Assembly (NCBI GenBank): GCA_963170165.1 | Contig: CAUJGQ010000030.1 | Coordinates: forward strand, 1-35,357 | Reading direction: 5' to 3' | From: Chloroflexota bacterium | Lineage (GTDB): Bacteria; Chloroflexota; Dehalococcoidia; CAUJGQ01 | Length of the DNA stretch: 35,357 bases | Shown here: piece after piece, positions 1-35,357 of the stretch | How the letters are laid out: each line of letters opens with the position of its first letter | Position numbering within the stretch: the first letter of the stretch is position 1 | Notes under the pieces: model-generated | Database searches by the model: none | The model's input: only the letters and a program-made list of their open reading frames with translations | What the model was told of the DNA's origin: nothing | Position numbers and translations under genes: made by a program

Positions 1-755
1 CCGAACAGTGGCCGGTCGTCGTACCAGCGCAGCCGGTCACGTAAGCGCACGACTTCGCCGAACACAGCAACGGCCGGCCGGTCGGTGGGCAGGCCGGCAG
101 ACAGCTCAGTAATGGTAGCCAGGTTGCCGACAACAGTCTGCTGGCGGGCGTGCGTACCCCAGCCCACCACGGCGACCGGCGTATCGGCCGCCCGGCCGTG
201 CTGCAGCATGGCCGCCGCCACGGATGCCAGGTTGCGCACATCCATCAGGATGATGGTGTCCACAGCCGTGGCCAGCTTGGCCCAGTCGATGGGGGCGCCC
301 GGTCCCTCCCGCTCCTCGTTGCCGGAGACGACGGCGAAGGTCGCGGCCAGCCCGGTCTGGGTGATGGGGATGCCGGCGTAAGCCGGTGCGGCAATCGCCG
401 AGGTCACTCCGTTCACCACTTCGAACGGCACTCCCGCCGCCCGTAACGCGGCCGCCTCCTCATCGCCCGGACCCAGCACAAACGGGTCGCCACCGGTCAG
501 CCGCACGACGGCCCGACCCTCCCGCGCACGGGCAATCAGCAGCGTATTGACCTCATCCTGGCTCACCGAGTGCAGGCCAGGCTGGTCGCCGACGTAGATC
601 ACCTCGGCGCCCTCAGGCACGATCTCCAGGAACTCCGGGGCGACCAGCCGGTCGTAGACCACAACCTCCGCGCGCCGCAGCGCCTCGTGGCCGCGCACCG
701 TGATCAGTCCCGGGTCACCGGGTCCGGCGCCAACCAGCCAAACCTTGCCGCTCAT
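1..755 (-). CDS. cobA: Uroporphyrinogen-III C-methyltransferase (SUMT), 3' end outside the window
   Basis: The first 251 codons of a SUMT. The enzyme methylates uroporphyrinogen III at C2 and C7 with S-adenosylmethionine to make precorrin-2, for siroheme or cobalamin. Seen: the N-terminal glycine-rich motif VGAGPGDPGL (residues 8-17), the SAM-binding GGDPF (88-92) and the second-domain region PITQTGLA. The ATG at 755 has an AGGAG ribosome site 9 bases upstream (765-769). The frame stays open to the window edge after a segment reading RWYDDRPLF. In CobA-HemD fusions this kind of segment links the methyltransferase to uroporphyrinogen-III synthase, so a fusion is likely but unproven. Two usual SUMT positions look altered: QTG where THR/HRG is common, and SGNE where TGHE is common. 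The HTH gene lies 94 bases upstream on the same strand. Confidence 0.9.
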   Translation of the reverse strand, partial: MSGKVWLVGAGPGDPGLITVRGHEALRRAEVVVYDRLVAPEFLEIVPEGAEVIYVGDQPGLHSVSQDEVNTLLIARAREGRAVVRLTGGDPFVLGPGDEEAAALRAAGVPFEVVNGVTSAIAAPAYAGIPITQTGLAATFAVVSGNEEREGPGAPIDWAKLATAVDTIILMDVRNLASVAAAMLQHGRAADTPVAVVGWGTHARQQTVVGNLATITELSAGLPTDRPAVAVFGEVVRLRDRLRWYDDRPLF

Positions 756-849
756 TCCGCACCGCTCCTGCTGTGTGCCGCGGATCTGTCTCCACCGGCC
801 TGTCATTCTGCTCCATCATCGGCTGCGGGCAGCGGTGGCGCCAGCGCCG

Positions 850-1518
850 TCACGACGGCCAGCGGCCGGTTTCCTTCTGCTGGTCCTCGTACGCGCGCGT
901 GATGGCAATCAGCACAGCGTCAGCAACCTGGGCGATGTGGTCATGCGCCTCAGCCGACCGGTCCGGCGTCAGGCTGTGACGGGCAGCCAGTTGGGCCACG
1001 GTCTCTTCGAGCGAGCGGCGGAAGAAGGTGAACGCCTCGACCGTGGTGCTGAGCGGCAACCCGCCTGCTGCGAGTTCCAGCCCGTATTCGTGCCCGAGCG
1101 CCCGTGCCTCTACAAGCAGCCGTGCTTTCCCGCGGCGCGCAGCGAGATGCTCATCGGCCAGTGCGATCAGGCGCCGGCCCAGGGCGCGCATCCGCAGCCG
1201 GGCCGTCTCGTCAAGATCTTGGTGCCAGTGGGCGCTGGTCACCTGACGGCCCTGCAGGCGGCGGCGGATGCGCGCCAGCGCCGCATCGCCTACGGCGCCA
1301 ATGGCGTCACGTGGCGTGTCAGGGGCATCGAGCAGCGCGCGGATGTCGGCCTCGGCAAACCGCCGGTGACCGCCCGGGGTGCGGAAGGTGCGCACGCGGC
1401 CCTCGTCGGCCCATCGCCGCAAGGTGGTCTCGTTGACGCCGAGCAGCTGGCAGGCGCGACCGAGCGATAGCCAGCCATCCGCCGAACCGGTCCCCTTGCT
1501 CTGATGGGGTGCGGGCAT
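850..1518 (-). CDS. HTH (MerR/excisionase-type) regulator with helical C-terminal domain
   Basis: A 222-residue protein. Residues 16-63 form a winged-helix DNA-binding unit of the MerR/excisionase type: WLSLGRACQLLGV, then TTLRRWADEGRV and the wing TPGGHRRF. The remaining ~150 residues are predicted helical, with a segment around PLSTTVEAFTFFRRSL that resembles the helical N-domains of RsbR-type or PucR-type sensors. That resemblance is from pattern only. No cofactor motif is visible. The ATG at 1518 has GGAG nine bases upstream, and the stop of the holin-like gene is only 4 bases before it, so the two are probably translationally linked. It is likely a one-component transcription factor with an unknown signal. 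It sits between riboflavin genes and a tetrapyrrole gene, but no target site can be assigned. Confidence 0.75.
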   Translation of the reverse strand: MPAPHQSKGTGSADGWLSLGRACQLLGVNETTLRRWADEGRVRTFRTPGGHRRFAEADIRALLDAPDTPRDAIGAVGDAALARIRRRLQGRQVTSAHWHQDLDETARLRMRALGRRLIALADEHLAARRGKARLLVEARALGHEYGLELAAGGLPLSTTVEAFTFFRRSLEETVAQLAARHSLTPDRSAEAHDHIAQVADAVLIAITRAYEDQQKETGRWPS

Positions 1519-1522
1519 GGTG

Positions 1523-1903
1523 CTACTCCAGCGCCGTGGAGATGATCCAGCTTACGACAGAGATGATGATCGCACCCACCAGCGCGGGCCCAAACCCATC
1601 GACGGTGACGTTCGCCCCGAGTTGATCCGAGAGCCAAGCGGCAATGCCCAGGATTGCGGCGTTCACCACCAGCAAGAACAGGCCAAGCGTGAGCAGGATC
1701 AGCGGACAGGTGAGCAGCTGCAACGCCGGCTTGGCGATGGCATTCACCAGGCCGAAGACGGCCGCCATGACGGCATATGACGGCCAGCCAGAGATGTGAA
1801 TTCCACCCACCAGAGCATCTGCAACAAACAGCGCCGCAGCGTTGATCAGGAAGCGGATGGCGATGTCACGCAGGCGGTACTCGCGGCTGCCGATGGCGAT
1901 CAT
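1523..1903 (-). CDS. Four-TM holin-like membrane protein (PF04020 type)
   Basis: A 126-residue hydrophobic protein with four predicted membrane segments: about residues 15-35, 43-62, 66-92 and 106-124. The pattern, with GGIHISGW after TM1, NAIAKPALQLLTCPLI in the middle and a conserved LGLFLLVVNA segment, fits the PF04020 family ('mycobacterial 4-TMS phage holin'). Despite the name, this family is widespread in ordinary bacterial chromosomes and its role is unknown. There are no phage genes around it. It lies 24 bases downstream of ribH and 4 bases upstream of the HTH regulator on the same strand, so it probably belongs to the tail of the riboflavin transcript. Function is not assigned beyond membrane location. 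Confidence 0.8.
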   Translation of the reverse strand: MIAIGSREYRLRDIAIRFLINAAALFVADALVGGIHISGWPSYAVMAAVFGLVNAIAKPALQLLTCPLILLTLGLFLLVVNAAILGIAAWLSDQLGANVTVDGFGPALVGAIIISVVSWIISTALE

Positions 1904-1927
1904 CTGCCGCCGCTCCTCCCCGGGCTA

Positions 1928-2401
1928 TCAGTCAGCGGTGATTTGCCGCAGCAGCGATGCGACCTCGATGGCGGCGGCGGCGGCGTCTCGACCTTTGTTG
2001 CCGGCCTTGGCGCCGGAGCGGTCGATTGCCTCCTCCAGGGTGTTGGTGGTGAGCACACCGAAGATCACCGGAGTTCCTGCTTCGTAGCCGGCACGGGCGA
2101 TGCCCGCGGCCATATTGGCTGACACGTAGTCGAAGTGGGGCGTGGCTCCCCGAATCACTGCCCCGAGACAAACGATCGCATCGTGCCGGCCCGTGTCCGC
2201 CAGGCGCCGGGCGACCAGCGGGATCTCGAAGGCGCCTGGTACCCAACAGATGGTAACCGCATCGTCGTCAACGCCATGCATCCGCAGGGTGTCCAGCGCG
2301 CCATCCAGCAGCGGGCGCGTCACGAACTCGTTGAAACGAGCCACAACCACGGCCACGCGTAGACCGCGGCCGTCCATCGTGCCGGTGATGGTGTGGGTCA
2401 C
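1928..2401 (-). CDS. ribH: 6,7-dimethyl-8-ribityllumazine synthase
   Basis: Lumazine synthase of 157 residues, the usual length. It condenses 5-amino-6-ribitylamino-uracil with 3,4-dihydroxy-2-butanone 4-phosphate, the penultimate riboflavin step. Seen: RFNEFVT (22-28) with the Phe that stacks on the pyrimidine, VPGAFEIPL (54-62), GAVIRGATPHFDYV (80-93) with the catalytic His89, and FGVLTTNTLEEAIDRSG (114-130) with the phosphate-binding Arg128. The protein forms cytoplasmic pentamers or icosahedral 60-mers in the family. Its ATG overlaps the stop of ribBA by 4 bases, so the two are translationally coupled. All active-site positions I can recognise are intact. Confidence 0.97.
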   Translation of the reverse strand: MTHTITGTMDGRGLRVAVVVARFNEFVTRPLLDGALDTLRMHGVDDDAVTICWVPGAFEIPLVARRLADTGRHDAIVCLGAVIRGATPHFDYVSANMAAGIARAGYEAGTPVIFGVLTTNTLEEAIDRSGAKAGNKGRDAAAAAIEVASLLRQITAD

Positions 2402-3699
2402 GCCAGTGCCTCCTTATGGCGGCGCGACCCGCCTCCGCTCTTGCGCCGGCTGGCGCCTTCACCGTTCGGTTCGCCCAGGAGATGGCCCATCCGCGTCCGC
2501 TTGGTCTCTAGATAGCGGACGTTGTGCGGGTTGGGGTCGACCTCAATTGGTACCCGTTCGGTGACCTCCAGGCCGTACCCCATCAGGCCGGTGCGCTTCT
2601 CCGGGTTGTTGGTCAGCAGCCGCAGCCGGCGCACGCCCAGGTCAAGCAGGATCTGCATGCCGATGCCGTAGTCGCGCCGGTCGGCTGGGAAACCGAGCGC
2701 CTCGTTCGCCTCTATGGTGTCCAGCCCCTCATCCTGGAGGGCATAGGCGCGGATCTTGTTGTGCAGGCCGATGCCCCGCCCTTCCTGACGCATATAGAGG
2801 AATAGTCCCCGCCCCTCCATCGCGATCTGCTCGAGCGCCTGCTCCATCTGTGGACCACAGTCGCAGCGCAGGCTGGCAAACACGTCGCCCGTCACGCATT
2901 GCGAATGCACGCGCGTCAGTACCGGCGCCCCGTCGTCGATCTCGCCCATCACCAGCGCAACGTGCTCGTCGGGGTCGTATTGGGATCGATAGCCGATGAC
3001 GCGGAACTCGCCAAACCGGGTGGGCAGACGCGCTTCACTGACCCGTTGCACCAGCCGCTCGCGGTGGAGCCGGTAGGCGATCAAGTCCTTAATTGCGACG
3101 ATCTTGAGCCCATGGCGCTGGGCGAACCGGCGCAGATCAGGAAGGCGTGCCATGGTGCCGTCTGGCTTCATGATCTCGCACAGGACCCCGGCCGGGGTGC
3201 GCCCGGCCAGCCGGCAGAGGTCGATGGTAGCTTCCGTGTGGCCTGCCCGCACGAGCACGCCGCCAGGGCGAGCACGCAGCGGGAACATGTGACCAGGCAT
3301 GACGAGGTCGTCCGGCCGGCTGCGCGGGTCGATCAGGACACGAACGGTGTGGGCGCGGTCGTAGGCGGAGATGCCGGTGCTGACGCCGCGGCGGGCCTCG
3401 ACAGAGACCGTAAACGGCGTGCCATGGGATGACGAATTGCGGTCGCGCGGGATCATCAGCGGGATACGCAGTTCGTCGGCCCGCTCCTCAGTGATGGAGA
3501 TGCAGATAAGCCCCCGGGCATGCTTGGCCATGAAGTTGATGCTGTCAGGCGTCACCACATCCGCCGGGATGATCAGGTCACCCTCGTTCTCGCGATCCTC
3601 ATCGTCGACCACCACCAGCATCCGGCCGGCGCGGAACTCCTCCACTGCCTCTTCGACGGACGCCAGGCTGGATCGCCGGCGCGTTGCCTGACCGGCCAT
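2398..3699 (-). CDS. ribBA: Bifunctional DHBP synthase / GTP cyclohydrolase II
   Basis: A 433-residue fusion. The N-terminal half (about 1-210) converts ribulose 5-phosphate to 3,4-dihydroxy-2-butanone 4-phosphate. It shows the acidic loop [10 protein letters not shown] (32-41), SSSHGTPF and [10 protein letters not shown] (152-161). The C-terminal half (about 215-410) opens GTP to the pyrimidine precursor. It shows the zinc ligands Cys268, Cys279 and Cys281 in [14 protein letters not shown], the motif RQEGRGIGL (304-312) and LLTNNPEK (361-368). Both halves therefore look active. A lysine/arginine-rich tail follows residue 410. It supplies both substrates' precursors to ribH, which overlaps it by 4 bases. 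ribE starts 54 bases upstream. No FMN riboswitch was recognised ahead of any gene in this run. Confidence 0.97.
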
Positions 3700-3753
3700 G
3701 TCGCCACCCTTCCTCTCGGCTTGGACCCCTGCGCGGGTGCCCGTACCCCGTTC

Positions 3754-4338
3754 CTATTTGGCGCTGCGCTCAACGAGTTGTTCAACGTACTTAGCCAGAA
3801 TATCCGTTTCCAAGTTTACGCGATCTCCCGTTCTGCGCCCGCCCAGGTTGGTGTGCGCGCGGGTGTAGGGGATGACCGTGATGGAGAAGGACTGATCATC
3901 CCGCGCGACAACCGTCAGGCTAATGCCGTCGACAGTGATGAAACCCTTCTCCACGATGTAGCGGGCCTGCTCCGGCGCCACCGCGAAAGTTATGAGCCAG
4001 GCGTTGCCATCTGGCTGGATGCTGGCAATCGTGCCCGTGCCTTCGATGTGTCCCTGGACAAAGTGCCCGCCCATGCGGGTGGAGGGCAGCAGCGCACGTT
4101 CCAGGTTGACTGGATCCCCCGCGTGCAGGTCACCGAGGTTGGTGCGGCGCAGCGTCTCCGGAACGGTATCCACGCTGAAGCTATCTGGGGTCAGCGCTGT
4201 CACGGTGAGGCACACGCCGTTGACACAGATGCTGTCACCGAGCGCAGCATCCTCGAGCACCTTTGCCGCGTGGATCACCAGGCCGCCCGGCAGGGTCTCT
4301 GCCACCGTGCCCGTCTCTTCGACAATGCCGGTGAACAT
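3754..4338 (-). CDS. ribE: Riboflavin synthase, alpha subunit
   Basis: A 194-residue riboflavin synthase, which dismutates two molecules of 6,7-dimethyl-8-ribityllumazine to riboflavin. Two lumazine-binding barrels are visible as an internal repeat: MFTGIVEETGTV at residues 1-12 and GHFVQGHIEGTGTI at 91-104. ICVNGVCLTV (37-46) in the first barrel matches ITVDGISLTV (134-143) in the second. The N-terminal MFTGIVE is almost invariant in the family and fixes the start at 4338. The upstream CoA-transferase stops 11 bases before it, so the first riboflavin gene of this run has no room for its own promoter in the gap. It may be read from the CoA-transferase transcript or from a promoter inside that gene. 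Confidence 0.97.
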   Translation of the reverse strand: MFTGIVEETGTVAETLPGGLVIHAAKVLEDAALGDSICVNGVCLTVTALTPDSFSVDTVPETLRRTNLGDLHAGDPVNLERALLPSTRMGGHFVQGHIEGTGTIASIQPDGNAWLITFAVAPEQARYIVEKGFITVDGISLTVVARDDQSFSITVIPYTRAHTNLGGRRTGDRVNLETDILAKYVEQLVERSAK

Positions 4339-4349
4339 GGGCGCCCTCC

Positions 4350-5549
4350 CTATTCCGTGCCGCCGGCGGCGCGCAATGCGGCAATCCGGTCGCCGTCCCA
4401 GCCGGCCTCTTGAAGCAGCTCACGGGTATGCTGGCCGCGGGCAGCGGGCAGCGTGCGAATCGCGCCCGGCGTCTCAGAGAGCTTGATCGACAGCCCCACC
4501 TGCTGCACGTTGCCGAGGGTGGGGTGCGGTACGTCCACAATCATCCCGCGCGCCCGGATCTGCGGGTCATCCGGTAGTTCCTCAACGTCATACACGGGCG
4601 CGGCGCACACGTCCTTGTCTTTGAGATACGCAAACCAGTCATCGCGCGTGCGGGTGTTGAAGCGATCGGCTAAGAAGGCGCGAACCTCCTCCCGGCGCTC
4701 GCCGGTGGCGCCGTGGTCGCCGGCGTATTGCTCACCGCCGAGCGCCCGGCACAAGTTCTCGTAGAACCATACCTCGTTGGCGCCCACCGAAATATACTTG
4801 CCGTCCTTGCATCGATACACCGAGTAATACGGGTTCAGGCCGGTGAGCCGGTGCCCGCCCCGTCGCACCGGTTCGGCGCCGCCGTAGCTCTCGGAGATCG
4901 CGGCGGCCATGAGTGTCAGGACGCCGTCGGTCATTGCCAGGTCAATGTTCTGTCCGCGACCGGTGCGCTCGCGGGCGATGATCGCGATGCAGATCGCCAG
5001 CGCGGCGTGCATACCGCCGCCGCCGTAGTCGCCGATGATGTTGCCAGGGATGGCAGGCGCACCATCGCGCGCGCCGGTGATCCCCAGTGCACCGCCCAGT
5101 GCGATGTAGTTGATATCGTGCCCCACCAGCAGCCGGTATGGCCCTTCCTGGCCGTAACCGCTGATCGAGCAACAGATGATACGCGGGTTAATCACGGCCA
5201 GTGTCTTGTAATCGACACCGAGCCGCTCCACAACGCCCGGCCGGTACCCTTCCACCACCACATCGGCCGACTGCACCAGGTCAAAGAAGGCCTGTCGCGC
5301 ATCCGGGTGCTTGAGGTTGAGGGTGATGGAGCGCTTGTTGCGATTGAGCGCGTTGTATGCGGCCCGCCGCTCCTCACGCTGGCGAGCGCCGTCATCCTGG
5401 GCATCTCGCTCCATGACGGCGCGGCGGCCACCACCCGGCTCCTCGATGCGGATGACGTCCGCGCCCATGTCCGCCAGCAGCATCGTGCAGTGGGGACCAG
5501 GAGCAAGGCGTGATAGGTCCAGCACGCGGATGTGATCAAGTGGCAGCAC
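4350..5549 (-). CDS. Class III CoA-transferase family, alpha-methylacyl-CoA racemase-like
   Basis: A 399-residue member of the CaiB/BaiF superfamily. N-terminal signature: VLDLSRLAPGPHCTMLLADMGADVIRI split over residues 9-35, followed by NKRSITLNLK. Residues His144 (in GHDINYIA) and Asp174 (in IGDYGGGGM) are 30 residues apart. This is the arrangement of the catalytic His126/Asp156 pair of mycobacterial alpha-methylacyl-CoA racemase (established family knowledge). The protein is therefore better read as a racemase of 2-methyl-branched acyl-CoAs, or a close relative, than as a true CoA-transferase. It lies 11 bases upstream of ribE and 89 bases downstream of the next CoA-transferase. The substrate cannot be fixed from sequence. 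A role in branched-chain fatty acid or sterol/bile-type acyl-CoA breakdown is possible. Confidence 0.85.
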   Translation of the reverse strand: MLPLDHIRVLDLSRLAPGPHCTMLLADMGADVIRIEEPGGGRRAVMERDAQDDGARQREERRAAYNALNRNKRSITLNLKHPDARQAFFDLVQSADVVVEGYRPGVVERLGVDYKTLAVINPRIICCSISGYGQEGPYRLLVGHDINYIALGGALGITGARDGAPAIPGNIIGDYGGGGMHAALAICIAIIARERTGRGQNIDLAMTDGVLTLMAAAISESYGGAEPVRRGGHRLTGLNPYYSVYRCKDGKYISVGANEVWFYENLCRALGGEQYAGDHGATGERREEVRAFLADRFNTRTRDDWFAYLKDKDVCAAPVYDVEELPDDPQIRARGMIVDVPHPTLGNVQQVGLSIKLSETPGAIRTLPAARGQHTRELLQEAGWDGDRIAALRAAGGTE

Positions 5550-5638
5550 GGGCAGCCTCGGCGCCGCAGGTGGCTACACGCAGCGTAGTGAAGCGCCACG
5601 AAACGGGCAACGCAAGCCGGCCAGCACCGGACGCGCCC

Positions 5639-6862
5639 TCAGCGAAATACGCCTTCTGCGTCCAACTGTTGATACTCCTCTGCCGAGAGGCCACACAACC
5701 ACTGCCAGATCGCTTGATTGTCCTGGCCCAGCAGCGGCGCCGGCCGCGGCGGCACCGGGGTTGCACCGTCGACGCGGTACGACAACGCATCGTACGGGAA
5801 GTCACCCTGCACCGGATGGCCAATGTGCAGGAAATGGCCGCGATGCATCAACTGGCTATCTGCATGGACGTCGCGCATGTCGGCGACGGGTGCACACGGC
5901 ACATCGACGGCTCGTAACACCCGCGCCACCTCGGCCGGTGAACGGAACCGCGTCCACGCGCTGATCAGCTGTTCGAGCTCGTCTTCGTGCTCTTTGCGTC
6001 CCAGGAGGGTGGCAAAGCGTGCGCCGGTGGCCCACGCCGGCCGGCCAAGCGCGGTCACCAGCCGCTGCCACTGCCCGTCGTTGTACACGGCAATCGCCAC
6101 CCAGGCGTCGTCGCCGGCACAGGGAAATGCGCCATGTGGGGCGGCATGGGGGTGACGGTTGCCCTGGCGGCTTTGTACGTGGCCGTTTGTGGCATAGTCC
6201 AGCAGCGCTGCATCCAGCACGTACATCGACGCTTCCTGCTGCGACAGGTCAATGTACTGGCCCTCACCGGTGCGCCTGCGGTGCTCCAGGGCGCTGAGCA
6301 GGGCGAAGGCCGCCATGTGCGAGGCGACGAAGTCGGTGTAGGCCACGCCGGTACCGACCGGGGGACGATCCGGCCAGCCCGTGAGGTGGGTGACCCCGGC
6401 CGAACCCTGAATCACGGTACCGAACCCTTTGTGATGCCGTTCGGGGCCGGTCTGTCCCGCCAGGCCCATGGAGATCATGATCATGTCCGGCCGTACCGCG
6501 CGCAGCGCCTCGTAACCCAGCCCCAGCTTGGCCATGGTTCCCGGCGTGAAGTTCTCCGTCACGATGTCGCAGGTGGCTACCAGGCGCTTGGCCAGGTCCG
6601 CGGCTCGGGGGTCACGAAGATTAAGGGTAACCCCGCGCTTGCCCAGGTTGACGTTGGCGAAGTAGGCGGTGGTGTTGGGGCCCGGCTCGCCACCGATGAA
6701 CGGCTCACCGGCGCGCAGCACGTCCGGCCGGCCGCGCGACTCGATCCGGATCACCTCGGCGCCGTGGACGGCCAGGTACTGCGTGGCCAGCGGTCCGGCG
6801 ATCACCCAGGCAAAGTCGGCGACCCGTAGCCCGGTAAACGGTCGCAGCCGCGGATTGCTCAT
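5639..6862 (-). CDS. Class III CoA-transferase (CaiB/BaiF family)
   Basis: A 407-residue family III CoA-transferase, moving CoA from one acyl-CoA to a free acid. Seen: the N-terminal FTGLRVADFAWVIAGP, GAEVIRIESRGRPD, the NLGKRGVTLNL segment (71-81) and Asp177 in AYTDFVASHMAA. Asp177 aligns with the catalytic Asp of formyl-CoA transferase, which carries the covalent acyl intermediate. The C-terminal half has the family pattern ending in PAPLLGQDN. Its ATG is 25 bases downstream of the stop of the next gene up. The two probably form an operon and could be subunits or paralogues acting on related acids. I see no feature that fixes the substrate. Confidence 0.88.
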   Translation of the reverse strand: MSNPRLRPFTGLRVADFAWVIAGPLATQYLAVHGAEVIRIESRGRPDVLRAGEPFIGGEPGPNTTAYFANVNLGKRGVTLNLRDPRAADLAKRLVATCDIVTENFTPGTMAKLGLGYEALRAVRPDMIMISMGLAGQTGPERHHKGFGTVIQGSAGVTHLTGWPDRPPVGTGVAYTDFVASHMAAFALLSALEHRRRTGEGQYIDLSQQEASMYVLDAALLDYATNGHVQSRQGNRHPHAAPHGAFPCAGDDAWVAIAVYNDGQWQRLVTALGRPAWATGARFATLLGRKEHEDELEQLISAWTRFRSPAEVARVLRAVDVPCAPVADMRDVHADSQLMHRGHFLHIGHPVQGDFPYDALSYRVDGATPVPPRPAPLLGQDNQAIWQWLCGLSAEEYQQLDAEGVFR

Positions 6863-6887
6863 TGGCTGTCTCCCTTGCGCCGCATCG

Positions 6888-8132
6888 CTAAATCGCGCCT
6901 ACCGCCGCTAGCAAGCGCATATCCGCCAGGCTCAGGCCGAGCTCGCCCGCGTAGATCGCGTGGTTGTGCTCCCCGATCCGCGGCGGCCGCGGCCCGCTCA
7001 GCCAGGGTGTGGCACTCATCCGGAAGGGGGCGCCCGGATAGCGCAGTGTCTCCCCAAGCTCCGGGTGTGGCACCGCCGCCCAGAAGTCCCGCGCCGCCAG
7101 CTGCGCGCTCTCTACCAGGTCCTTTGCCGAGGATGCCTGGGTGACGTACAGGCCAAAGTCCTGGCCCTCGGTATGGAGCGCCGCTGATGGCCTTGAGACG
7201 AAGTAGCGCTCTAGCGCCGCCTCTAGTTGCGCTTCCTGCGCTTCAGGTGGCGCACCCTCCCCAAACGCCGGCTTGCCCTGCCAGGCGTCAACCCGAAAAT
7301 CGAGTTTAATGCCGGCGCGGTCGAGCCAGCGCTGGATGTCCCGCCAGTTCTCCGGCCGCCGGTAGAAACCGATGAAGCCGTCCGCCGCGGCGTAAATCAG
7401 CCGGCGGCCGGGGCCGCCCGCACGTCCGCCACCCGTGCGGTGGGTGATGGCGCCCTTGGCGGGCCACAGCATCCGGTTGTTGGCCACCGCTGTGACGATG
7501 GTCTGCTGGACGGACACATCCATGTGCACCGCGGCGCCCTCCGAACGGGCGATGTTGAGGCCAATCAGCGCCGCTACCGCGCCGTGCAGGCCGGCCTGGG
7601 CGTTGGCCTGCTCGGCCGTCACCCGGACAGGCGGGCGGTCACGGTCGCCGCACAGGTACATAAGGCCGCCGGCCGCCATGCCAATCAGGTCACTGCCGGG
7701 GTCCGCGGCCCGGGGGCCATCCTGGCCGTACAGACTAATTGAGACCATTACCAGCGCCGGATTACGGGCGGCAAGCGCAGCGAAACCAGCGCCGGCCCGA
7801 TCAAGCGCCCCAACCTCCTGCGATTCGACGACGATCGCGGCGGTCTCCGCCAGCCGCAAGAAGAGAGCGCGGCCGTCGGCCGTGGCCGGATTGAGCGTGA
7901 TCGAGCGCTTGCCGGCATTGTGCTGGAACCAGTACAGCGACCGCTCGGGGTGGGGCACGCCATGATAGAACGGTGCAGTGCGACGCGATTGGTGCCCGCC
8001 GGGGGGCTCAATGCGGATTACGTCGGCGCCCACCCCCGCGAGCAGCCTGGTGCTGAGCGCGCCGAAGTAGCCCGACAGGTCCAGGACGCGTAGGCGGTCC
8101 AATGGGGCGGCGGTGGCCACGTTGGCAGTCAT
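6888..8132 (-). CDS. Class III CoA-transferase homologue lacking the catalytic Asp
   Basis: A 414-residue CaiB/BaiF-family protein with the usual N-terminal LRVLDLSGYFGALSTRLLAG and GADVIRIEPPGG, then AGKRSITLN (73-81) and the C-terminal PRIGEHN. At the position where the neighbouring genes carry the catalytic Asp, this protein reads AEQANAQAGLHGAVAAL, so Ala176 or Asn177 occupies that slot. Within the family some branches share this loss and their activity is not settled. It may be a non-catalytic partner of the protein encoded 25 bases downstream, or it may use another residue. It is the first gene of the CoA-transferase run. No promoter was recognised in the 387-base gap upstream. Confidence 0.82.
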   Translation of the reverse strand: MTANVATAAPLDRLRVLDLSGYFGALSTRLLAGVGADVIRIEPPGGHQSRRTAPFYHGVPHPERSLYWFQHNAGKRSITLNPATADGRALFLRLAETAAIVVESQEVGALDRAGAGFAALAARNPALVMVSISLYGQDGPRAADPGSDLIGMAAGGLMYLCGDRDRPPVRVTAEQANAQAGLHGAVAALIGLNIARSEGAAVHMDVSVQQTIVTAVANNRMLWPAKGAITHRTGGGRAGGPGRRLIYAAADGFIGFYRRPENWRDIQRWLDRAGIKLDFRVDAWQGKPAFGEGAPPEAQEAQLEAALERYFVSRPSAALHTEGQDFGLYVTQASSAKDLVESAQLAARDFWAAVPHPELGETLRYPGAPFRMSATPWLSGPRPPRIGEHNHAIYAGELGLSLADMRLLAAVGAI

Positions 8133-8519
8133 GCCGGCATAGCCTATGGCCCGCGCCTGCTAAATGCAAAGCCGGCACAGAGGGTTAGACAGAGCGGGGA
8201 GGGAGCGATCAATGAGTACTGACGCCGGCCTGATCGCGCGCCGCCCGGAGTCTCCGATTCTCGCTACCAGCACATAGCTGGTCAGCAACTCGCTCGGCGC
8301 CATACCGGCCAGCACCCGCGCCGCGTTCCATGAGTACACAGCCTCATGGGCGGAAGACGGTGTGATGGCATCGAACCGCTGGACGCCGATGCTTCGGGAG
8401 GTAGGCGACCTGCTCGCCTCCATCCTGGACGCGATCGCAGCGCTCCGAGCCGGTAGTGCAGCAGGATCGGAAGCAGGGCGCCCGGGCCAGCCGCCACGTT
8501 GCGCAGGCCGGCTCTCAAC
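8133..8519. other. Gap without a supported gene
   Basis: 387 bases between the Yip1-type gene and the CoA-transferase run. Short open frames occur on both strands, but none has a ribosome site or a recognisable domain. The stretch could hold the promoter of the CoA-transferase/riboflavin run, but no clear -35/-10 pair was found. No tRNA-like fold or tandem repeat is apparent. Confidence 0.5.
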
Positions 8520-9044
8520 TCACAAGATGATGCCGATCGCGATGTTGACTGCGATCGTGATGACCGCGCCGATCAGCACGGTGGCGACGGCGGGGCCGGT
8601 GCTGCTGTCCATGGCAGCGCGCACGCCGATTACCGCGCCGATGAACTGCCAGATGCCGGCGACCAGCCCTACCAGCGCGCCCAGGCCGGGAATAAACGTG
8701 AGGAACAGCAACACGCCCGGAGTCTGAGCGAAGCCGATGGTGCGCAGCATTTCACCGGGGCTGGTGCGCATCTGCGGATGTGAAAAGAAGGAGGTGGCAA
8801 TCCAATACGAGAGGAAACCCCACATCACCCAGGTAAGAAACGTTGCCGGAATGGTAACGACCGCACCCCAGATAGAGCCGGACAGCAGGGCGCCGATGGC
8901 CCCGGCAATCGCGACCATGATCACGATTTGGGCGGCTTGACCGGTGGCGTTGCGGTCGCGCTCCACCTCTTCGTACAGGCGTGCATCAAGCCGCGCGGCG
9001 CGGATCATACGGGACAGCAGGCCGCGTCTCGTCTCCGTGTACAC
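8520..9044 (-). CDS. Yip1-family integral membrane protein
   Basis: A 174-residue protein with a short cytoplasmic N-terminus rich in charged residues (RAARLDARLYEEVERD), followed by about five hydrophobic segments that fill the rest. The loop FFSHPQMRTSPGEMLRTIGFAQTP and the following LTFIPGLGALVGLVAGIWQ are typical of the bacterial Yip1 domain, a poorly understood membrane family. The frame is open to an ATG at 9089. The GTG at 9044 is preferred because a full AGGAGGG ribosome site (9054-9060) sits 9 bases before it, inside the longer frame. A TATACT hexamer on the minus strand just upstream could be its -10. Function unknown. Confidence 0.78.
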   Translation of the reverse strand: MYTETRRGLLSRMIRAARLDARLYEEVERDRNATGQAAQIVIMVAIAGAIGALLSGSIWGAVVTIPATFLTWVMWGFLSYWIATSFFSHPQMRTSPGEMLRTIGFAQTPGVLLFLTFIPGLGALVGLVAGIWQFIGAVIGVRAAMDSSTGPAVATVLIGAVITIAVNIAIGIIL

Positions 9045-9053
9045 CGGTGCATA

Positions 9054-9060
9054 CCCTCCT
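9054..9060 (-). promoter_or_regulatory. Ribosome binding site deciding the GTG start of the Yip1-type gene
   Basis: AGGAGGG on the minus strand, 9 bases before the GTG at 9044. It lies inside the longer open frame that begins at 9089, so it argues for the shorter protein. Confidence 0.65.
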
Positions 9061-9107
9061 GCGTTTGCAGGACAGTATAGGGGATGCACGGTGGGCCCGG
9101 CTGCTTG

Positions 9108-9725
9108 CTACCCGCTCCACGGCTCGTGGTATGCCACAAAGTGCAGCCTGCCGGCGCACCGCCGCAATTCAGTGACCGATGCCGGTTCGCAAGGGGTGGT
9201 GTGTAGCCCGTCGAGCGACTGCCCCTCGACCGTGAGGCGCAAAGCCAGGATCGGATCGCGGTGCGAGACGGCGAGCAGCGGACCGCGGGGATAGCGGCGG
9301 GCCGCGCGTTGCAGCAGCCGGCACATGCGTTCCGCCTGCGCCGCCAGCGTCTCACCGGCGGTGACCTGTGAGGGGGCTTCCATAAAGAGCCGGTACTCCG
9401 CAGGGAAGCGATCTGGCCGCTCGTGGATGGGCGTGCCCTGCCACACCCGCGCCAGCTCGCTCTCGCGCAGCAGCCAGGAGCGGTGCACCGGTACGCCCGG
9501 CAGGTGATCGTGGATGATGCGGGCGGTCTGTACGGCGCGCAGCAGCGGGCTGGTAAACAGCGCTACCGGCCCGCGCTCCCGCAGGAACCGCGCAGTTGCG
9601 GCGACCGCGATGCGCCCGTCTGGCGCCAGGCCCATGCGGGGCAAGAAGCCGTACGCCACCCGGTGCGGATTGTGTACGCGTCCGTGGCGGACCAGGAAGA
9701 TGGGCGCGCAGTCTCCGTCCGGCAC
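9108..9725 (-). CDS. Histidine phosphatase (phosphoglycerate mutase-like) family
   Basis: A 205-residue protein from the preferred GTG start. The phosphohistidine motif is LVRHGRVHNP (residues 11-20), with His14 as nucleophile. TSPLLRAVQTARII supplies the second conserved Arg, and AVSHRDPIL supplies the second conserved His near the C-terminus. The family covers phosphomonoesterases of very varied substrate (sugar phosphates, alpha-ribazole phosphate and others), so the substrate is open. The frame extends to an ATG at 9812, but that would overlap most of the adjacent small gene. The GTG at 9725 starts 4 bases after that gene's stop, which fits translational coupling and places the RHG motif at the usual distance from the N-terminus. 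Confidence 0.85.
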   Translation of the reverse strand: MPDGDCAPIFLVRHGRVHNPHRVAYGFLPRMGLAPDGRIAVAATARFLRERGPVALFTSPLLRAVQTARIIHDHLPGVPVHRSWLLRESELARVWQGTPIHERPDRFPAEYRLFMEAPSQVTAGETLAAQAERMCRLLQRAARRYPRGPLLAVSHRDPILALRLTVEGQSLDGLHTTPCEPASVTELRRCAGRLHFVAYHEPWSG

Positions 9726-9729
9726 GCTG

Positions 9730-9942
9730 CTACGCCGCGATGTGACCCTGGCTGGCCAGGAAGTCTCTGGTGGCCTGAACGGTTGGGAACACGCGCGAGC
9801 CAATCGCGTCAATCACGTCGATGATGTCATCGTTCGCGTTGGCGTCGTACGCGAGGTCGATGACGTCGGCGCGCTCCACCCGGCCCTGCGCCTCGTACGC
9901 GCGGGTGACAAAGGACTCGATCTCAGACCAGGCGATGGCCAT
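9730..9942 (-). CDS. Small acidic protein, possibly DUF2795-like
   Basis: A 70-residue acidic protein with no membrane segment. The segment ADVIDLAYDANANDDIIDVI followed by DAIGSRVFPTVQATRDFL resembles the short DUF2795 fold, in which a helical pair precedes a conserved aromatic/proline turn. The match is weak and by eye. The ATG at 9942 has AGGAG nine bases upstream. It is followed after 4 bases by the histidine phosphatase gene. Upstream, 91 bases separate it from the divergent hrcA promoter. Function unknown. Confidence 0.6.
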   Translation of the reverse strand: MAIAWSEIESFVTRAYEAQGRVERADVIDLAYDANANDDIIDVIDAIGSRVFPTVQATRDFLASQGHIAA

Positions 9943-10033
9943 AGGTGGCAGCTCCTCGTGTGTTCGCCCTCAGTGTCGCCCGTTCCGGCGTTACGGGGAA
10001 GCTGCCACACGGCCGCCGCGCCGTTCCTTCGCC

Positions 10034-10063
10034 TTGACAACGCTCTTGTAAGCCCCCTACAAT
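10034..10063 (+). promoter_or_regulatory. Sigma70-type promoter of hrcA-grpE-dnaK
   Basis: A consensus -35 TTGACA (10034-10039) and a -10 TACAAT (10058-10063) with an 18-base spacer. Transcription would start near 10070, exactly where the CIRCE operator begins. This is the clearest promoter in the window. Confidence 0.85.
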
Positions 10064-10070
10064 ACGAGCG

Positions 10071-10097
10071 TTAGCACTCTCGATTGATGAGTGCTAA
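10071..10097 (+). promoter_or_regulatory. CIRCE operator (HrcA binding site)
   Basis: A perfect inverted repeat TTAGCACTC-N9-GAGTGCTAA, identical to the CIRCE consensus (established knowledge). It overlaps the expected transcription start and the early 5' leader, so bound HrcA would block initiation. It also covers the upstream TTG (10084) and ATG (10087) in the hrcA frame. This argues that translation begins later, at 10114 or 10129. Confidence 0.95.
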
Positions 10098-10113
10098 CAG
10101 GTTATCGCGCGGG

Positions 10114-11160
10114 ATGGGGGTTCCGGCCGTGGAACTGAGTGAGCGGCGCGCCGCGATCCTCCGGCTGATCATCAGCGACTACATCCAGACGGCACAGCCG
10201 GTCGGCTCGGAGGGATTGGTGCAGCGCCACCGCCTTGAGCTGTCCTCTGCCACCATTCGAAATGAGATGGCACGGCTGGAGGACGAGGGCTTCATCACCC
10301 ATCCGCACACGTCGGCGGGGCGAGTGCCGTCGGACCAGGGCTACCGCTACTACGTTGAGTTCCTGATGGGCGACCCGGAGTTGCCCACCGACGAGAAGCT
10401 GCGCATCCTGCACCAGTTCCACCAGGCCACCAGCCATGTGGCACAGTGGCTCCAACTGGCGGCGGCTGTGCTGTCACAATCCGTCCACAACGCCGCGTTG
10501 GTCACGGCGCCTCGGGTGGCTCAGGTGCGCCTGCGCCAGCTCCAGCTGGTGGCGCTGCATGAGCATACGGCGCTCTTGGTGTTGGTCACCGAAGAGGTAA
10601 AAGTACGCCAGCAGGTGATGACCTTCGCCGACCCGGTCACGCAGGATGAGCTTACCCGCATCGCCAACCGCTTGAACGCCCAGTGGTCGGGCCTGGACGC
10701 GCCGGCGATCCGCGCTCGCCCCGTCGATCCCGGTTCACGCGACGAAGCTGTCCGCATCGTCGTCGCCGGCATCCTGGAGGAGGACGAGGCCGCCGGTTTT
10801 AGCGATGCGCATGTGGAAGGTCTGCGCAATGTGCTGGAGCAGCCGGAGTTTAGCCGCTCCACCAAGGCGCTGGAGGTGTTGGAGGCGCTGGACGAGCATA
10901 ATCTCGCCGCCACGATTCCGGCCGAGGGGCCACCGTCCGGTGGCGTGACAGTGATTATCGGTGGTGAAAACCCCAACGCGCCGTTGCGTGAAATGAGCGT
11001 GATTCTGAGCGGCTACGGCAGTGAGGGCGGACCTCGCGGCCTGCTGGCGGTGCTGGGGCCCACCCGCATGCAGTATCCCCGTGCCGTCGCCACGGTGCGC
11101 TACATGGGCTCGGTGATGAGCGCGCTTCTTCGGCGGCTGTACGGGGACGAGGACCGCTGA
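10114..11160 (+). CDS. hrcA: Heat-inducible transcription repressor HrcA
   Basis: A 348-residue HrcA. It represses its own operon by binding CIRCE, with GroEL aiding its folding in the family. Seen: the N-terminal winged helix beginning LSERRAAILRLIISDYIQT, PVGSEGLVQRHRLELSSATI and RNEMARLEDEGFI with THPHTSAGRVPSDQGYRYYV, which is the most conserved part. The C-terminal GAF-like domain includes VNVIGGEN-like VTVIIGGENPN and GPTRMQYPR. Start choice: the frame opens at 10084, but that start lies inside CIRCE. The ATG at 10114 is used here. The GTG at 10129 is a good alternative, since GGGGG (10116-10120) would serve as its ribosome site. grpE begins 26 bases downstream. Confidence 0.96.
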   Translation: MGVPAVELSERRAAILRLIISDYIQTAQPVGSEGLVQRHRLELSSATIRNEMARLEDEGFITHPHTSAGRVPSDQGYRYYVEFLMGDPELPTDEKLRILHQFHQATSHVAQWLQLAAAVLSQSVHNAALVTAPRVAQVRLRQLQLVALHEHTALLVLVTEEVKVRQQVMTFADPVTQDELTRIANRLNAQWSGLDAPAIRARPVDPGSRDEAVRIVVAGILEEDEAAGFSDAHVEGLRNVLEQPEFSRSTKALEVLEALDEHNLAATIPAEGPPSGGVTVIIGGENPNAPLREMSVILSGYGSEGGPRGLLAVLGPTRMQYPRAVATVRYMGSVMSALLRRLYGDEDR

Positions 11161-11186
11161 CGATCACCTAGTGAGGATTGCACCGC

Positions 11187-11702
11187 ATGAACGATCAAAA
11201 TCAGGGGGCCGCCGCGGAGCAGCCGATCACGGCGTCGGTGGCTGACCTGCAGGCGCAGGTGGAGGAGGAGCGCCGGCGCGGTCTGGAGCTGCTCTCCGCC
11301 TGGCAGCGGGAACGGGCCGACTTTCAGAACTTCAAGCGCCGGACTGAAGAGCGGCGGCAGGCGGATGCGCTGTACGCCAACCTGGCGCTGGTGGGCAACC
11401 TGCTGCCCGTGCTCGACGACCTTGACCGGGCGGTGGCCGCCAGCGACGGCACTGCTTCCCAGGAGGGCCTGCGCGCCATCGCCCGCAAGTTCGCGGGGGC
11501 GCTGGAGGCCAGCGGCGTACGCGAGATTCCGGCAGCGGGCCAGCCGTTTGATCCGGCGGTGCACGAATCGGTAGCCCAGATTCCGGGCGATCAGGACACC
11601 GTCCTGCACGTGCAGGACAAGGGGTACATGATGGGCGACCGGGTGATCCGGCCGGCGCGTGTGATTGTCGGCTCTGGGTTGCCCGCGTCTGAACCGGCGT
11701 AG
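11187..11702 (+). CDS. grpE: Nucleotide exchange factor GrpE
   Basis: A 171-residue GrpE. It is a homodimeric co-chaperone that releases ADP from DnaK. The long N-terminal helix contains LQAQVEEERRRGLELLSAWQ and the conserved ERADFQNFKRRTEER. It is followed by LVGNLLPVLDDLDRAV and the beta-wing region PFDPAVHESVAQ, then GYMMGDRVIRPARVIV. The ATG at 11187 is chosen over an in-frame TTG at 11178 because GTGAGG (11171-11176) stands 10 bases before it. It sits between hrcA and dnaK, 52 bases from dnaK, under the same CIRCE-controlled promoter. Confidence 0.96.
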   Translation: MNDQNQGAAAEQPITASVADLQAQVEEERRRGLELLSAWQRERADFQNFKRRTEERRQADALYANLALVGNLLPVLDDLDRAVAASDGTASQEGLRAIARKFAGALEASGVREIPAAGQPFDPAVHESVAQIPGDQDTVLHVQDKGYMMGDRVIRPARVIVGSGLPASEPA

Positions 11703-11754
11703 CCTCGCCGTCATCCGCGGTATGAGCAACTGATTCCAAGCGAGGGCAGGCAAG

Positions 11755-13647
<1,893 letters not shown>

Positions 13648-13677
13648 CCCTCGCGGTCTGCTGCCGATGACCAACGA

Positions 13678-13708
13678 ACCGGCTCCGCCTTGTGGAAGCG
13701 GAGCCGGT
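13678..13708 (+). terminator. Hairpin after dnaK
   Basis: An 11-bp perfect stem (ACCGGCTCCGC pairing with GCGGAGCCGGT) with a 9-base loop, 30 bases after the dnaK stop. There is no downstream T-run, which is common in GC-rich genomes. It is read as a terminator or 3'-end stabiliser of the hrcA-grpE-dnaK transcript. Confidence 0.65.
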
Positions 13709-13772
13709 CCGCTGTGTGCTGGCCTTCGTTACACTACGGGCATCACGCGTCGCGCCGGAGCCGCCCGCCATC

Positions 13773-14564
13773 ATGGCCCTTTCCCTCCGAACGGTCACCG
13801 TCACCCGTTACGTGGCGCCACTGCGCGAAGGTGGCTCGCTCCCGGCGATTGTCGAGGCCGATGACCTCGGCACGTACGTGCTCAAGTTCCGAGGCGCGGG
13901 TCAGGGGCCGCGGGCGCTGGTGGCCGAGCTGGTCTCCGGCGAGATTGCGCGCGTGCTCGGCCTGCCGGTGCCGGAGCTGGTCTTCGCGCACCTAGACCCC
14001 GTGCTTGGGCGGAACGAAGGCGATCCCGAGATTCAGGATCTGATTCGCGCTTCCGCCGGGCTCAATCTCGCGATGGACTTCCTGCCTGGGGCGTTCGCCT
14101 ACGACCCGCTCACCGGGCCGCCGCTGGAACCTGACCTCGCATCCGCGATTGTCTGGTTTGACGCGCTGGTGACCAACGTCGACCGCACCGTCCGGAACAC
14201 GAACATGCTCGTCTGGCATCGCCGTCCCTACCTGATCGACAATGGCGCATCGCTCTACATGCACTTTGCCTGGCAAAACGCCGCAGCCCGCGCCCGATCA
14301 CCCTTCCTGCAGGTCAAGGATCACGTGCTGCTGCGGCAGGCTTCGACGCTGTCAGAGGTCGATGACCGCCTGGCCGCTTTGCTGCTGCCGGAGGTTCTGA
14401 GCGAGATCGCGGCACAGATCCCAGATGAGTGGCTCCCAGAGGAGGAAATGTTCGCCACGGCGGCCGGGCAGCGAGCGGCGTACGTTTCGTGGCTGTCTGA
14501 CCGGTTGGTACCACCACGCGCCTTTACCACCGAGGCCATCCGTGTCCGATCTCAGCTCGTATGA
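13773..14564 (+). CDS. HipA-like kinase (HipA_2 type)
   Basis: A 263-residue protein resembling the kinase core of HipA, the Ser/Thr kinase toxin. Seen: a beta-strand-rich N-lobe with Lys38 in YVLKF, candidate for ATP binding. The catalytic-loop-like segment is WFDALVTNVDRTVRNTN (128-144), with Asp137 and Asn142/Asn144. LIDNGAS (154-160) has Asp156 in the DFG-equivalent position. This compact form corresponds to the stand-alone HipA-like family, usually found beside a DUF3037 gene rather than with the HipB antitoxin. Exactly that neighbour follows, overlapping by 23 bases. A longer frame from 13692 lacks a ribosome site and runs into the dnaK hairpin, so the ATG at 13773 is used. Target and toxicity are unknown. 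Confidence 0.8.
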   Translation: MALSLRTVTVTRYVAPLREGGSLPAIVEADDLGTYVLKFRGAGQGPRALVAELVSGEIARVLGLPVPELVFAHLDPVLGRNEGDPEIQDLIRASAGLNLAMDFLPGAFAYDPLTGPPLEPDLASAIVWFDALVTNVDRTVRNTNMLVWHRRPYLIDNGASLYMHFAWQNAAARARSPFLQVKDHVLLRQASTLSEVDDRLAALLLPEVLSEIAAQIPDEWLPEEEMFATAAGQRAAYVSWLSDRLVPPRAFTTEAIRVRSQLV

Positions 14565-14955
14565 CGTCGCAGCCATTCGCATCGTGCCGCGCGTGGATCG
14601 GGAGGAGTTCCTGAACGCGGGTGTCGTGCTGCTGTGCCGGTCCCGGCGCTTCTTGGGTGCACGGCTGGCCGTGAGCCCTGACAGGCTCGCTCGGCTGGCG
14701 ACGGACCTGGACATCGACGATGTTCGCCGCCACCTGACCTTGGTCCCTTTGATTTGCTCCGGCGGCGCGGCTGCCGGAGTGCTCGGCGCTCTTACCCAGC
14801 AGGAACGATTTCACTGGCTGACAACTCCGCGCAGCACCGTCATCCAGCCCGGCCCGGTGCATAGCGGCCTGTGCGCGGACCCGCGAGCCGAAATTGAGCG
14901 GTTGTTCGTGCTGTTTACGGGGGGGCTGGCGGAAAGTGTGCCACCGGCAGGATGA
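14542..14955 (+). CDS. DUF3037 family protein
   Basis: A 137-residue protein. YDVAAIRIVPRVDREEFLNA with GVVLLCRSRRFLGAR at its N-terminus is the hallmark of DUF3037 (established family pattern). The C-terminal part, GLCADPRAEIERLFVLFT, also fits. The GTG at 14542 lies inside the end of the HipA-like gene, so the two are translated in overlapping frames (23 bases shared). DUF3037 proteins are regularly encoded next to HipA-like kinases and may be a substrate, regulator or partner. No DNA-binding motif is visible, so it does not look like a HipB-type antitoxin. Confidence 0.78.
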   Translation: MSDLSSYDVAAIRIVPRVDREEFLNAGVVLLCRSRRFLGARLAVSPDRLARLATDLDIDDVRRHLTLVPLICSGGAAAGVLGALTQQERFHWLTTPRSTVIQPGPVHSGLCADPRAEIERLFVLFTGGLAESVPPAG

Positions 14956-14991
14956 CCCGCCTGCGAGCAGTGGCAGTGAGGGGGCTATCCC

Positions 14992-16182
14992 GTGCGCCGT
15001 TCCGCTCCCGCCCTCGTGCTTGCCGGTATCGTGCTCGTTGCCGGCTGGATCGCCGCTTCTGCAGGCGCGCAACCGGCAGTACCCGCCGTGCATCAATCGC
15101 GCTACGCTGAGCTGGACGCGGCCCTGACAGCCATCGAACAGCTCGCCGCCGCGGCGCCGGGCTCAGACACCTTCACCAACCTCTCCGTCGAACTCAACAC
15201 TGCCAACTCCAATCGGGGCGAAGCGTTGCTTGTCCCGGAGACCTGGCCGGCTGTCCTGCTCACGCTGGACCGGTTGCAGGAGATCGGTGTGTCCACCGTG
15301 GCGGTGAGCCTCAACTTCCCCGTGCTCGCTCCTGCCTTCCCTCGCGCCACGGATTACCTGGACTTCTACCGCCGCGTTGCCGCCGAGGTGCGCGCCCGTG
15401 ACCTGCGGCTGATCATCGAGACCAGCACGATTTTCCCGGACTTCAGCACGCTTCCGGTCGATTACCGTGGCCTGACGCGCGAGCAGTACAGCGACGAGAA
15501 ACGCGCGATGGCCGCGACGGTCTACACCGAGTTGCGGCCGGACTACCTGACCGTGGAGAGCGAGCCAGGCACGGTCACGCGCAATACCGGCGTGGTCTTC
15601 ACGCCCGAGCAGTTTGCCGCGCACGTCCAGCATGTGACGCAGGACCTGACCGGAGGCAGCACCCGGCTGGGGGCAGGCGCCGGCACCTGGGACAGCCTTG
15701 AGTACTTCCGTGCCCTGGCCGGCGTGCCGGCGCTGCACTACCTCGATCTGCACATTTACCCGATTACCGGTGGCCTCGTCACAGAGCGCGTGCCGCGCAT
15801 CATTGAGATCGCGCGGGCGGCGGGTAAGGGGCTGACCATCGGCGAATCGTGGCTGTACAAGACCGGCGCGGCCGAACTCGGCGGCACACCCGGCTCCGAA
15901 GCCGCGGTATTCGCCCGAGACGCCTTCGGCTTCTGGGCGCCGCTCGACCAGCGATTCATCGCCGCCCTCGCGACGTTGGGGCGCGGACACGGATTCGAAT
16001 TCGTCTCGTACTTCTGGATGACCTATCTGTTCGCTTACGTGCCGTATGAGGAGCGCACCGCTGAGCTGAGCCCGCCCGAGCTAACACGCGTGGCGAATCA
16101 ACTGGCTTACCGTGCCATGCTGGAAGGTAGGCGGTCCCCTACCGGTGACGTGCTGCGGGCGCTCCTGCGTCCCGCGCCGTAG
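14992..16182 (+). CDS. Exported TIM-barrel glycoside hydrolase-like protein
   Basis: A 396-residue protein with an N-terminal signal segment (about residues 5-26: hydrophobic core ALVLAGIVLVAGWIAASAGA, likely cleavage after AGA). The remainder alternates strands and helices like a clan-A (beta/alpha)8 barrel. LTVESEPGT (186-194), after a strand, and LTIGESWLY (281-289), near the last strands, place Glu189 or Glu191 and Glu285 as candidate acid/base and nucleophile. LHIYPI (253-258) is also typical of such barrels. No specific GH family was recognised. The GTG start has GAGGGGG just upstream. It is followed 71 bases later by a GT-C membrane protein, so the pair could act on cell-surface or environmental glycans. 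Confidence 0.6.
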   Translation: MRRSAPALVLAGIVLVAGWIAASAGAQPAVPAVHQSRYAELDAALTAIEQLAAAAPGSDTFTNLSVELNTANSNRGEALLVPETWPAVLLTLDRLQEIGVSTVAVSLNFPVLAPAFPRATDYLDFYRRVAAEVRARDLRLIIETSTIFPDFSTLPVDYRGLTREQYSDEKRAMAATVYTELRPDYLTVESEPGTVTRNTGVVFTPEQFAAHVQHVTQDLTGGSTRLGAGAGTWDSLEYFRALAGVPALHYLDLHIYPITGGLVTERVPRIIEIARAAGKGLTIGESWLYKTGAAELGGTPGSEAAVFARDAFGFWAPLDQRFIAALATLGRGHGFEFVSYFWMTYLFAYVPYEERTAELSPPELTRVANQLAYRAMLEGRRSPTGDVLRALLRPAP

Positions 16183-16253
16183 CCCACCGGCTGCGGCGCC
16201 GTGGGTATACTGGCAGCGGGGAAATATCCGCACGCAGTGCCCACGGAGCCGCC

Positions 16254-17663
16254 ATGACGGCGCGCCGGCGCTTCCTCCTTGGCCTGCTGATTGTTCAGCT
16301 CGGCGTTACGGTGGCCTATGCGCCCACCCTCAACGATTACTTCGCCGGCGATGACTTCCTCGTCATCGGTCCGGTTGGCCGGATGGGCGCCTGGGAGGTG
16401 ACCGCCAAAGCGTTTGTCATGCGTGATGACATTCCCTATTGGCGGCCCCTGGTAACGCCGCTGTACGCCCTCTACGTCCACGGCTTTGGCCTCAACCCGA
16501 TGCCATATCATCTCGTGGTGCTGGGGCTGCATCTCACCAATGTGACTCTGGTAGCAGTGGCCGCACGTCTGCTGCTGCGGCAGAGCGGCGTAGCGCTGGC
16601 GGCCGGGCTGCTGTTCGGTGTCCATGCGGCGCATACCCTGACCGTTGCGCAGATATCGTCGACGGTCGAGCTGTTCAGCGTCGTGTGGTATCTGGGCAGC
16701 GTGTGTGCCGCACTGTACTGGTTGAAGGTGCGGGGCCGGCCGGGCGCCGGCCGCTGGTACGGTGCGGCAGTCCTGTGCTTCGTGCTGGCGCTGCTGTCCA
16801 AAGAGTCGACGGCATCGGCGGCGGGTACCCTCACGGTGCTGTTTCTCTTGCGTGTCTACCTGCCTGGCCGGCAGGCCGCGCGCTTTGTGCGGGCGGTGGC
16901 GCCGTTCTGGCTGCTCGTGTTGCCGTACATTGCCTTCACCTATATCACCGACACTGAGGACCCAACAGGCATCACGCGGATGCTCTACGCACCAGGCTGG
17001 CATGTTCCTACAAACCTGTGGTGGATGGTCGCGCGGCTGGCCTGGCCGGTGGGGAATGGGCAGGGGCCGGTGATCAGCGCCGCCGCGCACACCGGCGCGG
17101 TGGCGGTCACGGCTGCCGCCCTTATCGTGGCGGTGCGCGGTCAGGCTGCCAGCCGCTTCCTTGTTGCCTGGATGGTCATTGCCATGACACCGCTGACCCT
17201 GTGGCGGCCGGACATGATGCTCAGCCGGTTCACGTATCAGGCAGCGGCGCCCTTTGCCATGCTTTGCGCCTGGGGTGGATGGCTGCTGCTCCGCCGGCTC
17301 CCACTGCGCCAGTCGCGGGCGCCGGTTGGGCTGGCCGCTCTGGCGATAGTGGCTGCGCTGCTGGCGTGGCTGACGGCCGGCCAGAACCGCGTACGCACCC
17401 GCGAGGCTGACTCCTACTTCTTGCTGGTGCACGAGCTGCGGCGGACCGTCCCGCAGCCGCCAGCAGGCAGCGAGGTGGTGATTATGGATGGACCATGGTC
17501 CGGCCCATTTCACGCCCTCTATTTGGAGGCCGTGGCTGAAACGCTGTATGGCCGCGACACGGTGCGCCTGCGAAACGTCGACTCGGGCGAGCCGGCGCCG
17601 GCGGTGTCGGCCGGCGCGGTGCTCCTGCGATACACCGGCTCGATGCTGGTAGCGGGCCGCTAG
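16254..17663 (+). CDS. Multi-TM GT-C-like glycosyltransferase family membrane protein
   Basis: A 469-residue protein with about ten hydrophobic segments. After the first membrane helix comes LNDYFAGDDFLVIG, with Asp33-Asp34. An acidic pair in the first outer loop is the hallmark of GT-C glycosyltransferases that use polyprenyl-phosphate sugars (ArnT, PMT and relatives). A cytoplasmic-type loop LLSKEST and a soluble C-terminal tail of ~90 residues follow. The ATG at 16254 follows a TATACT hexamer (16206-16211) that could be a -10. Donor and acceptor are unknown. Its stop codon overlaps that of the convergent FAD oxidase in a shared CTAG. Confidence 0.65.
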   Translation: MTARRRFLLGLLIVQLGVTVAYAPTLNDYFAGDDFLVIGPVGRMGAWEVTAKAFVMRDDIPYWRPLVTPLYALYVHGFGLNPMPYHLVVLGLHLTNVTLVAVAARLLLRQSGVALAAGLLFGVHAAHTLTVAQISSTVELFSVVWYLGSVCAALYWLKVRGRPGAGRWYGAAVLCFVLALLSKESTASAAGTLTVLFLLRVYLPGRQAARFVRAVAPFWLLVLPYIAFTYITDTEDPTGITRMLYAPGWHVPTNLWWMVARLAWPVGNGQGPVISAAAHTGAVAVTAAALIVAVRGQAASRFLVAWMVIAMTPLTLWRPDMMLSRFTYQAAAPFAMLCAWGGWLLLRRLPLRQSRAPVGLAALAIVAALLAWLTAGQNRVRTREADSYFLLVHELRRTVPQPPAGSEVVIMDGPWSGPFHALYLEAVAETLYGRDTVRLRNVDSGEPAPAVSAGAVLLRYTGSMLVAGR

Positions 17664-19054
17664 AGCCCTAGCTTGAGCGGGTTGAGGATGCCGTCCGGAT
17701 CGAGCACCCGCTTGATCGCACGCAGCAGGCGTAACCCTTCACCGTGCTCGCGCTCCATCAGGTGTGCAGTGCGGATGCCGGCGCCGTGGACATACTCCAT
17801 GCTCCCGCCCAGATCCTGCGCCAGCGTCAGGGCGTCATCGGCCGCTGCCGCGGCCTGGGCCACCTCGGCCGGGGTATCGGTGGTACGGGAGATCGCCACG
17901 GACAGCAGTTCTGGTCCGTGCCACAATCCCCACTCACGCACTTGTACCCCGCGCTCGGCAAACATCGCCTCAGCGCGCTCGATGTAGGGAGGCACGCGCG
18001 AGGCTGGGAGCGCCACATGCAGGTAGTCGAACACGCTGCTGCCGGGTGCGCCGGGCAGCGGTTCCTCCTGCTCTGCCTGCCGCCAGCTGCGGAGCCGATC
18101 TGCCGGTACGTGGCGGCCCAGCCAGAACGACTGCGCCACTTCTTCACCGAGTCTCTGGCCGCCATGACCCGCACAGACGCGCAACGCGCGCTCTACGGCA
18201 GCCTGGACGACCTCTTCCGGCCCGTCGAAGCCCAGGTACATGCGCCCGCTTTCTCCCGGTGGTGCACCGAAGTCGAGCATTGCTGGATTCAGGCCGCTGG
18301 CCAAGAGCTCGGCCGCCACCGCATGCCCGTGCAGGAACGACGGGAAGTCAAGCGCCAGCAATGCCCGCCGCTCGGGGAGCGGAAAGGTGCGCAAGGTCAC
18401 TTCGGTCACGATGCCAAGAGTGCCCTCCGCGCCGGCGAACAGCCGCGCGATCGTTGGGCCGGCGGCTGCCCGGGGCGCCGCACGGGTGCGATACACCGTG
18501 CCGTCGCCCAGCACAGCCTCGAGACCGAGTACCTGATCGGCGATACCGCCGTAACGTCCGCCCAAGTACCCAAGCCCGTTGGTGCCCAGTGCTCCGCCGG
18601 CCGTCGCAATTGGCAGCGTCCATGGGTCGTGACCGGTCATCAGCCCGCAGGATTCGAGCACCGCATTGAGCGCTGCCAGTACGATACCAGCCTGGGCCGT
18701 GACCATCCGATCCTCGACCGCCACGTTGACGACACGGTCCATCGTCCGCGTGTCCAGCACAATGCCAGGGCGGAGGCTAAGCGCGCCACCCATCAGGCCG
18801 GTACCGCCGCCGTAGGCCACCACCGGCACGTGGAACAGGCGGGCTGCCTGTACCGTGGCGACAACGTCTTCGGTTGTTCGTGGCTGAACGACGGCGATGG
18901 GCCGGGCGGGCACGCCGTCTGGAAGCCGGAAAGATCGCCGAGGGCGCAATTGGTCACGGGCAGTCTCCGCAAGCAGCCCGCCGTCGGTGTGGACGGCGCC
19001 GTCTCCCAGCGCTTCCCGCAACAGGGCAGTGAGTGCCGTGGTGTCTGCCTTCAT
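17660..19054 (-). CDS. FAD-binding oxidoreductase, GlcD / D-lactate dehydrogenase-like
   Basis: A 464-residue flavoenzyme of the VAO/PCMH family. It would oxidise an alpha-hydroxy acid such as glycolate or D-lactate. Seen: the FAD diphosphate loop VVAYGGGTGLMGGALSL, then TAGGALGTNGLGYLGGRYG and LFAGAEGTLGIVTEVTL. In the C-terminal cap VHGAGIRTAHL carries the conserved HG-G-R, and the terminus DPDGILNPLKLGL is diagnostic of GlcD-type enzymes. Length fits the GlcD subunit. glcE and glcF are not adjacent, so it probably acts alone, like D-lactate dehydrogenases. It is transcribed away from the small AsnC-type gene across a 126-base spacer. Confidence 0.88.
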   Translation of the reverse strand: MKADTTALTALLREALGDGAVHTDGGLLAETARDQLRPRRSFRLPDGVPARPIAVVQPRTTEDVVATVQAARLFHVPVVAYGGGTGLMGGALSLRPGIVLDTRTMDRVVNVAVEDRMVTAQAGIVLAALNAVLESCGLMTGHDPWTLPIATAGGALGTNGLGYLGGRYGGIADQVLGLEAVLGDGTVYRTRAAPRAAAGPTIARLFAGAEGTLGIVTEVTLRTFPLPERRALLALDFPSFLHGHAVAAELLASGLNPAMLDFGAPPGESGRMYLGFDGPEEVVQAAVERALRVCAGHGGQRLGEEVAQSFWLGRHVPADRLRSWRQAEQEEPLPGAPGSSVFDYLHVALPASRVPPYIERAEAMFAERGVQVREWGLWHGPELLSVAISRTTDTPAEVAQAAAAADDALTLAQDLGGSMEYVHGAGIRTAHLMEREHGEGLRLLRAIKRVLDPDGILNPLKLGL

Positions 19055-19085
19055 ACCGGCATTCTAGCGGCAAGTCGTGCGGCAG

Positions 19086-19115
19086 TTGACGGCCGGGCCG
19101 CTCAGCCGGTAGGAA
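19086..19115 (+). promoter_or_regulatory. Possible promoter of the AsnC-type gene
   Basis: TTGACG (19086-19091) followed after 18 bases by TAGGAA (19110-19115), in the divergent spacer between the FAD oxidase and the AsnC-type gene. The -35 is near consensus and the -10 is poor, so this is tentative. Confidence 0.3.
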
Positions 19116-19180
19116 TGGGAGTGGCCGGCCATGGAGGCGGCGCGGCTGGACCCAGCCCGCACCGGGCACGAGGACTGAGC

Positions 19181-19423
19181 ATGGCCAGCGTCAAGGCGTA
19201 TGTCCTGATCGTCACCGATCCAGCCGCCACGCGCGACATCTACCAGGCGCTGCAGCAGATCCCGGAGCTCGTCGAGATCCACGAGGTGATGGGCCCATAC
19301 GACATCGTCTGCGAGATCGAAGCGGCCGATCTGGCGCACATTCCCCCAATCCTCGGGGAGCGGATTCGCCGCATCCCGGGTATTGAGAGCACGACCTCGC
19401 TGGTGACGTTCCCGGATCCGTAG
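19181..19423 (+). CDS. Stand-alone AsnC/Lrp ligand-binding (RAM) domain
   Basis: An 80-residue protein consisting only of the alpha/beta effector domain of Lrp/AsnC regulators (PF01037 type). It begins KAYVLIVTDPAATRDIYQAL, continues with VVEIHEVMG-like VEIHEVMGPYDIVCEIEA and ends with IRRIPGIESTTSLVTF. The N-terminal helix-turn-helix of full regulators is missing, and no upstream frame encodes one. Stand-alone versions form oligomeric rings that bind amino acids in the family, and may modulate full-length partners. GAGGA stands a few bases before the ATG. It lies divergent from the FAD oxidase and 9 bases from the convergent end of the hydrolase-fold gene. Confidence 0.85.
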   Translation: MASVKAYVLIVTDPAATRDIYQALQQIPELVEIHEVMGPYDIVCEIEAADLAHIPPILGERIRRIPGIESTTSLVTFPDP

Positions 19424-19432
19424 GCCGGTGCC

Positions 19433-20848
19433 CTATGCCGGCTCCTTGCCCGCGCGCAGCAGCCAGCCGAAGGGACGGCGCCGGCGGCCTTGCTGGCGCT
19501 GTGCCAGACGGTGGGCCCGCCGCTCGGAGTCGGCCATGATTTCCTCCGCCTGCCGCGCCTGCCACTCCGCCACCCGCCGCTGCACCAGCCGGGACAGTAA
19601 CTCGCGGTGATTGATCGTCGCGTCCTCGTAGTGCGGGGCGATCTCGATTGCCTGCTGGAACAGCGCCAACGCCTCCTCAATCTCACCCATCAGTAGTTGG
19701 TCGATGGCCTGGCGGTTGAGACGCACCGCCTCCTCCGGGATATCCGGCGGCGGCCCCCAGGTAAGAACGACGGGGTGGGCTCCCGCCAGTCCCTTCATCA
19801 TGCCGGTCTGCATGATACCCGCTGCGGCCGCTGGTACGGCTGCCGCAGCCGGCGAGACCACATCGCTGGAAGGTGGGGGAGGGACGTGGCGAGGCGGTGG
19901 CACGGACGGGACATAATCCACCAGCGCAGGCGCCGGTGCACGGGCAGCGCGGGCACGAGATCGCGCCGGAACCGCGGCCGGCGCCGGTTCCGGCACGTCC
20001 CCATTGCGCGGAGCGGGAGAGGCGGCGCGACCGCGTGGAGCCTGCTCGGCGAGGAAGTCGCGCATCTGCACCCACGCCTCACGCACCGTGGCCTCGCCGC
20101 CGGCCGGGCCGTTGACGATCCCGAGGCGGGAGTTGCGCAGGCTTGCGTGAATGCCACGCGCCTCGTCATCGGAGATGAGCCGGTCGTAGACTCCGTAGGC
20201 CAGGAGCACGGGGGCGGCCACTTCATCCAGTACCGCCAGCGCATCGGCGTCAAGATACGCCTCGTACAGCCGTGCCGCGGTCTGGCCATCGACCGTCCGC
20301 GCCATGAGCGTACCAAGCTCGGCGGCATGGATATCGTCATCGACGATGGTGCGCGCCAGTGCCCGCAGGCCGGCTCGCGGCCGCGAGGTGAGGGTATGCA
20401 GCAGCATCGTGCTGCCAGGGCCCTTGATCGGCCGGAGCGCCGGGTCGACCAGTACCACCCGGGCCACGCGCTCCGGCGCCTGCGCCGCAATCCGCAGCGC
20501 CAGTGGCGCCGATTCACCCATGCCGGCGATGACCGCGCTGTGCACGCCCGCATGCGTCATCACGGCGAGGACGTCTTCAACCATCGCCTCAGTGGAGATG
20601 CGCTCGATGTTGCGTTCAGACCGGCCGGTGCCGCGCCGGTCGTGGACGATGACCCGGAATGACCGCGAGAGCTGATGGATGAACGTGCGCGGGTCACGCA
20701 CGGCATCCTCAATCGCTGACCAGAAGGGCTGCAGCACAATGACGTCTACGTCGCCATCGCCCAGCACCTGGTAAGCGATACGGGCGTCGCCCGTCTGTAC
20801 CAGGCGGGTCGCCTCCTGGCCGGCAACCGGCCGGGTGGTGCGAGGCAC
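19433..20848 (-). CDS. Degenerate alpha/beta-hydrolase-fold protein with C-terminal TPR-like region
   Basis: A 471-residue protein. Residues ~15-260 follow the hydrolase fold found in cyclase- and LuxR-fused sensors: VIVHDRRGTGRSERN, then the nucleophile elbow region VIAGMGESAPLALRIA and PERVARVVLVDPALR. At the elbow the sequence GMGES (109-113) puts Gly111 where Ser is expected. The acid Asp is kept (YGVYDRLI), but the His position reads NGPAGGEA, without His. Catalysis is therefore unlikely. A ~100-residue Pro/Ala-rich linker follows, then a helical TPR-like segment (AIDQLLMGEIEEALALFQQA) and a basic tail. The GTG at 20848 is chosen because GAGGAGG (20854-20860) stands 5 bases before it. 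This site touches the stop of the upstream HTH gene, which suggests coupled translation. Confidence 0.72.
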   Translation of the reverse strand: MPRTTRPVAGQEATRLVQTGDARIAYQVLGDGDVDVIVLQPFWSAIEDAVRDPRTFIHQLSRSFRVIVHDRRGTGRSERNIERISTEAMVEDVLAVMTHAGVHSAVIAGMGESAPLALRIAAQAPERVARVVLVDPALRPIKGPGSTMLLHTLTSRPRAGLRALARTIVDDDIHAAELGTLMARTVDGQTAARLYEAYLDADALAVLDEVAAPVLLAYGVYDRLISDDEARGIHASLRNSRLGIVNGPAGGEATVREAWVQMRDFLAEQAPRGRAASPAPRNGDVPEPAPAAVPARSRARAARAPAPALVDYVPSVPPPRHVPPPPSSDVVSPAAAAVPAAAAGIMQTGMMKGLAGAHPVVLTWGPPPDIPEEAVRLNRQAIDQLLMGEIEEALALFQQAIEIAPHYEDATINHRELLSRLVQRRVAEWQARQAEEIMADSERRAHRLAQRQQGRRRRPFGWLLRAGKEPA

Positions 20849-20853
20849 GGTGA

Positions 20854-20860
20854 CCTCCTC
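20854..20860 (-). promoter_or_regulatory. Ribosome binding site at the HTH/hydrolase-fold junction
   Basis: GAGGAGG on the minus strand, 5 bases before the GTG at 20848 and touching the last base of the HTH gene's stop codon. It decides the start of the hydrolase-fold protein and indicates translational coupling. Confidence 0.6.
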
Positions 20861-21462
20861 TAGCCCCGAGACACCAGCGGCAGCCGCTGCCACCACTGCC
20901 GCTGATGCTGCTCGAACAATTGCCGGACCGGCTCCAGCAGGTCATCGCGTGAGTCCGGCCGCGACAGCGCCAGCTCCTCTACCGGATGAGTCATGGGGTT
21001 TGGCCGGAGCGCCTGCGGTGGCCCGCCTCCTGCCCTTAGGAATGCTTCGAGTGGTGGGATGCCTGCACCGTCGGCCCCGCACGCTATCTCAGTAGCAGTG
21101 CCGTCCGTATGGTCAGGCAGACGCTCGACCGCAGGCCGCCGCTGCGTGGACCGGTGGCGGCCGTTGCCAGCACTGCCCGGGGCGCGCTCGCCATCGCAAC
21201 GTGCGCTCTGCAGCATCGCCGTCAGCCGTTCAATGGTGGTGGTGAGCCGCGCGACCTGGGCGGTCAACGGCGTACCGTCGGCTGCCAGCGGCGCGCCGGC
21301 GTCATCATCGGCTGTGAGCAAAACGCGCGTGTAGACGCGGCTACCGTGGGGTTCGGCGTACGCGCGTAGCCGCCCTTCCAGAATCTGGTGCCAAACTGCA
21401 GAGCAGGGCACACCGAGGTGTTCGGCGGCGGTCGCAACGCTGACCGACCCATCCTTCCACAT
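20860..21462 (-). CDS. Small HTH DNA-binding-like protein
   Basis: A 200-residue protein. After MWKDGS, the segment VSVATAAEHLGVPCSAVWHQ (with ILEGRLRAYAEPHGSRVY) has the layout of an excisionase/MerR helix-turn-helix with a following wing. A short coiled-coil-like stretch, LTAQVARLTTTIERLTAMLQ, comes next, then a low-complexity region rich in Gly, Arg and Pro, and a helical C-terminus ending in EQHQRQWWQRLPLVSRG. The rest is not recognised. The ATG at 21462 is preferred over an in-frame GTG further up (21501). Its stop is 11 bases before the GTG of the degenerate hydrolase gene, so the two probably work together. Confidence 0.62.
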   Translation of the reverse strand: MWKDGSVSVATAAEHLGVPCSAVWHQILEGRLRAYAEPHGSRVYTRVLLTADDDAGAPLAADGTPLTAQVARLTTTIERLTAMLQSARCDGERAPGSAGNGRHRSTQRRPAVERLPDHTDGTATEIACGADGAGIPPLEAFLRAGGGPPQALRPNPMTHPVEELALSRPDSRDDLLEPVRQLFEQHQRQWWQRLPLVSRG

Positions 21463-21604
21463 CACCGTGCTACTCCTGTTCACTCCCGCGAGCCGTCGCA
21501 CGCGTGCGGCACGACACTCTCTGCGGCTGCTTCTGATTCGCGTTATCGGCAGAATCCAGAGGTGGCTGAAGCCGGGCAGGCGCGCACTCCATCGGGGCCG
21601 CCGG

Positions 21605-22294
21605 TCAAACCGACTGATCAGCCGGGTCGCGTGGGATGGAGCGAGCGGCGGTCACAAACGCCCGCACCAGCGCATGATCGGTGCTGCCGTCGGACCGCTC
21701 CACTCCGGTGTGCGTGTCGACGGCCCAGGGACGTACCATTGCGATAGCCTTCGCGACGTTGCCTGGGCCCAGCCCGCCGGCCAGGATCACCGGCACAGCC
21801 ACCGATGCCACGATGTCCCGGCTGATGGACCAATCGTGCGTGAGGCCAGTGGCGCCGTGCCGGCCGGTCAACGGGTCATAGGTGTCGAGGATGATGGCGT
21901 CGGCGTCGCGTGCTGCCAACCGAGCTGCATCGAGGGCAGCCGGACCGGTGACGTGTACGGCACGGATGATCTTCAGCCCTGGCAGGGCGGCCCGCATCGC
22001 CCGCACCTCTTCATGCTCAGCACCACCGTGCAACTGCACTGTCAGGACGCCCAAATACCGGCACAACGGCGCCACTTCCGCTGCCGTGGAGTGGTAAGTG
22101 ATCAGCACCGGGGTGATCATCGGAGGCAGCGCCTGAATGATCGTGCGCGCTCTGTGCTCATCGAGACCGTTGTGCGGGCCACCGGGCAGGCCGATCGTGA
22201 AGCCAATACCGTCGGCGCCCGCCTGTTCGACGGCCAGCGCATCTTCAAGGGTAGAAATCCCGGCGATCTGGACTCGCACTGCACGAACACCCAT
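21605..22294 (-). CDS. TrpF (phosphoribosylanthranilate isomerase)-like protein lacking the catalytic Cys
   Basis: A 229-residue (beta/alpha)8 protein of TrpF type. Seen: VQIAGIS (8-14) where TrpF has KICGI, QLHGGAE (87-93), IILDTYD (134-140) with the general-acid Asp137, GATG (147-150) with DW soon after, the phosphate-binding AGGLGPGNV (172-180) and VDTHTGVE (192-199) where VDVSSGVE is usual. The first-strand Cys, the general base in TrpF, is replaced by Ala11. The substrate-phosphate end of the barrel is kept. It is not next to other trp genes. It may isomerise a related phosphoribosylamine, or be an inactive homologue. It lies 142 bases upstream of the HTH gene on the same strand and divergent from the HAD phosphatase. 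Confidence 0.75.
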   Translation of the reverse strand: MGVRAVRVQIAGISTLEDALAVEQAGADGIGFTIGLPGGPHNGLDEHRARTIIQALPPMITPVLITYHSTAAEVAPLCRYLGVLTVQLHGGAEHEEVRAMRAALPGLKIIRAVHVTGPAALDAARLAARDADAIILDTYDPLTGRHGATGLTHDWSISRDIVASVAVPVILAGGLGPGNVAKAIAMVRPWAVDTHTGVERSDGSTDHALVRAFVTAARSIPRDPADQSV

Positions 22295-22383
22295 CCATCC
22301 GTCCCCTTCATCACCCGAGCTTCGGGCGGTCTTCTGCTAGAGTGTGAGCAGCGTCATCCTAGCTTCAACCGCAAAGGCTCATC

Positions 22384-23178
22384 ATGTCCCGTATCAGGCT
22401 GATTGCCCTCGATATTGATGGCACGCTGCTCGACAGCCGCGATCAACTGACCGAGGAAACCGGTGCGGCGGTGCGTGCTGCGGCGGCCAGCGGCGTGCAC
22501 ATCGTCCTGGCAACGGGCCGTTGGTATGGCAGTGCCCGCCGCTGGGCAGCGCGGCTGGGGAGCACGGCGCCGATTATCAGTCACAGCGGCGCCCGCGTCA
22601 CCCGCCAGCAGCCCGAGACCGACCTGCTTCACCTGGGCTTGCCCTTGCAGCCGGCGCGGGAACTAGCTGCGTTCATGGATGCGCACCAGATGATGGCGAA
22701 CGTGACCGTCGGCCCGGTGACGTACATGCGTCCTCGGGCCGGCCTCGATCCGGCCCGCCTTCCGCCGGACATCAACGTTGTGACGGCCTTCCTGCCGGTG
22801 GTCACCGTCGAACCTACCAGCGTGCTGGTGTTCGACCCGGCCGGAATTGACGTGATACCGCGGGAGTTCGGCGAACGGTTTGGCGGAAGTGTCACGTTCT
22901 TAGTGAACCGCACCTCAGGGACGGCCGATCACCTCACCCTGCACCATCCAGAGGTGGATAAGGGTAAGGCCCTGGCCCTGGTGTGCAACTTGCTCGACAT
23001 TGACCCAGCGGAAGCGATGGCCATCGGCGATGCCGAATCCGACACCGCGATGTTCCGCATCGCCGGCGTCTCGGTGGCGATGGGCAATGCCGGCGACGCG
23101 GTCAAGGCGCAGGCGGGGCACATCGCGCCCAGCAATGACGCCGGTGGGGTGGCGTGGGCGCTGCGCACCCTGCTGTAG
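22384..23178 (+). CDS. Cof-type HAD-IIB phosphatase
   Basis: A 264-residue HAD hydrolase with a C2 cap. Motif I is LIALDIDGTLLDS, with nucleophile Asp10 and Asp12. Motif II is the Thr in LATGR. Motif III is the Lys in HPEVDKGKAL. Motif IV is AIGDAESDTAMF. The C-terminal GVSVAMGNAGDAVKAQA is typical of Cof proteins, which hydrolyse sugar phosphates, pyridoxal phosphate or flavin mononucleotide in various species. All catalytic positions are present, so it should be active. The substrate is not fixed. An AAAGG site precedes the ATG. The SDR gene follows after 69 bases. Confidence 0.92.
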   Translation: MSRIRLIALDIDGTLLDSRDQLTEETGAAVRAAAASGVHIVLATGRWYGSARRWAARLGSTAPIISHSGARVTRQQPETDLLHLGLPLQPARELAAFMDAHQMMANVTVGPVTYMRPRAGLDPARLPPDINVVTAFLPVVTVEPTSVLVFDPAGIDVIPREFGERFGGSVTFLVNRTSGTADHLTLHHPEVDKGKALALVCNLLDIDPAEAMAIGDAESDTAMFRIAGVSVAMGNAGDAVKAQAGHIAPSNDAGGVAWALRTLL

Positions 23179-23247
23179 CGGAGTAGCGCTTGACCCTCAC
23201 CCGGCCACAGGGCAGACTGAGGCTCGCAACGCACAGGAGGCCACGGA

Positions 23248-24216
23248 ATGGGCAACCGGCTGGAAGGAAAGGTCGCGATCGTCACCGGCTCCGGGCGCGG
23301 CATCGGGCGCGGCATTGCGCTCCTGATGGCGCAGGAAGGGGCGCGGGTCGTCGTCAACGATTACGGCGTGAATGTAGACGGCACGGCTCCCTCGGAGGGG
23401 CCGGCCTTTGAGGTCGTTGAGGAAATCAAGAAGGCAGGCGGTGAAGCCGTCGCCAATACCAGCACTGTCGCCACGATGGAAGGCGGCCAGGCGATGATCC
23501 AGCAAGCCCTGGACAGCTTCGGCCGGTTGGACATCCTGGTCAACGTCGCCGGTATCCTGCGCGACCGCATGGTGTTCAACATGGCACCGGAGGAGTGGGA
23601 CGCGGTGATCGCTGTCCACCTCACCGGTCAGTTCGCCACGAGCAAGCCGGCGAGTATCATCTTCCGCCAGCAGCGCTACGGCCGCATCATTAACTTCTCG
23701 TCCACCTCCGGGCTGATCGGCAACGCCGGCCAGGCGAACTACGGCGCTGCCAAGGCGGGTGTGGCCGGGCTTACCCGTGTGCTGGCCAAGGACCTGGGCC
23801 GATATGGCGTCACGGCCAACTACATTGCACCGGCGGCTGCCACCCGCATGACGGCCACGGTATCGCAGGCCTCGCGCGATCTACGCCAGCGGGCCGGTAT
23901 CGCCACCGCGACGACGCCACAGACGCCGGCCGCTCCGCTACAGCTGCGTGATCCGGAGATGGTCGCGCCGATGTGCGTCTATCTCGCCTCGGACAAGGCA
24001 TGGAACATCAATGGCCAGGGGTTCCTGGTTTCGGGCGGAGGCGTCTCGGTGCTGCATCACCCGTTGCCGTACCGGACGATCTTCAAGCCGGGGATGTGGA
24101 CACTGGAGGAACTGGAGCGGGATGTGCCGTCGCAGTTGATGGCCGGTGTTCCCAACCCCGCGCCACCACCGGCCGATCTGGAAGTGGCGGGCCGCGCGGC
24201 GGCGCAGCCGGCGTAG
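23248..24216 (+). CDS. Short-chain dehydrogenase/reductase, related to the MFE hydroxyacyl-CoA dehydrogenase domain
   Basis: A 322-residue SDR, longer than the classical ~250. Seen: the cofactor loop VTGSGRGIGRGIAL, NDYGVNVDG (36-44), the NVAGI motif (99-103) and the catalytic set Ser152, Tyr165 and Lys169 in SSTSGLIGNAGQANYGAAKA. The long insertion after VVVNDYG is shared with the (3R)-hydroxyacyl-CoA dehydrogenase domain of multifunctional enzyme type 2, suggesting acyl-CoA substrates. The C-terminal extension (about 265-322) ends in an Ala/Pro-rich tail. AGGAGG stands a few bases before the ATG. With the CoA-transferases in the same window it hints at acyl-CoA metabolism, but there is no direct link. 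Confidence 0.87.
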   Translation: MGNRLEGKVAIVTGSGRGIGRGIALLMAQEGARVVVNDYGVNVDGTAPSEGPAFEVVEEIKKAGGEAVANTSTVATMEGGQAMIQQALDSFGRLDILVNVAGILRDRMVFNMAPEEWDAVIAVHLTGQFATSKPASIIFRQQRYGRIINFSSTSGLIGNAGQANYGAAKAGVAGLTRVLAKDLGRYGVTANYIAPAAATRMTATVSQASRDLRQRAGIATATTPQTPAAPLQLRDPEMVAPMCVYLASDKAWNINGQGFLVSGGGVSVLHHPLPYRTIFKPGMWTLEELERDVPSQLMAGVPNPAPPPADLEVAGRAAAQPA

Positions 24217-24241
24217 TCTGCTGGTGACCGACTGACCATCA

Positions 24242-24279
24242 CCGCGGGCCGCTCGCCTCACTGGCGGAGCGGACCGCGG
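24242..24279. terminator. Hairpin between convergent SDR and response-regulator genes
   Basis: CCGCGG at 24242-24247 pairs with CCGCGG at 24274-24279, and inside it CCGCTC pairs with GAGCGG, leaving a small loop. It lies 26 bases after the SDR stop, in the 140-base convergent spacer. It has no T-run and could terminate either strand. Confidence 0.6.
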
Positions 24280-24356
24280 GCCGGCAGCCTGCGAATGGCC
24301 CGGATCTCTGGGACCATCACAGCGCCGGCCGGCGGGTGCGCTCAGGCTCCGTCCAG

Positions 24357-24746
24357 CTAGGCAGGAGCATGCGAACGGCTGGCGAGGTCGTTGACCTTGT
24401 CCAGCAATTCGTCCAGTTCGAACGGCTTCTGCAGAAAGTCATCCGCGCCGGCCGCGAGCGCATCGCTGCGCGTTACCCGGCCGGCGGTGATCACGAGTAC
24501 GGGTGTCGTCAACCGCCATTCGCTGCGCAGGGCGCGCACGAACTTGCCGCCATCGATCACCGGCATCATCCAGTCGAGGATGATCACATCCGGCACGGCA
24601 CCGTCGAGCGAGGCCAGGCCGTCGAAGCCATCCGGCGCGGCCAGTACCTCGTATCCTTCATCTGCCAGCATCGCCGCGAGCGCTGCACGAATGTCGCGGT
24701 CGTCGTCTATCAGTAATATCGTCCGATGCTCGGATGCGGCAGTCAC
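24357..24746 (-). CDS. Receiver-only response regulator
   Basis: A 129-residue single REC domain. LLIDDDRDI carries the acidic pocket, Asp58 in VIILDWMMP is the phosphorylation site, Thr87 (LVITAG) is the switch residue and Lys107 (LQKPF) completes the site. No output domain or histidine kinase is present in the window. It therefore probably signals by protein contact, like CheY or Spo0F types, with a kinase encoded elsewhere. It starts at a GTG at 24746. Its leader contains a 24-base dyad (24758-24781). Confidence 0.93.
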   Translation of the reverse strand: MTAASEHRTILLIDDDRDIRAALAAMLADEGYEVLAAPDGFDGLASLDGAVPDVIILDWMMPVIDGGKFVRALRSEWRLTTPVLVITAGRVTRSDALAAGADDFLQKPFELDELLDKVNDLASRSHAPA

Positions 24747-24757
24747 GGTGCGTACCC

Positions 24758-24781
24758 CAGCAGGCTACCCGTAGCCTACTG
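24758..24781. repeat. 24-base imperfect palindrome in the response-regulator leader
   Basis: CAG-C-AGGCTAC-CC-GTAGCCT-A-CTG: 11-base arms with one mismatched pair and a 2-base centre (the inner 16 bases are perfect). It lies 11 bases before the GTG of the receiver gene. It could be an operator bound by a dimeric regulator, or a leader hairpin. Confidence 0.55.
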
Positions 24782-24989
24782 TATTCATCGTCTACGCAGG
24801 AATCCCCAAGAGCGGTAGGCCCGCCTGGATCGTCCACCACGAAACGAAATCGTTACTAACGTGACCGTGACCAATGCCCCCCGCGAAGCTGAAGCAACCT
24901 CTCGGCATCAGGCTGCGGTTAGGGCTTCCCATTGCAGGGGCTGGCCCAGCCAGGGCCGTGGGTGCTACGCGCCTTACGCTAGCTAAGCT

Positions 24990-25850
24990 ATGGCAATTGT
25001 CGCGCTGTTACTGCTGCTTGCATCCGTGGCGCCGGCGGCGTTCATGCTGCACTTCGTCTATGTGCGGGACAAGTATCAGCGTGAGCCACTGCGGGCGGTG
25101 CTGCTCGTCTACTTCGCCGGCTTCTTCACGGTGATCCCCGCGTTGGTAGGGGAACTGGCTGCAGGCGCGCTGGTCAACGGCGCCTCGGAGGAGACGCTCG
25201 CCGGCGCTGCGTTAATCGCGTTCGCCGTGGTGGGCGTCGCCGAGGAGGGTTCAAAATTCCTGTTTCTGATGGCACTGGTCTACCGGCGCTCGTACTTCGA
25301 CGAACCATACGATGGGATCCTTTACGCCGTCGCCGTTGGCTTGGGCTTTGCAACAGTGGAGAATCTCGCGTATGTGTTCCTGGCTGGTAGCCTGGCCGGC
25401 AGCGCCGCGATCGCCGTCCTCCGTGCCCTGCTGTCGGTGCCGGCGCATGCGCTGTTTGGCGTGGTGATGGGACACTTCACCGGCCGTGCCAAGTTTGAGC
25501 CCGACCACCGGCGCCGGCGGCGGCTGCTGGCGCTGGGACTGGCCACGCCCGTGCTGGCCCACGGGCTGTACGACTTCCCGCTGCTCCTCGCCCCGCAAGG
25601 AGTGACCGCCGATGTCCTTGTGGCGGCACTCGCAGTGCTGGCAGGCACCATGATACTGCTGTGGACGGCCGGCGTACGCATGCTGCACCAGGCGCAGGCT
25701 GCCAGCCCCTTCCAGCGCCCTCCTCCCTTCTTCGCCCCACTGGGAGCGATCACGTTGAGCATCAAGTTCTGTACGCAGTGTGGCGCCCGCGCAGCCGCCG
25801 CCGATCGCTTCTGCCGGATCTGCGGGACATCGTGGCGGGTTGCACCGTAG
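24990..25850 (+). CDS. PrsW-type intramembrane metalloprotease with C-terminal zinc ribbon
   Basis: A 286-residue membrane protein. Catalytic motifs of the PrsW/CAAX-like family are intact: VGVAEEGSKF with Glu85-Glu86 and Lys89, FATVEN (120-125), HALFGVVMGHF with His153 and His162, and HGLYDF with His191. About eight hydrophobic segments span residues 1-228. The C-terminal tail (260-281) has Cys261, Cys264, Cys275 and Cys278 in a CxxC-x10-CxxC zinc ribbon, which is not part of B. subtilis PrsW. PrsW cleaves an anti-sigma factor there. No sigma/anti-sigma pair is in this window. No strong ribosome site is seen before the ATG. The MFS gene follows 9 bases later. Confidence 0.88.
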   Translation: MAIVALLLLLASVAPAAFMLHFVYVRDKYQREPLRAVLLVYFAGFFTVIPALVGELAAGALVNGASEETLAGAALIAFAVVGVAEEGSKFLFLMALVYRRSYFDEPYDGILYAVAVGLGFATVENLAYVFLAGSLAGSAAIAVLRALLSVPAHALFGVVMGHFTGRAKFEPDHRRRRRLLALGLATPVLAHGLYDFPLLLAPQGVTADVLVAALAVLAGTMILLWTAGVRMLHQAQAASPFQRPPPFFAPLGAITLSIKFCTQCGARAAAADRFCRICGTSWRVAP

Positions 25851-25859
25851 AATCCCGGC

Positions 25860-27272
25860 ATGCCTTTCCCTCACATCTCACCGTCGACCCGTACACTGCT
25901 GGCTGTATCGCTGGGCATGTTCGTACTGGCGCTCGACACGCAGGTGAATGTCGCCCTGCCGGAGATCACGCGTGCCCTTAACGCGCCGATCTCCCAGCTG
26001 CAGTGGGTGATCATCGCCTATGTGTTGACCGGCACGGCGCTGATGACGGGGTGCGGCCGGCTTGCCGACCTGACCGGACGGCGGCGCATGTGGATCGCAG
26101 GGTTAGCGGTGCTGGCGGCGGGTCTGCTCGCCTGCGGGCTGACGTCCTCGCTTGCTCCGCTGGTGGCCGGAAGGGCGCTGCAGGCGGCCGGCATGGCGAT
26201 GGTGACCGCCACCGGTCCCGCCCTCGTAACTGCCGCCTCGCCACCGGATCGTCGCGGGCGGGCGCTAGGGTTGATCGCCGCGGGTGGCTCGCTGGGCGCC
26301 GCTGTCGGGCCGTTGTCCGGCGGGGTGCTCGTCGACGTGTTCGGCTGGCAGGGAGTGTTCCTATCCCGGGTACCGCTGGCCCTGGGAGCCGCGCTATTGT
26401 CAGCGGCGCTGCTGCCGCGCGGCGCTGCGGCCCGGCAGAGCGGGGCGTTTGACTGGCAGGGGGCGGCGCTGGCGGCGCTCGTCACGACCGTGCTGCTGCT
26501 GGCGCTCAATCGCGGTCCGGTGTGGGGCTGGAGCGCGGCGGGCACCGTAGGGCTGATGCTGGCGTGGCCGGTACTGTTGTGGGTGATGATCTGGTGGGAA
26601 CGGCAGAGTCCCACACCGGCGATTGACATCGGCCTGTTTCGCACCGCCGCCATGTTGACAGCCGGTGGCGCGGCGTTGCTCAGTGCCCTGGCCTCGTTTG
26701 GCGTGTGGCTGCTGGCTCCGTACCTGCTGGTGGACGGCCGCGGACTCAGCCCGGTGGCCGCCGGCTGGTTTCTGGCGATCGTGCCGCTGACGATGGCAGC
26801 GACCGCACCACTGAGCGGGCGGGTTGCAGACCGGCTGGGATCGCGCTGGCCGGTGGTGGCGGGGCTTGGGCTGGAGGTGCTGGCACTGGCGCTGATCGCA
26901 GCCACCGGATCGAGCCTCACTCTGCTGGCGGTGGCGCTGATGCTGCTCGGCGCGGGCCTCGGCATCTTCGCCGCACCCAACCAGAGCATTGTTATGGGCG
27001 CGGTTCCCCCGTCGGCATACGGCGCTGCGGGCGGCCTGCTGGGCATGATGCGCTCGCTCGGCATCGTCAGCGGTGTGGCCGTGCTGGGAGCGGTGTACGC
27101 TGCGGCTCGCCCGCCAGGGGCGGCGGCCGCCGCCTTTCACGAGGGTGCCTTTCGCAGCGCTTTCCTCGTTGCGGCGGTGATTGCGTCGGCCGCGCTGGCA
27201 CTCCACCTGCTCTCGTGGCGTGCTCTCCGTCCGCACCCGGCCCGTGGCCCGCGCGTGCCCTCCGAAACGTAA
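25860..27272 (+). CDS. MFS drug exporter, DHA2 (14-TM) family
   Basis: A 470-residue major facilitator with about fourteen hydrophobic segments. The first helix ends in FVLALDTQVNVALPEITRAL, the motif of the DHA2 subfamily. Motif A is GRLADLTGRRRMWIAG in the loop after TM2, and the motif C region GPLSGGVLVDVFGWQ follows in TM5. A second motif A-like stretch, GRVADRLGSRWPVV, lies in the middle. These transporters expel hydrophobic drugs or dyes with proton antiport. Substrate unknown. It starts 9 bases after the PrsW stop and is followed 21 bases later by a flavin reductase, so the three may share a transcript. Confidence 0.88.
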   Translation: MPFPHISPSTRTLLAVSLGMFVLALDTQVNVALPEITRALNAPISQLQWVIIAYVLTGTALMTGCGRLADLTGRRRMWIAGLAVLAAGLLACGLTSSLAPLVAGRALQAAGMAMVTATGPALVTAASPPDRRGRALGLIAAGGSLGAAVGPLSGGVLVDVFGWQGVFLSRVPLALGAALLSAALLPRGAAARQSGAFDWQGAALAALVTTVLLLALNRGPVWGWSAAGTVGLMLAWPVLLWVMIWWERQSPTPAIDIGLFRTAAMLTAGGAALLSALASFGVWLLAPYLLVDGRGLSPVAAGWFLAIVPLTMAATAPLSGRVADRLGSRWPVVAGLGLEVLALALIAATGSSLTLLAVALMLLGAGLGIFAAPNQSIVMGAVPPSAYGAAGGLLGMMRSLGIVSGVAVLGAVYAAARPPGAAAAAFHEGAFRSAFLVAAVIASAALALHLLSWRALRPHPARGPRVPSET

Positions 27273-27293
27273 CCAAGAAAGGTGCTTGCAGAC

Positions 27294-27770
27294 ATGGATG
27301 AGCAGGCAAAGAAGACCGTTCTACGCATGTTCAACTACAACCTGGTTGTTGTGACTGTGCCCGGTCCCGACGGCGGTCATGGCTACACCGCAAACTGGGT
27401 CGCGCAGTCCGCATTCGAGCCGCCGATGGTCTCAATCACTGTCGAAGCCGACGCCAAGGCGCTGCCGCTGATGCGCGAATCGGGCGTGTTTGCCATCAAC
27501 GTGCTGGAAAGCGGCCAGCGGGAACTTGCTGGTCAGCTGGGCCGGCGTTCTCGCACGCACCCGGACAAGTTCGCCGGTGTGCCGGCGGAACCGGGTGTGA
27601 CCGGCTGTCCGTTGCTCCTGGATGCGCTCGGCTATCTCGAGTGCCGCGTTCGCGGCGAGCTGGACGCCGGTAGCCACGTGCTCTTCCTGGGCGAGGTGGT
27701 CGAGGCTGGGGTTCGGCGTCAAGGGAAGCCGCTTTCGATGGAGGAGGCGGAGTTCCGCTACTTCGGTTGA
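27294..27770 (+). CDS. Flavin reductase-like domain protein
   Basis: A 158-residue split-barrel protein of the flavin reductase/HpaC type, using FMN or FAD. Seen: TANWVAQSAFEPPMVSITVE, the flavin-binding part, then FAINVLESGQRELAGQLG and the C-terminal SHVLFLGEVVEAGV. Relatives supply reduced flavin to monooxygenases. No monooxygenase partner is adjacent. AAAGGTG (27278-27284) precedes the ATG at 27294, which is preferred over a GTG at 27282. It ends 5 bases before the convergent end of the large permease gene. Confidence 0.88.
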   Translation: MDEQAKKTVLRMFNYNLVVVTVPGPDGGHGYTANWVAQSAFEPPMVSITVEADAKALPLMRESGVFAINVLESGQRELAGQLGRRSRTHPDKFAGVPAEPGVTGCPLLLDALGYLECRVRGELDAGSHVLFLGEVVEAGVRRQGKPLSMEEAEFRYFG

Positions 27771-27775
27771 GCGAG

Positions 27776-30700
27776 CTACTCGTATCGCAGCGCCTCAGCC
27801 GGAGTCACACGCCCTGCTTGCCACGCCACAGCCAGCGCGCTCATCAGTGCAGCACAATACGCGGCAGCGCCGATGCTGGCGATCTGCCACCAGGGGATCA
27901 GCAGCCGCAGCTGCGTGAAGTCGCGTGCCAGGAAGTTCACGATGTTCTGTGCCAGCACGAGACCGCTGACGGCGCCGGCGCCGATGCCGAGCGTTGCTAC
28001 GACGCAGCCCTCCAGCAGGAACGATGTCCGGATCGAGCGCCGGCTGAAGCCCAGAGCCCGCAGCATCCCGATCTGCTGACGGCGCTCAGCGACGGAGCGC
28101 ATCCCGATCACGCCCAGTGCCGCGATGCCTGACAGCAGCCCCATGCCGAGGAAGCCTCTGATCAGTGCGTCCAGCAACCGGCGGATCTCGTGACCGGTAC
28201 GTGCCTCTTCGCCAAGGATGCGCGTACGGATGCCACGGCCAGGAAACGTCAGCTCGATTCCGGTCGCGGCCGTCCGCAGCGAGACGCCCTCGGCAGTGCG
28301 CAGGAAGTACTCCGCGGGTGGTTGGGTGGCCGCCGGCATCCCTTCAACGGAGGCCTGTCCCGTGAGCAGCCCGCGCGACAGAATCGAACCGTCGGCGGTC
28401 ACACCGATCACCGTCACCCGCCGGGCAACGCCGCCGCGCGGGTCGCGCAGCCACACCGGCGCCGGCGTAAACGTGGCGCTCCGGCCGCCGCGCGCGATGG
28501 CGGTGCGTAGCCCCGGCACCATGTCGATGTCCCGCCGCGCGAGCACCGCCAGTCCGGAACTCTCGTTCAGCGCCTGCCACACCGCTCGATCGCTGTCGAG
28601 GCCCTGTGCCCTCCCTGCCAGTTCCCCGGATGACCCCGAGAGGAGACCGGCATCGGCGACACGCAACTCAACCGGCCGCCACACCACGATGTCGGCGCCT
28701 GGCCACAGCGCCTCGACGGCGCTTGAGGCCTGTGCGCCGATGACCGCGAAGTCGTCGCGCCGTACGGCATCTGAGGACGCGATTGCCTGCTCCACATCTT
28801 CGGGTGGCCGGCCGAAGGCGATGCGGATGTCGAAACCCGCGCCGCCGTCACGGCGTACATAGGCTGCTTCGGTGGAGCGCAGCAGTGCGGTGGCGGTGAC
28901 CATCGTCAGAAACACCAAGGCAAACATGGCGGCGGTAAGGCCGGTGCGAAACGGGTGCGTGAGCGGATAGGCGACCGCGATGCGTGTGGCGGGCGCCAGC
29001 GAGCCGAACGGCCGGGCCAGCCACCGCAGTGGCGCCAGCAGCGCATCGAGGTTGGCCCCCGCCGCCCAGACCAACGCTACCGCCATCGCCACACCAGCCA
29101 GCACGAACCCGGCAGTGCCAGAGCGCAGGGCATCATCACCCCGGACCGAGGCCGGTGCATCTGGAGAGAGAGCAAACAGCAGCGCGATCAGCGCACCAGC
29201 CACGGTTGCGACCAGCCGGTTCACATGTCGTACCGGCACACGGGCCCTGGGGAGAGCCAGCCGCGCCGCCTGCGCCGCTGCCAGTACCATCAGCGCGCCG
29301 CCAGCTGCACGCATAACCCCGCCATGCGGTGCTAGCACGGCCAGTCCACCACCGCCCACCATGAGCACAGCGACCTGCCCGGCGCGCTGCACGGTGGCAG
29401 CCAGCAAGACACGTCTTCGCCGCCGGATTGGTGGCGGCGCGCTCACCCCATGGATGGCGGCGATGATGTTGACGTTGCTGACCCGCCAGGCGGCCAGCAG
29501 CACCGTGGCGAAGGTCACCAGTGCACCCAGGCAGAATGCCAGTAGCAGCCCCCCGGCGCTGATGTGGCCCTGGAGCACGACATCCCAGCGCTCCAGCGCG
29601 CGCTGCAAGAGACGCAGGACCAGCGCTCCGGTGCCCAGTCCGAGCAGCAGTCCGGCCAGGGCGGCGGCGAGATCGTAGACCATGCCCTCGATGGCGAAGG
29701 CGGCGACCAGATGATGGCGGTGCGCTCCCACCGCCCGCGTGAGTCCCATCTCTGTGCGGCGTTCGGCGGCCAGCATCACAAAGATAAGAAATACCAACAG
29801 CAACGCTGCCGCGATGGAAAACAGGCCAAGCACCATGAAGACAGCAGTCACAGCGGAGCCATACTCGTTTGCCGCCTGTAACGCCCGCTGTTTCACTTCC
29901 AGCACGGTCAACGGCGCCAGCCGTTGTGCGGCATCCGGGCGTCCCCGAAGGGCCGGCTGGTTGGCCGCGGCGTTGATGATCCAGCGATACTCGGTGGTGA
30001 GCAGCGGGTCAGCAACAAAGTACGCCAGCTCAGCGCTGGGCACACCGCTGCGGCTCACCTCCCGCAGCCGCCGAACCGCGGGGCGGACGTCTGCCCGAAC
30101 GCGCGCCTCTAGTGCCCGCAACTGACTCTGGCCGGCTTCGGTCGCCAGCCCATGGGCAACTTCTGTCATCAGCGCTGGATCAGCCAGGGCCAGCCGCAAC
30201 CTGCCGGTCACGGCACGGCTGCGTCCGGCCTCGTCGCCGCCCGAGCGGTTGGCGACCAATACCTGATTGACTTGCTCCTCACGGCGGGCCAGCCGCTGGA
30301 GGGCAGCGAGCGGCATGACGGCTGCCGGCTGCGTCCCGGTAAGCCCGCCATCGCGCACCACCGCACGCACGACGAGGACGGCTTCTGCTCCTCCCGGGAG
30401 CCGCAGTGTCAGTGGTACACCGGCCGCCAAGCCGAGCAGCCTCCCTGCTTCGGCGTTGACCAGCACCTCGCCATCCTGGAGCGCACTGAGCTTGAGCGGC
30501 TCACCACTGCGTAGCGAGAAGCGGTCGAACCGCGGGGCGCCAGGCGGTAGGCCGATGACGTTTACCCCAGTGCGCGCCCGTTCGGTCTGCCGGCTGATGG
30601 CCGTTGCCTGGAGCTGGAGGGCGGGCACGAGCGCCGCCACGTCGGGATCGTTCGCAAACGACTGCTGTAGCGCTTCCGTCCGCGTCAGGGGAAAGAACTC

Positions 30701-31084
30701 ACCCGCCGCCAGATCGCCTCCGGACAGCAAGGCGCCGGGATCACCGATCCCTAGCGACGCGCCGGCGCCGCGCACCGAGGTGGTAATCACCTCGTCCACG
30801 GGCCCGACGCCACCGGCCACCAGGGCGCGGACGGTCAGCGCCATCGTCTCACCTGTGCCGATCGCCGTCGTGATGACGGCGGTGCTGGTGGTGAGTCCGA
30901 GCACGATCAGCGCGGTGCGCAGCCGTCTCCGCGGCGCCGCCCGCAGGCCCAGCTGCACGAGCAGCGGCCGCCGCCACGCCAATACTGCCAGCGCCATCAG
31001 CACACACGCCAGCACCAGCGTTGCGGACCTGGCAAGGAGGACAGTCGGGAGACCGAATAGCTCGCTCATCGCTGCGAACGCCAC
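27776..31084 (-). CDS. Large FtsX-type ABC transporter permease
   Basis: A 1102-residue permease with two FtsX-type halves. An N-terminal helix (~15-36) and a second at ~58-80 precede a large extracytoplasmic region. The first FtsX module carries RRTEMGLTRAVGAHRHHLVA, and the C-terminal one carries RRQQIGMLRALGFSRRSIRT, the motif that contacts the ATPase. Several more TM helices lie between. Such double-FtsX proteins work with a MacB/LolD-type ATPase in lipoprotein or peptide export. None is encoded in the window, so the partner is elsewhere. The frame begins at a GTG (31084). An ATG at 31069 is equally plausible, as neither has a clear ribosome site. Confidence 0.82.
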   Translation of the reverse strand: MAFAAMSELFGLPTVLLARSATLVLACVLMALAVLAWRRPLLVQLGLRAAPRRRLRTALIVLGLTTSTAVITTAIGTGETMALTVRALVAGGVGPVDEVITTSVRGAGASLGIGDPGALLSGGDLAAGEFFPLTRTEALQQSFANDPDVAALVPALQLQATAISRQTERARTGVNVIGLPPGAPRFDRFSLRSGEPLKLSALQDGEVLVNAEAGRLLGLAAGVPLTLRLPGGAEAVLVVRAVVRDGGLTGTQPAAVMPLAALQRLARREEQVNQVLVANRSGGDEAGRSRAVTGRLRLALADPALMTEVAHGLATEAGQSQLRALEARVRADVRPAVRRLREVSRSGVPSAELAYFVADPLLTTEYRWIINAAANQPALRGRPDAAQRLAPLTVLEVKQRALQAANEYGSAVTAVFMVLGLFSIAAALLLVFLIFVMLAAERRTEMGLTRAVGAHRHHLVAAFAIEGMVYDLAAALAGLLLGLGTGALVLRLLQRALERWDVVLQGHISAGGLLLAFCLGALVTFATVLLAAWRVSNVNIIAAIHGVSAPPPIRRRRRVLLAATVQRAGQVAVLMVGGGGLAVLAPHGGVMRAAGGALMVLAAAQAARLALPRARVPVRHVNRLVATVAGALIALLFALSPDAPASVRGDDALRSGTAGFVLAGVAMAVALVWAAGANLDALLAPLRWLARPFGSLAPATRIAVAYPLTHPFRTGLTAAMFALVFLTMVTATALLRSTEAAYVRRDGGAGFDIRIAFGRPPEDVEQAIASSDAVRRDDFAVIGAQASSAVEALWPGADIVVWRPVELRVADAGLLSGSSGELAGRAQGLDSDRAVWQALNESSGLAVLARRDIDMVPGLRTAIARGGRSATFTPAPVWLRDPRGGVARRVTVIGVTADGSILSRGLLTGQASVEGMPAATQPPAEYFLRTAEGVSLRTAATGIELTFPGRGIRTRILGEEARTGHEIRRLLDALIRGFLGMGLLSGIAALGVIGMRSVAERRQQIGMLRALGFSRRSIRTSFLLEGCVVATLGIGAGAVSGLVLAQNIVNFLARDFTQLRLLIPWWQIASIGAAAYCAALMSALAVAWQAGRVTPAEALRYE

Positions 31085-31096
31085 CGGTGGTGGAAG

Positions 31097-31774
31097 CTAC
31101 AGGCCACTGATCACACCCCAGAACAGCTCAGCCAGCCGCTGATGACCCAGTGTCGAAGGGTGCAGTCCATCGCGGCTGATGTACTCGGGGTGAGAGCGCA
31201 GTTCTGCCCAGCCTGTGTACAAGTCCACGACGGTGGCCCCATGGGTCTGGGCTACCCCGGCAATCGCGGCGTTCCACTCCACTGCCGTCGACCGCAGGGC
31301 GCCGCCGTCCATCCCGTGCAACGCGGGCAGCAGGGTCAGGTCGGGGAGATTTGCGACATACACTCGCGCGGTGGTCTGCGTGACGAGGGCACCGAGCAGC
31401 GCATCGAGGCCCGTGCGGTAGACCTCCAGCGGCACCCCTCCCGTAAGATCATTGACGCACAGCCACACAGTGACGACGGACGGCTGCAGATCGACCGCGA
31501 CCGGTAGCACCTGGTCAAGCGCCTGTTCCACCTTGAGGCTGGGGATGCTGAGGTTTGCCAGGCGCGTACCGGCAGGCATCATGCTCCGCAGGCGTGGCAC
31601 CCAGCCATCCACCGATGGGTTGGAGGCGCCAGTACCAATACCGTCTGAAGCGGAGATGGCGACATAGAGCGCGGCCGTGCTGCGGTCGCGCCCGTCGTCG
31701 GTGGTACAAGCGGAGGGGAGCACCCACAGGATCAGCGCAAGCAGAGGCAGCAGCCGGTGGACGTTGGTTCGCAT
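31097..31774 (-). CDS. Exported SGNH/GDSL-type hydrolase, possible lipoprotein
   Basis: A 225-residue SGNH hydrolase. The N-terminal hydrophobic run LLPLLALILWVL is followed by PSAC, a weak lipobox with Cys23 as a possible lipid anchor. Block I reads YVAISASDGIGTGA, with Ser in the place of the GDS serine. VWLCVNDLTGG gives the conserved Asn, and SRDGLHPSTLGH gives the Asp-x-x-His. All catalytic elements are therefore present. Substrates in the family are lipids, acetyl esters or glycans. A longer frame from 31846 adds 24 residues ahead of the signal sequence and is not favoured. It lies 12 bases upstream of the large permease on the same strand, so it may share a transcript. Confidence 0.82.
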   Translation of the reverse strand: MRTNVHRLLPLLALILWVLPSACTTDDGRDRSTAALYVAISASDGIGTGASNPSVDGWVPRLRSMMPAGTRLANLSIPSLKVEQALDQVLPVAVDLQPSVVTVWLCVNDLTGGVPLEVYRTGLDALLGALVTQTTARVYVANLPDLTLLPALHGMDGGALRSTAVEWNAAIAGVAQTHGATVVDLYTGWAELRSHPEYISRDGLHPSTLGHQRLAELFWGVISGL

Positions 31775-31902
31775 GCGGGGCCTGCCGGGGCCCGCCGTAA
31801 GGCAGACCGCCATTTCCATCATCCGGACTATGCGTGTACGCGTCAAGTAGCCGCCAGCCTGGCATGACTGTGGTTAACTACCGTGTAGCCACTCCGCCGG
31901 AT

Positions 31903-32697
31903 TCATCGAAGGACGGCCGCAGCCGTAACGCTGGTGCGCAGGAAGCGGTCAATCATCGCGTTCACCTGGTCCGGCGTCTCCAGTTGGTGAAAGTGCCCGG
32001 CGCAGGCGGTCTGAGCGGTTGTGAGCGACGGGCAGAGGGAGCGAAAACGTTCCACATCGGTCGCTGAGCCGGCGGCGGCGATAGCCAGCACCGGCGCCTT
32101 GCACGCCGCCGCTGCCCCCTCGTCGTCGAATGTGGCGATGGCCTGCATCGCTCCGGCCATGACATGCTGGGGGGCAGCGGACATAGCGGCGATGATCCGC
32201 GCCCTGCGATCGGGGTCATCGATGCCGGGAAGAAACATGCCACTGACGACGCGCTCCGCTGTCGCACGGTACTCCGGCGTGCGCAGCACCGTCACCAGGT
32301 CGCGCATCCTGGTGCGGGCGGCCTCTGGTCGAAAGAGGGGAGAGTCGAGCGTGACCACCCCAGCCGTCCGCTCAGGGTGACGTGCTGCCAGCTCGAGCGC
32401 GACGAGGCCGCCCATGCTATGGCCGATCACCACGGCGCCATTGACGCCTAGCTCGCCCAGCAGCCAGTTCACATCGCCGGCAAAGCCCGCGATGCTGTAC
32501 TCCTGGTCCGGCTTGTCGCTGCGGCCGTGCCCACGCAGGTCGAGCGCGATCACCCGATGCTCGGTGCGGAGATGGTCAAACTGCGGGGCAAGGTACGTGT
32601 GGTCACAGCACCAGCCATGGATGAGCACGATTGGCGGATCGCCGGCGCCGTCCTCGTCATAGTAGAGCGCCACCCCATCGCGATTGAGCGTCCGCAT
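31903..32697 (-). CDS. Alpha/beta hydrolase
   Basis: A 264-residue hydrolase with an intact triad: Ser94 in GHSMGG, a probable acid near residue 214 (ATDVERF) and His235 in AGHFHQLE. The oxyanion-hole HGW (27-29) and DLRGHGRSDKPD are also typical. It resembles esterases and 2-hydroxy-dienoate hydrolases, and the substrate is open. The frame opens at 32727, but GGGAGG stands 6 bases before the ATG at 32697, so this start is used. It contrasts with the degenerate hydrolase at 19433-20848. Confidence 0.88.
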   Translation of the reverse strand: MRTLNRDGVALYYDEDGAGDPPIVLIHGWCCDHTYLAPQFDHLRTEHRVIALDLRGHGRSDKPDQEYSIAGFAGDVNWLLGELGVNGAVVIGHSMGGLVALELAARHPERTAGVVTLDSPLFRPEAARTRMRDLVTVLRTPEYRATAERVVSGMFLPGIDDPDRRARIIAAMSAAPQHVMAGAMQAIATFDDEGAAAACKAPVLAIAAAGSATDVERFRSLCPSLTTAQTACAGHFHQLETPDQVNAMIDRFLRTSVTAAAVLR

Positions 32698-32763
32698 GTG
32701 CAACCTCCCTGGCGGTGTTGACCCCATTTTGCCGGTCTGCCGCCGTCCGTCAACGTCTCGCCG

Positions 32764-34035
32764 TCAGGCCCGGCCGAGCACCAGGGCTGCATTGATGCCG
32801 CCAAACCCGAATGATGTGGACAAGACGTACCGCGGGCGCGCGGGCCGCCCGGCGCCGGTGATCAGGGCAAGGTCACACGCGGGGTCTGCCTGCTCGAGGT
32901 TGGCCGTGGGCGGCAGCCAGTCGTGCCGGAATGTCAGTGCACAGATGGCGGCTTCGATAGCGCCGGTGGCGCCCAGCGCGTGACCGTGCAGGCCCTTGGT
33001 GCCTGACACCGGCACCGTCCGCGCCCGCCTCCCGAGCGCTCGGTGTAGCACCAGCGATTCGGTGCGGTCGTTGAGCGGTGTGGAGCTGCCGTGGGCGTTG
33101 ACGTAGCCGACAGCCCCGGGCGGCACCCCGGCCGTTGCCAGCGCCATCGTGACGGCCCGTGCCGCTTGCTCGCCGCCCGGCAGCGGCGCGGTCATGTGGT
33201 AGGCGTCGACGCTGGCGCCATAGCCGAGCAACTCGGCATACACCGGAGCATCCCGCTGCTCGGCATGCTCCTGCGATTCCAGCACCAGCACGGCCGCGCC
33301 CTCAGCCATGACAAACCCGTCGCGACGGAGGTCGAACGGCCGCGAGGCATGTGCAGGGTCGTGATTTGCGGTTGACATCGCCTTGATCAGCGCGAAGGAG
33401 CCGAACGTCAGCGGCGCTAGTGGCGCCTCCGCGCCCCCGGCCAGCGCGACGCTGGCCCTGCCACTGCGAATGGCCAGCAGCGCTTCACCAATGGCAACCG
33501 CTCCCGAGGCGCACGAGTTGGCGTTGGCGATGGTCGGTCCGGTGATGCCCAGCGCGATCGCGATATTGGTCGCACCGGCGCCACCGAACACCGACAACGC
33601 CAGCGCCGGACTGACGGCCCGGGGACCGCCCGTGACGTAACGGTGGTGTTGCTCCTCTGCGAAGGCAATACCGCCCAGCGCCGAGCCCAGGTACACGCCG
33701 GTGTCGTTCTGCTGGCCGACAAGCGAGAGGCCAGCGTCTTCAAGCGCCAGCCGCGCTGCCGCAACGGCGAACTGGGAGAAGCGGTCGAGCCGGCGCAGCG
33801 CTTTCCCTTCGATGAAGTCGCGACCATCGAACCCATCGACCTCTGCCGCGATCTGGGACGGGAAAGGTGATGGGTCAAACCGTGTGATGCGTCTGACAGC
33901 CGTCTCGCCTCGGCGCACCCCGGCCCACAGCCCAGCGGCACCGCTGCCGATTGGGGTGATCGCGCCGATACCGGTGATGAACACCCGTGGCGGCCGGCGG
34001 GCATCGTTGGTGCGACAAGCATGCTCCGGCGTCAT
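32764..34035 (-). CDS. Beta-ketoacyl-ACP synthase II (FabF-like)
   Basis: A 423-residue ketosynthase. The nucleophile is Cys175 in NANSCASGA (canonical TACATG/S). The decarboxylating histidines are His315 in NAHGSSTPLND and His352 in TKGLHGHALGATGA, with Lys347. N-terminal VFITGIGAITPIG is typical. The protein condenses malonyl-ACP with an acyl-ACP. It lies 24 bases downstream of the SRPBCC gene, and AGGAG stands before the ATG. No other fab genes are nearby, so a role in a special lipid or polyketide path is more likely than bulk fatty acid synthesis. Confidence 0.93.
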   Translation of the reverse strand: MTPEHACRTNDARRPPRVFITGIGAITPIGSGAAGLWAGVRRGETAVRRITRFDPSPFPSQIAAEVDGFDGRDFIEGKALRRLDRFSQFAVAAARLALEDAGLSLVGQQNDTGVYLGSALGGIAFAEEQHHRYVTGGPRAVSPALALSVFGGAGATNIAIALGITGPTIANANSCASGAVAIGEALLAIRSGRASVALAGGAEAPLAPLTFGSFALIKAMSTANHDPAHASRPFDLRRDGFVMAEGAAVLVLESQEHAEQRDAPVYAELLGYGASVDAYHMTAPLPGGEQAARAVTMALATAGVPPGAVGYVNAHGSSTPLNDRTESLVLHRALGRRARTVPVSGTKGLHGHALGATGAIEAAICALTFRHDWLPPTANLEQADPACDLALITGAGRPARPRYVLSTSFGFGGINAALVLGRA

Positions 34036-34059
34036 GCGGCCGTCTCCTGGGCGGGCGAT

Positions 34060-34530
34060 TTATTCCCGGCCGGTGCGGGGCGTACGCCGGCCATACGGGA
34101 TCTCGGCCACCTGCTTTACCCGGCGCAACGTGCGTCCGGCCACGGCATCGATAAACAGGTGACCTACTACCCACTCATACAGCCGGCCGGCGAGCGGCAG
34201 CGATGACCGGTAGTCGTGCACGATGGCTGCGCGAGCGCCGCATTCACCGGCATCGATCTGCCACTCGACCTCCATGCCGCGGGTTGGTCCGGCGATATGG
34301 GTGAACCGCAGCCGCCGGGTGGCCGGCTCAGCGCTGACCCGTGAGGTCCACCGCACCGGGTACCATCCTCGCCACGCGGCCATCTCCAGGATGCGCGACC
34401 CACCGGCGACGCCCTTGCGCCGAACCCAGCGGTAATGTGGTAGGAACTCCGGCCAGTGCTCAACGCGCTCAACCAGCGCGAACACGTCGTCCGCGGGTGC
34501 TTGGATTTCGATGGCGATGGTGCTGTGCAT
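34060..34530 (-). CDS. SRPBCC-fold protein (polyketide cyclase/ligand-binding type)
   Basis: A 156-residue START-like protein. Its N-terminus STIAIEIQAPADDVFALV then ERVEHWPEFLPHY is the hallmark of the polyketide cyclase/dehydratase and CoQ10-binding branch. The C-terminal long helix (LYEWVVGHLFIDAVAGRTL) closes the hydrophobic pocket. Family members bind or cyclise hydrophobic polyketides, lipids or quinones. The frame is open to 34707, but that extension would overlap the FAD gene. GAGGA stands just before the ATG at 34530. It sits between a FAD-dependent oxidoreductase (11 bases) and a ketosynthase (24 bases). Confidence 0.85.
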   Translation of the reverse strand: MHSTIAIEIQAPADDVFALVERVEHWPEFLPHYRWVRRKGVAGGSRILEMAAWRGWYPVRWTSRVSAEPATRRLRFTHIAGPTRGMEVEWQIDAGECGARAAIVHDYRSSLPLAGRLYEWVVGHLFIDAVAGRTLRRVKQVAEIPYGRRTPRTGRE

Positions 34531-34541
34531 CGGTTCCTCGC

Positions 34542-35357
34542 TTACAGCGCTAGCCGGCCGAGAAAGGCGGGGTTGAGCACCCGGCGTGCGGGCAGCACAT
34601 CGCCGGTCACGCCCACCAGGGTGTCTGCCATCGCCGGGTGGCGGGCGAGCTGCTGCAGCGCGTGCGCCAGCACTCGTGACCGCCCGACAAAGCGCTGCAC
34701 CAACCACTCAACGGCAAACGTCCCGCGGAACTCCCGTGCGCGCTGCTGCTCGTATGGCAGCAAGCGGCTCCTGCTGGTGTCTGCATCGCGCAGCGCCGCG
34801 ACGATCACGGGCGCGGCCAGTTGGGCGCTCCTCAATGCCTTGTAGATGCCCTGACCGGTAAACGGGTCATAGAACCCGCCGGCGTCGCCCGCCAGCAGCA
34901 GGCCGTTGCCTACCGTCTGCGCTGCGCGGTGAGCGAGCGGACCCGTACGCAAGAGCGGGCCTGCGAGAACGGCGGCGTGCAGCCGTGGCGCGAGCTTCGG
35001 GAACCGGCCGAGCTGCTCCCAGAAGAACGCTTCCGGCCGTGCGCCAATTCCGGCGCCCCGCGGTGGCCGCATGACAACCGCGACATTGGCCAGGCCGGCG
35101 CCGAGGGGAGCGACGCCGCAGTACGCACCCGCGGTGACGTGCATCTCCCCATAGTCAGTGAGATTGGAGATTCCATCTAAGTGCGCGACCAGCGCGATCC
35201 GGCGCATTGAGCCGTACGGCCGGACCAGGTGTAGCCGGCGGGCGATCACGCTGTGTACCCCGTCGGCTGCCACCACCAGGCGAGCGGGAATCCGCTCCTC
35301 ACCGCGGGCGCTGCGGGCGACGACGCCGGTGACACCGCTGCGATCACCGAGCACTCC
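34542..35357 (-). CDS. FAD-dependent oxidoreductase, geranylgeranyl reductase/monooxygenase-like (5' end outside the window)
   Basis: The last 271 residues of a flavoprotein; the N-terminal GxGxxG is beyond the edge. Seen: VVAADGVHSVIARRL, the DG motif of the PHBH/GR2 family, and LLAGDAGGFYDPFTGQGIYKAL, the second FAD motif with GD. The FYDPFTGQGI form is closest to geranylgeranyl-reductase-like and lipid-modifying enzymes rather than aromatic hydroxylases. Reaction unknown: either hydroxylation or double-bond reduction on a lipid or polyketide. It is the most upstream gene seen of the FAD/SRPBCC/ketosynthase cluster. Confidence 0.85.
   Translation of the reverse strand, partial: GVLGDRSGVTGVVARSARGEERIPARLVVAADGVHSVIARRLHLVRPYGSMRRIALVAHLDGISNLTDYGEMHVTAGAYCGVAPLGAGLANVAVVMRPPRGAGIGARPEAFFWEQLGRFPKLAPRLHAAVLAGPLLRTGPLAHRAAQTVGNGLLLAGDAGGFYDPFTGQGIYKALRSAQLAAPVIVAALRDADTSRSRLLPYEQQRAREFRGTFAVEWLVQRFVGRSRVLAHALQQLARHPAMADTLVGVTGDVLPARRVLNPAFLGRLAL

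Follow-up and report, generated by a model that had tools for sequence, protein, structure and literature searches.

The DNA analyzed here, a window of 35,357 nucleotides from a Chloroflexota bacterium (contig CAUJGQ010000030.1), carries a gene for a small kinase overlapping a gene for a DUF3037 protein, and judged from the sequences this pair is a short, distinct form of the known HipA_2-DUF3037 kind. By the features tested it is not a HipAD system, as the partner protein has no second half and the setting is not mobile, although the two may still work alike. The short form looks like a chromosomal resident, single-copy as a rule, clumped by genus and located amid unrelated metabolic genes, and it is probably regulatory rather than a mobile defence system.

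The pair in the window and its gene junction

The first gene product matched HipA_2 (PF20613, E 2e-16) and the second DUF3037 (PF11236, E 1.3e-38), both above the Pfam cut-offs (Table 1). The window genome has one copy of each, among ordinary genes. The residues named in the first-pass annotation as kept by the kinase, Lys38, Asp137, Asn142/Asn144 and Asp156, were indeed present and, together with E52, were invariant in two alignments of short-form kinases (45 and 43 rows). Both the family score and the catalytic Lys, Asp, Asn and Asp place the protein in HipA_2. The claim that the locus encodes no HipB or other DNA-binding antitoxin was also borne out, since neither the flanking genes nor nine overlapping or antisense frames in 13424-15990 gave an HTH or HipB match in Pfam. 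Promoter and terminator scans at the window locus found none. The two downstream genes (14992-16182 and 16254-17663) have no Pfam match.

Table 1. Features of the kinase-DUF3037 locus in the window
Feature	Position	Strand	Basis
HipA_2 kinase, 263 aa, active-site residues intact	13773..14564	+	Pfam, alignments, AF2 model
DUF3037 protein, 137 aa, DUF3037 domain alone, without C-terminal half	14542..14955	+	Pfam, PADLOC profile, AF2
23-nt kinase/DUF3037 overlap	14542..14564	+	frame comparison
Inverted repeat, 17-nt arms, 88%, without T run, between dnaK and kinase gene	13672..13714	+	

The AF2 model of the kinase (pLDDT 95.0) showed a protein-kinase-like fold of the CtkA/PI4K-II/Fam20/HipA group in structure comparison. 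The closest solved fold was CtkA of Helicobacter pylori (Z 15.2, rmsd 3.1, 205 residues), which differs at 15% identity, followed by PI4K-II-beta (Z 12.9, rmsd 4.2, 228 residues), Legionella HipT (Z 11.5, rmsd 3.7, 189 residues) and Shewanella HipA (Z 11.3, rmsd 3.6, 187 residues). As the kinase belongs to this wider group of folds, the label "HipA-like" tells little about its target. We know of no DUF3037 partner of CtkA. The N-terminal subdomain of HipA was absent, with model residues 19-257 aligning to residues 149-429 of Shewanella HipA and Pfam assigning HipA_2 only. In hipBA modules, the partner gene hipB lies upstream of the kinase gene. The window pair resembles them in the HipA-like kinase fold, but has neither HipB nor the N-terminal subdomain, carries its partner gene downstream, and has a kinase fold nearer to CtkA. 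It is like hipBST in combining a short kinase with a non-HTH partner, but again differs in having no HipB; DUF3037 gave no sequence or fold match to HipS among those listed, a comparison that remote likeness may escape.

The DUF3037 protein was modeled with similar quality (pLDDT 94.2), and its fold had no PDB match at E 0.001 among those listed by Foldseek, the best Z being 2.9 (VIA), while the sequence-profile search gave 0 matches. A missing fold match of this model does not prove a new fold. Four residues in the latter half of the short DUF3037 protein, R89, S98, H107 and G109, were invariant in the alignments. The family of plant RST1 and human focadhesin is presumably DUF3730, distinct from DUF3037. 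It is under the name DUF3037 that these two proteins appear in PMC6711988.

The overlap of 23 bases given in the first-pass annotation was confirmed. The DUF3037 gene starts with GTG in a reading frame different from that of the kinase, this GTG sitting within kinase Arg-Val codons and the kinase TGA within codons for Tyr-Asp in the first strand of DUF3037. The kinase stop fell at one and the same position of the DUF3037 gene, 5 nt beyond the point where the DUF3037 domain begins, in 53 of the 71 short pairs but in none of the 7 long ones (defined below). The stop codon is TGA in 51 of these 53 pairs, and in 49 of them a start codon precedes the end of the stop by 23 or 20 nt. The 53 pairs span six phyla (Chloroflexota, Acidobacteriota, Bacteroidota, Calditrichota, Actinomycetota and Cyanobacteriota), including a Rubrobacter and a Leptolyngbya. 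The junctions of the long, HipAD-type form were 4-nt overlaps or gaps and never the 23-nt register. In the AF2 models of the window proteins, the overlapped ends correspond to a predicted DUF3037 strand and the last kinase helix, both of high confidence. We read the overlap as a fossil, kept in place by constraints on both proteins, and as a likely site of translational coupling. One pair, of Rubrobacter marinus (L014, 9187-10416), has a kinase frame that does not have the usual stop and crosses the whole DUF3037 gene, which could be a sequencing error. No natural fusion of kinase and DUF3037 was seen among the frames listed.

Short and long forms

The first-pass annotation described the role of DUF3037 as undescribed, a statement now out of date, since PMC12548924 and PMC13092281 describe HipA-type kinases with DUF3037 proteins. 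In the Retron-Sda1 operon of Sphingobacterium, deletion of the HipA kinase abolished defence against phage Bas51 and deletion of DUF3037 was toxic (PMC12548924). The system DS-6, renamed HipAD, pairs a HipA-type kinase with a DUF3037+DUF1829 protein; a predicted catalytic kinase residue was required for defence and a complex was predicted by AlphaFold3 (PMC13092281, which cites Brenes and Laub 2025 as the primary source for HipAD). HipA_2 plus DUF3037 is also the PADLOC candidate PDC-M66 (models PDC-M66A and PDC-M66B). The window pair shares gene order, the HipA_2 kinase, the DUF3037 domain and adjacent co-directional genes with HipAD/DS-6/PDC-M66, and the combination of kinase and DUF3037 with Retron-Sda1. 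The HipAD partner has a second half, named DUF1829 in the DefensePredictor paper (PMC13092281), and the Retron-Sda1 protein is described in PMC12548924 as carrying a C-terminal region similar to a retron DNA-binding protein; the short partner has no such half. Literature searches on DUF3037, HipAD and HipA family kinases brought up no study of the short form.

When 78 unique pairs were sorted, with more than 75 residues after the DUF3037 domain defining the long form, 71 were short and 7 long. The short partners were 124-187 aa (median 132) and the long ones 266-295 aa. The second half of the HipAD-type partner (about 275-280 aa in all) was absent from the window protein, whose residues 6-66 matched PDC-M66B at profile positions 3-63 of 281 only; this profile matched in 77 of 400 Chloroflexota genomes, in none past position 145. 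The DUF3037 matches in Chitinophagaceae comprised 58 short ones at 129-167 bits, five long ones at 28-57 bits and one fragment at a contig end. In the genome searches, Pfam score and frame length both set the two forms apart.

The kinases also tended to separate. In a 90-kinase tree (69 short and 21 long, two broken short kinases excluded), all the short ones were located on one side of a branch with an SH-aLRT of 83, a moderate support for a split that meets very long branches, which three of the long rows have; the tree was rooted at the midpoint only and its root is hence arbitrary. The window kinase grouped with that of the only other genome in its family (L005) and with a class relative (L004), and the tree as a whole mixed phyla.

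Distribution, selection and genomic setting

DUF3037 was detected in 82 of 400 Chloroflexota genomes, 81 of which carry one short copy (split into two fragments in G151), and the remaining one, G399, has two long forms. As had been claimed, DUF3037 is regularly found beside a HipA-like kinase: 79 of 83 matches (one of the two G151 fragment rows being excluded) had HipA_2 directly upstream on the same strand, so that the pairing is beyond chance and nearly obligate. Of the four exceptions, one lay at a contig end, two were long forms whose kinases have diverged, and one had a kinase with an internal deletion. Conversely, the unpaired Chloroflexota HipA_2 matches above the cut-off comprised one at a contig end, a further kinase located behind a pair, and a borderline match of 27 bits. 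In Chitinophagaceae, one short copy was present in 58 of 117 genomes and the long form in five, four of these beside a short one. Two kinases in this family (G516 and G609) had no DUF3037 match; their alignments begin at profile position 17-20, as do those of most long kinases in the family, and we take them as probable long forms.

Two broken loci were found in which the overlapping DUF3037 gene was intact, one with a kinase missing about profile positions 25-138 (L011/L171, 2092-2535) and one with a kinase missing the first 182 positions (L035, 5619-6005). The reverse, an intact kinase with a broken or absent DUF3037 gene, was not seen for the short form. This pattern, from two cases, fits what toxin/antitoxin logic would predict. 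At a tandem locus in G331 (L167), a DUF3037 gene (1062-1529, minus strand) lies between kinase genes at 1453-2286 and 178-1107, both on the minus strand, and apparently one DUF3037 partner serves two kinases.

The presence of the pair was concordant within genera, in 34 of 36 same-genus pairs of one family compared with 19.1 after shuffling (3 of 20000 shuffles reached that level) and in 46 of 62 of another compared with 32.5 (130 of 20000). Within the genus g134, mean dN/dS was 0.065 for the kinase and 0.133 for DUF3037 (overlap excluded, 14 usable of 21 pairs each), ratios indicating that the short pair is under purifying selection; higher values, 0.22 and 0.28, were obtained from one pair in the window genome's own family. 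Presence was patchy (7 of 100 relatives, and 82 of 400 genomes in the phylum), and together with the mixing of phyla in the kinase tree this makes old transfer likely. Its neighbours were kept in g134 and changed across families, and the most frequent Pfam family occurred in at most 4 of 148 short-form neighbour genes.

Both proteins were compared by tblastn with 50,697 phage records, in which no short form was matched; DUF3037 matched no phage record at all, and the two matches of the kinase were both long forms (the second by ORF search). The kinase matched 10 plasmid records and DUF3037 six. Five of the 10 kinase records, from Parabacteroides, Bacteroides, Nonomuraea and two Streptomyces, showed 46-53% identity over most of the kinase. 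A few short pairs are on plasmid records, and that of Parabacteroides lies amid ordinary genes such as bamA, pyrE and argH and that of Bacteroides amid glycoside hydrolase genes. Viral-contig scans detected 0 short and 68 long loci, although they used a few peptide patterns with uncertain sensitivity for the short form, the same method having found only 20 genome loci with a single-protein query. The long form was located in lambdoid phages, plasmids and viral contigs, whereas the short form was found on neither phages nor viral contigs, and GenBank PV340545 (Escherichia phage PhiR5_1) annotates a HipA toxin and a HipD antitoxin. The window pair itself, single-copy and with ordinary neighbours, gave no sign of prophage or mobile carriage.

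A survey of defence genes around the pair, suggested in the first-pass annotation, was run with PADLOC on 148 neighbour genes at 41 loci, chosen by size from 182 at 47 short loci and scanned without a random-gene control; the genes had been called with a simple in-house tool, which in GC-rich loci put some of them in the wrong frame. At E 1e-10, the matches were mad3 (three), C3a156 oxidoreductase (two), and GlgB, mad2 and AriA (one each), which we read as probably generic enzyme models. On these matches, a defence-island link of the short form was rejected. The suggested phage-response unit likewise found no footing for the short form in these matches or in the phage and viral-contig searches. 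The neighbours of the long form (27 genes at five loci) gave single weak PADLOC matches, too few for comparison. Upstream of a long-form pair in G399 (L087), a frame on the minus strand (7286-7531) is a fragment that resembles by eye the start of a SIR2-type domain.

Proposed action and competing explanations

We favor, at about even confidence, a coupled kinase and its cognate inhibitor, related to HipAD and resident on the chromosome. The first gene would encode a small atypical kinase of Ser/Thr type, and ribosomes ending its translation may restart at the overlapping GTG, so that the DUF3037 protein would be made together with the kinase. DUF3037 would bind the kinase and hold it inactive in the manner of an antitoxin, until stress frees the kinase to phosphorylate a putative target and slow growth. 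The short form would have lost, or never had, the C-terminal half of the partner. Kinase-dependent defence and toxicity on DUF3037 loss are known from the long forms only. For the short form, the data show the anatomy, pairing, conserved junction, kinase split in the tree, distribution, selection and single-chain folds described above, whereas coupling, binding, inhibition, target and physiological role are inferred. The earlier designation as toxin-antitoxin-like thus draws support from the published genetics of the long-form relatives Retron-Sda1 and DS-6/HipAD and nothing from the short form itself, while the alternative term, regulatory, is the best fit to the single-copy, genus-clumped and purifying pattern.

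An abortive-infection toxin-antitoxin like HipAD, in which phage would free the kinase and growth would stop, the missing half being an add-on for autoregulation or DNA binding, is a possible but less probable explanation. The same two domains occur in the same order as in HipAD, PDC-M66A matches the window kinase (E 9.6e-16) and another short form (E 1.8e-23), and the long forms were shown to defend (PMC12548924 and PMC13092281). The absence of short forms from the phages and viral contigs searched and of clear defence genes among the neighbours argues against it, as do the single copy, the stability within genera and the strong purifying selection; the DUF3037 proteins of both characterized systems, moreover, carry a C-terminal extension according to the same papers. 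Resident growth or stress control is thus likelier than mobile phage defence, because the C-terminal half is absent and the pair is single-copy, genus-stable and outside any defence or mobile context, although resident and defensive roles are compatible.

Less probable still, DUF3037 would be an activator, an adaptor or a substrate-presenting subunit of a housekeeping kinase complex, with no toxin logic in the short form. Stability within genera under purifying selection agrees with such a complex, as do R89, S98, H107 and G109, the four residues invariant in the latter half of the short partner, and the absence of a uniform own-promoter layout (a same-strand gene ends less than 60 nt upstream in 12 of 54 short loci, five of them in one genus). 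The toxic DUF3037 deletion in Retron-Sda1 (PMC12548924) speaks against it, and the loci that keep DUF3037 intact beside a broken kinase would be unexpected for an obligate subunit. Heat shock offers a very improbable explanation, namely a regulator working with hrcA-grpE-dnaK. The pair does follow the heat-shock operon in the window genome as the first-pass annotation stated, 125 nt downstream of dnaK and on its strand, but a strong inverted repeat separates dnaK from the kinase gene, and the adjacency was found in none of the other 77 loci, that of the same-family genome included (19 of the 78 loci surveyed span 8 kb or less); the sole other match (L016) was weak, at 26% identity, and lay in a gene that is MreB-like by eye. 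As a general feature, the heat-shock link was rejected. The coupled, resident kinase and inhibitor thus stays ahead of the defence module, and the latter ahead of the housekeeping complex.

More broadly, and with doubt somewhat outweighing belief, the short pair may be an old sedentary module of at least six phyla with a frozen overlap and a job in cellular signalling, HipAD being its mobile sibling, which arose or was maintained with an additional C-terminal half for sensing or DNA binding, and DUF3037 a new fold of kinase inhibitor. The published survey and PADLOC pool all pairs of HipA_2 and DUF3037 under a single phage defence candidate, PDC-M66, and if the chromosomal form, the common one, acts as a resident regulator, counts of defence systems would in part be too high. 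A phage-defence system and a resident kinase circuit could then also be compared component by component, as they share the kinase and inhibitor domain and differ in the extra half. With its unusual overlap kept across phyla, the pair is a compact target for the discovery of bacterial kinase substrates.

Follow-up and report, generated by a model that had tools for sequence, protein, structure and literature searches.

The window, that is the whole stretch of 35,357 nucleotides of Chloroflexota DNA analysed here, carries on its minus strand two neighbouring genes, the first for a probable helix-turn-helix (HTH) protein and the second for a protein with a hydrolase fold. Residues of gene 2 are counted from its GTG start codon, while the numbers of its AlphaFold model are one higher. 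The features of the pair are the following:

20860-21462, minus strand: gene 1 (HTH protein), 200 aa, ATG start; probable HTH_17/excisionase-like domain, predicted short coiled coil and long disordered-looking remainder
21313-21447, minus strand: probable HTH and wing of gene 1, about residues 6-50 (alignment of relatives and profile test)
21202-21267, minus strand: predicted coiled-coil helix of gene 1, about residues 66-87 (low-confidence model; same architecture in relatives)
20854-20859, minus strand: AGGAGG ribosome site of gene 2, directly 3' of the gene 1 TAG (sequence)
19433-20848, minus strand: gene 2 (pseudo-hydrolase), 471 aa, GTG start; hydrolase domain, linker and TPR-like tail
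20048-20809, minus strand: alpha/beta-hydrolase domain, about residues 14-267 (Pfam, AlphaFold, Foldseek)
20510-20524, minus strand: nucleophile elbow GMGES with Gly111 in the Ser slot (sequence and alignment)
20183-20185, minus strand: Asp222, the acid position, kept (alignment)
20090-20113, minus strand: His-loop region NGPAGGEA, without His (alignment)
19757-20026, minus strand: Pro/Ala-rich disordered linker, about residues 275-364 (model 276-365; pLDDT below 50)
19640-19735, minus strand: one TPR-like helical hairpin (Pfam TPR_1 E 1e-4, below cut-off; AlphaFold helices)
19481-19630, minus strand: long basic C-terminal helix (AlphaFold)

The junction of the two genes reads TAG-AGGAGG-TCACC-GTG, so that the ribosome site of gene 2 abuts the stop codon of gene 1 and the gap measures 11 bp, in agreement with the original prediction. 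Both frames show a codon signal, which is strong in gene 2, at 0.30 bits per codon, and in gene 1 weak over the C-terminal half. Upstream of gene 1, on the same strand and 142 bp away, lies a PRA isomerase (TrpF-like) gene (21605-22294, minus strand), and downstream of gene 2 an AsnC-type gene converges on it; trp genes are absent among the neighbours examined, and the relative of this isomerase in the same-family genome G001 sits among apparent trp genes. PADLOC returned no match to either protein of the pair. Elsewhere in the window, a gene on the plus strand matching HipA_2 (HipA-like kinase, 13692-14564) adjoins a DnaK/Hsp70 gene (11755-13647); two long open frames of the plus strand (14992-16182 and 16254-17663) have no Pfam match, the second being overlapped by an antisense frame (16107-17513) likewise without a match.

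The domain of gene 2 belongs to the alpha/beta-hydrolase fold superfamily, with 43.2 bits against Pfam Abhydrolase_1 (cut-off 25.8); AlphaFold predicts a complete hydrolase fold, in blocks mostly of 81-98 pLDDT, and the top Foldseek matches of the model are solved PDB hydrolases with E-values down to 2.8e-17, the structures of KAI2 and D14 being among the matches. The elbow is formed by G109-M110-G111-E112-S113, with Gly111 at the turn between the strand 106-111 and the helix 112-124 (model numbering). The column of this glycine holds Ser in 33 of the 52 aligned hydrolase domains, and in the alignment the His loop reads IVNGPAGGEA and is devoid of His; neither the Ser of a GxSxG motif nor the catalytic His, the marks of catalytic serine alpha/beta-hydrolases, is therefore found in gene 2. 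S113 was considered as a shifted nucleophile and discarded, its column being mostly Gly (35/52), and in the alignment the domain has no Ser or His in a catalytic column and none plausible as a shifted replacement. The Gly in the Ser slot of GMGES and the His-less NGPAGGEA, both read originally from the letters, are thus borne out by the alignment at residues 109-113 and at the His position, and the retention of the other landmarks by the complete predicted fold. Judging from its sequence, gene 2 is not catalytic by the usual Ser-His route.

The remainder of gene 2 is modelled much as it had been anticipated, with a Pro/Ala linker followed by a TPR-like helical region: after the disordered linker, AlphaFold places helices at 373-387, 391-404 and 408-457 (model numbering), and Pfam recognises one sub-threshold TPR repeat (22.4 bits, cut-off 27.8), which falls short of the several repeats above cut-off that define a TPR protein. 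Used as a query, the C-terminal tail gave two marginal matches only. Among the HTH/coiled-coil proteins L087, L089 and L096, several have an aromatic/basic motif (WWRFWRR, FWIRLLGR) at their C-terminus, and the end of gene 2 (19433-19500), RRRRPFGWLLRAGKEPA, is similar to it.

The matches of gene 2 in the class and phylum share 26-40% identity with it, and most of them belong to signalling proteins. In the alignment A1 of 43 full-length rows, to which the window's own genome contributes six hydrolases, ordinary ones or ones with other fusions, Guanylate_cyc (class III cyclase) is carried by 28 rows, GerE (LuxR-type HTH) by two, BTAD by two and TIR by one. The careful tree assigns the domain of gene 2 to a clade of 43 rows (99/95), most of them fused to outputs, and places it outside a 41-row group (98/96) that holds the tested effector fusions; the comparison originally drawn with hydrolase folds joined to cyclases and LuxR regulators is supported by this clade, in which BTAD and TIR proteins are further partners. 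The TIR fusion (L017:1414-2736, plus strand) and both BTAD fusions (L054:1078-2808, minus strand, and L056:676-2352, plus strand) keep the Ser.

The nucleophile Ser is missing in 19 of the 52 sampled hydrolase domains, where Gly, Leu, Thr, Ala, Trp, Tyr or Glu takes its place, so a Ser-less hydrolase within a signalling protein is common in the phylum. A Ser-less group of 14 rows comprises at least seven cyclase fusions; L021, L024, L025, L028, L030-L033 and L035-L037 are all Ser-less (L, G, T, W, Y, E or A), several of them being cyclase-fused. The careful tree requires four changes of Ser state, and none of the bootstrap trees gets by with a single change. Independent losses are nevertheless not advanced as a firm claim, since AU tests on the quick tree did not reject a single clade, whether it took in every Ser-less row (p 0.31) or was limited to those without a fusion (p 0.58).

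For gene 1, the matches to library profiles are insignificant (Pfam HTH_1 E 0.05, TIGR01764 E 0.17, PF12728 13.5 bits), and for this reason the HTH assignment relies on a profile of its relatives, made from seven HTH/coiled-coil proteins (HTH_17-type domain plus coiled coil) with gene 1 left out, against which gene 1 scores 28.9 bits and the best of 2000 shuffles 8.7. This test is not wholly independent, as the members of the profile were gathered from L040, a protein itself found with gene 1. Residues A12, L16, G17, G30 and L32 are invariant in the alignment of the HTH with its relatives. The single-sequence structure of gene 1 (pLDDT 44.5) was too poor for use, and weak matches in L058 and L061 were set aside, falling in the low-complexity C-terminal half. 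Gene 1 is, from these comparisons, probably a DNA-binding protein of the HTH_17 type. The window also encodes, at 850-1518 on the minus strand, a second HTH_17/MerR-type protein, whose additional C-terminal part is without a Pfam match.

The best foreign match of gene 1 as sole query among 393 genomes of the class (E 4.6e-4) was L040, a chain of 425 aa in which an HTH_17-like domain (26.7 bits, cut-off 27), a coiled coil and an alpha/beta hydrolase with the elbow GTAFG are united. L086, from another genome of the same family as L040, is 38% identical to it over most of its length and has the elbow GTGLG. Both genomes belong to the class of the window's genome and to another family, and the coupling of an HTH protein to a non-catalytic hydrolase, as originally proposed, finds in these two Ser-less fusions a counterpart. 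Both proteins keep the catalytic His, and an apparently intact hydrolase gene lies upstream of L040. Their hydrolase domains share only 23-25% identity with that of gene 2 and in the tree are not members of its clade; an AU test on the quick tree did not, however, reject their grouping with gene 2. A standalone protein, L114, is as similar to the HTH of gene 1 as L040 is, and no hydrolase is linked to it; among about 57 loci that encode HTH relatives, a linked hydrolase on the same strand occurs only in the two fusions, while at two others a hydrolase frame runs on the other strand. On the sequence evidence, L040 and L086 are read as a parallel or distant case and not as orthologs; they support the link between HTH and hydrolase, even though the subfamily of their hydrolase domains is a different one.

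The original prediction had named a lack of conservation of the two genes together as something that would refute it, and no such conservation was found: the pair was absent from all other genomes searched (393 of the class, 400 of the phylum and G001, the one other available member of the family), and no ortholog of either gene was found in them, the window's genome being the sole representative of its genus in these searches. A scan of genome contigs gave one irrelevant Paracoccus match. Synteny with G001 was also rejected, as the homologues of the FAD oxidase and of the PRA isomerase share a contig there but are separated by other genes.

The best reading of the pair, to which an even chance may be given, is a ligand-sensing two-gene regulatory module, gene 2 most likely sensing something rather than digesting it. 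What was once the substrate pocket of the non-catalytic hydrolase domain would bind a small molecule or an acyl/ester-like ligand; the ligand state would pass, via the flexible linker and the TPR-like tail or directly, to the gene 1 protein, and this co-expressed HTH/coiled-coil protein would act on DNA. Co-expression, ligand binding, contact between the proteins, DNA binding and any target gene are here what we infer. This module is favoured by the loss of both Ser and His in an intact, well-predicted fold, by the 11 bp gap with its ribosome site against the stop, by the clade of gene 2, mostly fused to outputs and with several members also Ser-less, by the union in L040 and L086 of HTH_17/coiled coil with a hydrolase whose Ser slot holds Ala or Gly, and by the retrieval of L040 with gene 1 alone together with the score of gene 1 against the relatives' profile. 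It is disfavoured by the absence of the pair from every other genome searched, by the rarity of a linked hydrolase at the loci of the HTH relatives, L114 included, by the distance, separate tree position and retained His of the L040 and L086 hydrolases, and by the spacer upstream of gene 1, in which no clear inverted repeat was found. Possible, with less confidence, is that the regulator is split over two genes, a GID1-like pseudo-hydrolase receptor controlling an HTH_17/coiled-coil protein, with the fused versions occurring in other genera of the class.

A somewhat unlikely alternative makes gene 2 a protein scaffold instead of a small-molecule sensor, the dead hydrolase fold and the TPR-like tail binding partners and the HTH protein serving as a regulator or as autoregulator of the operon. 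The TPR-like hairpin, the disordered linker and the long basic helix would suit protein interaction, and with nucleophile and His both gone the chemistry need not be kept; however, the hairpin is single, and the outputs of the relatives are signalling domains, better suited to an input domain. It is unlikely that the two genes are chance neighbours, a lineage-specific non-catalytic hydrolase protein adjoining an unrelated HTH protein: the lack of conservation and the usual absence of a hydrolase near HTH relatives speak for it, but the ribosome site of gene 2 abuts the stop of gene 1 and parallel fusions of an HTH with a Ser-less hydrolase exist in two other genomes. That gene 2 is still an enzyme by another route, Asp222 or another residue replacing the Ser-His pair, is very improbable, for although the acid is kept and the fold complete, the catalytic columns contain no Ser or His of the domain and Gly111 is incapable of acting as a nucleophile.

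If the ligand-sensing module is the true reading, dead hydrolases have found a new use in bacteria as receptors for DNA-binding proteins, much as plants have turned them into hormone receptors. Of possibly greater importance is the pattern at large: in the phylum, roughly one in three of the hydrolase domains of this kind that were sampled has no nucleophile, many of these being fused to signalling domains, and for them the annotation 'lipase/cyclase' would mislead. A literature search, with subscription papers mostly outside its reach, found no description of this pattern.

Among known systems, the best NCBIfam match of the gene 2 domain (residues 11-242, E 3e-20) is to the LipJ/Rv1900c-type hydrolase-adenylate cyclase fusions (NF058673), in which the hydrolase domain is likewise the N-terminal module of a signalling protein; gene 2 differs in scoring 72 bits against a family cut-off of 800, in missing Ser and His and in carrying the linker and TPR-like tail in place of a class III cyclase, with no match to Guanylate_cyc. 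Within the phylum, L010, L037, L054 and L056, which are hydrolase-LuxR (GerE) or BTAD-hydrolase fusions, couple a hydrolase to a transcription-type output, as proposed here, and L010 and L037 are Ser-less like gene 2; all four are single chains with another output domain, whereas the probable HTH_17-type domain of the pair sits on a protein of its own. L040 and L086 resemble the pair in their HTH_17-type domain and coiled coil and in the Ala or Gly of their Ser slot, and differ in being one chain with the His kept, a hydrolase of another subfamily and no TPR-like tail. In plants, the gibberellin receptor GID1 is a hydrolase fold acting as a non-catalytic receptor, in which the His is lost and the Ser kept, while D14-type receptors keep the catalytic triad (PMC3531792). 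GID1 offers a precedent for a non-catalytic receptor of this fold, but it retains the Ser and its lineage and partners are unrelated to those of gene 2; RsbQ, KAI2 and D14 similarly use the hydrolase fold in signalling, as proposed for gene 2, with other partners.
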